Assembly (NCBI RefSeq): GCF_002788215.1
Contig: NZ_CP024845.1
Span: 2,790,001-2,854,000 of the forward strand
DNA: 64,000 bases
Source: Halohasta litchfieldiae
Lineage (GTDB): Archaea; Halobacteriota; Halobacteria; Halobacteriales; Haloferacaceae
Reading direction: 5' to 3'
The translations under genes were made by a program, and so were the position numbers. The notes beneath the pieces were generated by a model, which saw nothing but the letters and a program-made list of their open reading frames with translations, was not told where the DNA came from and searched no databases. Below, in pieces: positions 1 to 64,000 of this stretch; positions within the stretch are counted from its first letter, which is position 1; every line of letters starts with the position of its first letter.

Positions 1-272
1 AAAATATGCCCATCTCCTGTCACAGAGACCTCGTAGACACCGAACAGAAAGGTAATTCGCATCTCACTGCTAGCAGAGTTGAGCAGTCTTTTGAGGGCAT
101 CCGGGTCGACGACATCGTACAGACGTGGTTCGAGAGAGAGTGGATCAACCCCGGAGACGGATGCTACCGCACGGATAATTGAGACATCAATCGACTGGTC
201 GGCTGAAGGTGTGAAACTGTGTGTCTGTGTGCCTGTGCTATCTGCCGGGGTCGGAGAGAGGTCTTCGATCAT
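1..272 (-). CDS. HalOD1 domain protein (3' end cut by window edge)
   Basis: Reading the minus strand from an ATG at 272 gives at least 90 residues with no stop before the window edge, so the C-terminus is missing. After an acidic, Thr/Ser-rich N-terminal stretch the protein contains SIIRAVASVSGVDPLSLEP, then LYDVVDPDAL and, near the edge, ITFLFGVYEVSVTGDG. This spacing is that of the halobacterial output domain HalOD1, a small haloarchaeal module often found alone or as the output of two-component proteins. The molecular role of stand-alone HalOD1 proteins is not established. The AT-rich spacer upstream (273 to 722) presumably carries its promoter. Confidence 0.75.
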   Translation of the reverse strand, partial: MIEDLSPTPADSTGTQTHSFTPSADQSIDVSIIRAVASVSGVDPLSLEPRLYDVVDPDALKRLLNSASSEMRITFLFGVYEVSVTGDGHI

Positions 273-722
273 AGTGCTGAAAGTGTACAGTGGCGAGTAG
301 AGACATGCTTAAAAAAAGCTTTCTGTTATATCGAGGTTTGATACAGAATCAACAATTTACAGACAAAGAACTGTCGTCAGATCAGGGCTATAGAGACTCG
401 TTACTAGCTTTCCCAGAAATTGAAATCGAACTAGGAACCTCTTACTGGAGCTCTTTCCAATTTTCGTTACAGACATACTCATGTAATAGTAGCAGTTGGA
501 ACGACAAAACCGATCCGCTCTACTGAACCATTCTGTCCATCGTGAATTACGGTGCAACGTGAAGTAGGAGCTGTATAATCTGGCTGTGGAACCTCAATTC
601 AGCGACAGCCATCGGTTACTGGGAGATGAGTTGATCCAATAGAATACGGAACTCCCACGTGTTCGGACCAGCGATGTCGACGGCTGGATACCGGCCTATA
701 ACAAAATAGCCGTTAGGTCCAT
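273..722. other. AT-rich intergenic spacer
   Basis: About 450 bases without a convincing gene. Short open frames exist on both strands (for example 290..526 plus and 357..557 minus), but their translations are rich in Ser, Cys and Arg, lack the acidic haloarchaeal composition and show no recognisable motif. The spacer lies between divergent genes (HalOD1 protein to the left, oxidoreductase to the right), so it should contain both promoters. I see no repeat or RNA gene in it. Confidence 0.5.
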
Positions 723-1862
723 ATGGTATCGATGTCGCTTCGAACGGCTGTTATCGGTGGCGGAACTGTTTCGGAAAATCATCTCTCCGGACTCTCTCAG
801 AACCCGAAGACGGAGTTGGTAGCAATCTGTGACCTCGATGAAGAGATCGCCAGAGAGAAAGCCAGGTCGTACGGTATCAAGGCGTACTTCGACGTAGGCG
901 AACTGCTCGCGGCTGAGAACCTCGATTGGGTCCACGTCTGCACGCCCCCACAAACACATCTAGCGGTGGCGACACAAGTTCTCGAAGCCGGGATTCCGGC
1001 CCTCGTCGAAAAGCCAGTCACTGAGACTATCGAACAGTTCGAGGAGCTCGCGTCGGTCGCTGACCGAGAGGGTGTTCCGTTCTCGGTCGTCCATAACCAC
1101 AAGTTCGGCTTAGTGATGCGAACGGTCCTCGAAGAGATCGAGTCGGGTAAACTCGGAGATATTCGCGGCGTCGACCTGCTGTACACCGGCTCGACCGAAC
1201 CCGACGTCGCAAACCGTGGGGCTTGGAACTTCGAACTACTGGGTGGGGAGTTCGAGGAGGGACTCCCACACCCATTGTATCTCGGACTCAATGCGGGCGG
1301 TCTCCCGCGGAGCGAGGCGGACGTCTCAGCCCAGACGAGCCTCGTCGGGAGCTACGAGATGGAGTTCGGCTATGACTGCGCCCAGATCCAGTACGTCAGT
1401 GAGTCTGACGCGCTCTGTACGATCAAGATGCTCTCGGGCACCAAGCCTGTACGTATTCTGTACGTTCACGGCTCGGAGTCGACGCTGGCAGCTGATCTCG
1501 TCTCCCAAACGCTCGTCCGGCTCGACCGGGATTACAAGGCCTCACCGCTGGCGCGCGCACAGAACAACATCGATCAGATCGTCGACCGCGTCCGTGGGAC
1601 GGCCGAAAACGTCGGTGTCGTCCTCAAAGACAAACGTGCCGGTGAGTGGGAGACTGCGATGGAACGGAACGGGAGCTACTACCAGTTCGAGGAGGAGGCC
1701 GAGGCCCTGCTGACCGGCACCGAACCACCAGTCTCAGTCGACGAGGCCCGCTGGACAGTCAAACTCCAGGAAGCGATCCGCGACAGCGTTCGCCGCGACG
1801 ACTCGACGGCCGCCGAACAGCCCGAGAGCTCCGCGGAATCCGAAGTTCCGTCCGACGACTAA
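723..1862 (+). CDS. Gfo/Idh/MocA family NAD(P)-dependent oxidoreductase
   Basis: A 379-residue predicted sugar dehydrogenase-type enzyme. The N-terminus is a Rossmann fold (AVIGGGTVSENH near residues 9-20, acidic residue after the second strand in VAICDLDEE), followed by the family signature PALVEKPVTET around residue 95 whose Lys is the usual catalytic lysine. The C-terminal half has the expected alpha/beta substrate domain, ending in an unusual acidic Ser/Glu tail (EQPESSAESEVPSDD). ATG 732, giving MSLRTAVIGGG, is an equally good start three codons inside. It converges with a flippase gene and lies beside glycan genes, so a role in nucleotide-sugar or glycan precursor oxidation is inferred; the substrate is unknown. 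Confidence 0.85.
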   Translation: MVSMSLRTAVIGGGTVSENHLSGLSQNPKTELVAICDLDEEIAREKARSYGIKAYFDVGELLAAENLDWVHVCTPPQTHLAVATQVLEAGIPALVEKPVTETIEQFEELASVADREGVPFSVVHNHKFGLVMRTVLEEIESGKLGDIRGVDLLYTGSTEPDVANRGAWNFELLGGEFEEGLPHPLYLGLNAGGLPRSEADVSAQTSLVGSYEMEFGYDCAQIQYVSESDALCTIKMLSGTKPVRILYVHGSESTLAADLVSQTLVRLDRDYKASPLARAQNNIDQIVDRVRGTAENVGVVLKDKRAGEWETAMERNGSYYQFEEEAEALLTGTEPPVSVDEARWTVKLQEAIRDSVRRDDSTAAEQPESSAESEVPSDD

Positions 1863-1904
1863 AGAAGATCTCACTCGCAGTCTGTTTTACACACCGCGGT
1901 GTCG

Positions 1905-3392
1905 CTACGATTCGGCAGTCGACGGTGTGACGTACGACCAAAGCTGTTCGATATCGATGACACCCCACGCCGCAGACAGTAGCAACCAGATTCCACCGCC
2001 GGCAGCAACAACCACAAGCAGCGTAAGAACACCAGTGACGTAGGGTAACAGCAGTTGCACACCGACACCCATGACGCCAGCGATGACGAAAATACGGGTA
2101 ATGGAGTGTGTGACATTGCTGAACTGAATTGGAAGCTCGGTCGTCATGATGTACACACAGAGCAGCGTGTAGGATCCGAACGTGACCGCAGTGGCTGCTG
2201 CCGCACCTGCCGCGCCGTAGACCGGAATAAGAAGGAGGTTAAGCAAGACGTTACTGACGGCCATCCCACCTTTGAAGATCGCCCGGATCCTCGCTCGGCC
2301 GAGATAGTCGAGACCGTCGGTCGTGATCTTGTTGATCGCATTGGCGAGAATAAACAGGCTGAATATCTGGATGACCGTTGTCGCGCCGAGATACTCCGCC
2401 CCGAACACGTGACGCAACATCGGCTCGGCGACGAGAAACAGCCCAACCGTCGCGGGGATATAAAAAATCAACACGTGTTCAAGCGAGTACTCGTAGAGTC
2501 GGGCGGCACGTTCGAGCCGATCACCAGCTTTCTCCTCGCCGAACGCCGGTGAGATGGTGTAGCCGAGTGAACTCGCCGGCGAGACACAGGCATCCGCCAC
2601 CTGTTTGGCGACCGCATAGAACGCCGCCGGCGTCAATCCCGCCAGCGCAGTTACCAGGATCGTGTCGACTTTTTTATCGATAACGGTTGACCCACGGGTC
2701 GCCGTTAGCGGCACGCTGTACTCGAGGATGCGTCGAACCAGCCCTTCTTCGGTCTCGCTTGCGCTCGGTAACGTCCGATAAAACCGGCTGTACAACAGCC
2801 ATCCACCGATGGTAACTGACAGCACGAACCCGAGGAGATAGCCTGCGAGCGCACCCCAAACCCCATATCCAACGACAACGAGACTGACCGCAAAGACGAG
2901 TCGACCGACTTGGGCAATCGTATTGATTACCGCGCTCAGCGCGATCTCGTTGAGCCCCTGGAAGATCCCAGTCAGATACTTGTGGAGCGATTCGAAGATG
3001 ACGTAGACCGCAGCGACGAACAACAGCGGTGCGACTGCTGCCTCGCCGACGAGTGATGCAATTTGATCGTTAAAAACCGCTAACACGACGGCCGTGAGGA
3101 GACCGAATCCAAGAACGAACAGCACCGACGTCTTCAGTATACGGGGCACCTGTGAGGGGTCCGTTTCGGTGTACTCAGCGACGTATCTCGCTGCCGAAGA
3201 CGGCAACCCAAGCGTCGCAAACATCGATGCAACACCGACCACCGAGATCACGGTGTACAACAGCCCGTACTGGTCGGTCGTAAACAGAAATCGTGTGAGG
3301 ATCACAAGCAGCAACGCGTTCGTTATGATTCTAGCTATTTTGGCACCGAAACTCGCCTTGACGCCGTAGGCGATACGATCCGAAAACGACAT
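1905..3392 (-). CDS. Polysaccharide/oligosaccharide flippase (Wzx, MATE-like MOP superfamily)
   Basis: A 495-residue polytopic membrane protein with about 12-14 hydrophobic helices. The N-terminal motif FGAKIARIITNALLLVILTR and the internal repeats of paired helices match MOP-superfamily lipid-linked oligosaccharide flippases (RfbX/Wzx type). These proteins turn polyprenyl-linked glycans from the cytoplasmic to the outer face of the membrane, in archaea for S-layer N-glycosylation or exopolysaccharide. It starts two bases after the stop of the upstream membrane protein gene on the same strand, so the two are almost certainly co-transcribed. The 3' end converges with the Gfo/Idh/MocA gene at 1862. 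Confidence 0.85.
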   Translation of the reverse strand: MSFSDRIAYGVKASFGAKIARIITNALLLVILTRFLFTTDQYGLLYTVISVVGVASMFATLGLPSSAARYVAEYTETDPSQVPRILKTSVLFVLGFGLLTAVVLAVFNDQIASLVGEAAVAPLLFVAAVYVIFESLHKYLTGIFQGLNEIALSAVINTIAQVGRLVFAVSLVVVGYGVWGALAGYLLGFVLSVTIGGWLLYSRFYRTLPSASETEEGLVRRILEYSVPLTATRGSTVIDKKVDTILVTALAGLTPAAFYAVAKQVADACVSPASSLGYTISPAFGEEKAGDRLERAARLYEYSLEHVLIFYIPATVGLFLVAEPMLRHVFGAEYLGATTVIQIFSLFILANAINKITTDGLDYLGRARIRAIFKGGMAVSNVLLNLLLIPVYGAAGAAAATAVTFGSYTLLCVYIMTTELPIQFSNVTHSITRIFVIAGVMGVGVQLLLPYVTGVLTLLVVVAAGGGIWLLLSAAWGVIDIEQLWSYVTPSTAES

Positions 3393-3394
3393 TA

Positions 3395-5194
3395 TCAGGC
3401 CTCGTTCCGGATTAGATACAGCTGAAATCCACCGTTGTCTTGGACACGGTAGGTGTTGGACTCCGTTTCTAGCGAGCGGAAGCCCTCATCGGTGTATCGG
3501 AGCCCGTTGTACAGCCCAACTTCACTCTCGTAGTTGGCTTCGCGGATTCCGATATACCGGTCGGCATCATAGGCTGTCGAGAGATTTGTATTAAATACCT
3601 CCCCACGAACACCATCGAGGGGGAAATCTACCTGTTCGGCGGTCGGCCGACCATAGTAGACCTGAACATACCGTTCGGGGCCACCTCTCGGCGCGATGAA
3701 AGTAGTCTCTTCATCTCGATGTTCGAAGGCGACCGAATACCCCTCCATCGAACTCTCGGTGACCTGGTTGTTTGACTGATAGTAGTACGGGGAGGGATGC
3801 ATTGCGAGCCCCTGCATCGCCACCATCACAGTAAACATGACGACGAGACCGGTCGCAACCGTCGACCGTGAGACGTTCGCTTCGAGTCGGGTGGCGAGCT
3901 TCGAGATAGCGACTGCACCAAGGATGGTTACAGGAACCATCATGAACCCCATAAATCGGAAATAGTGGTCACCCTGATCGGCCACGAAGACGACAACGAA
4001 GAGACCTCCAAGCGGAACAAGTCCGGCGGTCAGATATGTCATCAACGCGGTGCGTCCGGGTGTGCGGTCACTGAGTTTGCCAAATAGATTAGCAGCCATA
4101 AGCACGGCTGCGAGGATACTGATAATCAGTGTTACTAAAAACAATTTTACAAATAACTCATCGATACTGCCACCGAGTGCAACCAGCGACGACGCCTGGG
4201 TCTCCGTCTGTTCTGCGCCAGCCGTGGCGCCAACCTGACGGAACTGCTGAATAACATATAGGATCCGACCGACGGGGCGTTCGTGCTGTGGGACCCACGA
4301 GGCAAAGACGAGGAACGTAAGAATCGTGTGTGCGTACAGTGGTCTGTGTTGAGCGATCCGGTCGGTCGGCCGAAACCGTTTATAGCCGAACTGGACTGCC
4401 GCAATCGTGCCCAACAACACGATGAGACTCATTGCCTCCTGAGGATGGATAAAGACGGTTGCAACGCAGGTGACTGCGAGGGCGATACCGATCGGTGTCG
4501 CGAAGGCGAACCTGTCGGAGGGATCGTTGACGAACCGAAAGACGAGATAGAGGACGAACGGCAGAAAGAGTATTGCTTGACTCGAGGGATGAGCCATCAG
4601 ATGAATACTGAGATGATTAATCGGAAGCAGTAGGAGCCCAGCAGCAAGCCCAATCGGCACTGCCCACTTGCTATCGGTCAGATATTGGACACAGAGCATC
4701 GTCGACACAATACTCACAAGTGGGAACACCACCAGTGGGACGAACTGGAGCGTGTAGGTTAGTTCGAAGCCACTGAGGTCGGACAAAAACAAGGACATCA
4801 TGTGGACTGCGGGATAAATAAAGCCGAACGCACCCAAAGCTTCAGAACTAAGTCCTTGCGCCCAGCCGAGGTGTGTCATCGAATCCCCGGCACCGTAAAA
4901 GAAGTAGCTTCTAACGAGGGGGAGCGCAAACACTGACATGGCGACAGCAGTCACGAGTGTGAGCGCAAGCCCCCGGAGTCGACGTGGCGTCGGTGGTGCA
5001 AACGCGACAGTCAGCCCAATAATCCCTGCAATGACGCTCCCGACCCAGAAACCGGTCGGCGTCGACCGATAGATCGATATCTCGTAGCCGGTGGCCGGGC
5101 GGCTGTATGCGAGCGCCAAGGCCCCGACAAACGCGAGGAATCCAACCGCCAACAGTACCTTCAGAACGGTCGTCTGCCGTCGTGTATCATTCAT
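3395..5194 (-). CDS. Large polytopic membrane protein, GT-C glycosyltransferase-like
   Basis: A 599-residue protein with roughly 12 transmembrane helices in the first 480 residues and a soluble C-terminal domain of about 120 residues. Early residues ATGYEISIYRSTP lie in the first extracytoplasmic loop, a pattern I associate with haloarchaeal membrane proteins in glycan loci. The topology resembles GT-C enzymes that use lipid-linked sugars outside the membrane, but I cannot point to a certain catalytic motif. The frame is open up to 5323, but the ATG at 5194 (MNDTRRQ, directly before the first helix) is the sensible start; the upstream extension is basic and unlike the protein. Its stop is two bases from the flippase start, so it is in one operon with it. 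Confidence 0.75.
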   Translation of the reverse strand: MNDTRRQTTVLKVLLAVGFLAFVGALALAYSRPATGYEISIYRSTPTGFWVGSVIAGIIGLTVAFAPPTPRRLRGLALTLVTAVAMSVFALPLVRSYFFYGAGDSMTHLGWAQGLSSEALGAFGFIYPAVHMMSLFLSDLSGFELTYTLQFVPLVVFPLVSIVSTMLCVQYLTDSKWAVPIGLAAGLLLLPINHLSIHLMAHPSSQAILFLPFVLYLVFRFVNDPSDRFAFATPIGIALAVTCVATVFIHPQEAMSLIVLLGTIAAVQFGYKRFRPTDRIAQHRPLYAHTILTFLVFASWVPQHERPVGRILYVIQQFRQVGATAGAEQTETQASSLVALGGSIDELFVKLFLVTLIISILAAVLMAANLFGKLSDRTPGRTALMTYLTAGLVPLGGLFVVVFVADQGDHYFRFMGFMMVPVTILGAVAISKLATRLEANVSRSTVATGLVVMFTVMVAMQGLAMHPSPYYYQSNNQVTESSMEGYSVAFEHRDEETTFIAPRGGPERYVQVYYGRPTAEQVDFPLDGVRGEVFNTNLSTAYDADRYIGIREANYESEVGLYNGLRYTDEGFRSLETESNTYRVQDNGGFQLYLIRNEA

Positions 5195-5383
5195 TGTGAG
5201 TTGTGTCCTGCCGCCGCCGATAAGACGGTGGCCTGAGAGTGAACTGTCACACACTGTCTCCGAAACCACCTTTGTTATGTATCGCTTTGTGTGAGAGCGG
5301 CTCACAGGGTAAGAGTATCGCACGACAAGAAGGAGGTAGTGAAACCAGTTAGTCGATACCTGCGACGAGTTATAGACAGGCTA

Positions 5384-6757
5384 CTACCGGCTGTGGCCAC
5401 AGTCGACTTCCGACATGGAGACGACATCGTCGTCGAGCGGGACCGTTCGGAGCGATGAAATATCCGACGTCGACGCTTGGAGCAAGACCGGCTCGCCAGT
5501 GACATTGAAATAGCTGTTTTGGATCGTGTTGTCGTTCGACCGGAGCAGTTCGATCCCGTTTTGATTCGGTCCCGTCTGATGGACACAGAGAGTATCGAAC
5601 TGACAGCGGTCCCGGTCGACGATGTACACTGCGGCGGCACGACCGCAGTTCCCAGTAATATGGACGTTTTCACAGCGAATGCCGCTTAGACTATCACTGT
5701 TGGTGGGCTCTCTCGGCGATTTTGCCCTGAGTGCTGGGACACTGTCGACGTCGATATGGATCTGTGTATCGTAGATTTCGGCTGCAGGGAGATCCTCGGC
5801 AAGCTCAATGGCCGCATCGCTTCCGCCGGTTACCTCGGTGAGTTCGACAGTGCAGTTCCTGACAACTGCGGGTGGGGCTTCGGATACCGGGCTGTAGTTG
5901 CTCAACCGAATCCCACGCATATTCTCGAACCCCGGTTGGACCGAGTCACACCGGACATGGACGTTGCGGACCAGTGAGTCGGCGCGCACGCGAACATTCG
6001 AAACCCCACTGTTGGCGTATGTTCCCCCTTCGACGACCATTCGTCCACCGGGCGGATCGGCGTACAGGCCGTTGTCCGGGAACCCCTCGATGTGGCAGTC
6101 GACGAATCGGAGATCACCACGATTTCTGTTGCCGACATAACAGCCGGAAATATCGTAGTCGGCAGTCGCACCGTCAGGCAACGAGAGCCGTTCGACCAGT
6201 CCGGAGCCGTCCGGATCGGTCACGTCGACCCGGACGAGATTGGTGTCGGCATCGACAGTTCCTTCGGCCGAGACATCACGGATGGTCAGATCGGAGGCGA
6301 TCTGGGCATCTACCAGTCGACCACCCGTGTTCGGCGCGGTGAAATCGAACGAAAACCCCTCAAACCGAAACGACGAGGGGGGCTCACGACTTTGTAAGTA
6401 AAACAAATGCGAGTCGAACCCTTCGACCGGGACAATTGTTGCCTCTGGCCCGAGCAGCGTAAACTGCTCGAACCCGTCAAACTGCCACGTGTCGTCGAAC
6501 CGATACTCACCGCTCGGAAAATGGATTACGGCACCGTCTTCAGCAACAGAGTCGAGCACGGGAACAACCGACTCCTCACCGGTTGGATCGGCCCCATGCT
6601 CGGTGATGTCGACTGCGTCGGCGGGAATGTCGCTCGTCTCAGGGTCGGCATCGTCAGTGTCTGACGAAGGGCCGGTGTCGGACTGAAGACAGCCAGCAAC
6701 CGTCACCCCGCCGGCGCCGGAGACGCCAGCCAAAAACTGCCGTCGATTTATCTTCAT
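5384..6757 (-). CDS. Tat-exported lipoprotein with predicted right-handed beta-helix
   Basis: A 457-residue predicted surface protein. The N-terminus MKINRRQFLAGVSGAGGVTV carries the twin-arginine motif and a lipobox ending in AGC (Cys at residue 22), followed by an Asp/Ser/Thr-rich linker, so it should be Tat-exported and lipid-anchored. From about residue 50 the sequence reads as pectate-lyase/pectin-esterase type parallel beta-helix coils: an ADPTGEESVVPVLDSVAEDG start, then repeated short strands such as VRNVHVRCD, VVRNCTVEL and IRCENVHITGN. Such folds usually bind or cleave polysaccharide. It precedes the GT-C-like and flippase genes on the same strand. An insertion sequence begins 31 bases upstream of its start codon and may have separated it from its native promoter. 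Confidence 0.8.
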   Translation of the reverse strand: MKINRRQFLAGVSGAGGVTVAGCLQSDTGPSSDTDDADPETSDIPADAVDITEHGADPTGEESVVPVLDSVAEDGAVIHFPSGEYRFDDTWQFDGFEQFTLLGPEATIVPVEGFDSHLFYLQSREPPSSFRFEGFSFDFTAPNTGGRLVDAQIASDLTIRDVSAEGTVDADTNLVRVDVTDPDGSGLVERLSLPDGATADYDISGCYVGNRNRGDLRFVDCHIEGFPDNGLYADPPGGRMVVEGGTYANSGVSNVRVRADSLVRNVHVRCDSVQPGFENMRGIRLSNYSPVSEAPPAVVRNCTVELTEVTGGSDAAIELAEDLPAAEIYDTQIHIDVDSVPALRAKSPREPTNSDSLSGIRCENVHITGNCGRAAAVYIVDRDRCQFDTLCVHQTGPNQNGIELLRSNDNTIQNSYFNVTGEPVLLQASTSDISSLRTVPLDDDVVSMSEVDCGHSR

Positions 6758-6778
6758 ATGCGACTGTCAAAGATACCG

Positions 6779-6787
6779 TGGCAGTAT
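6779..6787 (+). repeat. 9-bp target-site duplication, left copy
   Basis: tggcagtat stands immediately outside the left inverted repeat of the insertion sequence and is repeated exactly at 7857..7865 immediately outside the right one. This is the expected footprint of a DDE transposase inserting with 9-bp staggered cuts. Confidence 0.9.
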
Positions 6788-7856
6788 GAGGGTGTCATAG
6801 AATAGTTCTCATAGCGTGATGACGGTGCTTCCTGGATTGTCTCCGCGTTCGTCGTTGGTGATCGCAATAACGAGACGAAGGCACAGCGCGAGGAACACTT
6901 GTGCTCGTGCGTGGACGCGGCCTCGGGCGCGAACGTGCCCGAGGCCGCAGTCCTTGACGGCGTCGTTGGTTCGTTCGACTCCACTCCGGCGGTTGTACGT
7001 CTCGTCTAGCGTCGATTGCTTCAGCTGAACGTCCTCGCTGTGTTCGTCGATGCGGGCTTCGACCCTGTACTCGATGTCTTTCGGATCGTCGGTGTTTCGT
7101 GCGTTGTACGGAGCGACTGGCACGACCCCTGCGGCCAGCAGGTGGTCGTGCCAGCCGAGCGTGTCGTAGGCGCTGTCTCCAAGCATCCAGATCGGTTTCT
7201 CGACGGCGAGCGCGTCACACGTGACGCGCATCGCCGTCTCCTCTGGCGCTTGCTTGCTCTCGGTGAACTCCGCGGCAATCGGGATCTTTTGCCCGGTCGA
7301 GACGATCGTACAGCCGTAGCCGTGGTAGTACTCTTCGGCGGTTGGATCGTAGCCTTTCGACGCGTCTTGGTCGGCGGGCATCGTCCTCACGTCGGTGGAA
7401 TCGATGGAGTAGGTCAAGTCGAGCAGGCCGCGGCAGGCGGCCTGCTCGACGAGGCGGTCGAAGACCTCGTCGACGACGTGTTCGAGGTCGGTGAGGAAGC
7501 GATCGACCGCGTCTCTCGACGGCGGTCGATCGAAGCCACAGCTGAGCCAGACGACCGTGTTCTGGAGTTCTCGCGTGACTGGACGGATGCCGTAGACGTT
7601 CTTGTAGTAGCAGTGCAGGAACGCTCGGAAGAGTGCTGGTGGGTGATGATCTCGTGTTCGCCCCCGGCGAGCGGGGGCGAACACATCGAATTCTTCGAGA
7701 AAGTCGAACTCAAGATGCTCGAACAACGCGAGCGTCTCGGTCGCCATTACATTGAAGAACTCGTCGATAGAAGTCTCCTCTTGCAGGATGCTGGCGCTCG
7801 TAGACACAGTTCCAACATCCTGCGTCTTCGTGTGTGACGCTTTCTATGACACCCTC
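6788..7856 (-). mobile_element. Complete insertion sequence, 1069 bp, IS4/IS5-like
   Basis: The element is bounded by perfect 15-bp terminal inverted repeats: gagggtgtcatagaa at 6788..6802 and its complement at 7842..7856. Flanking 9-bp direct repeats (6779..6787 and 7857..7865) mark the insertion. It contains a single transposase gene on the minus strand that fills almost all of it. Both ends and the gene are intact, so the copy could be recent and active. It sits between a 130-residue membrane protein gene and the beta-helix lipoprotein gene. I cannot assign the exact ISfinder name. Confidence 0.92.
6809..7807 (-). CDS. DDE transposase of the 1069-bp insertion sequence
   Basis: A 332-residue transposase with an IS4/IS5-type layout: an N-terminal helical DNA-binding part (LFRAFLHCYYKNVYGIRPVTREL), then the RNase H-like core with LTYSIDSTDVR (first Asp, near residue 157), MLGDSAYDTLGWHD (second Asp, near residue 232) and a C-terminal RRSGVERTNDAVKDCGLGH whose Glu would be the third catalytic acid. 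The frame opens with GTG at 7807; the first ATG inside lies 20 codons later. No frameshift or stop is seen. The product cuts and joins the terminal repeats at 6788 and 7856. Confidence 0.9.
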   Translation of the reverse strand: MSTSASILQEETSIDEFFNVMATETLALFEHLEFDFLEEFDVFAPARRGRTRDHHPPALFRAFLHCYYKNVYGIRPVTRELQNTVVWLSCGFDRPPSRDAVDRFLTDLEHVVDEVFDRLVEQAACRGLLDLTYSIDSTDVRTMPADQDASKGYDPTAEEYYHGYGCTIVSTGQKIPIAAEFTESKQAPEETAMRVTCDALAVEKPIWMLGDSAYDTLGWHDHLLAAGVVPVAPYNARNTDDPKDIEYRVEARIDEHSEDVQLKQSTLDETYNRRSGVERTNDAVKDCGLGHVRARGRVHARAQVFLALCLRLVIAITNDERGDNPGSTVITL

Positions 7857-7865
7857 TGGCAGTAT
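7857..7865 (+). repeat. 9-bp target-site duplication, right copy
   Basis: Exact second copy of tggcagtat adjoining the right inverted repeat of the insertion sequence. Before insertion, the DNA at 7866 onward would have joined position 6778 through a single copy. Confidence 0.9.
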
Positions 7866-7945
7866 TGTTATACAGGTATGATTAAACTGTACAAGCCCAA
7901 AAATTGTATAATCGAACCCTACTTATACCACTCTACTCACATCAC

Positions 7946-8338
7946 TTAGCCACGTGAGTCGATTCGTGATGGTGGATCATTCTCGTAGATGGCATATATC
8001 TCGAACTGCCCTTCTTCGATGACAACCTCGTCACCGATGAAACTCAACCGTTCGATGACGTCCCCGTTGGCGCGGATCTCCAAATATCGTGCCTCCCCTC
8101 GCTTCGACCAGCGAACGCGCGTACTCCCATCGGCCTGCGTCTCCATTATGACGCTCGCTTCGATGCTACTGTTTTCAGATGCATTCACGTTGAAATTTCT
8201 CTCATCGAACTCTCCAGACACGACTGCTGCCCCAACGACACCCGCAACCGATGCTGCCGAGACAACCAGTATCGCCACACACCAGAAATTAATAACGTCG
8301 ACCGTGGCGCGCGTCGATTGAGTGCTGTGGCGTGTCAT
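7946..8338 (-). CDS. Single-pass membrane-anchored hypothetical protein
   Basis: A 130-residue protein with one N-terminal hydrophobic helix (residues about 15-42, INFWCVAILVVSAASVAGVV) and an exported-looking acidic domain of about 90 residues composed of short alternating strands (STRVRWSKRG, YLEIRANGDVIERLSF, GQFEIYAIYEN). It could be an archaellin/pilin-like or immunoglobulin-like surface protein, but no class III signal peptide or other family signature is clear. It is followed on the same strand by the insertion sequence, which now separates it from the beta-helix lipoprotein gene. Function unknown. Confidence 0.6.
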   Translation of the reverse strand: MTRHSTQSTRATVDVINFWCVAILVVSAASVAGVVGAAVVSGEFDERNFNVNASENSSIEASVIMETQADGSTRVRWSKRGEARYLEIRANGDVIERLSFIGDEVVIEEGQFEIYAIYENDPPSRIDSRG

Positions 8339-8611
8339 GTGGTTGTTGCCTGAAATTAAACGGGGTGTAGTTGAACAGTAACAGTGGTACAGAAATAAAA
8401 AGTCACCGTCCTAATTCTTAGGCAGGTGCGGTTGAACCGATGGTAGTAACCGTGGCTTACTGTGTGTGAGTTCGGTAGTATTTGAATAACTATAGTACAG
8501 ATTACCATATACTGTACTAGTGGATGACAGCGAGTCTGATCTTCTGATCACTGTTGGCCCGTTTACTGTGGTCATCTCATATGAGACGTACTCACTGCCT
8601 CGAATTCAGAG
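8339..8611. promoter_or_regulatory. AT-rich divergent promoter region with inverted repeat
   Basis: The spacer between the membrane protein gene (minus) and the acetyltransferase-like gene (plus) must hold both promoters. It contains the imperfect inverted repeat agtacag (8494..8500) and ctgtact (8512..8518), separated by 11 AT-rich bases, about 95 bases upstream of the ATG at 8612. This could be an operator; no regulator is identified nearby. Confidence 0.4.
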
Positions 8612-9415
8612 ATGAGACAATCAATAACACAGCTCCCGAAAACGGCGTGGTGTAGCGCCAAACACTACGTGCTGAAACAGATGCCGACCCCGGTGGGACC
8701 GGTAGCCGAACCCCTCTTGGATGCCGTTCTCGAACAGTATCGCGAGGCCGAGGTCGTCTTCGTTCATATCGGGCTGAGTGATATCAACACGGCACTCCAG
8801 CAGAACCCATACGAGGCGATGATGCAGAAACTCACAGGTCGATTTGAGTCGGTCCTGACGCCGGGATTTACCAAATCGTTCCGGAACACGGGCGTGTTCG
8901 ACGTCGACGAAACACCGCCGGAGCTTGGTGCCTTCTCGTCGTTGTTTTTCGAGGATGCAACCTACCGGACTCCCGATCCACTCCATTCGATTCTCGTCGA
9001 CGGGGAGTATCGATTCGATGGCTGTAGGTTCCGAGACACCTTCTCGCCGGAGGGCTGTTACGGGCAGTTGAGTGCGGACAACGTTCTGTGTCTGAATATT
9101 GGGACACCGTGGTTGGTCTCGACACAGCTCCACTACACCGAGCGAGTGTCGAATGTCCCCTACGTCGAGACCGTCGAGATCGATGGAGAGCTAACGACCG
9201 ATGGAACTACACGACAGATCTCACAGCAAACATATAAGAAAAACAATTATCTATATTTTTGGAATAGACGTGGACTCCGTGATGATATGGTTTCGGCAGG
9301 CGTCATGGATCACTACTCGCTTAACGGGCTGAATATTATGGCGTTTCGGGCGGGTGATATACAGGCGTTTCTCGAAGCCAAAATCGAACAGAATCCCTAT
9401 TATCTCGTCCAATAA
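8612..9415 (+). CDS. AAC(3)-family N-acetyltransferase-like protein, copy 1
   Basis: A 267-residue protein with the layout of the AAC(3)/YokD acetyl-CoA-dependent N-acetyltransferase family: a buried strand VVFVHIGLSD (residues 48-57), TPGFTKSF (83-90), VFDVDETPPELGAFS (95-109), then a Thr-Pro-Asp-Pro-Leu-His-Ser segment whose His125 matches the conserved His of the family. In polysaccharide loci such enzymes are thought to acetylate amino sugars rather than antibiotics. An almost colinear paralog lies at 12068..12913, and two glycan genes sit between them, so a glycan-decorating role is inferred. The start is the first ATG in frame after an AT-rich promoter. Confidence 0.75.
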   Translation: MRQSITQLPKTAWCSAKHYVLKQMPTPVGPVAEPLLDAVLEQYREAEVVFVHIGLSDINTALQQNPYEAMMQKLTGRFESVLTPGFTKSFRNTGVFDVDETPPELGAFSSLFFEDATYRTPDPLHSILVDGEYRFDGCRFRDTFSPEGCYGQLSADNVLCLNIGTPWLVSTQLHYTERVSNVPYVETVEIDGELTTDGTTRQISQQTYKKNNYLYFWNRRGLRDDMVSAGVMDHYSLNGLNIMAFRAGDIQAFLEAKIEQNPYYLVQ

Positions 9416-9660
9416 TGGAATTCTGTAGTGAGTCGACAGCACGGTCGAATCCCTCTGTAACCATCTCTGAAGCGGGTTAAACTGATGGTCCAACTGCAAA
9501 GTAAGCGATCTCATATTCGACCACATAAAATAAACGTAATCTGGTATATTTGTCTAATTACCAGATAAATATTATTTTACTTGGGTATCACAGCGTATCC
9601 AAACGGCGGTTCGGTTCCGGGTGTATCGGTCAGCGAGAACTCGGTCGTATCATGGCTATC
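9416..9660. terminator. Convergent spacer with stem-loop
   Basis: The gap lies between converging genes. It holds an AT-rich stretch with a perfect 6-bp stem ctggta (9541..9546) and taccag (9559..9564) with a 12-base loop, followed by a T-rich run. It could act as a terminator for either strand. No gene is visible. Confidence 0.35.
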
Positions 9661-10641
9661 TCAGGCGTCGACCGCACGCCGATAGACCTCGACGAGGCGG
9701 TCGATCTGCCTATTGAGACTGATCTCACTGATGATGTCGCGTCCGTTGGACCGCTCGCCAGCGCGGATGATCTCGACAAGCGAATCAGTGAGGTCGCTGT
9801 CATCGGTGTGGACGGCCGACGGCGAGACACCGGTAAGCCGGTCGGCGACGTCGCCGACGTCGACCGAAACGACGGGAAGGTTACACGCCATTGCCTCTTT
9901 GATCGAGTTCGGCGACCCCTCCCGGTGTGAGGTCAACAGCAACACGTCGGCGGCGTTCATGTAGGTGTACATCTCCTCGTGGGGAACGCCGTCGACCGTG
10001 TGGAGTTCGAGGGGACCGTCGAGTTGCTGGGCGGCGGCAGCAACAATGCGTTCGGCCCGTGGATAGTTCTTGACGTCGCGAGTCGGGGGGTACGGAAACA
10101 GAACGTGGGTCGCTTCGGGATCCCAGCCGAGGTCGGCCTGACAGGCAGACTGTGGCTCGGGCCGGAACCGGTCGAGATCGATCCCGTGGGCGATAACGTG
10201 ACAGTCACGGTCGAGTTCGGCGGCCATCTCCTCGGACATGACGATCACCTCGTCGGCGGCCCGAGCCGACCACCGGCTGACCAGACTGTAGGTGCCGAAC
10301 AGATCACTCCCCCACAGTTCGACGACAGTCGGATGGAACCACTGGAGTACCGCGGGTGGGGCCGACAATCCGTAGTTCGCGTGAACGATATCGTACTCGC
10401 CGCGGCTCGCACGCAGTGCCGCGGCGTAAAACCGAGCATAATCAGTGATCTGTCTGGAGCCTGAACCGTTGGTTCCGTCCGGGACGGTGACGGTGTCGAC
10501 GGTAAATCCACGCTCTCTGAGACGGTTGACCTGTTGGAGATAGAATCTGGCACGGTGGTTCGTGACGAGGCTCAACACCCGAAGTTCGGCAGTCTCATTG
10601 GCGACCGACTCCTGCTGTGTCGGGTGTGTGGCCTCATTCAT
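9661..10641 (-). CDS. Glycosyltransferase family 4 (GT-B fold)
   Basis: A 326-residue glycosyltransferase. The N-terminal Rossmann-like domain (LRVLSLVTNHRARFYLQQVN) binds the acceptor; the C-terminal domain shows the GT4 nucleotide-sugar signature HREGSPNSIKEAMACNLPV, with the two Glu of the E-x7-E motif. The lipid- or glycan-linked acceptor and the sugar donor cannot be deduced. The ATG at 10641 overlaps the end of the upstream DUF354 gene by 8 bases, showing a two-gene operon; an ATG four codons earlier (10653) is also possible. The pair is bracketed by the two AAC(3)-like genes. Confidence 0.88.
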   Translation of the reverse strand: MNEATHPTQQESVANETAELRVLSLVTNHRARFYLQQVNRLRERGFTVDTVTVPDGTNGSGSRQITDYARFYAAALRASRGEYDIVHANYGLSAPPAVLQWFHPTVVELWGSDLFGTYSLVSRWSARAADEVIVMSEEMAAELDRDCHVIAHGIDLDRFRPEPQSACQADLGWDPEATHVLFPYPPTRDVKNYPRAERIVAAAAQQLDGPLELHTVDGVPHEEMYTYMNAADVLLLTSHREGSPNSIKEAMACNLPVVSVDVGDVADRLTGVSPSAVHTDDSDLTDSLVEIIRAGERSNGRDIISEISLNRQIDRLVEVYRRAVDA

Positions 10642-11671
10642 TGGCGGCCTCATCGATCACATCGAGCATGTAGTCGGTGACGTCGACCGTTTCTTCGAGC
10701 AGTTCGTCCCGCCGACGGTCCCACGTCTCGCTCGCGTCGGGCGAGGTCGCCAGCTCGATGGCACGGTCGTGGGCAACCTCGATATCCTCGATTGACTCGA
10801 CGAGGCCGCGCTCTTCGAGTTGGACGAAGACGCCGAGAACGCCGTCGGTAGCATGGGAGTTCGCCCGAATTGTCGGCGTGCCGAGCAGTGCGGCCTCGGT
10901 CGCCATCGTCTCGCTATCACCGACCAAGAGGTCCGCAAACGCCAGCAGCTGGTGGATCTCCTCCGGTGGAACCGGAGCTTCGTACTCTGCGAGTTCCGGC
11001 GGCAACGGCCGCTCGGAGCTGATGTAGACCGTGCCGTAGTCCGATAACGCTTCGACGAGCCGCTGTTTGCCGGCGGGCGAAAAGCCGTCGCGCGAGACGT
11101 CGTGGTGGGCACCCATCGAGACGAATCGGAGCACGAAGTATGGCTCGTCGGGGTCGACGCCGTACTGGCGGAGTCGGTCGCTGTCCGGCGTAAACCAGTT
11201 GGGGTGGAGATAGGCCAACTCGTCGAACCCGTTGTGGAACCGATGTTTCTCGCCGTTATCGTGTGTGTAGTGTTCGGGCGTACACCAGTAGTCGACGAAG
11301 GGAGCGATCAGCTTCGAGACTTTCCAGGCGTACTCGGTGTCGGTAAAGACGATGCTTTTGGCCCCGGTGAGCGCCGCCGCATGGACGGCCGATGGCAGCG
11401 CCCGGCTGACGATCACATCCGGGTCGAATTTGTGGGCGAATCTGACCGTTCGGAACTCACGAAGCGTCCACTCCGAAACCAGTGCCGCCGTGCTCGTTCC
11501 TTTGGTCGAAAGCACCGTATGCTCGATTCCGTACGCGTCAAGCAGTGCTGTCGTCACCTCCTTGTTTCGGGAGGTGACCGCAACACTGTGGCCGTCGGCC
11601 GCAAGCGTTCTGATCGCGTTTTTGAACAGATGGACGTGGGCTGGATGAGTGACATCGAACTGAATTCGCAT
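10634..11671 (-). CDS. DUF354 family, UDP-GlcNAc 2-epimerase/GT-B-like protein
   Basis: A 345-residue protein opening MRIQFDVTHPAHVHLFKNAI, the typical start of archaeal DUF354 proteins, which share the GT-B-like fold of UDP-GlcNAc 2-epimerases and MurG-type glycosyltransferases. Further support is DVIVSRALPSAVHAAALTG in the middle and GDSETMATEAALLGTPTIR (about 270-290), the nucleotide-binding loop of the second domain. The reaction of DUF354 proteins is not established; it is likely a glycosyl transfer or epimerisation step. The ATG at 11671 is preferred over the TTG at 11677. It overlaps the GT4 gene downstream. Confidence 0.82.
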   Translation of the reverse strand: MRIQFDVTHPAHVHLFKNAIRTLAADGHSVAVTSRNKEVTTALLDAYGIEHTVLSTKGTSTAALVSEWTLREFRTVRFAHKFDPDVIVSRALPSAVHAAALTGAKSIVFTDTEYAWKVSKLIAPFVDYWCTPEHYTHDNGEKHRFHNGFDELAYLHPNWFTPDSDRLRQYGVDPDEPYFVLRFVSMGAHHDVSRDGFSPAGKQRLVEALSDYGTVYISSERPLPPELAEYEAPVPPEEIHQLLAFADLLVGDSETMATEAALLGTPTIRANSHATDGVLGVFVQLEERGLVESIEDIEVAHDRAIELATSPDASETWDRRRDELLEETVDVTDYMLDVIDEAANE

Positions 11672-12067
11672 CACCAATCACTATCCGACTGTTCGGTGTT
11701 GCTTCCCCATCGGTCCGCACTACTCAGCCGACCGGTCGACGAGAAACGTCTCGTCGTCTCTGAATTATCGAGTGGCATGCGTATCATACTCCATACGGTG
11801 TCCCTCCCGGTGTTTGTTATAGTCCACCTACCGGAGTACGACCCCTCACGGAGCCACGTCGACCAGCCGTCATCGATACGAACCCGCGGTCGGTGTTACC
11901 GTAACCAGTTCGCTATGAGACACAACTAGTAACGTACCAGTTGGAACGTGCGTAGAAAGATAAAAACGGTGACAGAACGTAGAGGGAAGAACACAGTTAC
12001 TCAGGCTGTCGGGTGACGTAATGGGGGTTCGTCATTGCGGTCGATTACGCTGAGAATTCTTCACACC
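11672..12067. promoter_or_regulatory. Divergent promoter spacer with perfect hairpin
   Basis: About 400 bases between the DUF354 gene (minus) and the second acetyltransferase-like gene (plus), with no convincing coding frame. A perfect 8-bp inverted repeat with a 4-base loop, cgacgaga-aacg-tctcgtcg, spans 11737..11756, about 65 bases upstream of the DUF354 start; it could be a leader hairpin or an operator. AT-rich stretches at about 11940-11970 may carry the plus-strand promoter. Confidence 0.4.
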
Positions 12068-12913
12068 ATGACGACAGATACAAACAGCAGTTTTCGGACC
12101 GGTCGACACGCTATCCAGCGGGTGACACACCTCCCGGAGACGGCATGGTGTAGCGCCAAACACTACGCATTAAAACGGTTCCAACAGCCGTGTGGTCCGG
12201 TGGACGAGGCCGTCTTGGATGCGGTTCTCGAACAGTACGCCGACAGTGATGTGGTGTTCGTCCATATCGGTTTGAGCGATATTAAAACGGCCCTCCAGCG
12301 GAACCCATACGAGGCGATCATGGCGAAACTCGAGGCCAACTTCGAGTCGATACTCACACCGGGGTTTACGCGGTCGTTCCGTGAAACCGGTGTGTTCGAT
12401 GTCCAAGAGACGCCGCCGGAGCTCGGTGCCTTTGCCTCGCTGTTTTTCACCGACGCGACGTATCGGACGGGGGATCCGATCCATTCGATCCTCGTCGACG
12501 GGGCCTATCGGTTCGATGGCTGTACGGTCAGAGACACGTTCTCGCCGGAGGGCTGTTACGGGCAGTTGAGTGCGGATAACATTCTCTACCTGAATATTGG
12601 GACGCCGTGGCTGATCTTGACACAGCTCCACTACATCGAGCGAGTGTGTGACGTTCCTTACGTCGATACTATCGGGATCGAGGGGGAACTCCGAACGAAC
12701 GGGACGACCGAGCAGATCACACAGCGAAACTATACGAAAAACAGTTCGCTCTACTTTTGGAACCGGTATGGACTTCGTGATGACATGGTTTCGGCAGGCG
12801 TCATGGACCACCACTCGCTCAATGGGCTGAACGTCATGGGGGTTCGGGCCGGTGAGATGGAATCGTTTCTCGAATCCCAAATCGAAACCGACCCTTACTA
12901 TCTCGTTCGGTAG
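12068..12913 (+). CDS. AAC(3)-family N-acetyltransferase-like protein, copy 2
   Basis: A 281-residue paralog of the protein at 8612, very similar by eye over its whole length: TAWCSAKHYALKR, VVFVHIGLSDIKTALQRNPY, TPGFTRSFRETGVFDV and the Pro-x-His-Ser segment with the conserved His are all kept. It has a slightly longer polar N-terminus (MTTDTNSSFRTGRHA). ATG 12068 is chosen; an upstream ATG at 12035 adds a basic stretch absent from copy 1. The last 60 residues, including GVMDHHSLNGLNVMGVRAG, are nearly identical to copy 1, which points to a fairly recent duplication or to gene conversion. Predicted to acetylate an amino sugar of a surface glycan (inference). Confidence 0.75.
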   Translation: MTTDTNSSFRTGRHAIQRVTHLPETAWCSAKHYALKRFQQPCGPVDEAVLDAVLEQYADSDVVFVHIGLSDIKTALQRNPYEAIMAKLEANFESILTPGFTRSFRETGVFDVQETPPELGAFASLFFTDATYRTGDPIHSILVDGAYRFDGCTVRDTFSPEGCYGQLSADNILYLNIGTPWLILTQLHYIERVCDVPYVDTIGIEGELRTNGTTEQITQRNYTKNSSLYFWNRYGLRDDMVSAGVMDHHSLNGLNVMGVRAGEMESFLESQIETDPYYLVR

Positions 12914-13065
12914 CGAGGCAGTCAGTCGACCAGCGAGAGGCAATCGGGAGCGGTGACGCTGTCAGTCGGTGTCGGTCGGCTGTTCGGTGCCGGGTGTCGG
13001 TGCTCATCCGATGGCCGAGTAGCCGTCGACTACCGACCGTATCTCCACTCTACAGCTATTGCTCA

Positions 13066-13096
13066 GGCCACAAAAATAAAAAAGAAAACGCGGGCC
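13066..13096 (-). terminator. T-rich terminator of the reductase operon
   Basis: On the minus strand, directly after the stop of the siroheme reductase gene, the sequence is a run of T broken by single bases (complement of ccacaaaaataaaaaagaaa). Oligo-T tracts of this kind end transcripts in haloarchaea. Confidence 0.55.
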
Positions 13097-13100
13097 CCAG

Positions 13101-14873
13101 TTAGTCGTCAGCCGGCGCGATGGAGTTGCCCTCGCCGTCGGTCGGCGCTGGCGAGTCATCCATATCGTCGTTGTCGGCGTATGGGTACCACGTCATCTTC
13201 GTGTTGTGCATGTAGGGGTCATCGTAGCTGGTCTCTTCGGGCTCGATGAGTGCTTCGAGTTCCTCCTCGTCTTGGCGGGCGATGAACGTCCGGAACGTCT
13301 CGTCGCCCTCGCGCTGGTCTTCGAAGCTCGCAAGGAGGTTCTCGATTGCACCGGGAACTTCGTCGACGGGGACGCGCTGGCCGACCCACTCCGCAAAGTG
13401 TGGGTTCTCGCCAAGCCCGCCGCCGAGACCGATATCGAGTGCCTCGACCGGTTCGCCGTCCTTCCGGGTCTTCATCCCACGGAGAGAGATATCGGCGATC
13501 TGCGGCTGGGCACAGGATGCGGTACATCCAGAGAGGTGGATGTGGAAGTCCTCGACGCCCTCTGGGAGGTCGACGTTTTGCTTCAGCCATCGCGCGTAGC
13601 GGACCTGTCGGTTCTTCGTCTCGACAATCGAGAGCGAACAGAACTCGGTGCCAGTACAGGCGACCGAACCACGCATGAATGGATGTGGATCCGGCGAGTA
13701 GTGCTCAAGGAGGTCCTCTTCGAGCAGATCGTCGAGATCCTCTTCGGGCACGTCGGTGATCATCACGTTCTGTCGCTGGCTGACGCGGACCTCGCCGGAG
13801 CCGTACTGTTCGGCAAGTTCAGCGAGTTCTTTCGTGTCTTCGGCACCCATCCGACCAACGAGGACGTTGAGTCCGACGTAGTACTTACCGTCACGCTGTT
13901 CGTGAACGCCGATCAGGTCGCCGTGTTCCTCGCCGCCCGCGTTGTAGGTGTACTGCTCGCGGAGGTCGACGCCTGCGGTTTCGAGTTCGAAGTCGACAAA
14001 GTCGTCCTGGAGGGTCTCGCGGAACTTCTCTGGTCCCCACTCGTCCATGAGGAACTTGATGCGGGCGTTGTATCGGTTCTCGCGGTCGCCGTGTTCATTG
14101 AACAGCGACGAAATGCCAGCGGCGACATCTGCGGCGTTTTCGGGTCGCGTGAAGACATCGAGCTGTCGGGCGATACGTGGCTCGTTACGGGAGAGCCCGC
14201 CACCGACAGCAACGTTGAAGCCGCGGACTTCCTCGCCGTCGATCTCTTTATAAGCGGGTTCAAGCGCCAGATCGTTGATGTCACCCTGGCCGGAGCCATC
14301 AGGTGCGCCAGTGACCGAGACCTTCCACTTGCGGGGAAGATTCGAGTGATCGTCGTTGCCCTTGAAGCGGTCGTTGAGTTCCTGGATCACGGGCCAGGCG
14401 TCGACAAACTCCGGGGCCTTGCCAGCCATCGGGTTGCCGACGATGTTGCGCCACGAGTCACCACAGGCCTGTTGGGTCGAAAGACCGTTTGCTTCGAGCT
14501 TTTCGAAGATCTCCGGAATGTCTTCGATCTTGATCCAGTGGAGCTGGATCGACTGGCGGGTCGTCCAGTCGACGTAGGCGTCGCCGAACTCGGGGTTGGT
14601 GCCCGGACCGGTGGCGTACTCCTCGGCGATCTCGGCGACGACTTCAGTTTGTCCCGGTTCGAGAACGCCGTTGGGCGTCCCGATCCGCATCATGAAGTAG
14701 CTTTCTTGGCCGTTGCGCTGGTGGTACAGTCCCCACCATTTGAAGCGCTCGAACCACGCGTCGCTCTCGTCGTCCGGAATCGCGTCCCATCCGTCCTCTG
14801 CAAATCGATAGAGGTGCTCACGGATCTCGTTGCCGTAGACCTCAGATTTCCATCGCTCAACGTCGGTTGGCAT
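13101..14873 (-). CDS. Ferredoxin-type nitrite/sulfite reductase (siroheme, 4Fe-4S)
   Basis: A 590-residue assimilatory reductase with the duplicated ferrodoxin-like and siroheme-binding halves of the NirA/Sir family. The four cluster ligands are visible: Cys406-x5-Cys412 (ACTGTEFCS) and Cys450-x3-Cys454 (LSGCTASCAQ). Basic residues that bind siroheme carboxylates occur in the TRQSIQLHWI region (about 105-114) and in VSQRQNVMI (about 364-372). The enzyme performs six-electron reduction of nitrite to ammonium or of sulfite to sulfide; sequence alone does not let me choose. No nitrate reductase gene is near, which slightly favours a sulfite or general role. The C-terminal 40 residues are acidic and Pro-rich. 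It follows a small zinc-finger-like gene on the same strand. Confidence 0.88.
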   Translation of the reverse strand: MPTDVERWKSEVYGNEIREHLYRFAEDGWDAIPDDESDAWFERFKWWGLYHQRNGQESYFMMRIGTPNGVLEPGQTEVVAEIAEEYATGPGTNPEFGDAYVDWTTRQSIQLHWIKIEDIPEIFEKLEANGLSTQQACGDSWRNIVGNPMAGKAPEFVDAWPVIQELNDRFKGNDDHSNLPRKWKVSVTGAPDGSGQGDINDLALEPAYKEIDGEEVRGFNVAVGGGLSRNEPRIARQLDVFTRPENAADVAAGISSLFNEHGDRENRYNARIKFLMDEWGPEKFRETLQDDFVDFELETAGVDLREQYTYNAGGEEHGDLIGVHEQRDGKYYVGLNVLVGRMGAEDTKELAELAEQYGSGEVRVSQRQNVMITDVPEEDLDDLLEEDLLEHYSPDPHPFMRGSVACTGTEFCSLSIVETKNRQVRYARWLKQNVDLPEGVEDFHIHLSGCTASCAQPQIADISLRGMKTRKDGEPVEALDIGLGGGLGENPHFAEWVGQRVPVDEVPGAIENLLASFEDQREGDETFRTFIARQDEEELEALIEPEETSYDDPYMHNTKMTWYPYADNDDMDDSPAPTDGEGNSIAPADD

Positions 14874-14958
14874 ACTAGACTTCTATATCCCCATACCTAA
14901 ACAGCCGCCTGCCGCGTCAACCCTCCCCGGTGCTTTCGTATACCGGGTATTGTTGCTG

Positions 14959-15282
14959 CTACTTGCCCGTTCGGCGTTCAATCGGGCGCATGATGATGTT
15001 CTCGCGGTCGTAGCCCTCGTACGTGCCTTGGCGGATGGTACCGACCGGAAGCTTGCCGGGGACACCGCTTTCACCGCAGGCAATGCATTTACCGTAGGTC
15101 GTCACCGCAACATCACTGCCGTCGGCGCTGACTCCGGTGAACCCCTCGGCGATGAAGTCGACGAGGTCACAGTCGCAGAAATCAGGGGCATCGAGCCGCC
15201 ACAGTTCACTCACGCTGACGCGTCGCTGATCGTTCACCGACAGCCACGCACCGTCATCGAGAATGCGAAGGGCGACACTCAT
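14959..15282 (-). CDS. Small conserved-looking protein with Cys pair, upstream of reductase
   Basis: A 107-residue protein beginning MSVALRILDDGAWLSVNDQR. It has two Cys clusters, DFCDCDL and KCIACGESG, that could bind a metal. The rest is acidic with short strands. It ends 85 bases before the nitrite/sulfite reductase on the same strand, so it is probably in the same transcript, and an electron-transfer or siroheme-enzyme helper role is possible but only an inference. I do not recognise the family. ATG 15282 is the only good start. Confidence 0.65.
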   Translation of the reverse strand: MSVALRILDDGAWLSVNDQRRVSVSELWRLDAPDFCDCDLVDFIAEGFTGVSADGSDVAVTTYGKCIACGESGVPGKLPVGTIRQGTYEGYDRENIIMRPIERRTGK

Positions 15283-15536
15283 TGGGGTTGGGTAGGTTCC
15301 CCACAGGTGTGTATCAGTCGTCTACAGCAATCACTGACCGCACCGATGACACCAGATACAAATCAGAATCGACCGTAGTCAGGTGGTTTCGGAGCTATTT
15401 CGGCGTCGGTAATAGGGGCAACAGTCTCCTGTATCACAGAGCGCGGGCCAGTGTTACAGGTTAGGTCGTGGTTAACCGTGATGGGACTGTAGGAATACTC
15501 GATGAATGCAGCAACAACCGGCACGGAGGAGAACCA
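15283..15536. promoter_or_regulatory. Divergent spacer with possible coupled micro-ORF
   Basis: This spacer separates two divergent genes. Just before the downstream gene is a 12-codon reading frame (15502..15540, starting MNAATTGTEEN) whose TGA overlaps the ATG at 15537; it also contains the Shine-Dalgarno-like ggagga at 15525..15530. The overlap may couple translation, or may be chance. No other feature is visible. Confidence 0.3.
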
Positions 15537-15743
15537 ATGAGCGATAACGATACCGACCACTTAGCGAATCTCTCCGATGGGGCCGGCTGTGCAGAAGTCT
15601 GGGAACACCTCTCCGAACAGCGCGAAGACGCCGCAGCTGACGCCGACAGCGAGTCGGACGACGACGAGTCAGTCGACGCTGAAACGGGCGACGCCGACAG
15701 CGAGTCCGACAGCGAGAAGGAAGCCGCCGCCCCCTGTCCGTAA
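15537..15743 (+). CDS. Small acidic haloarchaeal protein
   Basis: A 68-residue protein, MSDNDTDHLANLSDGAGCAE, followed by VWEHLSEQREDAA and a long Asp/Ser/Glu tail ending in AAAPCP. The first 30 residues look like a conserved core with one Cys; the tail is low-complexity and probably disordered. A strong ribosome-binding sequence (ggagga, 6 bases before the ATG) fixes the start; the longer frame from 15468 lacks one. A 10-bp perfect inverted repeat follows the gene. I do not know the function; the core reminds me of small proteins that occur alone in many haloarchaea. Confidence 0.65.
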   Translation: MSDNDTDHLANLSDGAGCAEVWEHLSEQREDAAADADSESDDDESVDAETGDADSESDSEKEAAAPCP

Positions 15744-15762
15744 CGGTCGCTGATTCGATAGC

Positions 15763-15808
15763 CTGCCTCCGATCCAATATATATGCTGTCTGTGGGTCTC
15801 GGAGGCAG
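15763..15808 (+). terminator. Perfect 10-bp inverted repeat after small acidic gene
   Basis: ctgcctccga (15763..15772) pairs perfectly with tcggaggcag (15799..15808) across a 26-base AT-rich loop, 20 bases after the stop at 15743. It could be a terminator-like structure or a protein-binding site. The rest of the spacer to 16085 shows no gene. Confidence 0.45.
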
Positions 15809-16085
15809 TGACGGCCTGCCCACTGAGTGAGCCACCTCTCCCGTCGACCGGTCGACGTGACAGGTCCATCCGGGCCAGTGAGGCAAGCAGCATCCGACAG
15901 TGATTCGAATTTTGGGGTGAATTGCAATGGATCAGGAACGGAGTCTGCCCCAATCCACGAAAAACGCTTTGAAGCCGATAGCTGTTTGCTCTACTGATGA
16001 ATGAGTGGAGCACGTGGTGTCGGCGCGTCGACAGGGCAACGAGTGAACGCGATACTTTTACTGAATGCGACCATTAGCCGGGGCA

Positions 16086-16745
16086 ATGAGTGAGGAGTAC
16101 GGCTCTGAACGGGAGACGCCAGTTGGAACGCCGGTGGTTCGAGCGGATCCAGAGATCACCGGCGAGCGGGCCGCCGAGGTAGTCAGTTTCGATCCTGACG
16201 ATCCCGACAGCGTCGACGAAGCCGCCACGGTCGTCCACGAGTTCGCAACGGGTGCGGTCGGTGGCAACGACCACGTGTTGATGCTTCGTGGCGCGGCCGC
16301 GTGTGCGGCACTCGTTCGCGGGGTCGGCTCGTATAAGGCCGCCGCAGAGAAGGCCGGTGAGGGGGTCACGATCTCGTTTATCCGGAAATGGGCGCGGGTT
16401 CACGATCTGCCCCAGTCGATCCGTCGACACGTCGCCCGCGGTCATATCGCGCCGACAGCAGCCAAACACATCGCCCGCGTCCCAGCCGAAGATCGATATC
16501 TTCTCGCGTGGGCGAGTTTGGATGCGGAGCTCACCGTGCGGGATATTCGGTCGGTTGCCAGCGCGGTCAACAACGGCACTGATGTTGAGACTGCACTTCA
16601 GGACCACGGCATAACGCCCGGTCGACTCTCCATGGAGCTTCCGTCGAAGCTGTACATCGAGCTTCGACACCGAGCCTCGATGACGAACCGCGCGCCCGGA
16701 GACGTGGTGGCCGACGCGCTCGCGGACTACTTTGCGGAGGAGTAG
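16086..16745 (+). CDS. Haloarchaeal conserved protein with HTH-like core (DUF7119-like)
   Basis: A 219-residue protein. Residues about 75-150 (MLRGAAACAALVRGVGSYKA, then FIRKWARVHDLPQSIRRHVA and PTAAKHIARV) look like a ParB/HTH-type helical DNA-binding region in which an HTH is followed by short helices. The C-terminus ends VVADALADYF, like a ribbon-helix-helix or degron-type helix. From memory this matches a haloarchaeal family called DUF7119, but I could not check. It precedes tRNA-Lys. The ATG at 16086 is chosen over the frame start at 16065. A regulatory or DNA-associated role is inferred. Confidence 0.75.
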   Translation: MSEEYGSERETPVGTPVVRADPEITGERAAEVVSFDPDDPDSVDEAATVVHEFATGAVGGNDHVLMLRGAAACAALVRGVGSYKAAAEKAGEGVTISFIRKWARVHDLPQSIRRHVARGHIAPTAAKHIARVPAEDRYLLAWASLDAELTVRDIRSVASAVNNGTDVETALQDHGITPGRLSMELPSKLYIELRHRASMTNRAPGDVVADALADYFAEE

Positions 16746-16833
16746 TCTGTCAGTCGACGGGATTGTGTGAGGTGGAGTCGTAGCGGCGATTGATGTAAAC
16801 CCTTATTAATGCGTGTAGGCAAGTCAGGATGAG

Positions 16834-16907
16834 GGCTGGTAGCTCAGTTAGGGAGAGCGTCTGGCTTTTAACCAGACGGTCGGGGGTTCAACTCCCTCCC
16901 AGCCCGC
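16834..16907 (+). tRNA. tRNA-Lys (anticodon TTT)
   Basis: A complete cloverleaf: acceptor GGGCTGG (16834-16840) with CCAGCCC (16900-16906) and discriminator G at 16907; D-arm tagctcagttagggagagc; anticodon stem TCTGG/CCAGA around loop CTTTTAA with anticodon TTT, which reads lysine AAA/AAG; T-arm gggggttcaactccc. No intron and no encoded CCA are seen. An AT-rich box (ttattaa, near 16804-16810) lies about 25 bases upstream, as expected for an archaeal promoter. The last 21 bases of the gene body are repeated downstream at 16985..17005. Confidence 0.95.
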
Positions 16908-17005
16908 TTCTGCGACGAACAACGTGAGGAGCGAAGCGGCTACGGAGGGCGTTGAACCAGGGAGCGAACGCAGTGAGCGAGTGAGGTTCAACTCCCTCCC
17001 AGCCC
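16886..17005 (+). repeat. 21-bp duplication of tRNA-Lys 3' end (att-like scar)
   Basis: The tRNA segment 16886..16906 (T-arm 3' half to acceptor end) is repeated exactly at 16985..17005. Between them, at 16944..16958, is an inverted copy of the T-arm part (ggagggcgttgaacc), matching at 14 of 15 positions. Duplicated tRNA 3' ends mark attachment sites of tyrosine-recombinase elements, so this is probably the remains of an integration and excision event; no integrase remains in the window. Confidence 0.65.
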
Positions 17006-17177
17006 CGTCGACATCGCGTTCAGATTCCTGTCGACACTCGTCCGGTAACAGATTCTGTTTACATACTGTAGCATCGGGCGAAACCAGAACGTCAGACACG
17101 TACGAGGGATTTTTTACCACATAGAACGAACAGTTATCTACAGAGAGTCGACTGCACTGACCAAAAGGACCCACACG

Positions 17178-17792
17178 ATGAGCGACACTGGCACCCCACC
17201 GGACGACAGCCCGTTTCTGGCCCCAGCCGAGGCCACAGACCGGGAGGTACCCACACCCGAAGAGATCGAGGAGTCGACAGATACCTCGGTCATCGAACCG
17301 GTCGAAGTACTGCTCAAGGGGTTCGTGACGCTGTTCACGCGTGGGGACGAGATCGATCTCGAAACGATTCGGGAGCGAACGACCGTCAGAAACGTTGTCA
17401 ACTATCGCGAGATCGACAAGCAGCTTGATCCGGGCTGGGCAGTCGACCCCGAGATCGTCAAATTCGGCGATGAGTCGCTGGCCGACGCCCTCGTGTTTAG
17501 CCACTATCAGCGGTCATATGACGTGATCCTCAAACCGGTCGACATCTTCGTGCCGACCGACGAGATCGAACTGTTCATCCACGACCGTCGACGCGGGATT
17601 CGCCACCGCCTCGTCCAAACGACGCCCTCGCTGGACAGGGCGCTCGAACACACCGCCTCGAAGCTCACCCACAGCCATTTCAACCCCGATGCGCCGTATC
17701 TCGCCTCGCTGGTGGCCGACGAGGAGGCGCTCGACGTCGACCCCGAGGCAGTGGGGGAACTCGACGACGACCTCCGGCTGAAAACCGACTGA
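17178..17792 (+). CDS. Hypothetical acidic protein
   Basis: A 204-residue soluble acidic protein with no signal peptide. The first 35 residues are Pro/Asp/Thr-rich and probably disordered. The remainder looks folded, with alternating hydrophobic strands and helices (PVEVLLKGFVTLFTRGDEI, VIKFGDESLADAL-like segment, SYDVILKPVDIFVPTD, IELFIHDRRRGIRHRLVQTT). I do not recognise a family or catalytic motif. It is located just after the duplicated tRNA end, so it could be island-borne, but codon usage and composition look like the neighbours. Confidence 0.7.
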   Translation: MSDTGTPPDDSPFLAPAEATDREVPTPEEIEESTDTSVIEPVEVLLKGFVTLFTRGDEIDLETIRERTTVRNVVNYREIDKQLDPGWAVDPEIVKFGDESLADALVFSHYQRSYDVILKPVDIFVPTDEIELFIHDRRRGIRHRLVQTTPSLDRALEHTASKLTHSHFNPDAPYLASLVADEEALDVDPEAVGELDDDLRLKTD

Positions 17793-17818
17793 GACGGACT
17801 GTTTGACAGCACCCCGTC

Positions 17819-18283
17819 TCAGTCGACGTTCTCGCCCTGATAACTCCCGTCGTAGGTTCCGTCGTGGTCAGCCTCTGCGAAGACGATCTGGGCGATGCGT
17901 GCGCCCTGCTCGATCTCGATTTCGTGGTGGACTTCAAGCAGACCCTCACCTTTGCCCTCGTAGCCCGCATCCCAGACCGCAGTGTGGAGCATACAGGAGT
18001 TGCGCATCAGCGAGGAGCGAGGATATATAAATCCGATATGCTCCTCGGGTATATGGACGGTCTCGCCGTACTGGACGATGTAGGCTCCCGGCTCAAGTGT
18101 GAAGGTGCCGTCGACCGGCTCGACCTCCTCGCGGTCGCCGATCTCCTTGCCGTCGCGGCCGATCCGGCCTGTGCCTATCTGTTTATAAATCTTCGCAGCC
18201 GTGAGGTCGACGCCGTTCGGCTGGAGCTGTGTGTCAGCAATTGGGGAGATATGCTGGCCAACGAGCGCGCCGGATTCGAACAT
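17819..18283 (-). CDS. dcd: dCTP deaminase/dUTPase family protein
   Basis: A 154-residue trimeric-type nucleotide hydrolase of the Dcd/Dut superfamily. Supporting motifs are LQPNGVDLT (nucleotide-contacting loop), IYPRSSLMRNSCMLHTAVWD (the conserved RSSL plus beta-hairpin) and GYEGKGEGLLEVH followed by GARIAQIVF. These align with dCTP deaminase/dUTPase blocks. The protein is shorter than bacterial Dcd (about 190), as archaeal dUTPase-type members often are; whether it deaminates dCTP, hydrolyses dUTP or both cannot be settled here. ATG 18283 (MFESGALVGQHI) is preferred over GTG 18292. It would limit uracil incorporation into DNA. Confidence 0.85.
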   Translation of the reverse strand: MFESGALVGQHISPIADTQLQPNGVDLTAAKIYKQIGTGRIGRDGKEIGDREEVEPVDGTFTLEPGAYIVQYGETVHIPEEHIGFIYPRSSLMRNSCMLHTAVWDAGYEGKGEGLLEVHHEIEIEQGARIAQIVFAEADHDGTYDGSYQGENVD

Positions 18284-18422
18284 AATCGGCACTCTGTCGG
18301 TGTGGCCTAAACCTTACCGAGTTCCGATGGGTTCGAACGCTTGAAAAACGTCGACAATAGGCCGGTGAATCTGAACAATCTGACAGTTGCGGCTGTATTC
18401 CACACGGTTAACAGTCGAGAAA

Positions 18423-18445
18423 TACGCGGGATTTATACCCGCGTA
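18423..18445 (+). promoter_or_regulatory. TATA box embedded in 8-bp perfect palindrome upstream of aconitase
   Basis: tacgcggg (18423..18430) and cccgcgta (18438..18445) are exact reverse complements and enclose atttata, a good archaeal TATA box, 28-34 bases upstream of the aconitase ATG at 18465. The distance suits a leaderless or near-leaderless transcript. A dimeric repressor bound here would directly block TBP, so this is a strong operator candidate. Confidence 0.6.
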
Positions 18446-18464
18446 GGGACCATCAGCGAACGTT

Positions 18465-20435
18465 ATGGGACAGACGCTTACAGAGAAGATCCTCGACGAT
18501 CACCTCGTCGAAGGGGAGCTCACCCCCGGCGAAGAGATCGGTATCGAAATCGACCAGACGCTCACCCAGGACACGACTGGGACGATGGTCTGGCTCCAGT
18601 TCGAGGCGCTCGGCCTCGAAGACGTCCAGACTGAGCTAGCCGCCCAGTACTGTGACCACCAGACCTATCAGTTCGACTTTAAAAACACCGACGACCACCG
18701 CTTCCTCCGCTCGGCGGCTGGCACCTTCGGCGCACACTTCTCCCGACCCGGCAACGGTATTTGCCACAACGTCCACAAGGAGAACTTCGCCGCGCCCGGC
18801 AAGACGCTGCTCGGCTCCGACAGCCACACGCCAACCCCCGGCGGTCTCGGCCAGCTCGCAATCGGTGCGGGTGGTCTCGACATCGCCGTCGCCATGGGTG
18901 GCGGCGCCTACTACGTTGAGATGCCGGAAGTCGTCAACGTCCGACTTGAAGGCGAGCTCGAGGGCTGGGCCTCCGCGAAGGATGTCATCCTCGAGATGCT
19001 CCGCCGCCTGAGCGTCAAGGGTGGCGTCGGCAAGGTCTTCGAGTACACCGGTCCCGGCGTCGAGTCGCTCACCGTCCCCGAGCGAACGACGATCACCAAC
19101 ATGGGAACCGAACTCGGAGCCACCTCGTCGATCTTCCCAACTGACGAACAGACACAGGACTACCTCGACCGCGTCGGTCGACCCGAGGAGTTCGTCGACC
19201 TCTCGGCGGACGAGGACGCCGAATACGCCGACGAGATCGTCATCGACCTCGGCGAGCTTGAACCCCTTATCGCCTGTCCGAGCATGCCTGACAAGGTCGT
19301 GCCCGTCGACGAAGTCGCCGGCGAGCGCGTCGAGCAGGTCATGATCGGCTCCTGTACCAACGGCAGCTACGAGGACATCCTGCCGGGCGCGAAGATGCTC
19401 AAAGACCGCGAGGTCGCCAAGCACACCGAGATGATTATCGCGCCTGCATCCAAGCAGTCCGCGGAGATTCTCGCCCGTCAGGGCTGGGTCGCCGAACTGA
19501 TGGCCGCCGGTGTCAACTTCTCGGAGGCGACGTGTGGTGCCTGTATCGGCATCGGTCACGTTCCGGCTTCGGACTCCGTTTCGCTGCGTACCTTCAACCG
19601 CAACTTCGAGGGTCGCTCGGGGATCGAAGACGACAACGTCTACCTCTGCTCGCCGCAGGTTGCGACCGCCGCAGCCATCGCCGGCGAAATCGTCGACCCA
19701 CGGGACCTCGCCGAGGAACTCGGCGACCTCGAAGCCCCAGAGATCGAACTGCCCGAAAAGTACGACGGCTCGAAGGCCGACCTCATCTCGCCGGACAACG
19801 CCATCGACGACGAACTCATCAAGGGCCCCAACATCGGTGACGTGCCGCTGAAGGACCCCCTCGGAGACACCGTCGGCGGCGAGACCATCCTGAAGATGGA
19901 TGACAACATCACGACCGACCACATCATTCCCGCCACGGCAGACATCCTGAAATACCGGTCGAACATCGAGAAGCTCTCGGAGTTCACCCTCTCGCGTGTC
20001 GACGATTCGTTCGCCACCCGAGCCAAGGAGTCGCCCGGCGGCGTGCTGGTCGCTGGCGAGAACTACGGCCAAGGCTCCTCGCGTGAACACGCAGCCCTCT
20101 GTCCGATGTATCTCGGCATCGAGGCCGTGTTCGCCCAGAGCTTCGCCCGCATCCACAAGGCGAACCTGTTCAACTTCGGGATCGTCCCGTTGGCAATCGA
20201 CGAAGAGACCTACGCGAAGATCGAGCAGGGCGACGACATCGAGATCGTCGACGACATCGGCGACGGTGTCCGAGACGGTGACGAGGAGTTCACCTGCAGT
20301 GTCAACGGCGAGTGGGAGTTCACCGCCGAACTCGACGCCTCCGAACGCGAGCGCGACATCCTCGCCGCCGGTGGCAAGCTCTCGTGGACCAAACAGCAGG
20401 CAACCGAAGGCGGCTCGGCTCCGGCTGACGACTGA
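18465..20435 (+). CDS. acnA: Aconitate hydratase
   Basis: A 656-residue aconitase, converting citrate to isocitrate in the TCA cycle. The Fe-S ligand motifs are present: GSCTNGSYED (near residue 293) and EATCGACIGIGH (near 350). The substrate loops GSDSHTPTPGGLGQLAIG (about 122-140) and, in the swivel domain, GENYGQGSSREHAALCP (about 530-546) are conserved. The length and domain order match the archaeal/bacterial AcnA-like family with the swivel domain at the C-terminus. A TATA box inside a perfect palindrome lies just upstream and a T-rich terminator follows. The cluster is oxygen-sensitive and cytoplasmic. Confidence 0.95.
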   Translation: MGQTLTEKILDDHLVEGELTPGEEIGIEIDQTLTQDTTGTMVWLQFEALGLEDVQTELAAQYCDHQTYQFDFKNTDDHRFLRSAAGTFGAHFSRPGNGICHNVHKENFAAPGKTLLGSDSHTPTPGGLGQLAIGAGGLDIAVAMGGGAYYVEMPEVVNVRLEGELEGWASAKDVILEMLRRLSVKGGVGKVFEYTGPGVESLTVPERTTITNMGTELGATSSIFPTDEQTQDYLDRVGRPEEFVDLSADEDAEYADEIVIDLGELEPLIACPSMPDKVVPVDEVAGERVEQVMIGSCTNGSYEDILPGAKMLKDREVAKHTEMIIAPASKQSAEILARQGWVAELMAAGVNFSEATCGACIGIGHVPASDSVSLRTFNRNFEGRSGIEDDNVYLCSPQVATAAAIAGEIVDPRDLAEELGDLEAPEIELPEKYDGSKADLISPDNAIDDELIKGPNIGDVPLKDPLGDTVGGETILKMDDNITTDHIIPATADILKYRSNIEKLSEFTLSRVDDSFATRAKESPGGVLVAGENYGQGSSREHAALCPMYLGIEAVFAQSFARIHKANLFNFGIVPLAIDEETYAKIEQGDDIEIVDDIGDGVRDGDEEFTCSVNGEWEFTAELDASERERDILAAGGKLSWTKQQATEGGSAPADD

Positions 20436-20446
20436 ATAGGTCGCAA

Positions 20447-20468
20447 CTCAGTTTCTTTTATTTTTCCG
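20447..20468 (+). terminator. T-rich terminator after aconitase
   Basis: The sequence cagtttcttttatttttccg begins about 13 bases after the aconitase stop and is the oligo-T type of archaeal terminator. Confidence 0.55.
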
Positions 20469-20678
20469 ACGAAGAACGGTAGTGCTGGATTTCGCCTATG
20501 CTATCAGCAGCGGAACATATGTTTCAAAGAAGTACTGTCGAAGTCCGATTCATAAATTTGACACAATAGACGTAGTACCCTATCGAGCGGAGCAGCCACT
20601 CTCTGGTACAGTAAATATTTAGCCGTGGTTGCTATAGCAACTGTCAGTCTATCAATTCTCTCTGTAGAACACCCGATA

Positions 20679-20804
20679 ATGAACAAGACACCACACCCTG
20701 ATCTCTCTCCGACCGAGGAGATACGGATTCTCCACGTCGACGACGAACCGGATTTCGCGCGGATGGTTGCACAGAATCTCGAACGTGAAAGCGAGCAGTT
20801 TACT
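20679..20804 (+). pseudogene. 5' fragment of receiver-PAS histidine kinase, split by IS200/IS605
   Basis: From ATG 20679 the frame reads MNKTPHPDLSPTEEIRILHV, then DDEPDFARMVAQNLERESEQFT. This is the start of a response-regulator receiver domain, with the two acidic pocket residues (DDEP). It ends where the transposon begins at 20805. Joining codon ACT (20802-20804) to GTG (22641-22643) restores an uninterrupted frame, 42 codons here plus 438 in the second fragment, so the insertion is clean and the original gene encoded about 480 residues. Confidence 0.85.
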
Positions 20805-20806
20805 GG

Positions 20807-20887
<81 letters not shown>

Positions 20888-20936
20888 GGGTTTCCAACGC
20901 AATCATTAAGCCGTCCGACCGTGATAGTATGCATAG

Positions 20937-22640
<1,704 letters not shown>

Positions 22641-22656
<16 letters not shown>

Positions 22657-23957
22657 ACCCGGAGGCAGTCGCCGAGACCGTCTCGGGAGGGGCAATCGAC
22701 TGTGTGATCAGCGATTACCAGATGCCGGAGATGAGCGGTTTGGATGTGTTCGCTGCGGTTCGCAACGTCGACCCCGAGATTCCGTTCATCCTGTTTACTG
22801 ATACGGGAAGCGAGACGATTGCCAGCGAAGCGATTTCGGCAGGGATCTCCGACTACGTCATTAAAAACACGATCAAAGAGCAGTACACGCTGTTGGCGAC
22901 CAAAATAACGACATACGTCGACCGGCGTCGTGCCGAAGCCGTTGCGGCTCGCACTCAACAACAGCTCCACGAACTCGCCGAAAACACGAACGACGTACTG
23001 TTTATTTTCTCGGCTGACTGGAACGAACTCGAATATATTAATTCTCGCTGTACAGAACTGTTCGGTCAGTCGGTTGCGGCACTCCATAAGAACTCGGCGG
23101 CGTTTTTAGAACCCGTCCATCCGGACGACGTCGACGACCTCAAAAATACGATGCAGAAGGCCTCAGAAGGCAACTCACAACAGGTCGAGTATCGCATTCA
23201 GGTAGACTCGGAAAAATGGGTCGAGTCCCACGCTCAGCCGATTGTCGATGAGACGGGGAGTGTCGTCCGTGTGGCTGGATTCACACACGATATCACCGAA
23301 CGCAAACAGCGCGAACTCGAACTACGAGCGAAAAACGAACGGCTCGAACGGTTTGCCTCCATCGTCTCACACGATCTGCGGAACCCGTTGAGCGTCGCCG
23401 ACGGCTATCTTGAACTGGCACGCAAGGAGGCCGACAGCGATCATCTCGAAACCGTCGCCCGCGCACTCGACCGCATGGAGACACTTATCAGTGAACTGCT
23501 GGTCCTCGCCCGCGAAGGCCAGGAAGTCACCGAAACGAAACCGGTGTCGCTCGACAAACTCGTCCTGTCGAGTTGGAATAATATCGACCAGCAGAATGCC
23601 ACACTGCACACTGAGACGAACGTTGAGATACTGGCCGACGAGATCCGGTTGGGGCAGGTCTTCGAGAACTTCCTTCGGAATGCTATCGAACACGGTGGCG
23701 ACGCGGTGAACATCAACGTTGGTCTCCTCGACGACGAGACTGGGTTCTACGTCGAGAACGACGGGGACCCTATCCCGGAGAATAAAAAGGGCCAGATCTT
23801 CGAGACGGGATTCACGACGAACACGCAGGGAACCGGGTTCGGGTTGGCGATCATCAAACGGATCGTGAACGCACACGGCTGGAGCATCAGTGTCACCGAT
23901 AGCCACCATGGCGGTACACGGTTCGAAATCACGGGTCCCGAATTCCTCGACCAATAA
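22641..23957 (+). pseudogene. 3' fragment of receiver-PAS histidine kinase
   Basis: This fragment continues the receiver domain (IDCVISDYQMPEMSGLDVF with the phosphoacceptor Asp, FTDTGSETIASEAISAG, then SDYVIKN). It then has a PAS domain (about 105-225), HisKA (FASIVSHDLRNPLSVADGYL with the phospho-His) and a HATPase (NFLRNAIEHGG N-box, FGLAIIKRIV G-box), ending at 23957. The kinase part is intact and opens with GTG at the junction, so a truncated kinase could still be made if transcribed from the element. The full gene is a typical haloarchaeal hybrid sensor; the stimulus is unknown. Confidence 0.85.
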
Positions 23958-23970
23958 CACCTCTCGCGAG

Positions 23971-24576
23971 CTAATCGCTGTATTCCTTCGCGGTCGTATA
24001 CGCCTCGCGCAGCTTTTTAAATTCGGCTTCGGTGCCGCCGCGGTCGGGATGGACCTCCTTGACCTGTGAGCGGTAAGCGTTCCGGACCTCGTCTTGGGAG
24101 GCTCCGGCTTCGAGTCCGAGTTTCTGGAAGGCGTTGGTTATCGAGGCGTCGACAGTCGGCCGACGCCGACTGCGTTCGGGTTCCTCGACGTCGAAGGGGA
24201 GTCGCCGTCCGAGTTGGCCCGCGGGCATCTCGTCTTCACAGAGCACGACAAACGTCGAGGCGTCTTCGAGGCCGAAAAACACCCGTGGATCGAACGTGAC
24301 CGCGACGTCTCGCTGTGGGAGATAGAACGCCACTGTGTAGCCTGCGAGGTCGACGTTTTCGACGACCCGTTCGCCGATGGCGTTGAGATAGGATCGAATC
24401 TCGGCGTGTCGACGAAGACTCCCGTCGACGTGGTGGTCGTGAGTCGATGGCTCAGTCGTCGGGAACAGCCGCTCACCGAAATAAAACACTGCAGCGACCA
24501 CAACCGACGCAACCACACCCAGACCGACCCCTAACAGCGCCCACGTGGGGAGATCGCTCAGCAGGTCAGTAAGCAC
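23971..24576 (-). CDS. Membrane-anchored J-domain (DnaJ-like) protein
   Basis: A 201-residue protein with one N-terminal transmembrane helix (LLGVGLGVVASVVVAAVFYF, about 15-34) and a C-terminal J domain. The J domain begins ITNAFQKLGLEAGASQDEVR and contains the HPD tripeptide in VKEVHPDRGG, needed to stimulate Hsp70 ATPase. A middle domain of about 100 residues (VAFYLPQRDVAVTFDPRVFF) is of unknown fold. No zinc-finger or client-binding DnaJ domains are present, so it is a specialised membrane-bound co-chaperone for DnaK (inference). The frame opens with GTG at 24576. Confidence 0.85.
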   Translation of the reverse strand: MLTDLLSDLPTWALLGVGLGVVASVVVAAVFYFGERLFPTTEPSTHDHHVDGSLRRHAEIRSYLNAIGERVVENVDLAGYTVAFYLPQRDVAVTFDPRVFFGLEDASTFVVLCEDEMPAGQLGRRLPFDVEEPERSRRRPTVDASITNAFQKLGLEAGASQDEVRNAYRSQVKEVHPDRGGTEAEFKKLREAYTTAKEYSD

Positions 24577-24621
24577 AGTTGCCGTTAGAGACGGCAGCTA
24601 AAGAAATGCTCGGGATCGGGT

Positions 24622-24879
24622 TCAGATCACGTCCTCGGCCTTCAGTCCCGCGATCACGTCGTCGACGAGGCTCTCGATGTCCTCGTAGGGGAACTCCTGG
24701 TGGCCGCCGAGTTTCGAGGCGAGTTCCATCGCGCTCAGTGTTCGGTCACCGGCCGAAAACGTCGTGCCGGGACCGTTTGGCAGGGCTGGAACCAGATCCA
24801 TCTGGCTCGTCACGGGGAACTCGGCGTCGCCGAAGGCCTCGGTAAACTGTTCGCGGAGTTCGGCTTCGATATCAGTCAT
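24622..24879 (-). CDS. MTH865-like family small protein
   Basis: An 85-residue helical acidic protein starting MTDIEAELREQFTEAFGDAE, with the block FPVTSQMDLVPALPNGPGTT and then SAMELASKLGG. This matches the archaeal MTH865-like family, whose founding structure is a small helical domain of unknown role. The ATG at 24879 is chosen because the frame upstream becomes Ser/Arg/Ala-rich and unlike a haloarchaeal protein. It lies between the J-domain gene (same strand) and the divergent halocyanin gene. Confidence 0.8.
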   Translation of the reverse strand: MTDIEAELREQFTEAFGDAEFPVTSQMDLVPALPNGPGTTFSAGDRTLSAMELASKLGGHQEFPYEDIESLVDDVIAGLKAEDVI

Positions 24880-25024
24880 ACACGTACTGGCTCGATAGCG
24901 ACCAAAAACGTTCCGGAACGGCAACACACTGGCTCGACTCTGTCGACCGGTGACTGTCGAGTCAGCGACGAGCCACCGAGGGCGAACCAAAGTATTCACT
25001 ACGGCGGACTCCCAACTCCGGTTC

Positions 25025-25648
25025 ATGAGCGACAACGTAGTCTCTCGGCGCGGGTTTCTCCGAACGACCGCCGGAGCGACCGCCGCGGCGGGAGCCGCAA
25101 CCGCCACTGCAGGCACAGCCGCTGCACAAAGCGAGATGGCCGATTTCGGTGAGGTCGCGGACGTCGACGGTGGCACCGAAGACCTCCGCGGCGAAAGCGA
25201 AGTCACCGTCGAGGTCGGAGCCAGCGGCAACGGCGGCAATCTCGCCTTCAGTCCCGCAGGGATCTGGGTCGACCCCGGCACGACTGTCACCTGGGAGTGG
25301 ACCGGCGAGGGCGGCGACCACAACGTCGCGGCGACCGATGGCCCGGCCGAACTCGACAGCCCACTGCAGGCCGATGGCACCTACGAGTTCGAATTTACCG
25401 AAGACTTGGCGGGCATCACCAACTACCAGTGTGAGCCACACGCAGGGCTCGGCATGCTGGGTGCAGTCGCCGTCGGCGACGACGTGCCAACTGTCGAAAC
25501 CGGTGGTGGCGGTGGGGCGAGCGGCGGTCCACCTCAGATTCCAGACAGCGCGAAAACCCTCGGCATAGCCACCTTTGTGGCGATGATCTCGACGCTCTCG
25601 TTTGCCTTCTTCTTCGTCAAATTCGGCGGCAACTACGACGACCAGTAG
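25025..25648 (+). CDS. Halocyanin-type blue copper protein with C-terminal membrane anchor
   Basis: A 207-residue electron carrier. It has a Tat signal (VSRRGFLRTTAGATAAAGAA), then a plastocyanin-like domain in which the type 1 copper ligands can be placed: His in GEGGDHNVAATDG, then Cys, His and Met in YQCEPHAGLGM. A Gly-rich linker leads to a C-terminal transmembrane helix (IATFVAMISTLSFAFFFV), so the domain is tethered on the outer face. It probably moves electrons between the quinol-oxidising complex and a terminal oxidase. It converges with the cupin gene at 25653. ATG 25025 places the RR motif at the proper distance. Confidence 0.9.
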   Translation: MSDNVVSRRGFLRTTAGATAAAGAATATAGTAAAQSEMADFGEVADVDGGTEDLRGESEVTVEVGASGNGGNLAFSPAGIWVDPGTTVTWEWTGEGGDHNVAATDGPAELDSPLQADGTYEFEFTEDLAGITNYQCEPHAGLGMLGAVAVGDDVPTVETGGGGGASGGPPQIPDSAKTLGIATFVAMISTLSFAFFFVKFGGNYDDQ

Positions 25649-25652
25649 CTCC

Positions 25653-26141
25653 TTACGCGTCGTCTTCGCCCTTCCAGTAGTCGACCGCCGACTCCTGTTC
25701 GTAATACCCCTCGAAGCTCCGCTCCTCGCGGCCACCCGGCGGCGAGCCGACATAGACACCGAACTTCTCGGAATCCGGGTAGATCGTGACATCCGGCTCG
25801 TTCATCGTCGACACCGCGAGATACCGGAGCGTCTCGTCAGAGTCGTTGATAATCCGGTGGGCTCCCGACGCGTTGGCCGGAAAGCTGACGTAATCGCCCG
25901 CAGTGAGGTCGACCCTTTCGTCGTCGGCCCGGAGCGTTCCTGACCCAGCCAGCACGTAGATCGCCTCCTCGTTGGCCGTGTGGTAGTGGTAGGGCCACGA
26001 CTTCTTGCCCGCAGGCAACTCATAGAGGCTACAGCCCAGTTTGTCGCTGTCAGTGGCCTCACCCAACTGCTTTCGTCGGACCTCCATCTTGCCGTCTCCC
26101 TGCGTCGTCCATTCCATTTCGGCGGCGTTGGTCCGCTGCAT
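25653..26141 (-). CDS. Cupin domain protein
   Basis: A 162-residue single-domain cupin. Motif 1 is WPYHYHTANEEAIYVLAGSG (two His and a Glu as metal ligands) and motif 2 is FPANASGAHRIIND (third His). The C-terminal part, VTIYPDSEKFGVYVGSPPGG, and the extension EERSFEGYYEQESAVDYWKG are typical of small cupins annotated as putative sugar or auxin-binding-like proteins. The substrate is unknown. ATG 26141 (MQRTNAAEMEW) is preferred; the upstream extension to 26219 is basic and lies over the proteasome promoter region. Confidence 0.82.
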   Translation of the reverse strand: MQRTNAAEMEWTTQGDGKMEVRRKQLGEATDSDKLGCSLYELPAGKKSWPYHYHTANEEAIYVLAGSGTLRADDERVDLTAGDYVSFPANASGAHRIINDSDETLRYLAVSTMNEPDVTIYPDSEKFGVYVGSPPGGREERSFEGYYEQESAVDYWKGEDDA

Positions 26142-26217
26142 ACGGTACTCGATTGACTGCAGTGGCTTGACAGTTTCCCTGATCTGACGGTTGCGGCGAC
26201 AGTTGCCGAAGGGCTGC

Positions 26218-26248
26218 ATTTATCTGCACTCCGCCGTAACGGTTGGTA
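26218..26248 (+). promoter_or_regulatory. Putative promoter of proteasome beta gene
   Basis: A TATA-like box (catttatc, about 26216-26223) lies 26-33 bases upstream of the ATG at 26249, the usual distance for a leaderless archaeal transcript. Confidence 0.45.
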
Positions 26249-26980
26249 ATGCGAACTCCGACAGGCGGTTCTCCTGGCGAGTTGGGTCAGCTCGAAGGTA
26301 ACGACAGCGTCTTTGGACCGGAAATCGGCGACTTCTCCGGCCAAGGCGGCGGAGATCGGTCAGATGAGGCCGAAGATGCAAGCATGAAAACCGGGACGAC
26401 GACGGTCGGTCTCAAAACCGAAGACGGCGTCGTGCTGGCAACCGACATGCGCGCGAGCATGGGCTACATGGTTTCGAGCAAGGACGTCCAGAAGGTCGAA
26501 GAGATTCACCCGACGGGCGCGCTCACCATCGCCGGCTCGGTGTCGGCCGCCCAGAACCTGATCAAATCGCTCAAAGCCGAGGTCCGACTGTACGAGGCCC
26601 GACGCGGCGAGAACATGAGCATGCAGGCACTCTCGACGCTCACCGGTAACTTCCTCCGCTCGGGTGCCTTTTTGATCGTCAGTCCGATCCTCGGCGGCGT
26701 CGACGAAAACGGCCCCCACATCTACTCCATCGATGCGCTCGGTGGCACGACCGAAGAGGATTACACCGTCACTGGCTCCGGTAGCCAGTTCGCCCTCGGT
26801 GTGCTCGAACAGCAGTACGAGGAGGGGCTATCGCTTGACGAGGCAGAATCCATCGCTGGCAACGCGATCAAAACGGCTATCGAACGCGACCTCGCGTCGG
26901 GCAACGGAATCAACGTCGCTGTTGTCACCGAAGACGGCGTCGACGTCACCCGGTACGACGACGTCGACGACATGATCTAA
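26249..26980 (+). CDS. psmB: Proteasome beta subunit
   Basis: A 243-residue precursor of the catalytic 20S proteasome subunit. A 49-residue propeptide (MRTPTGGSPGELGQLEGNDS...) is followed by the autocleavage site KTG|TTTVG, giving Thr50 as the N-terminal nucleophile. The catalytic Asp/Lys region is VVLATDMRASMG, and Lys33-equivalent occurs in HPTGALTIAGSV spacing further on; SGSGSQFALGVLE is the later conserved block. It forms the inner rings with the alpha subunit in the cytoplasm and degrades unfolded or SAMP-tagged proteins. ATG 26249 is preferred over the TTG two codons upstream. Confidence 0.95.
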   Translation: MRTPTGGSPGELGQLEGNDSVFGPEIGDFSGQGGGDRSDEAEDASMKTGTTTVGLKTEDGVVLATDMRASMGYMVSSKDVQKVEEIHPTGALTIAGSVSAAQNLIKSLKAEVRLYEARRGENMSMQALSTLTGNFLRSGAFLIVSPILGGVDENGPHIYSIDALGGTTEEDYTVTGSGSQFALGVLEQQYEEGLSLDEAESIAGNAIKTAIERDLASGNGINVAVVTEDGVDVTRYDDVDDMI

Positions 26981-27122
26981 GCCGGTCGGTCGCAGCTTTC
27001 TCTGTTCGCTACCTCGTGAGCGACTGCTGTCACTATCTTCCCGTTGGAGCCGGTGATCCGTGTGAGCCAAGGACAAACCTTTATCTACAGCACGGCATCC
27101 ACTCATTCAAAGAGTTGTGTAT

Positions 27123-28241
27123 ATGGAAACCACAGACCTATCACCGAAAACGATACTCCGAGAGCGTCCCGGGCTCAGTATTGTCGCTCTCGTTGGACTG
27201 CTTTTGTGTGTCGACCTGCTTCTCAAGCTCGCTGGGCTGGGATTCGGGCCGCTCGGCGGGAGCCTCTCGCCCTCGCGGCTCGGGTCGAACCTCTGGAACG
27301 GGCTGGTGATCGGGCTGGTGATCGGGTTGGCCGGGATCGGTCTCTCGATGACCTACAGTATTCTGAACTTCGCGAACTTCTCCCATGGAGATCTCGTGAG
27401 TACCGGTGCGTTCACTGGCTGGGGCGTTGCCTTCGTGATTGCCGCGGTTGGCCGGGCACCCCTCCGCGCGCTGGCGACCGTTCGGGGCGCGGGCGAGACA
27501 ACACCCGGTGAGATCGGAGCGCACATTCTGTCGACACCTCTCGCAATTATTCTCGGGCTGATTGCTGCGTTCTGTCTCACCGCCGCCATCGCACTGGCGC
27601 TCGACCGCGCGTTCTACAAACCGATGCGCGACAGGGGCAGTATCTCGCTGTTGATCGCCTCGGTCGGTGTCGCGCTGGTCGTCCGGTATCTCCTCCAGTT
27701 CGTCTACGGAGCCAGTCGCCGCGGCATCACCGCCAGCGTCGACGGGGATACACTCGTCGGGCCGCTCGGTATCTCAGCGACGGTCCACCAGATAACGATT
27801 GCAGTCGCTGCCGTTGGGCTCATGCTGGCGATGCACTACATGCTCCAGCGGACCAAACTCGGCACGGCGATGCGGGCGATGGCCGACAACAAGGATCTCG
27901 CGTTGATCACCGGGATTCCGGCCGAACGCGTCGTAACCGCGACCTGGATCCTGGGCGGCGGTCTCGCCGGTGCGTCGGGCTATCTCTACGTCCTGTTGCG
28001 CGGAACGATCCAGTTCGACTTCGGCTGGACACTGTTGCTCCTGATTTTCGCAGCAGTCATCCTCGGCGGGATCGGCTCTATCTACGGCGCTATCGCGGGC
28101 GGAATCATCATCGGGATCGTGTTTACGACCTCGACGGTCTGGATCTCGTCGGATTTCAACTCCGCCGCGGCGTTCGCGGTGATGATTCTCGTCCTCCTGC
28201 TTCGTCCTGAGGGACTGTTTGGAGGTGTGTCGACGGCATGA
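27123..28241 (+). CDS. livH: Branched-chain amino acid-type ABC permease, LivH-like
   Basis: A 372-residue permease with about 9-10 transmembrane helices. The family signature IGLSMTYSILNFANFSHGDL (about 75-95) and the C-terminal coupling region RTKLGTAMRAMADNKDLALITG (about 243-264), followed by GIPAERVVTATWILGGGLAG, are both clear. It forms a heterodimer with LivM in the membrane to import branched-chain amino acids or related small molecules such as amides or urea. A 40-residue insertion near residues 105-150 is longer than in bacterial LivH. Its TGA overlaps the LivM ATG. The TATA-like tttatc near 27080 may be its promoter. Confidence 0.92.
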   Translation: METTDLSPKTILRERPGLSIVALVGLLLCVDLLLKLAGLGFGPLGGSLSPSRLGSNLWNGLVIGLVIGLAGIGLSMTYSILNFANFSHGDLVSTGAFTGWGVAFVIAAVGRAPLRALATVRGAGETTPGEIGAHILSTPLAIILGLIAAFCLTAAIALALDRAFYKPMRDRGSISLLIASVGVALVVRYLLQFVYGASRRGITASVDGDTLVGPLGISATVHQITIAVAAVGLMLAMHYMLQRTKLGTAMRAMADNKDLALITGIPAERVVTATWILGGGLAGASGYLYVLLRGTIQFDFGWTLLLLIFAAVILGGIGSIYGAIAGGIIIGIVFTTSTVWISSDFNSAAAFAVMILVLLLRPEGLFGGVSTA

Positions 28242-29587
28242 GCGACGACACAGTGGCGCCGGACGACATGCCCGGCTCGTCGCCCGATAGCACGCCGGAC
28301 AGCGCGCTGGACGCAGTCGTTGAGGCGGCCACCCGGAGCGACCTCGGAATGGTCCTGCTCACGCTGGGGCTCATCTACATCGGCGCGACGCTATTGACGT
28401 TTTCGGACGGATTAAACAGCGTCGTCGGCCTGCTGCGAACGCTGACGTTCCTTGGGTTGGTGTACGCTTTGTCAGCGCTTGCACTCAATCTCCACTGGGG
28501 ATACACCGGGCTGTTCAATATCGGCGTGGCGGGGTTCATGGCCGTCGGCGTCTACACGATGGGGATCTTCGTTCGCTCACCCGACCCTGCGTTCGGGCCG
28601 CCCGGACTCGGACTCCCACTGCCAATCGGCATCATCGCCGGGATGGCGATGGCCTCGCTGTTCGGCCTCGTTGCTGCGTTGCCCGCGCTCCGGCTCAAGG
28701 CAGACTACTTCGCGATTGTCACCCTCGGTATTTCGGAGATCATCCGGCTCACACTCCAGTCGAGTGCGTTCGATACCGCGTTGCGTGAGACGCTGGCTGT
28801 CGGTACCGGCGGCGGCCGCGGGATGGGGATGCCCGACAACCCCGTCCGAGCGCTGTTTCTCGTCGACGGACAGGCCGGGACGCCGACCCCGCTCGGCGAG
28901 TTCGTGTTCGGACTCCTCGGCGAGAGCGGCCTCGGGATCGCGAACAACATCCTGATTGGCTGGGGGTATATCGTCGTGCTTGGGATCTTCCTTGTCGGGT
29001 TTTACGTGCTGCTCGAACGGCTGGGGCGGTCACCGTTCGGCCGTATCCTCAAAGCGATCCGCGAGGACGAACTCGTCGCTGACTCGCTGGGGAAGAACGT
29101 CGACCTCATCAAGATCAAGGTGTTCATGATCGGCTGTGCGCTGATGGGGCTGGCGGGCATCCTCTGGTTCGGCAGTCAGGGCAACGTCTCGCCAACGCCG
29201 CAGTTCGAGCCGATCTTGACGTTCTACATCTTCGTTGCCGTAATCGTCGGTGGGTCGGGGTCGAACACAGGGAGCGTCCTCGGCGGCATCGTCTTCGCGG
29301 CGGTGCTGTTCGAGGGGCCGCGCCGTGTCGGGGCCGTGCTGCGGGATACGATAGACGCGCCGACACCGCCGACGTTCGCCGATGCCGTCCTGTCGTTCGA
29401 TCCGACCAGCATGCTCGCGTTCGCCACCGACAACATCGCCCCGCTCCAGTTCGTCCTGCTCGGACTGGTCCTGATCTTCATTATGCACCGTCGACCACAG
29501 GGACTGCTCGGGGATCGGATCGAAACCGCCGCCGCCATCGACCTCTCTGGTCGGGCTGGCGACCACGGAGGTGAGCGCGATGAGTGA
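28238..29587 (+). CDS. livM: Branched-chain amino acid-type ABC permease, LivM-like
   Basis: A 449-residue permease partner of LivH. An acidic cytoplasmic N-terminus of about 40 residues precedes about 10 transmembrane helices. Signature segments are ALNLHWGYTGLFNIGVAGFM (about 85-104) and the coupling helix RLGRSPFGRILKAIREDELVA (about 262-282). The EAA-like region is followed by KIKVFMIGCALMGLAGILW. It overlaps LivH upstream by 4 bases and LivG downstream by 8, so the four transporter genes form one operon. The C-terminal tail (LSGRAGDHGGERDE) is hydrophilic. Confidence 0.92.
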   Translation: MSDDTVAPDDMPGSSPDSTPDSALDAVVEAATRSDLGMVLLTLGLIYIGATLLTFSDGLNSVVGLLRTLTFLGLVYALSALALNLHWGYTGLFNIGVAGFMAVGVYTMGIFVRSPDPAFGPPGLGLPLPIGIIAGMAMASLFGLVAALPALRLKADYFAIVTLGISEIIRLTLQSSAFDTALRETLAVGTGGGRGMGMPDNPVRALFLVDGQAGTPTPLGEFVFGLLGESGLGIANNILIGWGYIVVLGIFLVGFYVLLERLGRSPFGRILKAIREDELVADSLGKNVDLIKIKVFMIGCALMGLAGILWFGSQGNVSPTPQFEPILTFYIFVAVIVGGSGSNTGSVLGGIVFAAVLFEGPRRVGAVLRDTIDAPTPPTFADAVLSFDPTSMLAFATDNIAPLQFVLLGLVLIFIMHRRPQGLLGDRIETAAAIDLSGRAGDHGGERDE

Positions 29588-30440
29588 GTCGGAGACGGAA
29601 GTCGACGCTGAATCGGGAGAGGCCGAAAGCATGGATTCGCCGGTCGAGCGGGCCGCCCAGCAGACGCCGACCAGCCTCCCGCTGCGCGTTGAAGGCCTCG
29701 CCAAGCAGTTCGGCGGCATCACCGCCGTCGACGGGGTCTCCTTCGAGGTCGAGGCCGGGTCGCTGACCGGCCTGATCGGCCCGAACGGGGCCGGGAAGTC
29801 GACGACGTTCAACTGTATCACCGGTGTTCACGAGCCGACGGCGGGCAACGTCTATCTCAACGGCGAGGAGATCACGGGACTGGCACCGTACGAAATCGCC
29901 CAGCGAGGCCTCGTCCGAACGTTCCAGATCGCACGGGAGCTTTCGGAGATGACGGTGCTCGAAAACCTCATGCTGGCTCCGAAACACCAGCTCGGCGAGT
30001 CGGCGATCCGGTCGGTGCTGCCGGGGCTCCGAGATGATGTTGTCGACCAAGAAGAGGAACTCCGCGAGCGGGCGTGGGAGACGCTCGAATTCTTCGAGAT
30101 CGACCATCTCGCAACCGAGTACGCGGGAACGCTCTCGGGTGGCCAACGAAAACTCCTTGAGATGGCTCGCGTGTTGATGACTGACCCCGAAGTAGTGTTG
30201 CTCGACGAACCGCTCGCCGGGGTCAACCCCACACTCGAAGAGAAACTACTCGACAGGATTCACGACCTGCGGGCGGAGGGATACACCTTCCTCTTTGTCG
30301 AACACGATATGGACGTCATTATGAACAACTGCGAACGGATCATCGTCATGCATCAGGGGCGCGTCCTCGCCGAGGGGACTGCCGAGGACATTCGAAACAA
30401 CGAACAGGTCATTGAGGCCTACCTGGGTGAGGATATATGA
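29580..30440 (+). CDS. livG: ABC transporter ATP-binding protein, LivG-like
   Basis: A 286-residue ATPase with an acidic 30-residue leader. It has Walker A GPNGAGKSTTFNC, a Q-loop in RTFQIARELSEMTVLENLM, the signature LSGGQRKLLEMARVL, Walker B VVLLDEPLAGVNP and the H-loop FLFVEHDMDVIM. The C-terminal HQGRVLAEGTAEDIRNNEQV-type extension and the final VIEAYLG motif are typical of LivG rather than LivF. It pairs with LivF below the permeases to drive import. ATG 29580 or GTG 29571 may be the start; both overlap livM. Confidence 0.92.
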   Translation: MSESETEVDAESGEAESMDSPVERAAQQTPTSLPLRVEGLAKQFGGITAVDGVSFEVEAGSLTGLIGPNGAGKSTTFNCITGVHEPTAGNVYLNGEEITGLAPYEIAQRGLVRTFQIARELSEMTVLENLMLAPKHQLGESAIRSVLPGLRDDVVDQEEELRERAWETLEFFEIDHLATEYAGTLSGGQRKLLEMARVLMTDPEVVLLDEPLAGVNPTLEEKLLDRIHDLRAEGYTFLFVEHDMDVIMNNCERIIVMHQGRVLAEGTAEDIRNNEQVIEAYLGEDI

Positions 30441-31264
30441 GCAACGACACCACCGAACACGGAGCGTCGACCGAATCGACCGAGGCGACTGAATCGGCCG
30501 AAGCCAGCGAATCGACAGCCACGAGCGCGAACGCAAGCAGAGATCACACCCTTGACGGCGAGTCGATGCTCAGCATCCGCGGGCTCGATGCTGGCTACGG
30601 CGATCTCCAGATCCTGACCGACGTCGACCTCGATGTGGCCGACGGCGAGTACGTGACGATTGTCGGCCCAAACGGCGCGGGGAAGTCGACCGTGATGAAG
30701 ACGATCTTCGGACTCACGACCCATATGGACGGCTCCATCGAGTTCGACGGCAACCCCATCCAGACCGAGCCACCCGAAGAGATCATCCACAAGGGAATCG
30801 GCTTCGTCCCCCAGACCGACAACGTGTTTCCGGGACTCAGCGTGCGTGAGAACCTCGAAATGGGGGCCTACATCCTCGATGACGTCCCGGAGGATCGGAT
30901 CGAAGCAGTGTACGACCGGTTTCCGATTCTCCGCGAACGGTCCGAGCAAAAGGCGGGGAACCTCTCGGGCGGCCAGCGACAGATGGTCGCCATGGGTCGA
31001 ACCCTCATGTTGGATCCGGACCTGCTGCTCCTCGACGAGCCGTCTGCCGGGCTTGCCCCCGACCTCGTCGCCGATATGTTCGACCGGATCGACCAGATCA
31101 ACGACTCCGGCACCGCGATTCTGATGGTCGAACAGAACGCCAAGGAGGCACTCCGCCGCTGTGATCGTGGCTACGTGCTGGTCGACGGTGAGAACCGATA
31201 CACCGACCGCGGCGAGACGCTGTTGAGCGACCAACAGGTGCGAAAAGATTTCCTCGGCGGCTAG
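30437..31264 (+). CDS. livF: ABC transporter ATP-binding protein, LivF-like
   Basis: A 275-residue ATPase. A low-complexity acidic leader of about 45 residues (Glu/Ser/Thr/Ala) precedes LSIRGLDAGYGDLQILTDVD. Walker A is GPNGAGKSTVMKT, the signature is LSGGQRQMVAMGRTLM, and Walker B is LLLLDEPSAGLAPDL, the last phrase being characteristic of LivF. It overlaps livG by 4 bases and closes the transporter operon. The cognate binding-protein gene lies next to it in the opposite orientation, ending 30 bases away. Confidence 0.92.
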   Translation: MSNDTTEHGASTESTEATESAEASESTATSANASRDHTLDGESMLSIRGLDAGYGDLQILTDVDLDVADGEYVTIVGPNGAGKSTVMKTIFGLTTHMDGSIEFDGNPIQTEPPEEIIHKGIGFVPQTDNVFPGLSVRENLEMGAYILDDVPEDRIEAVYDRFPILRERSEQKAGNLSGGQRQMVAMGRTLMLDPDLLLLDEPSAGLAPDLVADMFDRIDQINDSGTAILMVEQNAKEALRRCDRGYVLVDGENRYTDRGETLLSDQQVRKDFLGG

Positions 31265-31293
31265 CCACTCTCACTTCGCTTTTTTGCTGTTCC
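31265..31293. terminator. Short T-rich convergent spacer
   Basis: Between the stop codons of livF and the binding-protein gene is cttcgcttttttgctgttcc with six T in a row on the plus strand, enough for an archaeal terminator of the liv operon. Confidence 0.5.
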
Positions 31294-32580
31294 TTACTGA
31301 TCGAGTGCGTCAGCCCACTGGCTGGAGTAGGAGGCCTGTTCGGGCTCGAAGGAGACCTGCTGACTAACCGAGCCGCCATCGTCTTCGAAGTTGGTGACGT
31401 ACTCCTCTTCGAGCGCCTGTCCGTAGGCATCGTTGAGGTAGAGCGTACTGGAGGATTCGGCCTCGACGTACTCGCCGCGTGCGAGCCCTGCGAGTGCCGA
31501 CCCCTGCAGCACATCGGAGGGACACGTTCGGAAGATGTAGCCGTTGTCTTCCAGATCGGTCACGTTCGGATCGGTCGACGACGGCGAAATGCCGACGACA
31601 CCGTTCGGAATCAGCACCTGATCGGCCACCTGCAGATTGACGTTCGAGGCGGCGGGGCCGACGACTGCGCCGAAGCCAGCGTTGACCAGCGCGTTCGCCC
31701 CTGAGATGCCTGCCTGGGGATCGGTCTGGGTGTCCTCGACGCGGGTGTTGACACTGACACTGAGGTCGGCGTCGTTGACCTGCGTGGCGGCCAACAGCGC
31801 ACCGTCGCGGATCGGAACCCCGAGCGGCCCGAGGTCGCCCGTTTCGGGCATCAGCACGCCGATCATTGCCTCGAAGGAGTCGACGCCGACTGGATCCTCG
31901 GCGACTGCGTTGTTGTCCTCCTCGGTGAGTTCGGAGCCGAATTCGAGGGTATCGAGCGTGCTCAACTCGCCGTCCTGGAAGTCGGTGACGTCGTAGGCTG
32001 CGGTGACGATATCACCGTTGACATCGAAGTCGGCACTCGACGATGCGCCGACGTAGTGGACTGGATCCCCGCCAGCGACCGTTTCGACGGCGTCGACGAG
32101 CGTTTCGGGGCCGAACTGCTCGCCACCAGGGTTGGCGACTGTGCGAATCCGGTCGCGGATCGCGCTCCCCGTGTTTTCGCCCGCGGCGACGGTCGCGAGG
32201 ATGTTGATCGCCATCGCGTCGTAGGCCTGAGCGGTAAACACGCCCGGCTCTTCGCCATATGCGGCCTGATACTCGCTGGTGAAGAAGTCCGCACCGGGAC
32301 CGCCCGCCGAGGGCTGGGTCCCGATGACGTTGTTCATATCGTTGTCGACCTCTCCGGGCAGATTACTGTCCATCAACCCATCAGGGACGACGATATCGAG
32401 GTCGGGTGTATCGGAGGCGAACTCCGAGTAGAAGTCCCGGAACAGCTGAACTCCCGACTGTGGGAAGCCGACGACCATGACTGCATCCGGAACCGAGCCG
32501 CCACCGCCGCCGCTTCCATCCGAGTCTTCCGAGGTACAGCCAGCCAGTCCTGCGATACTGGCAGCGCCGACACCCTTCAA
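31294..32580 (-). CDS. LivK/J-type substrate-binding lipoprotein, apparently circularly permuted, damaged signal
   Basis: The 428-residue frame runs from TTG 32580. Residues 1-15 (KGVGAASIAGLAGC) are the h-region and lipobox, then a Gly linker. Residues about 31-220 match the C-terminal half of LivK-type type I periplasmic-binding proteins (VMVVGFPQSGVQLFRDFY, GVFTAQAYDAMAINILA, HYVGASSSADFDVNGD). Residues about 237-428 match the N-terminal half (IGVLMPETGDLGPLGVPIRD, GFGAVVGPAASNVN, YGQALEEEYV), ending in SSQWADALDQ. Normal proteins have the opposite order. Upstream an ATG at 32610 starts MNRNI, then TAG (32593-32595), then RRDVLKGVG; the stop cuts the twin-arginine motif from its start codon. 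It would otherwise feed the adjacent LivHMGF transporter. Either a functional permutant with an odd start or a decaying gene. Confidence 0.75.
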   Translation of the reverse strand: MKGVGAASIAGLAGCTSEDSDGSGGGGGSVPDAVMVVGFPQSGVQLFRDFYSEFASDTPDLDIVVPDGLMDSNLPGEVDNDMNNVIGTQPSAGGPGADFFTSEYQAAYGEEPGVFTAQAYDAMAINILATVAAGENTGSAIRDRIRTVANPGGEQFGPETLVDAVETVAGGDPVHYVGASSSADFDVNGDIVTAAYDVTDFQDGELSTLDTLEFGSELTEEDNNAVAEDPVGVDSFEAMIGVLMPETGDLGPLGVPIRDGALLAATQVNDADLSVSVNTRVEDTQTDPQAGISGANALVNAGFGAVVGPAASNVNLQVADQVLIPNGVVGISPSSTDPNVTDLEDNGYIFRTCPSDVLQGSALAGLARGEYVEAESSSTLYLNDAYGQALEEEYVTNFEDDGGSVSQQVSFEPEQASYSSQWADALDQ

Positions 32581-32610
32581 TACATCACGCCGCTAAATAT
32601 TTCGATTCAT

Positions 32611-32773
32611 ATGATAAGCATTACCATAGGTATTTATAAATATATATCGATTCACTACACTGGGTTACGCAAATAAATGAGACGTGTGAAACGTGATATC
32701 GGAGTTGTCCCACGGACAGTACTCGACCTCGCAGATGCCGGTTAGTAGCCATCTGACTTCGATCCGTGGGTCG
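32611..32773. promoter_or_regulatory. AT-rich promoter region of binding-protein gene
   Basis: Very AT-rich DNA (several tatttata-like boxes at 32630-32650) directly upstream of the binding-protein leader, suitable for its minus-strand promoter. A 22-codon plus-strand frame (32677..32745, MRRVKRDIGVVPRTVLDLAD...) is present but too short to trust. Confidence 0.4.
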
Positions 32774-32932
32774 ATGCAGTACGAACTATTCGAACAAAGT
32801 AGCGTCTATGGCGATAGCTGGGAGGCCCTGTTCGAAGCGCCCGATCAGGGGCGTCGCTACCGAACGACTCAACATCAGGACGAGGAACTCGCCGAGCGGT
32901 TCGTCAAGACTGACGCCCTCAACTGGCTGTAG
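32774..32932 (+). CDS. Small hypothetical protein (52 aa)
   Basis: From ATG 32774 the frame gives MQYELFEQSSVYGDSWEALF, then EAPDQGRRYRTTQHQDEELA and ERFVKTDALNWL. The composition is acidic with aromatic residues, and the codon third positions are G/C-rich like true genes here. The frame extends to an ATG at 32693, but that part is less typical. It ends four bases before the stop of the converging GCS2-type gene. Function unknown, existence moderately supported. Confidence 0.5.
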   Translation: MQYELFEQSSVYGDSWEALFEAPDQGRRYRTTQHQDEELAERFVKTDALNWL

Positions 32933-32935
32933 TGG

Positions 32936-34465
32936 CTACCAGTCAGTAAATGTGCCTTCGATCAGCGTCGACGACTGGTTTTGGATATACAACCGCTGGG
33001 TCGACCGGATCGCCTCACTCAGTGAGTCGCCGCTGTCGAGTCGACTTCGGACCTCGCTTTGTTTCCAACTGGCGGGCGTCGTGCTGTTTTCGATCCGCCA
33101 CTGGAGGGGTTGGAGATAGCTGTCGACCTCGCCTCTGTCGAGGCCGACTGCCCGAAGCCCTTCGGCGGCGTGTTCGAGGAGATCAGTCAGCGCGATGTCG
33201 ATATCCGCTGTCTCGGAGCCATCAGCGGTAATCCACGTGATATCGGCGTCGAGTCCGTCCCGCATCGCCGCATAGAAGTTGTCCTTGGCGTCGGTCCAGT
33301 CGAGATCCGCAACCGGGTGTTCGGTGCGCGTCAGGCCTTCCATCGCGCCAGCGAACGCGACCATCAGCGCCATCGAATCCCGGACGGTCGGCTGGGCGGG
33401 CAGCGGCCGGAACTCGATGCGGGCATTGGCCTGCGAGCGTGTCGGCCCGCCGAAGACCGGGCGGACCCACCGCCAGTAGGTGCCGTGTTTGCGGCGGAGG
33501 GTCGCGAAGTTATCGTGGAAGTCGCTGTCGCGGTCGACCGGCATTGGGACCATCGTCTCGTCGTCGACAACGCGCTGGACGGCCTCCTCGATACTATCGA
33601 GATCCTTGGGGAACGCCACCTTGTCCGTCTCAGTGGCGCTGTTGAGCACGGATTCAAAAACGGCGATTCGGTTCTCCTGCCACCCCTCGTCGAGGACCCT
33701 CTCGGGATCGATCCCTTCTTCGTAGAGATCCGCCGGGAAGAACGGTGCGTTGACACCGAGGGCGAGCAGTGGGCCAGCGAGTCGGACCGCATACCGGAAG
33801 TACCGGGGGAGGTCCATCGCCTGCTGGACCTGATAGTGGGGCTGAATCGAGGTAATGAGGCTCTCGGGCATCACCGTTGCGGCAGTCAGGTCGACGCCCG
33901 GCGCGTCGACGCGGAACTCGCCGCTGCCGCTGTTGGCCATCGCGTGGTAGCGCACCGCATCGCTCATATTGGTCGCGATCCGGACCCCGCCGTCTTCGAT
34001 GCTATCAGTAAGGTAGCCGCGGGCGGTTTCGCCGGTCGGTGGAATCGTCCACATCGCGTCGCTAACAAGTCGGAGGCCCTCCGATTGGCTACAGTCGAGG
34101 GCCGCAGCCAGTCGACTTCGGACTTCGGACTCGATGGCGTTGAGTCCGTGGCTGTTGAACGGCTGTGGGCTGGCGGTCATCTCGGCGTTGTGGAGGCCGA
34201 GTTCCTTCTCGAAGCCAATGAGTTCGAGGAGTCGACGGGGGACGCGAGCGAGGGCGAACTCGTTTTCTTTGTCGGTGTGCCAGCGATCCTCGGAGACTGC
34301 ATAAAACTCGTATTCGAGGCCGAGAATCGACTGGTGGTTGTCGAACGTGCCAGAATCGAGTTCCGAGAGCACGAAGTCGGCATCGGCTGCCGCCTCGGTC
34401 TGGTAGGCCTCGCTGTCGACTGCAAGCACGTCTCGGACGGCGGTAGCCAACTCGGACTCAGTCAT
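32936..34465 (-). CDS. Glutamate-cysteine ligase-type (GCS2) family enzyme
   Basis: A 509-residue ATP-dependent carboxylate-amine ligase. The GCS2 pattern is recognised from ILGLEYEFYAVSEDRW (substrate-binding EYE), ELGLHNAEMTASPQPFNSHG, SIQPHYQV, and the second half SQANARIEFRPLPAQPTVRD (conserved ARxEFR/PLPAQP). Haloarchaea use gamma-glutamylcysteine as their main thiol, and a GCS2-family enzyme is known to make it in Halobacterium; this gene may do so, but the family also has members of other specificity. At 509 residues it is longer than bacterial YbdK-type proteins (about 370). It is divergent from a DehI-like gene. Confidence 0.8.
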   Translation of the reverse strand: MTESELATAVRDVLAVDSEAYQTEAAADADFVLSELDSGTFDNHQSILGLEYEFYAVSEDRWHTDKENEFALARVPRRLLELIGFEKELGLHNAEMTASPQPFNSHGLNAIESEVRSRLAAALDCSQSEGLRLVSDAMWTIPPTGETARGYLTDSIEDGGVRIATNMSDAVRYHAMANSGSGEFRVDAPGVDLTAATVMPESLITSIQPHYQVQQAMDLPRYFRYAVRLAGPLLALGVNAPFFPADLYEEGIDPERVLDEGWQENRIAVFESVLNSATETDKVAFPKDLDSIEEAVQRVVDDETMVPMPVDRDSDFHDNFATLRRKHGTYWRWVRPVFGGPTRSQANARIEFRPLPAQPTVRDSMALMVAFAGAMEGLTRTEHPVADLDWTDAKDNFYAAMRDGLDADITWITADGSETADIDIALTDLLEHAAEGLRAVGLDRGEVDSYLQPLQWRIENSTTPASWKQSEVRSRLDSGDSLSEAIRSTQRLYIQNQSSTLIEGTFTDW

Positions 34466-34565
34466 CGGTTGGCCCTACTCTGCGTTCAAGCCCCTTGAAC
34501 TGTTCCTATTTGGAAGCTACACGGGCCATCCGCAGAATAATGGCTCTGCCACCCTACTCATCGCA

Positions 34566-35483
34566 ATGGATACGACCGAACAGCTGTATGAGCAGGAGGT
34601 CTCTGGATGGCGTGCTGGCGTGTACGACGACATCAAACAGACGTTCCGAGCTCCGATTGTCAACTGGTATTTTCGGACGCTGATGGCCAACGAACCCGCG
34701 TTTACGCGCTACCTGTGGAGTCAGATCAAGCCACTGTTCCAGACTCGTGGGTTCGGTCAGTTCACAGTTGCATACCGAGATGCGATTCTCACCGAGATCG
34801 ATGTCGACCACAGTCTACCACGCTACCGACCCACAGAGGTCGACCTCGGGCCAGCTGAGTGGCGGGAGATCACGGGCCAACTGTCGACGTTCGATATCGT
34901 CGCCCCGCGCCTCGCACTTGTCTTTCCCGTCTGTGACCGCCTCCTGAACGGCGAGTCACTCAGTCCGGGTGCAGTCGCTGAGCCGGTCGCAACGCAGTCG
35001 ACGACCCCATTCGACAGACAGTCGACCGCCCCGCTTCCGTCGTGGCTGGATCGTGATCGCGGGACGCCTGTGACGATGGTCGACGAAGCCGACTGCTCGG
35101 CCGACCTCATGCAAACTATCGAGGAAATACGCGACTTCCACGGCTTCGACGACGAGTTTCCGAGCATCTATCGCTGTCTCGCCCAGTGGCCCTCCTACCT
35201 CGATACGGCATGGACAGATCTCGAACCGATTATCGGGAGCGACGCCTTCGACCGCGGCTGCGAAGTGACCGACGCCCTCCTCGAAGACCATCTCGCTGGG
35301 CTGCCGTACACGCCACAGCTATCACCGACCGCGCTCGCCGAACAGGGGTTCGAGGAGTCGACGATCACTGACCTCCAGGAGTTCGCCACGACGTTCAACA
35401 GTAACTCGCTACAAACAGTGATACAGACCGTTGTGATCTACGCTGCGACGGTCGACGCGACCGGCGAGCGGTCCCTCCAGTAG
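34566..35483 (+). CDS. DehI-type 2-haloacid dehalogenase family protein
   Basis: A 305-residue all-helical protein built from two pseudo-repeats: IKQTFRAPIVNWYFRTLMAN...YLWSQIKPLF (about 20-60) and IRDFHGFDDEFPSIYRCLAQ...TDLEPII (about 185-222). That tandem arrangement is that of DehI group I 2-haloacid dehalogenases, related to the haloperoxidase-free AhpD-like helical fold. Haloarchaea carry several members usually labelled halocarboxylic acid dehydrogenase DehI; activity on halogenated acids has not been shown for them as far as I know. Soluble and cytoplasmic. It converges with the amphi-Trp gene, 4 bases between stops. Confidence 0.78.
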   Translation: MDTTEQLYEQEVSGWRAGVYDDIKQTFRAPIVNWYFRTLMANEPAFTRYLWSQIKPLFQTRGFGQFTVAYRDAILTEIDVDHSLPRYRPTEVDLGPAEWREITGQLSTFDIVAPRLALVFPVCDRLLNGESLSPGAVAEPVATQSTTPFDRQSTAPLPSWLDRDRGTPVTMVDEADCSADLMQTIEEIRDFHGFDDEFPSIYRCLAQWPSYLDTAWTDLEPIIGSDAFDRGCEVTDALLEDHLAGLPYTPQLSPTALAEQGFEESTITDLQEFATTFNSNSLQTVIQTVVIYAATVDATGERSLQ

Positions 35484-35487
35484 GATT

Positions 35488-35727
35488 CTACTGAGTTTTC
35501 CAGTCGACAGTGAGCGTGATCGTCTCCCGACTGCTCCGGAGGATCGAACTGGTTTCGTGGACGCTCACCTCGTAGCTGACAGTCTCCGGCGGCTGGAGTC
35601 GGATCGATTTGTTGCCGACCCTGACGTGAACGTCCTCGCCGGACTCGAACTCGTCGGCGAGCGCCCGAAGGCTTTCTGCGACACTGGACCTGTCGAGTTC
35701 ACTCTGGTTAACCGTCTTTTCGACCAT
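35488..35727 (-). CDS. Amphi-Trp domain protein
   Basis: A 79-residue protein with the amphi-Trp domain: VAESLRALADEFESGEDVHV, then strands ending in RETITLTVDWKTQ with the terminal Trp of the family. These small haloarchaeal and bacterial proteins have an unknown function, possibly binding or protecting another protein. The start is ATG 35727 after an AT-rich promoter region. Confidence 0.82.
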   Translation of the reverse strand: MVEKTVNQSELDRSSVAESLRALADEFESGEDVHVRVGNKSIRLQPPETVSYEVSVHETSSILRSSRETITLTVDWKTQ

Positions 35728-35852
35728 ACTATGACATTAGATAACAAACATCATAAATCCAGTTTGCGATTCTGGTGAATAAACGCCTGTGACGGGACGG
35801 CTCCCGGAATTGGATCGCCGAATTTACCACCGCTGACTGGCTACCGCGGCCA

Positions 35853-37535
35853 ATGAAGTTCACAACGTTTGCCGACCGGCTCGACGAGATCGAGGCCGAG
35901 TCGGGAGACCTAGAGACCATCCAGCAGGTTGCGGCCCTCTTGGCGGCTGCCGACGCGGAGCTTCCCGTCGTCGCTCGCTTCGTCCAAGGGCGAGTGTTTC
36001 CCGCGTGGTCGACGTCGACACTCGATATCGGCCCGTCGCTCTGTTATACCGCCATCGCACGGGCGGCTGGACCGAACGTGTCGACAGATGATATCGAATC
36101 CCAACTGGCCGACCGGGGGGAGATCGGCGCGGTTGCCGAAAGCTACGAGTTTGGCGACCAACAGGGGCTTGCGGCGTTCGGAAGCGGCGGGACCACCGGA
36201 CTGACCATCACCGAGGTCGACGATGAACTCCGCGCGCTCGCTGCCACCGACGGGGCAGGTAGCCAAGATCAGAAGATCGACCGGCTGTTCGGGCTATTTC
36301 GCCAGTGTTCACCGCTGGAAGCTCGGTATCTCGCCCGACTCGTACTGGGAGAGATGCGGATCGGCGTCGGTGAAGGGGCTGTTCGGGACGCTATCAGCGA
36401 GGCGTTCGATCAGCCGCCGGAGGCAGTGAGTCGCGCCCTGCAGGTGACAAATGATTACGGCGAGGTGGCGGCTGTCGCCCGCGATGAGGGCCAAGCGGGA
36501 CTCGATAGTCTCGATCTCGAACTCGGTCGACCGGTCCAATCGATGCTCGCCCAAGCCGGAACCGCCGCCGACGCACTCGATAGCTGGGGCGAGGCCGCCG
36601 CCGAAATCAAGTTTGATGGCGCGCGCGTCCAGATCCACGTCGAGGAAGGCGAGGAGCCGGACGGAATCGGCATGGTTTCGATCTATTCGCGGAATATGGA
36701 CGACGTGACCGCGGCCCTGCCCGACATCGTCGACTTCGTCGAGCGAACCGTAACCGATCCCTGTATCATCGATGGCGAGGTGGTCGCGGTCGACGACACC
36801 GGCGACCCACTCCCGTTCCAGCACGTCCTCCGGCGGTTCCGCCGGAAACACGATATCGAACAGATGCGCGACGAAGTCGAACTTCGACTCGACGCTTTCG
36901 ACTGTCTCCGCGTCGGTAGCCAGAGCCTACTTACAAAGACGCTTGGTGAGCGTCATCGCCATCTTGTAAATGTGCTCGGAGATAGTGATGCGGTTGCGGA
37001 CCTCTTGCTGTCGGACAACCCCGACGAACTCGCGGCCTTCGAAGCCGACGCGCTCGAAGCGGGCCACGAAGGGATTATGCTTAAAAACCCTCAGTCGACC
37101 TACTCACCCGGCGACCGGGGCCAAAACTGGCTCAAGCGCAAACCCGACGTGGAGACGGTCGACCTCGTTGTCACGGGCGCGGAGTGGGGCGAAGGCAGAC
37201 GAGCCAGTTTCCTCGGGACGTTTCTGCTCTCGGTTCGGGAACCTGAGACCGACAGCTACCGAACGATTGGCAAGGTCGCAACCGGGATTACTGACGAGAA
37301 ACTGGCCGAACTGACTGACCTCTTGGAGCCGGAGATCCAGTCGGAGTCGGGACAGACCGTCGACATCCACCCCTCGGTCGTCTTCGAGGTGGGCTACGAG
37401 GAGATCCAGCCCTCGCCGACCTATTCGTCTGGCTATGCACTCCGGTTCCCGCGGTTCATCACAGTTCGAACCGACAAATCGCCAGCTGATGCCGAAACGG
37501 TCGAGCGTATCGAGCGACTCGCCGAAAGCCAGTAG
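35853..37535 (+). CDS. lig: ATP-dependent DNA ligase
   Basis: A 560-residue archaeal DNA ligase I type enzyme. It has an N-terminal DNA-binding domain (residues 1-210) with LVLGEMRIGVGEGAVRDAI, an adenylation domain with motif I AAEIKFDGARVQIH (adenylated Lys253), ISIYSRNMDDV-type motif III, DCIIDGEVVA motif IIIa, GHEGIMLKNPQSTYSPGDRG motif IV and NWLKRKPD motif V, and a C-terminal OB domain. It joins Okazaki fragments during replication, probably with PCNA, although the N-terminal PIP box is not clear to me. The start follows an AT-rich spacer. Confidence 0.95.
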   Translation: MKFTTFADRLDEIEAESGDLETIQQVAALLAAADAELPVVARFVQGRVFPAWSTSTLDIGPSLCYTAIARAAGPNVSTDDIESQLADRGEIGAVAESYEFGDQQGLAAFGSGGTTGLTITEVDDELRALAATDGAGSQDQKIDRLFGLFRQCSPLEARYLARLVLGEMRIGVGEGAVRDAISEAFDQPPEAVSRALQVTNDYGEVAAVARDEGQAGLDSLDLELGRPVQSMLAQAGTAADALDSWGEAAAEIKFDGARVQIHVEEGEEPDGIGMVSIYSRNMDDVTAALPDIVDFVERTVTDPCIIDGEVVAVDDTGDPLPFQHVLRRFRRKHDIEQMRDEVELRLDAFDCLRVGSQSLLTKTLGERHRHLVNVLGDSDAVADLLLSDNPDELAAFEADALEAGHEGIMLKNPQSTYSPGDRGQNWLKRKPDVETVDLVVTGAEWGEGRRASFLGTFLLSVREPETDSYRTIGKVATGITDEKLAELTDLLEPEIQSESGQTVDIHPSVVFEVGYEEIQPSPTYSSGYALRFPRFITVRTDKSPADAETVERIERLAESQ

Positions 37536-37542
37536 GCGGTTC

Positions 37543-39438
37543 CTACTTCTTGGAAGGGTGTTGATCCGTCTGTTCGGTCTCCGAATCCGTCTCAGTAGCC
37601 ACCAGTTTGACACGTGTCAGTTCGATTCGAAGCCCGCCCGTTTCGGAGTCCGCGAGTTCGATCTCCCAGCCGTGAGCCTCGGCGATCTGCTCAACGATAG
37701 AGAGTCCGAGTCCGGTCCCACCGCGCGTCGACGAGTAGCCACGCTCGAAGATCCGGTCGCGGTCGGCAGGGTCAATACCGGGGCCGTCATCGGCAACAAA
37801 GAAGCCATCCGCGAGTGCTCCGACGGTGATGGTCACTGTCGACCCGCCGTGTTCGACTGCATTGCGGAACAAGTTTTCTAGGAGTTGTGTGAGTCGGTTC
37901 CGGTCGGCAGTCACCAGCTGTTCGGTCTCGACCTGTAGCGTTGCCTCCTCGGTCGAGAGATACTGCCAACACTCGACGGCGAGCCGACCCACGTCGACGG
38001 TCTCGGTGTGATCGATCTCTTCGCCGGTCTTGGCCAGCGATAGCAGGTCGTCGATCAGCTGTTCCATTCGAACAATCGCTCGGCGGCTCCGCTCGAAATG
38101 GGCTTTCTCACCGGTTTCTTCGGCTAATTCGAGCGAACCGGAGATCACATTGAGTGGATTACGGAGATCGTGACTGACGATATCAGCGAACTCCACGAGC
38201 CGCTCGTTGTGCCGTTCTAACTCGCGTTCGGACTCTCGAATATCAGTCATGTCGACGATTGCACACACCACCCGCTCGACAGCGCCGTCCGGTGTCGTCA
38301 GTGGCGAGGCACTGATCGACAGCCACCGTGTCGTTCCATCGGAGAGCCTGATGCTGTGTTCGTAGTCGACGACTGGCTCGCCAGTCTGTAGCACGCGGGC
38401 AAACGGAAGCAGGTTGCTGGCAATCGGCTCGTCGTTTTCGTCGCGGATCTGCCAGTCAGGATCGTCGTACCGCCGGTCGCCAATATTCGACCGCGAGAGA
38501 TCAAGCACTAGTTCGCCGTGTTTGTTCGCCCGAATAATTTGGCCGTCGGTATCGAGGAGTGCGATCCCGACCGGACTCGTTTCGAACAGCCGGTCGAGAA
38601 GTTGGCGTTCGGCCTCCAGTTCCTGTTCGCGGTGTTTTCGTGGCGTAATGTCGACGTAGTGTTCGATCCGACCGCCCTCGTAGGGACCGGTCGTGATTGG
38701 ATAGCTCCGGTGTTCGAGCCAGCGGTCCTCACAGGCCGCAGTCGACCGGACGTGACACTCGAACTGTTCGACATAGCTGTTGTCGTCGTAGGTCGCCAGC
38801 ACTTGCCGGGCGAACTCCTCGGGCTCGTCGAACCGGTGTTTGATCTCGTCGGTAATCAACTCACGTTTGTTCTGGCCGATGATCGCGGCTCGATCAACGC
38901 CGAAGTAGCTCTCGATGCTGTCGTTGAGCCAGACCACCGAGAAATCGGCATCCAAAACAAAGGTCCCGACCGACGAGATGTTCAGCACATCCTCAACGAG
39001 TGACCGGTAGTTAGCATCAGTTGCTGTGGAGTCTTGGCGTGCGGGGTCGAATCGTGACGCGCTAGCCCCAGCGACCGCGTTCCGAATGCGAGTGGCGACG
39101 AGAGCGGGATCTGTCTCGCTGTCCACGATATCATTCACACCCACGGCGAGTGCCTCATCGACAGTGGTCTCGGAGTCCGCACCGACAACGAGGACAAACG
39201 GCAGGCTCGGATCGGAGTCACGGAGCTCCGCCAGCAGATCAAGCCCGGTCGACGCGCCCAACCCTGCGTCACAGACAACACAGTCGACCGGAGCTGTCAC
39301 AACGACTTCCATCGCCTCGCTCGCGGTGGCCACAGTGCGGACCGAAAGCCCCTCAGCTCCCCGTTCCAACTGTGGCGCGGTGGGGGCAGAAGACGTGGCT
39401 CCAGAAGCGACACGGAGTACAGAAATATCTCTACCCAT
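37543..39438 (-). CDS. Receiver-PAS-PAS sensor histidine kinase
   Basis: A 631-residue soluble hybrid kinase. Residues about 10-120 are a receiver-like domain (VDCVVCDAGLGASTGLDLLA, phosphoacceptor Asp in VCDAG), followed by a PAS domain (about 150-270, with FVLDADFSVVWLNDSIESYF) and a second PAS (about 285-405, IALLDTDGQIIRANKHGELV). HisKA shows IVSHDLRNPLNVISGSLELA with the phospho-His, and HATPase shows NLFRNAVEHGG and TGLGLSIVEQI. There is no membrane segment, so it senses an internal cue or a partner. It is the intact analogue of the interrupted kinase at 20679/22641. No adjacent response regulator is seen. Confidence 0.9.
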   Translation of the reverse strand: MGRDISVLRVASGATSSAPTAPQLERGAEGLSVRTVATASEAMEVVVTAPVDCVVCDAGLGASTGLDLLAELRDSDPSLPFVLVVGADSETTVDEALAVGVNDIVDSETDPALVATRIRNAVAGASASRFDPARQDSTATDANYRSLVEDVLNISSVGTFVLDADFSVVWLNDSIESYFGVDRAAIIGQNKRELITDEIKHRFDEPEEFARQVLATYDDNSYVEQFECHVRSTAACEDRWLEHRSYPITTGPYEGGRIEHYVDITPRKHREQELEAERQLLDRLFETSPVGIALLDTDGQIIRANKHGELVLDLSRSNIGDRRYDDPDWQIRDENDEPIASNLLPFARVLQTGEPVVDYEHSIRLSDGTTRWLSISASPLTTPDGAVERVVCAIVDMTDIRESERELERHNERLVEFADIVSHDLRNPLNVISGSLELAEETGEKAHFERSRRAIVRMEQLIDDLLSLAKTGEEIDHTETVDVGRLAVECWQYLSTEEATLQVETEQLVTADRNRLTQLLENLFRNAVEHGGSTVTITVGALADGFFVADDGPGIDPADRDRIFERGYSSTRGGTGLGLSIVEQIAEAHGWEIELADSETGGLRIELTRVKLVATETDSETEQTDQHPSKK

Positions 39439-39572
39439 GCTGTTTTATAGGTGATTTGAGAATATAACTATATTGATCAGAAACCTTGTTTATAATATGC
39501 TTACGTGCGTGAATAGTATGGCAAGACTGCAGAATAGCCAGCTACAAATCGGTTGCAGCCGCCAGATCACAT

Positions 39573-40301
39573 ATGACGGTTCGACACGACAACCTCACAG
39601 TCGACTGGCTCGGCTACGCGACCGCGCGGCTCGAATCGACCGCCGGAACAGTCGTCTACACCGATCCGGGGCGGTACGGCGTTCTCGATGGTCAGTATCC
39701 GAAAGACGGCCACCTTGTTGTCGTCACCCATAATCACCATTACGACTCTGACGGAATCAAACGCGTCGCCCGGCAGGATGCGACAGTTGTCATCTCCGAA
39801 GCCGTCGACGCCGACGACATCGACCGCGACGTAACACCGGTCGACGAACTCCCGTACGAAACGATTCGCTGTGGCCACAACGATCATCTGACGGTCGACC
39901 TCGAAACCGACGCCGGCACTCGGACGGTCGACATGTGGACGCTCCCGGCGTACAACCGGCCCGACGGTCCCTGTGCGGACGCCGATGGGAACGTGCCGCA
40001 TCCCGAGGGGTCGGGCTGTGGCTTCCGACTCTCGATTGACGGAACGACCGTTTTCTGGCCCGGCGACACCGACGCGCTCGCTGGCTTCGCTGAACTCGAT
40101 GTCTCGCTGTTTCTGGCCAACATCGGTGGCAGCGTCGTGATGGACCGCCATGCCGCCGCCGACCTCGCCGAGCGAATGGATCCGGATCTGGTGGTGCCGA
40201 TCCACTACGATACCTTCGATCTGCTTGCGGCCGATGACGAAGCGTTTGCGGTCGACGTTGCCAGTCGGTCGGTGCCGGTCGCACTCGACCGGCCCGACTG
40301 A
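39573..40301 (+). CDS. Metallo-beta-lactamase-fold hydrolase, UlaG-like, with altered metal motif
   Basis: A 242-residue MBL-fold protein: DWLGYATARLESTAGTVVYT, DPGRYGVLDG, then the metal-motif region VVVTHNHHYDSDGIKR. The canonical HxHxDH would read THxHxDH, while here it is THNHHYD, so the usual Asp and third His are replaced by Tyr and Asp. Later ligands look normal: FWPGDTDALAGF and VVPIHYDTFDL. It resembles haloarchaeal UlaG/lactonase-type proteins. Either the family uses another ligand set or the protein is a non-canonical hydrolase. It lies upstream of an acyl-CoA ligase on the same strand. Confidence 0.8.
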   Translation: MTVRHDNLTVDWLGYATARLESTAGTVVYTDPGRYGVLDGQYPKDGHLVVVTHNHHYDSDGIKRVARQDATVVISEAVDADDIDRDVTPVDELPYETIRCGHNDHLTVDLETDAGTRTVDMWTLPAYNRPDGPCADADGNVPHPEGSGCGFRLSIDGTTVFWPGDTDALAGFAELDVSLFLANIGGSVVMDRHAAADLAERMDPDLVVPIHYDTFDLLAADDEAFAVDVASRSVPVALDRPD

Positions 40302-40360
40302 GCCGGTTAGTCACTGCCTACTGCCGCAACACGCAAGGTCGACGGCCAGAGAGGGAGGAT

Positions 40361-42004
40361 ATGAGCTGGCAGATCATGCCCACCTACGACTCCCTCGACG
40401 AGGCCCACGAGGAGTTCGAGTGGGAGTTACCGGACGACTACAATCCGGCACGAGACTGTCTGCGGAAACACGACCCTGACCGAACGGCACTGAGATACGA
40501 GCGTGTCGACGGCTCGGTGTCGACCCACACGTACGGTGATCTCAACGACAAATCGGACCGACTTGCCGCCGCGCTCGGGGAACTGGGAATCGAACCGGGC
40601 GACCGTGTTGCGGTCGTTGTTCCACAGAAGCCCGCGAATCCAGTTACGCATTTCGCAAACTGGAAACTCGGCGCGGTTTCGGTGCCACTGACGGTGTTGT
40701 TTGGTCCCGAAAGTCTCGAATACAGACTCGAAGACAGCGGTGCGAGCGTAGTCGTGGTCGACCCCACTGTTCGCGAAACAATCGACGAGATCCGAGACGA
40801 CTGTCCGGATCTCGATCACGTGATCGAACTCGGCGAGGATGTTGCGGACGATGCCCACGCCTTTGAGGACCTTGTTTCCGCCCATGAGTCCGGGTTCGAG
40901 AGTTACGAGTCGACGCCCGAGACGTCGACGGCGATCATGTACACAAGCGGGAGCACGGGGCCGCCGAAGGGCGTCCTCCACAGCCACGCGCTGTGGCTCG
41001 GGCGGGCAGCGGCCGCCTACAACTACTTCGATCAAGGCCTCGATGGGGCGACGCTCTGGACGCCCGCCGACTGGGCGTGGGGGGCCGCACTCGGCGGGAC
41101 GCTGTTGGCTGGGCTCCATCACGGCGCGACTGTTGTCGCGTGGCCACGCGAAGGGTTCGACCCCGAGGCCGTGTTCGACTTTCTGGATCGCCACGACGTG
41201 AGCCACTCGTTTATGCCGCCAACCGCACTCCGGATGTTGATGAGTGTCGACGATCCGGCCGACCGGTATGACCTCAGTTTAGAGGCGCTGGCAGCCGCAG
41301 GCGAACCCCTGACCCCGGAAATTCTGGAGTGGGCCGCCGAGAGTTTCAATGACGTTCCGGTCAACGAGTTTTACGGCCAGACCGAACTCAATCTCGTTGT
41401 CGGCAACAGTTCGACGTGGTTCCCGGCCCAGCCCGAGAGCATGGGCCAGCCGTTTCCGGGCTACGAGGTCCGGGTGGTCGACCCCGCCGATCCCGACCCC
41501 ACCGAACCGCTGCCACGAGGCGAGGCTGGCGAACTCGCGATCAGAGCCGACGACCGGCGGGTCTTTTTCGACGAGTACTGGAAGCTTCCCGCAAAGACCG
41601 CCGCGAAACAGACCGGAGACGGCTGGTTTCTGACCGGCGATATCGTCCGCCGGGACGACGACGGCTATCTCTGGTTCGTCTCGCGGGCCGACGACGTGAT
41701 TCTCACGAGTGGCTACCGTGTCGGGCCGATGGAGGTCGAGGGAGTCCTCCTCGGCCATTCGGCTGTCGAACAGGCTGGTGTCGTCGGTATTCCGGACGAA
41801 ACTCGCGGCGAGGCGATCAAGGCGTTCGTCCAGCCTGCGACGGCTGGCGGTGGCTCAGCTGATCTTCGGGCGGAACTCAAGGCGCTCGTTTGCGACCAGC
41901 TCGCGGCCTACGAGTACCCCCGCGAGATCGAGTTCGTCGACTCGCTGCCGACGACCACGACGGGCAAGATCCAACGGCGTGAGCTGCGTGAGCACTCAGA
42001 GTAG
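40361..42004 (+). CDS. Acyl-CoA synthetase (AMP-forming, medium-chain type)
   Basis: A 547-residue member of the acetyl-CoA synthetase/acyl ligase family. The AMP-binding P-loop is IMYTSGSTGPPKGVLHSH (about 190-207), followed by TPADWAWGAALGG, FYGQTELNLVVGNSS (A5 region) and GDGWFLTGDIVRRDDDGYLWF (A7). The C-terminal domain has RADDVILTSGYRVGPMEVE and the catalytic Lys in TTTGKIQRREL. The pattern with W in the middle and GQTE fits medium-chain or propionate-type acyl-CoA ligases. It starts 60 bases after the MBL gene, with gggaggat just before the ATG, and ends converging with an aldo/keto reductase. Confidence 0.9.
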   Translation: MSWQIMPTYDSLDEAHEEFEWELPDDYNPARDCLRKHDPDRTALRYERVDGSVSTHTYGDLNDKSDRLAAALGELGIEPGDRVAVVVPQKPANPVTHFANWKLGAVSVPLTVLFGPESLEYRLEDSGASVVVVDPTVRETIDEIRDDCPDLDHVIELGEDVADDAHAFEDLVSAHESGFESYESTPETSTAIMYTSGSTGPPKGVLHSHALWLGRAAAAYNYFDQGLDGATLWTPADWAWGAALGGTLLAGLHHGATVVAWPREGFDPEAVFDFLDRHDVSHSFMPPTALRMLMSVDDPADRYDLSLEALAAAGEPLTPEILEWAAESFNDVPVNEFYGQTELNLVVGNSSTWFPAQPESMGQPFPGYEVRVVDPADPDPTEPLPRGEAGELAIRADDRRVFFDEYWKLPAKTAAKQTGDGWFLTGDIVRRDDDGYLWFVSRADDVILTSGYRVGPMEVEGVLLGHSAVEQAGVVGIPDETRGEAIKAFVQPATAGGGSADLRAELKALVCDQLAAYEYPREIEFVDSLPTTTTGKIQRRELREHSE

Positions 42005-42012
42005 TCCGACGC

Positions 42013-42777
42013 TCACTCGGGATACAGTTCGAGCGTCCGGCCGATCTCGTCGATCTGTCGACACTCCACGTCAGTGAGCTGTAGCTGCTGGGCGTCGAGG
42101 TTGGCTTCGAGATGGCGTCGGCTGCTCGATTTCGGAATCGCCACCACGTTTCGTTTCGCAAGCAGCCACGCAATGGAGACGGCTTCGGGTGTCGTCTCGT
42201 GGTCCTCGGCGATGTCGACGACAGTGTCGATCTCCCGGACGTGCCCACCTGCCAGCGGCGAGTAGGCGACGAGGTGGTAGTCGTGTTTACGGGCGTCGGC
42301 GAGCAGTTCCGGTGACCAAAAGAGCGGATGGCATTCGACTTGGTGGGCGGCGATGGGTACGGCAAGCTGTTGTCGTGCCTCTCTGAGTTGGTCGACGGTG
42401 AAGTTACTGAGGCCGACCGCGCCAATCGTCCCGGCGTCGTAGAGATCATCGAACGCCGAGAGCGTCGTCTCGGGAGTGTAGGTGTTGATCGGACGGTGGA
42501 CGTACAGTAGGTCGATCCTGTCGAGACCGAGCCGATCCAGACTCTCGGTCGTCGTGGCGCTGACAGCTGCCGGATCGAGGCTGTCCGCCCAGACTTTCGT
42601 CGCCACGATCACCTCGGCGCGGTCGACGTTACTCGCGGCGAGCCCGTCGCCGACGACTTCCTCGTTGTCGTATATCTGTGCGGTATCGAGGTGTCGGTAC
42701 CCCACTTCCAGTGCGGTTTCAATTGTCGACGGCGTCTCGATGCCCATGGTCCCCAAGCCGACCGGTGGTAGCTCCAT
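42013..42777 (-). CDS. Aldo/keto reductase
   Basis: A 254-residue TIM-barrel reductase using NADPH. The opening MELPPVGLGTMG and RHLDTAQIYDNEEVVGDGL contain the Asp and Tyr of the catalytic tetrad, Lys is in EVIVATKVWADSLD, and His in LLYVHRPINTYTPE. The C-terminal cofactor loop is NVVAIPKSSSRRHLEANLDA, where K, S and R bind the NADPH 2'-phosphate. The barrel is a little shorter than the typical 270-290 residues. ATG 42777 is preferred; the frame extends to 42987 but that part is Cys/His/Arg-rich and non-acidic. Substrate unknown. Confidence 0.9.
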   Translation of the reverse strand: MELPPVGLGTMGIETPSTIETALEVGYRHLDTAQIYDNEEVVGDGLAASNVDRAEVIVATKVWADSLDPAAVSATTTESLDRLGLDRIDLLYVHRPINTYTPETTLSAFDDLYDAGTIGAVGLSNFTVDQLREARQQLAVPIAAHQVECHPLFWSPELLADARKHDYHLVAYSPLAGGHVREIDTVVDIAEDHETTPEAVSIAWLLAKRNVVAIPKSSSRRHLEANLDAQQLQLTDVECRQIDEIGRTLELYPE

Positions 42778-42903
42778 ACGGTGCGTTGATCGGTGACCGA
42801 CAAGAACGCTACCGGTTCGGAACCGATAACCTAGTCTGAAAGTCTCGAAACCGACCGTTTCACACCTCATACTAAGCAAGTTGGCGTGGTAGCGTTGAGG
42901 ACA

Positions 42904-43695
42904 ATGCAACAGAACGACCCGACAGCACAGTCCGACGGTATCGACATCCGCGGACCCGATGACGGCCCGTCGGTCGTCTTCGTTCACGGAGCCGTATTCA
43001 CACAGACGATGTGGGCACCACAGCGTGATGCACTCTCATCGGATCGGAAGGTGATCACGCTAGATCTCCCCGGGCATGGAACGCGATCCGACGAGGACTT
43101 CGAGTTCGATGTCGCACTTGATCTGCTCGACTCAGTCGTCGACGAACACGCGACCGATGAACTGCTCGTCGTCGGCCTCTCGCTCGGCGGCTATCTTGCG
43201 ACCGAGTACGCCAGTCAGCATCCGGATCGCGTCGACGGCGTCGTCCTCTCGGGCTGTAGCGTCAATCCGGTCGACGGGATGGGACTGCTGACACGTGCTA
43301 CGGGTGGCATCACTCGGCTGGCAACACGCAGCGACCGAGTCAACCGGTTCGTCGACAAAGCCGCGACCAACTGGGTTCGCAAACAGGATCTCTCCGAGGA
43401 GTACAAAGACGAAATCGTCGACTCGGGTTTCTATCCCAAACAGTTCGGCAACGCGGGGCCTGATCTCGCTGGGCGGGATTTCCGTGCCGCGCTGGCGACC
43501 TACCGCGGACCCTCGCTCATTCTCAACGGGGAACGTGACGTCGTGATGCGCCGCGGTGAGGGAGCCCACGCGGCGGCCGCCCAGCACTGTGAGATCGAGA
43601 TCATCGAGAACGCAGGCCACGTCGCCAATCTCCCCCGACCAGCAGCTTACACTGACAAAATCCGTGAGTTCATGCGTCAAACCGTGCTTGCATAG
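42904..43695 (+). CDS. Alpha/beta hydrolase
   Basis: A 263-residue alpha/beta-hydrolase fold protein. The oxyanion-hole region is VVFVHGAVFTQTMW, the nucleophile elbow is LLVVGLSLGGYLA (Gly-Leu-Ser-Leu-Gly), the acid is in SLILNGERDVVMRRGEG, and the catalytic His is in IIENAGHVANLPRP. A small lid-like insertion (GITRLATRSDRVNRFVD) follows strand 6. The closest generic matches are esterases and 3-oxoadipate enol-lactonase-type hydrolases; the substrate is unknown. ATG 42904 is taken as start. Confidence 0.88.
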   Translation: MQQNDPTAQSDGIDIRGPDDGPSVVFVHGAVFTQTMWAPQRDALSSDRKVITLDLPGHGTRSDEDFEFDVALDLLDSVVDEHATDELLVVGLSLGGYLATEYASQHPDRVDGVVLSGCSVNPVDGMGLLTRATGGITRLATRSDRVNRFVDKAATNWVRKQDLSEEYKDEIVDSGFYPKQFGNAGPDLAGRDFRAALATYRGPSLILNGERDVVMRRGEGAHAAAAQHCEIEIIENAGHVANLPRPAAYTDKIREFMRQTVLA

Positions 43696-43700
43696 CCGGT

Positions 43701-44096
43701 TCAGATAGCCACGACCCACGCCTTGTAGGTCGACTCGTAGCCATAGACCGTCTGAAACGCCTCGTCGATAAACATCGCCAGTCGGTTGGCGTCCGACCGC
43801 GCGGTGATCTCGGCGTGGGTGCCCTCGGCCTCCTCCGGACTCTCTAAGCTCTCGGCACGGAACTCCGGATACGAATCGAGCAGTCCCTTCAGGCGGTCGA
43901 GTTCGTCGTCGGTGCAGTCCATCGACACCGTCGTATCGCTGAACTGAATCCACGGCGTGAGTTCCTCGGTCGACTCCGGGGGCAGTTCGTCCGGCTCGAT
44001 GGTGAGAAACTCGCTGTCCCGTTTCCGATGGGCGGTAATCGCCTCGGCGAACAGCTGTCGACGCTCGGTGTCGGTTGCGGCATCGAATCTGGTCAT
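43701..44096 (-). CDS. Haloarchaeal hypothetical protein
   Basis: A 131-residue acidic soluble protein: MTRFDAATDTERRQLFAEAI, a short strand DTTVSMDCTDDELDRLKGLL in the middle, and a C-terminal helix NRLAMFIDEAFQTVYGYEST ending in YKAWVVAI. It looks folded and its composition matches real genes. No family is recognised with certainty. It converges with the alpha/beta hydrolase (5 bases between stops) and is followed upstream by the Dut-like gene on the same strand. Confidence 0.7.
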   Translation of the reverse strand: MTRFDAATDTERRQLFAEAITAHRKRDSEFLTIEPDELPPESTEELTPWIQFSDTTVSMDCTDDELDRLKGLLDSYPEFRAESLESPEEAEGTHAEITARSDANRLAMFIDEAFQTVYGYESTYKAWVVAI

Positions 44097-44175
44097 ACTG
44101 CTTGGTAGGCAGTGGCTACTGAAAGAATGACTGCTTCACCTCGCCACAACGGGAGTTTGTGGAGTTCGGCGAGTG

Positions 44176-44604
44176 TTAGTCGGCGAGTACCGTCGACAGT
44201 CGAGCGTTTTCCTTGATTTTGATTCCACCTGCACCGACCGTCAGCGGAACAGGGTCCAGTGACTCGCCGGTTCCCAGATGGAGTGTTGGATGGAACGCGC
44301 CGCGCGTGCGAACTGCATCCCGCGTCTGCAAGACGAGTGTCATGCCTTCGGGGACTGAAAGCGTCTCGTTGTACTCGATGAGGTACACTCCCGCCGAAAG
44401 CTCCCACCAGCCGTAGTCGTCATCGGGATCACGCTTTTCGGTTTCGACTGGCTCCGTTTCGGCTTTGTCGAGTTCGCCGCCGCCGAAGTCGACGCGACCC
44501 GATTCGGTGACCCGTAAAATCGAATCAACGGTGAGATCCAGCCCACGGGACTCGGTTTGGGTCGGTTCGTAGACGAGGTCGTCGACGAATGCGGTAAGGT
44601 CCAT
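44176..44604 (-). CDS. dCTP deaminase/dUTPase-superfamily-like protein, degenerate
   Basis: A 142-residue protein that reads like a divergent Dcd/Dut-fold member: SRGLDLTVDSILRVTESGRV, then GVYLIEYNETLSVPEGMTLV, LQTRDAVRTRGAFHPTLHLG and the final LTVGAGGIKIKENARLSTVL. The nucleotide-contact phrase RSS(L/M) of the true enzyme at 17819 is changed to RDAVRTRG, and no GYEG loop is seen, so it may not be catalytic. ATG 44604 is chosen over 44685 because the upstream part would be a basic leader that overlaps the adenylate kinase promoter. It is divergent from adk. Confidence 0.65.
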   Translation of the reverse strand: MDLTAFVDDLVYEPTQTESRGLDLTVDSILRVTESGRVDFGGGELDKAETEPVETEKRDPDDDYGWWELSAGVYLIEYNETLSVPEGMTLVLQTRDAVRTRGAFHPTLHLGTGESLDPVPLTVGAGGIKIKENARLSTVLAD

Positions 44605-44711
44605 AGTCGCTCTTTCGACAGGAGCTACAAAAAGTTCGGCTCCCAGTGTGCCTGTCCGTCGGATCACAGGAGTTTCTTCAAGCATTTAACCCCGGCCACA
44701 GAGGGATAGAT

Positions 44712-45329
44712 ATGAGCAAGCGAATTCTGCTGCTAGGTGCACCCGGTGCAGGGAAAGGAACCCAGAGCAAGCGGCTGGCCGAGGAGTACGGTATCGAACA
44801 CATCACCACGGGCGACGCACTCCGTGCGAACAAGGACATGGAGACCGAGCACGGGACTCCGCGTGAGTATATGGACGCTGGCGACCTCGTTCCTGACGCA
44901 GTCGTCAACGAAATCGTCGACGCCGCACTCGCGGATGCAGACGGCTTCGTGCTCGATGGCTACCCACGCAACCTTTCGCAGGCCGAGTATCTCAGCGAGC
45001 AGACTGATCTGACTGCGGCACTCTTCCTCGATGTCGGCGAGGACGAACTGATCCGCCGACTGACCGGTCGACGGATGGATCCCGAGACGGGCGACATCTA
45101 TCACACCGAGTTCAACATGCCCGACGACGAGGAGATCGAGGCGCGACTCGTCCAGCGAGACGACGACACCGAGGAGGTTGTCAAAGACCGCCTCGAAACC
45201 TACTACGACAACACTGAACCCGTGATCGACCACTACCGCGAGCAGGGTGCTCTCGTCGAAGTCGACGGCGAGGCCCATCCCGACGAAGTCTTCGAGCGCA
45301 TCACAGACGTCGTTGAATCGGAAGCCTAA
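44712..45329 (+). CDS. adk: Adenylate kinase
   Basis: A 205-residue adenylate kinase of the bacterial-like short type. P-loop [20 protein letters not shown] is at residues about 8-27; the AMP site has [26 protein letters not shown] holds the Arg-containing AMP clamp; the LID region starts [20 protein letters not shown] without the zinc-binding Cys. In haloarchaea it normally sits downstream of secY and ribosomal genes together with the DUF106 gene, which is here too, but secY is not in the window. It balances AMP, ADP and ATP. ATG 44712 is set by the P-loop distance. Confidence 0.95.
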
Positions 45330-45425
45330 CGGCTCGAAACAGTCACGTCGACGGTGACTGTCGCAGCGAGTGAACAGACACCGAGAGTACAACCTTCTTA
45401 ACCGGTGGATACCAACCGACTGGTA

Positions 45426-46313
45426 ATGAGTAGGATCGAACGCAAGGTCCGGTCGATGGTCAACGCCGACCACGAGATGGAGTCGGCGATCCAGACCGTC
45501 CTCGACAGCGCCACCGACAACGAGGTTCAGTGGGTCGACGTGCGTGACTCGATTACCAGCGGCCAGTGGGGTCGACTGATCGAAAAAGGGATTCTCGTCG
45601 ACGGCGAGGCGGGGTTCCGGATCGAGGAGCCGGACGCAATTCGTGCGGGACTCGAAGAGAAAAGCGACGACACCGACGAGATCGAAGGCTCGACGTGGTC
45701 GAAATGGGACAAAGGTGCGGCTGGCATCACGGTCCTGATGTTCGCCGGCTACGCGTGGGCACCGGCCCGCGAGTTCGTTGGGAACGCGGTCGACGTCCTT
45801 CTCGGCCCGGTGCTCAACGTCCTGCCGTTCTACGTCGTCGTGATGATCATCGCGGTCGCAACAGGACTGTACTCGACGCTGTTGCGTGTCGCGCTGATGG
45901 ACATGGACAAGATGGGCGCGTACAAAGCCCAGATGGAGGAGGTCAAGGAACGACGGAACGCGGCCAAAGAACGCGGCGACGATGAGGCGCTCGAAGAGAT
46001 CCAGGAGGAACAGATGGAGATGATGGGCGACCAGCTCGGCATGTTCAAAGAGCAGTTCCGGCCGATGGTGTGGATCATGTTCCTCACGATCCCGGCGTTC
46101 CTCTGGATGTACTGGGTCGTCGGCTACCGCGGCTCGGAAGCCCAGTACGAGTTGGCGAATCTCGTGATTCCGTTTGCGGGTGACGTCACCTGGACGACCG
46201 GGATCGTCGGCCCGATCCAGGTCTGGATTGTCTGGTACTTCCTCTGCTCGATGGCCTTTACCCAGATCATCCAGAAAGGACTCAACATCAGTATGTCGCC
46301 CTCGGCGGACTGA
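45426..46313 (+). CDS. DUF106 membrane protein, archaeal Oxa1/EMC3-type insertase
   Basis: A 295-residue protein. An acidic N-terminal domain (about 90 residues) is followed by a first transmembrane helix (AGITVLMFAGYAWAP), another pair (VLPFYVVVMIIAVATGLYST), a long charged coiled-coil (KAQMEEVKERRNAAKERGDD ... EEQMEMMGDQLGMFK, about 165-200) and two or three C-terminal helices (VWIMFLTIPAFLWMYWVVG). This helix-hairpin-helix layout is that of DUF106, homologous to YidC/Oxa1 and EMC3, which insert membrane proteins. It follows adk, the classic archaeal arrangement near secY. Confidence 0.9.
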   Translation: MSRIERKVRSMVNADHEMESAIQTVLDSATDNEVQWVDVRDSITSGQWGRLIEKGILVDGEAGFRIEEPDAIRAGLEEKSDDTDEIEGSTWSKWDKGAAGITVLMFAGYAWAPAREFVGNAVDVLLGPVLNVLPFYVVVMIIAVATGLYSTLLRVALMDMDKMGAYKAQMEEVKERRNAAKERGDDEALEEIQEEQMEMMGDQLGMFKEQFRPMVWIMFLTIPAFLWMYWVVGYRGSEAQYELANLVIPFAGDVTWTTGIVGPIQVWIVWYFLCSMAFTQIIQKGLNISMSPSAD

Positions 46314-46398
46314 TCGCCGCACTGCTTTTGCTGTCGGATTTCTATATATTCGCGATCCAAGCGTAGCAGCGTCGACCGCTGTATACATACAACTCCAG

Positions 46399-47388
46399 TT
46401 AGAGATCGAGACCGCGAATCGAGACGCCGTCGCCGTCTTCAACGTGACCGATCACACGACCATCGGTCGACTCCGCGAGCGATTCGGCCTCGTCTGCGTC
46501 GGGCACTGCAGCAACAAATCCGGTTCCCATATTAAATGTCGTGTGCATCTCGGCATCGGAGACGTTACCCTCCGATTGGACGAACTCGAAGACCGGCTGT
46601 GCGTCGAAGGGAGTGTCGACAACATACTGATTGTCGCCCAGTCGACCGAGGTTCGTCCAACCGCCGCCGGTGATGTGAGCCGCACCGCGCACACCGGCCT
46701 CGCGCATCGGATCAAGCAGGTGGGTGTAGATTCGGGTCGGCTCCAGCAATGCTTCGCCAATCGTCTCGTACCCCTCGTGGGGGAACGAGTCGGTGTACGA
46801 GTAGTTCTTTGTCGCGGCAGTTCGGGCCAGTGTGAGTCCGTTCGAGTGAATGCCCGACGACTCCCAGCCCACGAGGGTATCGCCCGGTTCGGCATCCCCA
46901 TCGAACAGGGCGTCTTTGGCCGCGAGTCCGGCACAGGCACCAGCGAGATCCAGTCCCTTGATTACCTCGGGCATCACGGCAGTTTCACCCCCGATGAGTT
47001 CGATATCAGACTCCTCGGCACCTGCTGAAAGGCCTTGACCCACCTGTTCGGCGAAGTTCTCGTCGGGTTCGTCAATCGCAAGATAGTCGACGAACGCAAC
47101 TGGGCGAACCCCCGCCGCGACCAGATCGTTGACGTTCATCGCGATGCAGTCGATGCCAATCGTCGAGTAATCCGAGAGCGCCTCGGCGACCAGGAGTTTG
47201 GTGCCGACGCCATCGGTAGCAAGTGCGAGATAGCGGTCGCCGATGTCAAGCAAGCCGGCAAAATCTCCCTCGCTGTCGCCGGTCGCGCCGATGAGCGCGG
47301 CGGTGGCGGCCTCGCTGGCCTCGATGTCGACGCCCGACTCCGCATAGGTGAGTTCTTCCTCGTCAGCTGGTCCGTCGTCGTCAGTCAT
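46399..47388 (-). CDS. purM: Phosphoribosylformylglycinamidine cyclo-ligase
   Basis: A 329-residue AIR synthetase of purine biosynthesis. It starts with TYAESGVDIEASEAATAALI and shows LALATDGVGTKLLVAEAL, then IGIDCIAMNVNDLVAAGVRP (ATP and Mg-binding PurM fold), ELIGGETAVMPEVIKGLDLA and WESSGIHSNGLTLARTAA. It converts FGAM to AIR with ATP in the cytoplasm. The gene is on the same strand as the acetolactate-synthase operon to its right, with 96 bases between them, so it may have its own promoter. It converges with the DUF106 gene. Confidence 0.95.
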   Translation of the reverse strand: MTDDDGPADEEELTYAESGVDIEASEAATAALIGATGDSEGDFAGLLDIGDRYLALATDGVGTKLLVAEALSDYSTIGIDCIAMNVNDLVAAGVRPVAFVDYLAIDEPDENFAEQVGQGLSAGAEESDIELIGGETAVMPEVIKGLDLAGACAGLAAKDALFDGDAEPGDTLVGWESSGIHSNGLTLARTAATKNYSYTDSFPHEGYETIGEALLEPTRIYTHLLDPMREAGVRGAAHITGGGWTNLGRLGDNQYVVDTPFDAQPVFEFVQSEGNVSDAEMHTTFNMGTGFVAAVPDADEAESLAESTDGRVIGHVEDGDGVSIRGLDL

Positions 47389-47484
47389 GTCTCAAGGGGG
47401 GTGGAGTGAACACAAAAACACGGTGATTCGGCCGTCGACGGTTCGGTGAGTGCCACAGCAACGAAAACAGCCAGCCATCCCAGC

Positions 47485-49071
47485 TTAGCCGAGTGGAACT
47501 TCGATCAGCGAGAGGCTGTCGCTTGGAACCTGTGCTTCAAGGAGCCCTGCGAGGTCGTTCCAGTCGTCGGGTCGGTAGGCGTCGACGCCGAAGCTCTCGG
47601 CAAACGCGACGAAGTCGGGGTTCGTGAGTTCAGTGCCGAACGCCTCACCGCGGTGGTCGGCCTGTTTGGCCGATATGAGTCCGTAATCGTCGTCGACGAA
47701 CACAATCACGGTAAACCCACAGTCGAGCCGTGTGGCGGTCTCCAGTTCGGCGGCGTTCATCAGAAAGCCGCCGTCGCCATTGGCGACGACGACGTTGTCG
47801 TCGACTGCGAGATCGGCCGCCACGCCACCCGGCAGGGCGATTCCCATGCTCGCCAGTCCGTTGGAAATGAGACAGGTGTTGGGCTCGTAGGTCGGGAACT
47901 GCCGGGCAATAGTTAGTTTGTGACTACCAACGTCGGATATCAGTACATCGGAGTCAGCCATCGCCGACCGGAGTAGTGAGACGGTCCCTGCGACAGTAAA
48001 CGGCTGGCTGTCGTGGTGCGCCACTGCATCGGCGTGGATGGTCTCGTGAGCATCCGAACACCACGTGTGTGCGGGGGTGTCAAGCGCGGCGTCGATGTGT
48101 TCGAGTCCGACACCGATGTCGGAGATGAGTTCGACAGTCGGATTGTAGTGGGCATACACCTCGGCCGGCTCGTGGTCCAGATGGAGAATCGTTTTGTCTT
48201 GGTCGGGGTTCCACTTTTCGGGGTCGTGTTCGGCGATATCGTAGCCGACTGCCAAGACGACATCGGCGTCCGACACGGCATCGGCCGCCTCACTGTTCGG
48301 TCCCGAATCGAGCGTGAACAGTGACTGCTCGCTGCGGTCCGAGACTGCGCCTTTGCCCATATAGGTCGCTACGACCGGAATGTTGGTTCGTTCGACGAGT
48401 GTTCGGAGCTGTGTGGCCGCATCGGTCCGAACCGCACCGTTGCCAGCAAGCACGAGTGGCGTTTCGGCCTCCGCAAGCCGGTCGGCGATGCGGTCGACCG
48501 AGACCGGGTCCGGATTCGGTCGACGAACTCGGTCCCGCACGGGCAGCGGCTCACCACTCACCGTCTCGCCCATGATATCTTCGGGGAGTTCGATCTGGGT
48601 CGCCCCCGGTTTCTCGTAGGTCGACAGTTTGAACGCCTTCCGAACCGATTCGGCAATGATTCGACTGTCGTCGATCTGGGTGTTCCATTTGACAACCGAA
48701 TCGAAGATATCCGGGATGTCAAGCGCCTGATGGCTCTCCTGATGGAGCCGTTCGAGCCCGCCCTGACCGGTGAGTGCGACCAGCGGTGCCTTGTCGAGGT
48801 GGGCGTCAGCCACCCCGGTCAGGAGGTTCGTTGCTCCCGGACCGAGCGTTCCCAAACAGACACCCGCATCGCCAGTGAGTCGACCATGCACGTCGGCCAT
48901 GAACGCCGCACCCTGTTCGTGACGCGTCGGAATGAACTCGATGTCTGACTCCCGGATCGCAAACAGAATATCCTCCAACTCCTCGCCCGGAATCCCGAAG
49001 ACGTACTCGACGCCCTCGGCTTCCAGACAGTCGACCAGTAGCTCTGCACCGGTCTGGTCCGATTCACTCAT
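47485..49071 (-). CDS. Thiamine-diphosphate enzyme, acetolactate synthase-like large subunit
   Basis: A 528-residue ThDP enzyme with the three domains of the acetohydroxyacid synthase family. The catalytic Glu is in FIPTRHEQGAAFMADVHGR (about 46-64); LGTLGPGATNLLTGVADAHL follows. The cofactor motif GDGGFLMNAAELETATRLDC ends in VFVDDDYGLIS where the usual Asn pair is acidic, as in catabolic AlsS-type enzymes. It is shorter than IlvB (about 590) and no IlvN small subunit is adjacent. Its start codon overlaps the stop of an aldehyde dehydrogenase by one base, so the pair may convert a 2-oxo acid through an aldehyde or make acetolactate. Confidence 0.85.
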   Translation of the reverse strand: MSESDQTGAELLVDCLEAEGVEYVFGIPGEELEDILFAIRESDIEFIPTRHEQGAAFMADVHGRLTGDAGVCLGTLGPGATNLLTGVADAHLDKAPLVALTGQGGLERLHQESHQALDIPDIFDSVVKWNTQIDDSRIIAESVRKAFKLSTYEKPGATQIELPEDIMGETVSGEPLPVRDRVRRPNPDPVSVDRIADRLAEAETPLVLAGNGAVRTDAATQLRTLVERTNIPVVATYMGKGAVSDRSEQSLFTLDSGPNSEAADAVSDADVVLAVGYDIAEHDPEKWNPDQDKTILHLDHEPAEVYAHYNPTVELISDIGVGLEHIDAALDTPAHTWCSDAHETIHADAVAHHDSQPFTVAGTVSLLRSAMADSDVLISDVGSHKLTIARQFPTYEPNTCLISNGLASMGIALPGGVAADLAVDDNVVVANGDGGFLMNAAELETATRLDCGFTVIVFVDDDYGLISAKQADHRGEAFGTELTNPDFVAFAESFGVDAYRPDDWNDLAGLLEAQVPSDSLSLIEVPLG

Positions 49072-50483
49072 TATTCGACTCCGGCGTACGAATCGTCGCT
49101 CGTGTCATCCTCGCCGAGGCCATGCTGGACCCAGATCGTCTTTGCGTTGACGAACTCCCGAATCCCGTGTCGACTGAGTTCGCGGCCGTAGCCGGAGTTT
49201 TTGACGCCGCCGAACGGCAGGCGGGGATCGGATTTGACGAGTTCGTTGACGAAACAGAGCCCGGCCTCGAACTGGCGGGCAAACACCTCGCCGCGGTCGA
49301 GGTCGCTCGTCCAGACACTTGCACCGAGGCCGAAGTCGGTGTCGTTGGCGACGTCGATAGCTTCGGTCTCATCGCTGACACGGATCACGCTCGCAACGGG
49401 GCCAAACGTTTCCTCGGTTGCGGCCGCCGAATCCCGCGGCACCTCGGTGAGGACCGTTGGCTGATAGTATGCGCCTTCGCCGTCGACCGCCTCGCCGCCC
49501 GTGAGCAGTTCGGCTCCTGCTTCGAGGGTGCGGTCGATCTGATCGTCGAGATCGTCTCGCAGATCCGGGCGCGCCATCGGGCCGATATCGGTGTCTTCGT
49601 CGGTTGGATCGCCGACGGTGAGCGCCTCGACCTCGTCGACGAAGGCCTCCACAAAATCGTCGTAGATGGCATCGTGGACGATAAATCGCTTGGCGGCGAT
49701 ACAGGACTGGCCCGTGTTCTGGAGTCGGGCGAACGCCCCGCGTTTGGCAGTGGCTTCGATTGGCGCGTCATCGAGCACGACGAAGGGGTCGCTCCCGCCG
49801 AGTTCCAGCACCGAGGGTTTGAGCTGCTGGCCCGCCCGCTGCCCGACTGCACGGCCAGCCCCCTCGCTACCGGTGAGGGTAACGCCAGCTACTCGGTCGT
49901 CAGAGATGATGTCGTCGACCTCCGACGAGGAGATCAGGAGCGTTTGAAAGACGCCCTCCGGCATCCCGGCGTCCTGCAAGACCTCTTCGATGGCCAGCGC
50001 ACAGCCGGGCACGTTCGAGGCGTGTTTCAGGAGGCCGACGTTCCCGGCTGCGAGGTTAGGGGCAATAAATCGGAACGCTTGCCAGAAGGGGAAGTTCCAC
50101 GGCATGATCGCGAGGATCGGGCCGAGTGGGTCGTAGCTGACGAGCGTGCGAGCATCCGAATCGCTCTCGATGAGTTCGTCTTGGAGCTGCTCGGCGGCTG
50201 TTTCGGCGTAATACTCACAGACCCACGCGCATTTGCGAACCTCGGCTCGGGCCTGTTCGATGGGTTTGCCCATCTCGTGGGTCATCAACTCGGCATACTC
50301 GTCGACGCGCTCCTCAAGCAGCTGGGCAGTCTTCTCTAAGAGGGTCTGTCGGTGGGCCATCGATTGGCTGCGCCAGTCGACGAACGCCGACTGGGCAGTT
50401 CCGAGAGCGGTGTCGATATCATCGGCATCATGCGTCTCGTAGCTGTCGAGCCGCTGGCCGGTCGCGGGGTTGATACTCTCCAT
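49071..50483 (-). CDS. Aldehyde dehydrogenase (succinate-semialdehyde type)
   Basis: A 470-residue NAD(P)-dependent aldehyde dehydrogenase. ILAIMPWNFPFWQAFRFIAP forms the oxyanion Asn and cofactor edge; VTLTGSEGAGRAVGQRAGQQ is the nucleotide fold; the general base Glu227 is in SVLELGGSDPFVVLD and the nucleophile Cys261 in LQNTGQSCIAAKRF. The C-terminal block ETFGPVASVIRVSDETEAID and PFGGVKNSGYGRELS are standard. Similarity is greatest to YneI/GabD-like succinate-semialdehyde dehydrogenases. It is the first gene of a two-gene operon with the ThDP enzyme. Confidence 0.92.
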   Translation of the reverse strand: MESINPATGQRLDSYETHDADDIDTALGTAQSAFVDWRSQSMAHRQTLLEKTAQLLEERVDEYAELMTHEMGKPIEQARAEVRKCAWVCEYYAETAAEQLQDELIESDSDARTLVSYDPLGPILAIMPWNFPFWQAFRFIAPNLAAGNVGLLKHASNVPGCALAIEEVLQDAGMPEGVFQTLLISSSEVDDIISDDRVAGVTLTGSEGAGRAVGQRAGQQLKPSVLELGGSDPFVVLDDAPIEATAKRGAFARLQNTGQSCIAAKRFIVHDAIYDDFVEAFVDEVEALTVGDPTDEDTDIGPMARPDLRDDLDDQIDRTLEAGAELLTGGEAVDGEGAYYQPTVLTEVPRDSAAATEETFGPVASVIRVSDETEAIDVANDTDFGLGASVWTSDLDRGEVFARQFEAGLCFVNELVKSDPRLPFGGVKNSGYGRELSRHGIREFVNAKTIWVQHGLGEDDTSDDSYAGVE

Positions 50484-50526
50484 AGGACCGAGTCGCGCTC
50501 CGGCGTCAAATGTCTCGGCACCGTCG

Positions 50527-51180
50527 TTAAATCCGGAAACTAAGGCCGAGCGTCAGTACCGAACCAATGGTCAACAGCACGCTCAGCAGGAACGTTCCGA
50601 GCCAGACGGGTTTGCTCCAACCGATGACGGTTTTGCCATCGAGTGGACCGAAGGGCACGAGATTGAATGCGGCCAAAAAGAGGTTGATGATGATCCCGAA
50701 CCGGCCGAGCGTGCCCAGCAGGTCGACGCCAACTGTGACTCCTGCGAAATAGACAGGGACGAAGACAGCCGCTAGAATCAGGTTCGTCACCGGGCCGGCG
50801 ATGGCGATGTGGCCGTGCTGTTTTTCAGTGAGATATCCCTGATGGTGGACCGCACCCGGCGCGGCGAAAATGAAGCCAAGCAGCGCGCTCATGATCGCCA
50901 AAAACAGCATACTGTAGTCGGCCCGAAACTCCGCGATCTGGTCGTATCTAACCGCGACGACCTTGTGGGCGACCTCGTGGAGCAGGAAGGCAACTCCAGC
51001 GGTTAGCAGGCTCACGACAAGCAGAATAACCAGTGGAAGTCCGACCAATGCTGCGGTCTGTGGGCCGCCGCCAGCGAAGAAGATGGCAAACGCGACACCC
51101 AAAGCGAGCCACGCGACAAGCAAGTCACGGACCTCAGTTGGGCTGAACTCGTAGCCAGCAATCCGGTAGCCGAGGCTCAT
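50527..51180 (-). CDS. Site-2-type intramembrane metalloprotease (M50)
   Basis: A 217-residue multipass protease. The zinc motif HEVAH (His68, His72) is in the third hydrophobic segment, and the second motif appears as LVPFGPLDGKTVIGW (about 175-189), where Asp is the third ligand. There are six predicted helices and no PDZ or CBS domain. Site-2 proteases cut transmembrane regulatory substrates. The gene overlaps the TraB-family gene by four bases, and this arrangement looks deliberate; the substrate is unknown. GYRIAGYEFSPTEVRDLLVA is a typical haloarchaeal M50 start. Confidence 0.9.
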   Translation of the reverse strand: MSLGYRIAGYEFSPTEVRDLLVAWLALGVAFAIFFAGGGPQTAALVGLPLVILLVVSLLTAGVAFLLHEVAHKVVAVRYDQIAEFRADYSMLFLAIMSALLGFIFAAPGAVHHQGYLTEKQHGHIAIAGPVTNLILAAVFVPVYFAGVTVGVDLLGTLGRFGIIINLFLAAFNLVPFGPLDGKTVIGWSKPVWLGTFLLSVLLTIGSVLTLGLSFRI

Positions 51181-52871
51181 CTGAGTGTGCTCCAGATGAG
51201 TTCGGCGCTGTTTCGCGCCCCGTCGAGCATCAGCCGTGAGATCCCCTCGACGCCACCCAACTCGGTCCCGAACTGCGGGAGGATGTAGCTCACAAAGAGG
51301 ATGCTGGCGATAATCGAGCCAACGTTGGTCAGCGCGACGACCATGATGAGTTTGAACATCGGGACTTCGAACATCTCCGAGACGATTTCACCGATTGGTT
51401 TCGACTCGTCCGACAGCAGGCTGTTGAGTGTCGAAATGTCGCCGATGTTCACCGAGAGATGCCGGAGTTCGACGTAGCCGGTGAACCACCCCGGCGCGAG
51501 GGCGGGATTGATCGAGGTCATCCACGCCACTGCGCCGCCGACGCCAGCCGACGACCAGCGTGCGCCAGCCAGCTTTGCGAACCCGGCTGCGAAGATCCCA
51601 TTAATGAGGAACCACGCGCCGAACAGCCGGAGCAGGAAGCCGTCCTGAACGCCTGCCATCGCCAGCAGGATGAAGAAGGCGACAAAGCCGACCGAGAGGG
51701 CGATTCCGATCAGCTTGCCCCACGGCAGTCGACTGCCTTTCTCTTCGCCAACGAGCGAATCCATCGGCGGCAGCGTCGAGGGGTTGGCGAGATAGTCCTC
51801 GATTCCCTCGCGGTGGCCAGCGCCGACGACCGCCAGCACGTCGTAGCCAGCCTGTCGGAGGCCGACCAATTTGTGAGCAATATAGGCGTCCCGTTCGTCG
51901 ATGAGTGCCTCCGCGCCGCCGGGGCTGAACTGCCGGAACTCCTCCATCATCACGGTGACGACGTCGGCGTCGGTCAGATCTTCGATATCCATTTCGTCCA
52001 TGCCGCCCGCTTCGGGTTGGGTCGACCCTCGCAGCCCGATAATCGCGGCTGCGACGAGACCGAATAGCAGCCCGCCAACGAGACCGAGCGCGAGACTGCC
52101 GACGATGGTGATCGTAAACCCACCCAGATAGGTGCCGAACAGGCCATCAGCGAAGCCGAAGGCTGCCGCAACGAGTCCAATCGCGCCACCGCTGCCGAGG
52201 GCGGCCGCGAACCGCTGGTCGCCGCCGAGGGTGAGGCCAGCGATCTGGTCGACGACGAGCGTCGTTCCCAGCCCAAGAATCGCGGCACTGGCCGCTCGGA
52301 GATAGATCGCGTCGGTGATGCCGAGCGTACCGCCGAACAGTGCGAGTACAGGGCCGGCCAGCAGGCCGACGATCAGCCCAACCATAATACCGACAACGCG
52401 GCTATCAGTGACGCCGAAGGCGAGGCCGCCGACCATCCGCAGCTTTTCGGTGATCGTCATCCGCGCCCAGAACCGCTGGATTGTTTCTTGGATGTCGCGG
52501 TCGACCAGCGCAACGTCGATTCCGTGCTCCTCGGCGGTGTCGATGGCGGCCATCATATCTGCGCCCGGCTTCACGTCGAACTGGTCGCCGAGTCGGGTCT
52601 GGACGTACGACAGCATCCAGTAGGCGAGAAACTGGAAGACGGTGTTGCCTTTGAGGAGGTCGCTGGCGTCGAGATCCTCCGGCTCTTCGCCTTGGAGCTG
52701 TCTGTACCGTCCTTCGTCGAGTTCGACCGCCACGATGTCGGGGCGATCCTCGGCGATCCGTGTTTCGACCTCTTGGACGCTGGCCTCCGAGACGTGGGCG
52801 GTCCCGACAACACTCACTCGCCCCTCGCCGGACGCGCCGGGCGGTGGTGATCGGTCCGCAGGTTCGCTCAT
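51177..52871 (-). CDS. TraB/PrgY-type membrane protein
   Basis: A 564-residue protein with the TraB domain in its first 330 residues (VSVVGTAHVSEASVQEVETR at 19-38 and IVAVELDEGRYRQLQGEEPE). Two blocks of helices follow or interrupt it: LVGLIVGLLAGPVLALFGGT to LGLVGGLLFGLVAAAIIGLRG, and the C-terminal region SVGFVAFFILLAMAGVQDGF to the end. GAGHREGIEDYL is the conserved second TraB motif. The family includes PrgY (pheromone shutdown) and Tiki; a metal-dependent protease role is proposed for some. It heads the operon with the M50 protease, so a membrane proteolysis or signalling pair is inferred. Confidence 0.88.
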   Translation of the reverse strand: MSEPADRSPPPGASGEGRVSVVGTAHVSEASVQEVETRIAEDRPDIVAVELDEGRYRQLQGEEPEDLDASDLLKGNTVFQFLAYWMLSYVQTRLGDQFDVKPGADMMAAIDTAEEHGIDVALVDRDIQETIQRFWARMTITEKLRMVGGLAFGVTDSRVVGIMVGLIVGLLAGPVLALFGGTLGITDAIYLRAASAAILGLGTTLVVDQIAGLTLGGDQRFAAALGSGGAIGLVAAAFGFADGLFGTYLGGFTITIVGSLALGLVGGLLFGLVAAAIIGLRGSTQPEAGGMDEMDIEDLTDADVVTVMMEEFRQFSPGGAEALIDERDAYIAHKLVGLRQAGYDVLAVVGAGHREGIEDYLANPSTLPPMDSLVGEEKGSRLPWGKLIGIALSVGFVAFFILLAMAGVQDGFLLRLFGAWFLINGIFAAGFAKLAGARWSSAGVGGAVAWMTSINPALAPGWFTGYVELRHLSVNIGDISTLNSLLSDESKPIGEIVSEMFEVPMFKLIMVVALTNVGSIIASILFVSYILPQFGTELGGVEGISRLMLDGARNSAELIWSTLR

Positions 52872-52975
52872 TGGCCGGATTACTTCGTCTTCGGCTTTAC
52901 CTTTGGCGGTGTTGGTGTTTCACGGATCGGTGGGTGCGGGAACAGTTATTCATAGCCGTCTCCCCAAGGGACTGT

Positions 52976-53470
52976 ATGGCACACTCCGCGGAGGTTACTG
53001 GGATCGGCATGGGCGTCGGACCCGATGGCGCGAACGTCCCGGCAGTCATTCTCTCGGCCCGCGAGGAGTATCTCCCTATCTTCGTGACCGCAGACCAAGC
53101 CCAATCGATCCGCTTGGCGCTCTCCGGCGAACCGTTCGAACGACCACTGACTCACGATCTGCTCGTCGACATGGTCACCGAGTTCGGTGGTGCAATCGAC
53201 TCCGTTCGAATCGACGATTTAGCCGACGGTACCTTCTACGGCAAAATCGACGCCGAACGCTACGACGACGGCGAACCCGAACGGTTCGTCTTCGACGCCC
53301 GACCGAGCGACGCCATCGCGCTGGCGGTCCGCGTCGAGTGTCCGATCACCGTCTCCGACGAGATCATGGATGCCGCGGGCCGCTCGCCCGACGAGGTCGA
53401 CATCGGCGAGATCGAGGGCGACCGACCGGTCAGTTCTGACGACCCCTTTTCCGAAGAGTACGACGAGTAG
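52976..53470 (+). CDS. Bifunctional nuclease family (BFN/DUF151) protein
   Basis: A 164-residue soluble protein of the BFN family: NVPAVILSAREEYLPIFVTA, DQAQSIRLALSGEPFERPLT, MVTEFGGAIDSVRIDDLADG and then FDARPSDAIALAVRVECPIT, which is the family hallmark. The plant and Thermotoga members bind or cleave nucleic acid, but the archaeal role is not known. The tail is acidic and Ser-rich. ATG 52976 is set by the conserved domain; the frame upstream belongs to the promoter between it and the divergent TraB gene. Confidence 0.88.
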   Translation: MAHSAEVTGIGMGVGPDGANVPAVILSAREEYLPIFVTADQAQSIRLALSGEPFERPLTHDLLVDMVTEFGGAIDSVRIDDLADGTFYGKIDAERYDDGEPERFVFDARPSDAIALAVRVECPITVSDEIMDAAGRSPDEVDIGEIEGDRPVSSDDPFSEEYDE

Positions 53471-53627
53471 GCAGTCCCTACTCGCTTACACAGCCCGTTG
53501 TCGACCGAGATTGCTACACGTCAGTACCAGTAGCATTGTGTACCAGTAGTCACCACCTACTGTCAGATAGTGGCAAGAAGACGACAGTAACCGACGGCTT
53601 TCTCCCATCGGCGGCCACAGGGAGGGT

Positions 53628-54110
53628 ATGGACGAAACAGCGACCCTCATCGACTCGTATACCGAGATGACCGAACTTCTGTTGCCGAACGATACCAACA
53701 CGCTCGGTCGGGCCCTCGGTGGGGCCGTGTTACACTGGATGGATATCTGTGGGGCGATTGCCGCCATGCGGTTTTCCAACCGGGAGTGTGTGACTGCCTC
53801 AATGGATCACGTCGACTTCATCAGCCCCATCGATATCGGCGAGGTGGTCGTCGTTGAGGGGTACGTGTTCAGCGTGGGCCAGAGTAGCATCGAGGTCAAA
53901 GTCGACGTCCGGGCCGAAAACCCCGTCGAGGGCGACCAGCGACCGACAACCAGTTCCTACTTCACGTTCGTTGCGCTCGATGACGACGGCGTCCCGACCG
54001 AGGTGCCGTCGCTTGACTGTCCGAGCGAGGCCGAACAGGCGCTTCGAGACGAGGCAATCGATGGGCGGAGACAGCAGTTGGAGGAGCTTGTCGACCGACT
54101 GGAATCGTAA
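53628..54110 (+). CDS. Acyl-CoA thioesterase (hotdog fold)
   Basis: A 160-residue hotdog-fold thioesterase of the acyl-CoA hydrolase type. The conserved block TLGRALGGAVLHWMDICGAI contains the Gly/Asp expected in the active site, and FISPIDIGEVVVVEGYVFSV forms the central strands. It hydrolyses acyl-CoA to free acid and CoA in the cytoplasm. The start ATG 53628 follows ggaggg by two bases. A UPF0173 hydrolase gene follows 69 bases later on the same strand. Confidence 0.85.
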   Translation: MDETATLIDSYTEMTELLLPNDTNTLGRALGGAVLHWMDICGAIAAMRFSNRECVTASMDHVDFISPIDIGEVVVVEGYVFSVGQSSIEVKVDVRAENPVEGDQRPTTSSYFTFVALDDDGVPTEVPSLDCPSEAEQALRDEAIDGRRQQLEELVDRLES

Positions 54111-54179
54111 CCGGCCGACTAGGGTCGTAGGGGGGGTGTTTACTTTTATGTGTGTTCTGGCCCAAAGGTCAACCGTACG

Positions 54180-54899
54180 ATGACCTTCGAACTTACGTGG
54201 CACGGCCACTCCACATGGCACGTCGCTGTCGACGACACGACATTTCTTATCGACCCGTTTTTCGACAACCCACACACCGATCTGGATCCGAGCGATGTCG
54301 AGACGCCCGACTACCTGCTTTTGACCCACGGTCACGCCGACCACATCGCTCACGCCGACGAGTTCACCGACGCGACACTGGTCGCCACACCGGAAATCGT
54401 GAGCTACGCAAGCGCCGAACTCGGCTTCGAGGACGCCATCGGGATGAACCTCGGCGGCACCGTCGACTGTGACGACGCCTTCGTTTCGATGGTCCGCGCG
54501 GACCACACCAACGGGATCAACACCGGACACGAGTACGAAGGCGGGATGCCGGCTGGCTTTGTCATCGGCGACACCAAGCCGACACAGGTCGAAGACGCGG
54601 AGTCGACCACCTTCTACCACGCGGGCGACACCAGCCTGATGAGCGAGATGAAAGACGTGATCGGTCCGTATCTCGAACCCGACGCCGCCGCAGTGCCGAT
54701 TGGTGACCATTTCACGATGGGTCCGTGGCAGGCCGCCATCGCCGTCGACTGGCTCGACGTCGACCACGCCTTCCCGATGCATTACGGCACGTTCCCGCCA
54801 ATCGATGTCGACCCCGACGACTGGGTGCGTGAGGTGGAGTCGACCGGCACGCCAGCCGAGCCGCACGTGCTTGCGGCCGACGAACCGTTCGACCTGTAG
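54180..54899 (+). CDS. UPF0173 metal-dependent hydrolase (MBL fold)
   Basis: A 239-residue metallo-beta-lactamase-fold protein. It opens with [20 protein letters not shown], typical of UPF0173, and has [17 protein letters not shown] with the complete HxHxDH motif, [17 protein letters not shown] with a further Asp ligand, and [14 protein letters not shown]. Compare the MBL protein at 39573, where the motif is altered. The biological substrate of UPF0173 proteins is unknown. ATG 54180 is used; a frame extending to 54150 is out of place because it begins before the promoter-like aaaggt stretch. Confidence 0.9.
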
Positions 54900-55039
54900 C
54901 GACGAGGCTGGGTGCTGGCAGGGCTGACTCCAACACCCCGAAAACGATGCCAGTTTGTCAGAGATTGTGTTAATTGTTAATAAAAATAATAAAATATCGG
55001 ATCGATCCTGCCGTCATTGAACAAGCTTTAGGGTACTTG

Positions 55040-55054
55040 CTGGAGTTGTCTAAC
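55040..55054 (+). promoter_or_regulatory. Possible operator before OsmC gene
   Basis: ctggagttgtctaac stands five bases before the ATG of the OsmC-like gene and shares the core TGTCTAAC with sites before a dehydrogenase gene (63674..63680) and, inverted, before the small gene at 55693. It may belong to a shared regulon. Confidence 0.3.
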
Positions 55055-55059
55055 CTGCA

Positions 55060-55458
55060 ATGACCGATATCGAAACGACGACAGTCAGCGAAGAGGGCTA
55101 CGCAACCACGAGTCAGGTCGGCGACTTCGAACTCTCCATCGACGCCACCGACGAGACGGGTCCCAACCCCAACGCCGTGCTCGTCGCGGACTACGCCTCC
55201 TGTTTCCTCCCCGCGTTCCGCGTCGGCGGCAGCAAGGAAGGACACGACGACCTCGGCACGCTCCAGATCGACGCCGAGGCCGACATCGACGACAACGACG
55301 ATCTGTCGGCGATCCGGTTTGCCATCCACGTCGAGGCCGACCTCTCCGACGAGGAACTCGACGCCATTGTCGACCGAGCCGAGGGCATCTGTCACGTCCA
55401 CGCCGCGCTCAAAGAGGAACTCCACGCCGAGATCAGCGTTCACGGCAACGCGTTCTAA
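55060..55458 (+). CDS. OsmC/Ohr family peroxiredoxin-like protein
   Basis: A 132-residue OsmC-type protein. The two active-site cysteines are in LVADYASCFLPAFRVGG and AEGICHVHAALKEEL, the second in a conserved Cys-His-Val-His context. Members of the family reduce organic hydroperoxides with dithiols and protect against oxidative stress. The protein is very acidic (DIDDNDDLSA stretch). The ATG lies after an AT-rich region with a possible operator, which suggests stress control. Confidence 0.88.
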   Translation: MTDIETTTVSEEGYATTSQVGDFELSIDATDETGPNPNAVLVADYASCFLPAFRVGGSKEGHDDLGTLQIDAEADIDDNDDLSAIRFAIHVEADLSDEELDAIVDRAEGICHVHAALKEELHAEISVHGNAF

Positions 55459-55555
55459 GGGTCGACGCAGTTCTTTTCCGACACAGTTCACTCCCCCAGT
55501 CGAGCGACACTGTTGGCACTCGACAGGGACTGATTATTTAAAAAGAGAACACCGA

Positions 55556-55693
55556 TCACTGCCGAGTGCGGTAGTAGCTCCGGTACGTCATCGCCTGCCC
55601 ATCGATAATGACGACATCACGACCTTCCGGGTCGGGGCTGGCTTCTCGTGGCGGTTCGTCGCCGAAGACGTACGGTGAGTCTCTCGGTTCCAT
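55556..55693 (-). CDS. Conserved-looking small protein (45 aa)
   Basis: A 45-residue protein encoded on the minus strand: MEPRDSPYVFGDEPPREASP, then DPEGRDVVIIDGQAMTYRSY and YRTRQ. The composition is unlike a random shadow frame, the third codon positions are G/C-rich, and it has its own spacer with a TATA-like motif and an inverted repeat upstream (55783..55795), plus a T-rich end downstream. I believe similar small proteins exist in other haloarchaea, but cannot verify that here. Function unknown. Confidence 0.6.
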   Translation of the reverse strand: MEPRDSPYVFGDEPPREASPDPEGRDVVIIDGQAMTYRSYYRTRQ

Positions 55694-55782
55694 ACAGTCC
55701 CGTTACCCGCAGTGAATATAAGTCTTTGTCAGACATTACCACACATGGTGTGAACCATCCTCGTTCTCCGCGAGCATTTAAA

Positions 55783-55795
55783 TAGACACCGTCTA
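55783..55795 (-). promoter_or_regulatory. TAGAC-N3-GTCTA inverted repeat
   Basis: A perfect inverted repeat with 5-base half-sites and 3-base spacer (tagac-acc-gtcta), beside an AT-rich stretch (atttaaat) that could be the TATA box of the small gene starting at 55693. A near copy, taggc-ggt-gtcta, occurs at 63666..63678. Confidence 0.4.
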
Positions 55796-55805
55796 ACGAA
55801 CTCGT

Positions 55806-56597
55806 TCAGTCGACGCGTCCGTCGAGCACAGCCTCCATCCCGGCCAGCGAGTCGAGAACGTAGTCCGGATTGATCGGCGACTCGGCGAGCGTTTGGTCGT
55901 CAGTGACGCCGGTGCGGACCAACACGGTGGTCATTCCGGCCTCGCTGCCGAGTTTGATGTCGGTGTCGAGGCGGTCACCGACCACGAGACAGTCCTCGGC
56001 CGGGAGATCGAGGTAGTCCAGAACGGTCTGGCGGGCGAACTCGGAGGGTTTGCCGCAGACGACGTCGACTTCCTTCCCGGTGACACCTTCGACGGCGTGG
56101 AGCATCGCGCCGGTGCCGGGAATGTTCGGGCCGTTTTGCGGAATTACCATGTCGGGATCAGTGCCGATGAACGGGATCGGCTCGTCGAGGGCGACAATAG
56201 CATCACACAGCGAGTCGTAGTCGAACTCCCGGTCCATCGAGACCACGACCGCATCGGCGGCCGCGGGGTCTTCGGTAAGAGTGAGATCCGCCGCCAGCAG
56301 CTGTCTGTCGACGCCGGGATCGGCGATCACGAACAGCCGGTCGGCGCTGTGTTCGGCCGCGAGATACTCAGTGGTGATCGTTCCCGCGGTGAACACCTCC
56401 TCGGCGTCGACATCGAACCCCGCCTTTGCGAACCGCGCCTCGTAGGCCGAGGGGAGCTTGGTGGGGTTGTTCGACAGAAAGACACGTTTGAGACCGGCCG
56501 CTTCGACGGCAGCCAATCCCTCGCTGGCTCCCGGTATGGGGTCGTTTCCTCGGACGACAGTCCCGTCGACATCCAGAACAATCCCGCGGTATGACAT
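55806..56597 (-). CDS. HAD-IIA family phosphatase (NagD-like)
   Basis: A 263-residue HAD hydrolase. Motif I is GIVLDVDGTVVRGN (nucleophile Asp9, acid Asp11), motif II is KRVFLSNNPTKLPSAYEAR, and motif III/IV is CLVVGDRLDTDIKLGSEAGM. The C2-type cap lies between motifs II and III (residues about 80-195). NagD-like enzymes dephosphorylate sugar or nucleotide phosphates; in archaea 4-nitrophenylphosphatase- or phosphoglycolate-type labels are common. It is divergent from the GTP cyclohydrolase gene. Confidence 0.9.
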   Translation of the reverse strand: MSYRGIVLDVDGTVVRGNDPIPGASEGLAAVEAAGLKRVFLSNNPTKLPSAYEARFAKAGFDVDAEEVFTAGTITTEYLAAEHSADRLFVIADPGVDRQLLAADLTLTEDPAAADAVVVSMDREFDYDSLCDAIVALDEPIPFIGTDPDMVIPQNGPNIPGTGAMLHAVEGVTGKEVDVVCGKPSEFARQTVLDYLDLPAEDCLVVGDRLDTDIKLGSEAGMTTVLVRTGVTDDQTLAESPINPDYVLDSLAGMEAVLDGRVD

Positions 56598-56723
56598 ACG
56601 TCGACGTTGTGGGTAGCGAAAGTCAATCCCATGGTTTCGTCGGTATGGAGTCGGATGTCAGTGGTGAGATGATTCACGAGAACGGAAAGACACAATGTGG
56701 AGGCCACCAAACAGTGAGTTACT

Positions 56724-57509
56724 GTGACGACTACTCAGTTGACGCTCATTCAGATCGACAACTACGGGCCGTGGACGGTGACCCCCGAGCCGCGACGCGA
56801 GATGGACCTCCAGACGCTCCAATCGCGGCTGTTTGCGGATATCGCCCAGTTTATCGGGAGTCGCGGTGGCTACGTTTTCTATACCCGATTCGATAACATG
56901 ATCGCGGTCACAAACGGGATCGACCGCGCGGCCCACGCCACCTTACAGGAGAGCGTCGGCAACCGCTATCCGGTAACGATCAGCCTCGGCGTCGACGTCG
57001 CCGAGACGCCGGCGGCGGCTCTCGACGGCGCAACTGAGCGACTCCAAGATGCCGGGAGTGCCCAGGACAAAAGCCGGACGGAAGTGCTGGCCGGCACGTT
57101 TCTCGATCCGGCCACAACCGGCTCCGAACCGGTGCATATCGCCCATTTCGATGTCAACGATGCGACGGGCAAATACACCGACCAACTCAACGAGTTCGAC
57201 TCGTTCATTCACATCGAGCGGAGCTACGCCTCGCTGATGGAGTATATGCGGACCGCCCACGGCGGGCTGTCGTTTTTCGTCGGCGGCGACAACATCATCG
57301 CGGTCTGTCCGGAGCTGTCGACCGACGCCTATCAGGACGCCCTCGACCACGTCGAGAGCGATGTGGGCGTCGACCTGAAAGTCGGCATCGGGCGGGGACA
57401 AACCGCCCACGAGGCCGGGATCGCCGCCAAACACGCCCTCGAAGACTGCCGCTACGAGGGAACGACCGTCGAGTTCGCACAGCCATCCGTCCCTGCCAGC
57501 GACGACTGA
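56724..57509 (+). CDS. arfA: GTP cyclohydrolase III (IIa)
   Basis: A 261-residue two-domain enzyme of the archaeal GTP cyclohydrolase III family, related to adenylyl-cyclase-like folds. It opens LTLIQIDNYGPWTVTPEPRR (metal-binding Asp) and has GGYVFYTRFDNMIAVTNGID, then SLGVDVAETPAAALDGATER; the second domain repeats the pattern with HIAHFDVND and GLSFFVGGDNIIAVCPELS. The enzyme opens GTP to a formylamino-pyrimidine nucleotide, the entry to riboflavin and F420 deazaflavin in archaea. The start codon is GTG 56724. It begins a plus-strand cluster with a dehydrogenase and a PTPS-like gene. Confidence 0.92.
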   Translation: MTTTQLTLIQIDNYGPWTVTPEPRREMDLQTLQSRLFADIAQFIGSRGGYVFYTRFDNMIAVTNGIDRAAHATLQESVGNRYPVTISLGVDVAETPAAALDGATERLQDAGSAQDKSRTEVLAGTFLDPATTGSEPVHIAHFDVNDATGKYTDQLNEFDSFIHIERSYASLMEYMRTAHGGLSFFVGGDNIIAVCPELSTDAYQDALDHVESDVGVDLKVGIGRGQTAHEAGIAAKHALEDCRYEGTTVEFAQPSVPASDD

Positions 57510-57540
57510 CGGGACCCGAATTCCACCTCAATCTCTCCAC

Positions 57541-58596
57541 ATGACTCGTCGATCACTCTACTTCGTCGCGCCCGGCGACGTCGACATCCGCGAAGAGCCG
57601 ATTCCCCAACCCGCCGCTGACCAACTCCGCGTTCGGACACAGCTCTCGGCGATCAGTCCGGGTACCGAACTGCTGGTCTACAACGGCAACGTGCCCGAGG
57701 ATCTGGCCGCCGACATGAATCTCGACTCGCTTTCGGGCTCGCTCTCGTATCCACTTCAGTACGGCTATGCCGCGGTCGGCGTGGTCGAGGCAGTCGGCGA
57801 GAACGTCGACCCCGACTGGGAGGGCCGCCGCGTGTTTGCGTTCCACCCCCACGAGAGCCACTTCTGTGCGACCGTCGACGAACTCTACCCCGTTCCGGAC
57901 GGCATCTCCTCGGCGGAGGCGACCCTCCTGCCGACCGTCGAGACGGCGATCACGCTGGTCCACGACGGCGAACCGAAGCTCGGCGAGCGGGCAGTCGTCT
58001 TCGGCCAAGGATTGGTCGGACTCGTCACGACGGCGTTGCTGGGGGAGTTCCCGCTTTCGGATCTCGTGACCGTCGACTACAGTGCCGACCGCCGGGAGTG
58101 GTCCCGACGACTAGGGGCGACCGCGAGCGTTCGCCCCGATGAACTCGGCGAGGTGCTACGGCTTCCCGGCGACGAGGAGGCGTCGACCGAGTCAGTCACA
58201 ACAGCCCAGCCGCCGGGCACTGATCTCACCTACGAACTGTCTGGGAACCCAGAGGCGCTGGATACGGCGGTTTCAGTCACCGGTTACGATGGGCGGATCA
58301 TTATCGGCTCGTGGTACGGAACGAAAACGACCGAACTCGATCTCGGCGGCCGGTTCCATCGGAGTAGGATCTCCCTAACCAGCAGTCAAGTCAGCACCAT
58401 CAACCCCCCACTGCGTGGCCGCTGGGATCGCGGTCGACGGATGGCGTTGGCATGGGAGAGGCTTGCCGATCTCGACCTCGGCGAACTGCTCACCGACCGC
58501 TACCGAATCGACGACGCCGACGCAGCCTATGAGACGCTTGCGGGGGGTGCCGACGAGATGCTGGGGACACTCTTTAGCTACGAGGGGCCGTTGTAG
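57541..58596 (+). CDS. Zinc-type medium-chain dehydrogenase without structural zinc
   Basis: A 351-residue MDR-family oxidoreductase. The GroES-like half contains VRTQLSAISPGTELLVYNGN and LQYGYAAVGVVEAVGENVD; the cofactor half contains AVVFGQGLVGLVTTALL (Gly-x-Gly-x-x-Gly) and later GRIIIGSWYG. The usual Cys-rich structural-zinc lobe is absent and the catalytic metal Cys is not apparent, as in quinone-oxidoreductase or BchC-like enzymes. It lies between GTP cyclohydrolase III and a PTPS-like gene with short gaps (31 and 5 bases), so an operon and a cofactor-linked role are inferred. Confidence 0.85.
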   Translation: MTRRSLYFVAPGDVDIREEPIPQPAADQLRVRTQLSAISPGTELLVYNGNVPEDLAADMNLDSLSGSLSYPLQYGYAAVGVVEAVGENVDPDWEGRRVFAFHPHESHFCATVDELYPVPDGISSAEATLLPTVETAITLVHDGEPKLGERAVVFGQGLVGLVTTALLGEFPLSDLVTVDYSADRREWSRRLGATASVRPDELGEVLRLPGDEEASTESVTTAQPPGTDLTYELSGNPEALDTAVSVTGYDGRIIIGSWYGTKTTELDLGGRFHRSRISLTSSQVSTINPPLRGRWDRGRRMALAWERLADLDLGELLTDRYRIDDADAAYETLAGGADEMLGTLFSYEGPL

Positions 58597-58601
58597 CCAG
58601 C

Positions 58602-58988
58602 ATGTACACGGTGTCGGTTCGTCGACCGTTTATCGCCCAGCATTTTCTGACCGTGCCGAATCCCGGTCCCGAAGGCGAGTTGCACTCCCATCAGTTCACT
58701 GCCGTCGTGGAGTTCGAGGGCAAGACGCTCACCGAGTATGGCTATCTGGTCGACATCGACGCGATCAACGCCGCCATGGACGACGTCATCGCCCAGTATG
58801 CGGAGACGACACTCAACGACCAGCCAGCCTTCGAGGGACTGAATCCGAGTGTCGAACACTTTTCACGGATTTTCTGTGAAGGGATCGTCGAGACTGCGAC
58901 CCCAACAAACCCAGATCGCATACGAGTCCGGCTCTGGGAGGACGACGAGGCGTCCGCCAGCTATGAACAGCCGCTGTCCAGTTCATGA
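58602..58988 (+). CDS. 6-pyruvoyltetrahydropterin synthase-like protein lacking catalytic Cys
   Basis: A 128-residue T-fold protein of the PTPS/QueD family. The zinc ligands are His14 (RPFIAQHFLTV) plus His28 and His30 (GPEGELHSHQF). The catalytic Cys that precedes the HGH motif in QueD or PTPS is missing; Glu24 and Glu26 take its place, and the second Gly of HGH is Ser. Glu-containing variants (PTPS-III) make 6-hydroxymethyl-dihydropterin for folate or pterin cofactors. The C-terminus holds the conserved VEHFSRIFCEGIVE and the catalytic Glu region. It is 5 bases after the dehydrogenase and overlaps the next gene by four. Confidence 0.82.
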   Translation: MYTVSVRRPFIAQHFLTVPNPGPEGELHSHQFTAVVEFEGKTLTEYGYLVDIDAINAAMDDVIAQYAETTLNDQPAFEGLNPSVEHFSRIFCEGIVETATPTNPDRIRVRLWEDDEASASYEQPLSSS

Positions 58989-59536
58989 AGGGTCGACAGC
59001 GGGCAGCGCTCTCTGTGTGCCTCCTCGTTGGCCTCTGGACTGTCATCTCGTGGATCGGCGTCTACCGGCTCCGATTGGTGGTCAGCAAACTGCTGGCGTC
59101 AGTACCGGACCGACTCATGCCACGCCATTTCAGCGTCCTCCCGCCGCCCGGGCCTGAGTACGTCGGCGTTTGGGACGTCGACCCAGCCGACGCACGCAAC
59201 AAACTCCGCTCGGAGTTCGGCTTTCGGCGGTTACTCCGCGCCTACTTTCACTGCTACAGCCGTGACGGACAGCCCGTCCACGAAGTCGGTAGCTACGTCT
59301 ACCGTGAGGAGTTCACCAGCGACAAACAGCTTCATGTGCGGTTGTTTCCGACCTCGGATGGGCGGACTGAACTCTGGTGTCACTGGGAAGTAAACCCAAA
59401 TGTTTCGCCGATTGCCCACCTCAGACGAACCGGCTACGATCCACGCGAAGGCGAGCGTCGACTCCGAATACTGCTGGCCGACGAACCGCTCTCGACGCCC
59501 GATGAGAGTGACTGTCCACTGGTAGCCGACGCCTAA
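58985..59536 (+). CDS. Hypothetical membrane-anchored protein
   Basis: A 183-residue protein with one N-terminal transmembrane helix (LSVCLLVGLWTVISWIGVYR, about 9-28) and a soluble domain of about 150 residues: GPEYVGVWDVDPADARNKLR, LRAYFHCYSRDGQPVHEVGS and FPTSDGRTELWCHWEVNPNV. No family is recognised. The ATG overlaps the PTPS-like stop (ATGA), so it is translationally coupled to it and may assist or localise that enzyme. Its stop overlaps that of the converging methyltransferase gene. Confidence 0.75.
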   Translation: MKGRQRAALSVCLLVGLWTVISWIGVYRLRLVVSKLLASVPDRLMPRHFSVLPPPGPEYVGVWDVDPADARNKLRSEFGFRRLLRAYFHCYSRDGQPVHEVGSYVYREEFTSDKQLHVRLFPTSDGRTELWCHWEVNPNVSPIAHLRRTGYDPREGERRLRILLADEPLSTPDESDCPLVADA

Positions 59537-60438
59537 TCCGCTTGTAATTGGGCGAGGACGTCGAGATGATGCGCGACCAACGTCAGGTCGCCGCGTTGGA
59601 GTTGCTCGGTTCGTGTCTCGATCCACTCAGTTCGCGTCCTCGGCGAAAGCACCTCCGGCGGATAGTCTGTCAAGGCGTTGTCGATTGTCGCAAGTAGATG
59701 TCGGAGGACGGTCGACTCGGCGGCCGGATACGCACCGTCGACGGGGCGGATCACCCAGTCGGAGCCACCAGCGTCGAGAACCCGATACCCAGCTGCCGGC
59801 AGTGCAGTTACCAGCTGTTGGCCCGCCCGACTGCTTCCGGGTTGCTCCCGAACTTCATCCATATGCCGGTGATACAGTCGTTCGATTTTCCCATCGAAGG
59901 GGTCAACCGGGGTAAACGAGGTCCGACCATTGAACGTAATTGGTGCGTAGAGTAGCCCACCGTCGTTGAGAACCCCTTTTAAATCCTGAAGCGTGGGGTC
60001 GAGGTCGACGAGGTCGAGCACGGCCGATGCGATGACCGCGTCAGCCTCGTCGGTGATCGAAAACCCGTCGTCGACCTCGAAGCTGAGTTCGAGCCGCTGG
60101 TCGGTCCCGCCTTCCTGCCGGGAGGCGATAAGCCCATCCGTGGTCCGGTCGACCGCATAGCCAGCCGCGATCAGTTGCTCGGGGAGCTGTTGGCGGGCGG
60201 TGTCGATAGTATCGGCATCGATGTCGACCGCGCGGTAGGAGACCGTCGGCGGGAGGGCGTTCCACTCGGCGAGTCGAGCGATCATCGAACCGGTTCCTGC
60301 GCCGATTTCGACAATGCGGACGAGATCGCTCCCCGAGCAGGCCCCGAGTTCGGAGACGAACCGCTCGAACACCGCGCTGTTCAGTGCCCGGTCCTCGACA
60401 GTCCGTTTCGCGGTGAGGAACTCCGCGAAGGAGGTCAC
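59533..60438 (-). CDS. Class I SAM-dependent methyltransferase
   Basis: A 301-residue methyltransferase. Motif I is VRIVEIGAGTGSMIARLAEW (about 40-59), followed by VSYRAVDIDADTIDTAR for the ribose-binding acidic residue, and AVIASAVLDLVDLD as motif IV. The region GLLYAPITFNGRTSFTPVDP is the motif V/VI part, and the C-terminal 100 residues are helical. The substrate is unknown; the neighbouring glycosyltransferase (GTGA overlap) suggests methylation of a sugar or lipid-linked product. The gene starts with GTG at 60438, overlapping the stop of the glycosyltransferase. Confidence 0.85.
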   Translation of the reverse strand: MTSFAEFLTAKRTVEDRALNSAVFERFVSELGACSGSDLVRIVEIGAGTGSMIARLAEWNALPPTVSYRAVDIDADTIDTARQQLPEQLIAAGYAVDRTTDGLIASRQEGGTDQRLELSFEVDDGFSITDEADAVIASAVLDLVDLDPTLQDLKGVLNDGGLLYAPITFNGRTSFTPVDPFDGKIERLYHRHMDEVREQPGSSRAGQQLVTALPAAGYRVLDAGGSDWVIRPVDGAYPAAESTVLRHLLATIDNALTDYPPEVLSPRTRTEWIETRTEQLQRGDLTLVAHHLDVLAQLQAD

Positions 60439-61565
60439 GATTTCCCACCTCGGTGGGATTTTGTCCCATGGATCCCGGTTGACGCGCGGGCCGTCGACAC
60501 GCGTTTCAACAGCGCCCTGACTTCGCCCAGCGTCTCATCCCAACCCGGATGGGCTGCGGCGGTGTCGAGAGCCGCCACACCGAGATCCGTGAGTCGATCT
60601 CTGTCCGCTGCAAGGTCGGCAAGCAGAGCGGCGATCCGCTCTGTATCGCCGGGGTCGACGAGGAACCCGTTGTCGCCATCCGCGATGAACTCTCCAGCCC
60701 CGCCGTTGGAGCTCCCAATCGGGACGACGCCGTACTCCATGGCTTCGAGATACACCATCCCGAAGCCCTCGTACCGCGAGGGCACACAGAGCACGTGGCT
60801 GGCTTCGAGGATCGCCGTCAGCGCCGACTCCGGAACCTCACCCGTAAACTCGACGCTGTCAGCGATACCCAGCTCCGTGGCTTTGTCGACGGCCCGGCTG
60901 GCGGAGGCTGGATTCGCCTCGTGGCTCCCGACGACCGTCAACTGCCAGTCGGTCATCCCGTGGCGGTTCACCGCGCGGTCGACGGCCGACAGGAGCGTGA
61001 TGAGGCCCTTCCGAGGGACGAGATTCCCGACGAAGGTGATCCGAAGCGGTCCCTCGGCGGCCCGCTGGCGGACCTGCTGGTCGCCGAGTGCGCGTCCCGC
61101 CACTCGTCCGGCGGGTGGAGCAACTACACTCTCATCGAAAGTGGCACCAAGGGCAGTGGCCCGGCGACGGGTGAACTGGCTCGTACAGACAGCTCCGTCG
61201 ACCGAGTCAAGATACCGGCGTTCGATCTGCCGGCGAACGCCGGCGAGTCGACCGCGCATGTCGTCCGACTGAACGTGATGAACGAGTGCGACGACCGACT
61301 CCGGCCGCGTGAGTCGGTGGTTCTGCCGCCACAGCGAGGGATGACAGAGTTCGTCCTGCACCAACACGTCGACTGGCCGGTCGAGTCGCGAGTCGACTGC
61401 CGGTCTGAGCCCGTCGATCACGCCTCGCCAGTAGTTCCGCCACGGGAGCGAAATCACCTCGACAGTGTCTCCCTGCGCTCGAAGGAAGTCGACGAGCTGA
61501 CGGTCGTACCGGAAGCCGCCAGAGGTCTCATCAAGCCCGCCGTAGACGACAACTCCGACACGCAT
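60435..61565 (-). CDS. Glycosyltransferase family 4
   Basis: A 376-residue GT-B glycosyltransferase. The N-terminal domain begins VGVVVYGGLDETSGGFRYDR, the acceptor side of GT4 enzymes. The donor domain has LRITFVGNLVPRKGLITLLS (about 175-194) and SRYEGFGMVYLEAMEYGVVPIG with the E-x7-E motif (about 255-277). The donor and acceptor are unknown. It overlaps the methyltransferase by four bases (GTGA). A CDP-alcohol phosphotransferase gene lies upstream on the same strand. Conserved as a set, these three could build a modified lipid or glycolipid. Confidence 0.9.
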   Translation of the reverse strand: MRVGVVVYGGLDETSGGFRYDRQLVDFLRAQGDTVEVISLPWRNYWRGVIDGLRPAVDSRLDRPVDVLVQDELCHPSLWRQNHRLTRPESVVALVHHVQSDDMRGRLAGVRRQIERRYLDSVDGAVCTSQFTRRRATALGATFDESVVAPPAGRVAGRALGDQQVRQRAAEGPLRITFVGNLVPRKGLITLLSAVDRAVNRHGMTDWQLTVVGSHEANPASASRAVDKATELGIADSVEFTGEVPESALTAILEASHVLCVPSRYEGFGMVYLEAMEYGVVPIGSSNGGAGEFIADGDNGFLVDPGDTERIAALLADLAADRDRLTDLGVAALDTAAAHPGWDETLGEVRALLKRVSTARASTGIHGTKSHRGGKS

Positions 61566-61616
61566 GCTATGTGGTCGTGTTAGCGAGTAACTACTTAAGT
61601 AATCCCACGGGGCGAC

Positions 61617-62357
61617 TCAGCGTCGACCCGACACCGCGAGCCAATCGCGACTGAAGTTGAGCACGAACGGGACGAACACAGCCAACGCGACCAGTCGGGA
61701 GGCGGTCGCTCCCGGCACTGGGAGCAGTGCTAGCCAGATCGCGCCCATCGCTAACCCACCGAGGAGTCGTCGGAGTTGACTCGGCGGAAGCGGTTCAACG
61801 GGAAGGCCGCGCCGTTTTCGGAGCCAGATCCCGGCTACGAACAGGTAGCGAGCGACGCCAACGAGCAAAAATACTGCGGGGACGAGATCGGCGGTGACAA
61901 CGAAAACCGTCCCGAACAGCACCGTGAGTCCGTCCATTTCGGTATCGAGTCGACCACCGAGTTCGGAGACCGCATCCATCCGGCGGGCGATCCGCCCGTC
62001 GATCGCATCAAGCCCTGCGGCGAGGGCGAAAAGCGCCGCCGGAAACCACACAAACCGACCGGATGGGAGACCAACGGGGAGAAATCCAGCGAACACCGCG
62101 AGTGCAGCGCCTCGACTGAGTGTGACGGTGGTCGCAAGCGTGACCGGCTGGTCGGGGGCCCGACTGATCGGTCGACCGATCACGACCGAGACGGCCAGTA
62201 ACCCACCACCAACACCAACTAAGAACCGTGGCGCTGGTGCGGTCTCCCAGCCAGCGATCAACAGCCCCACCGCAGTTGCCACGAGTAGGCCGATCCATAG
62301 CGTCGTCGCCGACCATCGCTGCCACCCTCCCCACCGGTCGGCTGTCTGTTTACCCAT
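61617..62357 (-). CDS. CDP-alcohol phosphatidyltransferase
   Basis: A 246-residue integral membrane transferase with about six helices. The complete CDP-alcohol motif DAIDGRIAR-x8-GGRLDTEMD (four Asp residues in the D-x2-DG-x2-AR-x8-G-x3-D-x3-D spacing) lies around residues 105-135. The enzyme transfers an alcohol phosphate from a CDP-linked donor to another alcohol, as in phospholipid synthesis; archaeal members make archaetidyl-inositol-phosphate or archaetidylglycerol-type lipids, or phosphodiester-linked glycans. The alcohol substrate is not deducible. It precedes the GT4 gene by 51 bases on the same strand. Confidence 0.9.
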   Translation of the reverse strand: MGKQTADRWGGWQRWSATTLWIGLLVATAVGLLIAGWETAPAPRFLVGVGGGLLAVSVVIGRPISRAPDQPVTLATTVTLSRGAALAVFAGFLPVGLPSGRFVWFPAALFALAAGLDAIDGRIARRMDAVSELGGRLDTEMDGLTVLFGTVFVVTADLVPAVFLLVGVARYLFVAGIWLRKRRGLPVEPLPPSQLRRLLGGLAMGAIWLALLPVPGATASRLVALAVFVPFVLNFSRDWLAVSGRR

Positions 62358-62392
62358 CGTATCGCACTGGCACGTAGATCACGCCTGACATG

Positions 62393-62764
62393 CTACCAGT
62401 CCCACCGATACAGTGTGATGAGGATACCGATCAGTGCCAGTTGTGCGAGTTTGTCGACAACGACTATCAGGCCGATGTCAGCGATGCCCGTCGGTCGGTT
62501 GAGGGCGTACCAGGCGACGATTTGAATCCCAGTGAACGGAATGCCAATGACGTACAGCAGTCGTCGACGGTAGTTGCTGAGCAAGAGGACGATAGCACCG
62601 ACAAAGCCGCCAGCAGCCAAGAGGAACATGATACCACCGGGTTCTGGAAAGAACGTTGCACCGATAACGAGATGAATGGCCGCCGTTGTGAGTGCGAGAA
62701 AGATACCGATCCAGTGGAGTGTCGTCAGCGAATCAAGTTCAATCCGCCTCTCGATACTGCTCAT
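62393..62764 (-). CDS. Small four-helix membrane protein
   Basis: A 123-residue protein with four predicted transmembrane helices: LHWIGIFLALTTAAIHLVIG, MFLLAAGGFVGAIVLLLSNY, LLYVIGIPFTGIQIVAWYAL and LIVVVDKLAQLALIGILITL. The His in the first helix and the Arg-rich loop are noticeable. Haloarchaea have families of such small proteins near electron-transport or lipid genes, but the function is unknown. It is on the same strand as the CDP-alcohol transferase, 35 bases away. Confidence 0.8.
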   Translation of the reverse strand: MSSIERRIELDSLTTLHWIGIFLALTTAAIHLVIGATFFPEPGGIMFLLAAGGFVGAIVLLLSNYRRRLLYVIGIPFTGIQIVAWYALNRPTGIADIGLIVVVDKLAQLALIGILITLYRWDW

Positions 62765-62864
62765 ATGTCGTTATTCGTATACTGCTCTCAAACAATTTGT
62801 GTTACCGGACTCGCCTCCGACCAGCGTTCGGAACCGATTTGACGCCAACGGACAGAGGGAACGT

Positions 62865-63635
62865 ATGGATGGAGACCGGCGTCGGCTTCTGTTCGGTCTG
62901 GTAGTCGGTTCACTATTGATCGTCAGTGGCGTCGTTCCACAGCCCGTCTTTGGCTCTCCCTACCAGACGAGTGAGCCAGCGCCCTACCTGCATCAGGCCG
63001 TGGCTGAAGACGACAGCCAGTTCCAGAGCCTCGTCGACCTCTATGAGTTCGATCCCGATGACGCGACAGCGGTCGACTCGCTCTCACCGACCGGCCAACT
63101 CGCCGTCGAGCGGACGATTGCCAGCGAGCCAAGCCGTGATGGCTGGCTCCGGTACGAACTCCCGATCTGCAAAGACAGTATGCTCGTCTGTGATTCGGTC
63201 CGGGAGCCGCCAACCGACTTCCAGTACGGCGAGGGGACGCCTGCAGCGGTGTTTACGATCATCGAAGCGGACGGCGACCGGTATCTGTTCCAGACGGGTG
63301 TCCAGAGCGGGACCGGTCTGAGCGACGGACTCGGTGACCAGCCGACGTCGACGTATCTCTGGCTGTTGGGCCTGCTCCCGTTCGGTGTCGTCGTGATCGT
63401 CTCGAACGTGATCAGCGAAAAAACGGGTCGCCGTCGACTGCCCACGCTGTTAACGACCGTCGGGGGTGGACTGCTCGTCGTCGGGATCGCGGTGCCGTAT
63501 CTGACCGTCGCTGGCGTGCTGTCGTACGCCGCAGTTGCGACCCAACTGCTGGTCGGTGTGGTCGGGCTGACGCTGTTGGCTGTCGGTGGGCTCGTCGCCC
63601 AGACCGTCCAGTACGCCGGATCGACCGGGAACTGA
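62865..63635 (+). CDS. Hypothetical exported/membrane protein
   Basis: A 256-residue protein. Residues about 7-25 (LLFGLVVGSLLIVSGVVPQP) form a signal peptide or N-terminal helix, then an acidic extracytoplasmic domain of about 135 residues with two Cys (ELPICKDSMLVCDS), and three C-terminal transmembrane helices (YLWLLGLLPFGVVVIVSNVI, LLVVGIAVPYLTVAGVLSYA, LLVGVVGLTLLAVGGLVAQT). No family recognised. The two Cys, four residues apart plus, could form a disulfide outside the cell. ATG 62865 follows an AT-rich spacer shared with the divergent membrane protein gene. Confidence 0.75.
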   Translation: MDGDRRRLLFGLVVGSLLIVSGVVPQPVFGSPYQTSEPAPYLHQAVAEDDSQFQSLVDLYEFDPDDATAVDSLSPTGQLAVERTIASEPSRDGWLRYELPICKDSMLVCDSVREPPTDFQYGEGTPAAVFTIIEADGDRYLFQTGVQSGTGLSDGLGDQPTSTYLWLLGLLPFGVVVIVSNVISEKTGRRRLPTLLTTVGGGLLVVGIAVPYLTVAGVLSYAAVATQLLVGVVGLTLLAVGGLVAQTVQYAGSTGN

Positions 63636-63665
63636 TTGCCGGCCGACAGGGTTCAAACACTTATA

Positions 63666-63678
63666 TAGGCGGTGTCTA
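63666..63678 (+). promoter_or_regulatory. Near copy of TAGAC-N3-GTCTA operator, before dehydrogenase
   Basis: taggc-ggt-gtcta directly follows the TATA-like ttatata (63661..63667) and lies 15 bases before the ATG at 63693, a place where a bound protein would block transcription start. It differs from the perfect repeat at 55783..55795 at one half-site base. Confidence 0.4.
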
Positions 63679-63692
63679 ACAGTCAGTAGACA

Positions 63693-64000
63693 ATGACTAC
63701 TTCCAGCGGTCGACCCGTCGTACTGGTCACCGGTGCCGCATCCGGGATCGGTTCTGCGACCGCCGAAGCGTTCGCCAATCAGGGGTGGACGGTATATGCG
63801 ACCGATATCGAGTCGACGTTCCCGCCGGCGGTCGAGACCGCCTGTCGGTGTCTCGAACTCGACGTGACCGACCGCGAGCAGTGTCAGGCGGTTGTCGACC
63901 ACGTGCTCGACGAGACAGGACGGATCGATGTGCTGGTCAACAACGCGGGGTTCGCCGTTCCGGGACCGGTCGAAGACGTACCCGTCGAGGCTTCACGACA
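63693..64000 (+). CDS. Short-chain dehydrogenase/reductase (3' end cut by window edge)
   Basis: From ATG 63693 the frame continues to the window end, giving 102 residues without a stop. It has the SDR nucleotide motif VLVTGAASGIGSATAEAFAN (TGxxxGIG) and the NNAG motif in DVLVNNAGFAVPGPVED. The adenine-binding Asp is in ATDIEST, and the strand ends LELDVTDREQCQAV. The catalytic YxxxK lies beyond the window, so specificity is unknown. A TATA-like sequence and a possible operator are immediately upstream. Confidence 0.9.
   Translation, partial: MTTSSGRPVVLVTGAASGIGSATAEAFANQGWTVYATDIESTFPPAVETACRCLELDVTDREQCQAVVDHVLDETGRIDVLVNNAGFAVPGPVEDVPVEASR

Follow-up and report, generated by a model that had tools for sequence, protein, structure and literature searches.

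A naturally circularly permuted LivK-type binding protein in haloarchaea, with probable independent origins and a probably silent copy in Halohasta litchfieldiae

The window, the 64,000-nt stretch of the Halohasta litchfieldiae genome analysed here (NZ_CP024845.1, positions 2,790,001 to 2,854,000), carries on its minus strand the gene of a LivK-type (Peripla_BP_6, type I) substrate-binding protein whose halves are encoded in swapped order: positions 31297-32490 specify the C-terminal half and then the N-terminal half. The explanation that we hold with good confidence is that this is a naturally permuted, lipid-anchored binding protein of a hydrophobic-amino-acid-type (LivK/HAAT) ABC importer, that the permutation probably had independent origins and that the present copy is probably silent. 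The features concerned are the following.

27117..28241, plus strand: livH permease (BPD_transp_2; Pfam)
28238..29587, plus strand: livM permease (BPD_transp_2; Pfam)
29571..30440, plus strand: livG ATPase (ABC_tran and BCA_ABC_TP_C; Pfam)
30437..31264, plus strand: livF ATPase (ABC_tran; Pfam), its 3' end facing the 3' end of the binding-protein gene
31294..31296, minus strand: stop codon TAA
31297..31863, minus strand: N-terminal LivK half, placed last (IGVLMPETGD...SSQWADALDQ; Peripla_BP_6 4-187; 3td9 13-202)
31864..31938, minus strand: acidic 25-residue linker GSELTEEDNNAVAEDPVGVDSFEAM, bridging the former C and N termini
31939..32490, minus strand: C-terminal LivK half, placed first (PDAVMVVGF...DTLEF; Peripla_BP_6 219-312; 3td9 204-328)
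32491..32535, minus strand: Gly/Ser-rich tether TSEDSDGSGGGGGSV (from sequence; AF2 pLDDT below 50 for mature residues 1-13)
32536..32592, minus strand: rest of the Tat/lipobox signal RRDVLKGVGAASIAGLAGC, with the twin arginines at 32592-32587 and the lipobox Cys at 32538-32536
32593..32610, minus strand: ancestral start ATG (32610) and four codons, then an in-frame TAG at 32595-32593 (MNRNI*)
32631..32640, minus strand: TATA-like box TTTATAAATA, about 21-30 nt 5' of the ATG (upstream regions compared by eye)

The protein matches the Peripla_BP_6 profile with a score of 96.8 bits (gathering cut-off, 31.7) but is not colinear with it. In a Pfam profile search, residues 240-426 of the ORF corresponded to profile positions 4-187; when each half was searched by itself, the first matched positions 219-312 (E 4.8e-6) and the last positions 4-187 (E 1.2e-20), so that 219-312 comes ahead of 4-187. 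Alignment of a profile of the permuted homologues to the solved LivK structure 3td9 placed the last half on residues 13-202 and the first half on residues 204-328. Orthologues of normal order align to the window protein as two adjoining pieces in swapped order, and the junction is exact: standard orthologues read ...YSPQLGDALDE-DPDTLMVVGFPQSG..., and the permuted proteins start with PDAVMVVGFPQSG and end with YSSQWADALDQ-stop at precisely that point. As judged from these comparisons, the window protein is a permuted variant of the LivK/Peripla_BP_6 family and not a standard member.

The gene and a complete livHMGF operon converge, 3' end to 3' end. The same arrangement, with the binding-protein gene facing the livF end of a livH-M-G-F operon, holds for most loci, permuted or standard, whose flanks are long enough. 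Because permuted and standard copies share this convergent livF-G-M-H synteny, the rearrangement most likely took place in situ. Circular permutation of the two halves, which the earlier note had read from the letters, is thus borne out by the half-by-half Pfam searches and the 3td9 alignment, and these together with synteny uphold its view of a type I (LivK) protein that was permuted in nature and lies next to a complete livHMGF set. The acidic linker that it had placed at about residues 221-236 does exist, although at 25 residues it is slightly longer than claimed. A second, distant Liv locus in the same genome (G000:C1:2369148) has a standard-order binding protein. Note that several Haladaptatus loci (L081, L082, L087, L094 and L101) carry a tandem pair of permuted binding-protein genes per livFGMH set.

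Apart from the odd order of the halves, nothing favors an assembly error, or a tandem gene pair rearranged in this genome alone, and we consider the probability of either negligible: more than 100 genomes, which many laboratories assembled independently, have the identical order at 45-85% identity and over the full length, a recurrence that also excludes chance. In a set of 60 genomes comprising its own and those of relatives, the window protein had a full-length colinear match in 21 (46-100% identity), and in many of the others the same two halves were adjacent in standard order. The earlier note had expected such a permutant to be rare; it is instead the majority form in the taxonomic family of the window's organism, with a permuted copy in 110 of 170 genomes and a high-scoring standard copy in 45 of the 170. 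A scan of named genomes located 80 permuted loci, in Halorubrum, Haloarcula, Haloferax, Haloquadratum, Halobellus, Haladaptatus, Halorussus, Actinarchaeum and others, and in a phylum-wide sample the permuted matches were confined to the window's taxonomic order. In other species the corresponding locus is taken by orthologues of standard order. Our literature search returned no earlier report of a permuted binding protein in haloarchaea and no proteomics of this gene. Within the genus, the locus is variable, since, of the two genomes G002 and G003, one holds no more than a standard-order fragment, at the end of a contig, and the other is without a close homologue.

The cut falls at 3td9 residues 202/204, in a loop between a helix (residues 405-411 of the modelled chain) and a strand (residues 19-23), and one and the same loop is used in all permuted clades. 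Homology to 3td9, together with secondary-structure prediction, sets the cut in the middle of lobe 2, between helix and strand; the lobe itself we take from established knowledge of the LivJ fold and not from coordinates. This position and the predicted strand order rule out a break at the crossover between the lobes, or hinge, as first suggested. The suggestion that the permuted chain could fold fared better: an AlphaFold (AF2) model computed from 46 permuted sequences predicts a well-formed fold (mean pLDDT 87.5, pTM 0.85). The best Foldseek hit in the PDB was LivK 3td9, with about 193 residues aligned sequentially, and such a limited run of columns in order is what is expected of a permutant.

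The permuted chain would form the usual two-lobe flytrap, which may bind a small amino-acid-like ligand and hand it to LivHM, powered by LivGF; the sole mechanical change would be a membrane tether on lobe 2 instead of lobe 1. Thermotoga maritima LivK (3td9), of the LivK/LivJ (HAAT) family, resembles the window protein in family, in two-lobe fold and in the alignment of both halves, and LivK/LivJ-type systems have livHMGF partner genes, as does this locus. In contrast to standard LivK, the window protein has swapped halves, termini and tether on lobe 2, and a linker that joins the old termini.

Among type I binding proteins, the literature search yielded a single other natural permutant, TpMglB-2 (Tp0684) of Treponema pallidum, a lipid-tethered type I/cluster B protein classed as 'Type Ic / Cluster Bc' and present in many species, in which the first strands of the N-lobe have moved to the C terminus and the strand order of the C-lobe is intact (PMC4990184). 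Both proteins are natural circular permutants of a type I fold; however, TpMglB-2 belongs to the sugar-binding MglB family and to the bacterial side of the domains of life, and its N-lobe cut differs from the lobe 2 cut and swapped halves found here. The haloarchaeal case is unusual for its probable recurrence and for the presence of permuted and standard orthologues at one locus.

To place the permuted proteins, binding-protein trees were built with both halves returned to standard order. Four permuted groups, named once the first tree had been seen, lie amid standard ones: A (Haloferax-type and relatives), B (Halorubrum/Halohasta, including the window), C (Haloarcula) and D (Actinarchaeum). 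The tree requires four changes of order, a single permuted clade appears in none of 200 bootstrap trees, and group B joins eight standard-order rows at 100/100; each half analyzed separately gives the same four groups and the same four changes. Approximately unbiased (AU) tests on the binding protein rejected a single clade of all permuted copies (p = 0.014 and 0.009), as well as B+D (p = 0.008) and A+B (p = 0.0285 with the nearest standard-order copies added; 0.0795 on a thin 42-row set). They did not reject B+C (p = 0.106), A+C (p = 0.081) or A+D (p = 0.111).

The linked livHMGF genes, which are themselves free of permutation, gave the same picture more strongly, with three groups (A, B and C+D) and AU p values of 1.5e-10 for all permuted loci together, 5e-69 for A+B, 1.6e-4 for B+CD and 0.0015 for A+CD. 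Clade-B-like permuted copies (77-78% identity) occur in another family of the same order, in Natronomonas sp. LN261 (locus L053), G387 and G446; L053 falls within the Halorubrum/Halohasta clade by binding protein and by liv genes alike, so that transfer of the whole locus is probable.

As distant outgroups have the standard order, permutation is read as the derived state, and since a single permuted clade is rejected, the change of order probably took place two or more times, with three or four events possible; an independent origin is probable in the Halorubrum/Halohasta clade and in at least one further haloarchaeal clade. The alternative is a single ancient permutation, in an ancestor that held both copies, followed by losses in individual lineages, with the tree blurred by gene conversion or transfer. 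The identical cut loop in all permuted copies is in its favor, as are genomes that hold both forms (G016, G054, G117, G125, G165 and G191) and an S-PG-S-DR linker motif common to groups A and D, whose joint clade is among those that stood. Against it, both halves separately and the livHMGF genes group clade B with standard-order copies, none of the full tests is compatible with a single permuted clade, and the linkers, which across permuted copies join the old termini by about 25-35 residues, are kept within each clade, that of group B not being alignable with those of the others. We therefore regard a single origin as unlikely. Recurrent permutation being preferred, the stronger form of it, namely three or more independent events that each affected the same lobe 2 loop and genomic locus, in separate haloarchaeal lineages, strikes us as an even call; if true, it would imply selection for lobe 2 tethering or for folding order in lipoprotein binding proteins at high salt.

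Each such event would likely have proceeded by tandem duplication, in-frame fusion and trimming at both ends. Duplication and trimming have been invoked for circularly permuted DNA methyltransferases and swaposin (PMC3320104), and it is from this general model that the route is drawn here, since among 566 pairs of ORF halves no duplicated or partly trimmed intermediate was found; the haloarchaeal case also differs in having a single cut site. A 924-residue frame at homologue L019, considered as a tandem intermediate, proved to be merely an open upstream frame.

Among closely related species, the same locus holds permuted orthologues in some and standard ones in others, and the partner transporter genes serve as an independent clock. 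The repeatability of circular permutation can therefore be tested, and so can the reason for the constant choice of loop and any effect on docking or capture of a tether on the other lobe. Ordinary annotation does not see the permuted order, as profile searches ignore order.

The start region of the window gene reads ATG AAT CGA AAT ATT TAG CGG CGT GAT, the TAG being codon 6, just 5' of the twin-arginine motif. By contrast, most clade B relatives begin M-T-R-R-I-Q-R-R-D-V-L-K, with mostly CAG (Gln) at the TAG site and CAT (His), CAA (Gln) or CGA (Arg) in the remainder; among the relatives checked, TAG is found only in the window's genome. A TTATAA-like box is recognizable by eye upstream of nearly all clade B genes, and its clade-wide position, some 20-35 nt 5' of the ATG, marks ATG 32610 as the native start. 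The twin arginines and lipobox Cys are present in nearly all relatives, and in the window the TAG lies ahead of the arginines. Contrary to the earlier note, which overlooked the TAG, the signal peptide is not intact, because this stop separates ATG 32610 from the rest of the frame; likewise, the open frame of about 1.29 kb holds for 32592 to 31297 (minus strand, ending at TAA 31296-31294) but does not extend from ATG 32610.

The window gene is probably silent or weakly expressed, owing to a sense-to-TAG change (or a sequencing error) at codon 6. Suppression by pyrrolysine was rejected, as a search of the window's genome found no pyrrolysyl-tRNA synthetase (PylS) above the cut-off (weak hits below it occurred also in 13 of 14 control genomes). 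Compatible with our preferred explanation, and in our judgment somewhat likely, is that the permuted family is functional in general but has a dead pseudogene here: the TAG precedes the twin arginines with a conserved TATA box and ATG 5' of it, no known suppression is available, and the gene of a further Halorubrum-group genome is disrupted by a transposase-like insertion. On the other side, the gene has no further stop or frameshift, and a sequencing error may account for the TAG or translation may restart in frame at TTG 32580, which would drop the twin arginines. Moreover, the gene body compared with Halohasta salina indicates purifying selection (dN 0.088, dS 0.64, dN/dS about 0.14), and amino-acid changes are no more numerous on the window branch (24) than on that of H. 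salina (27), so that the stop is either recent or a sequence error.

Broken copies were seen in other genomes. At locus L197 (6076-8364, genome G151) a transposase-like ORF interrupts the permuted gene some 292 residues into the mature protein, a remnant of the gene lying downstream, and in genome G016 a standard-order paralogue (L145, G016:C1:79357-80460) is split into two frames, the same genome also having an intact permuted copy and another standard one.
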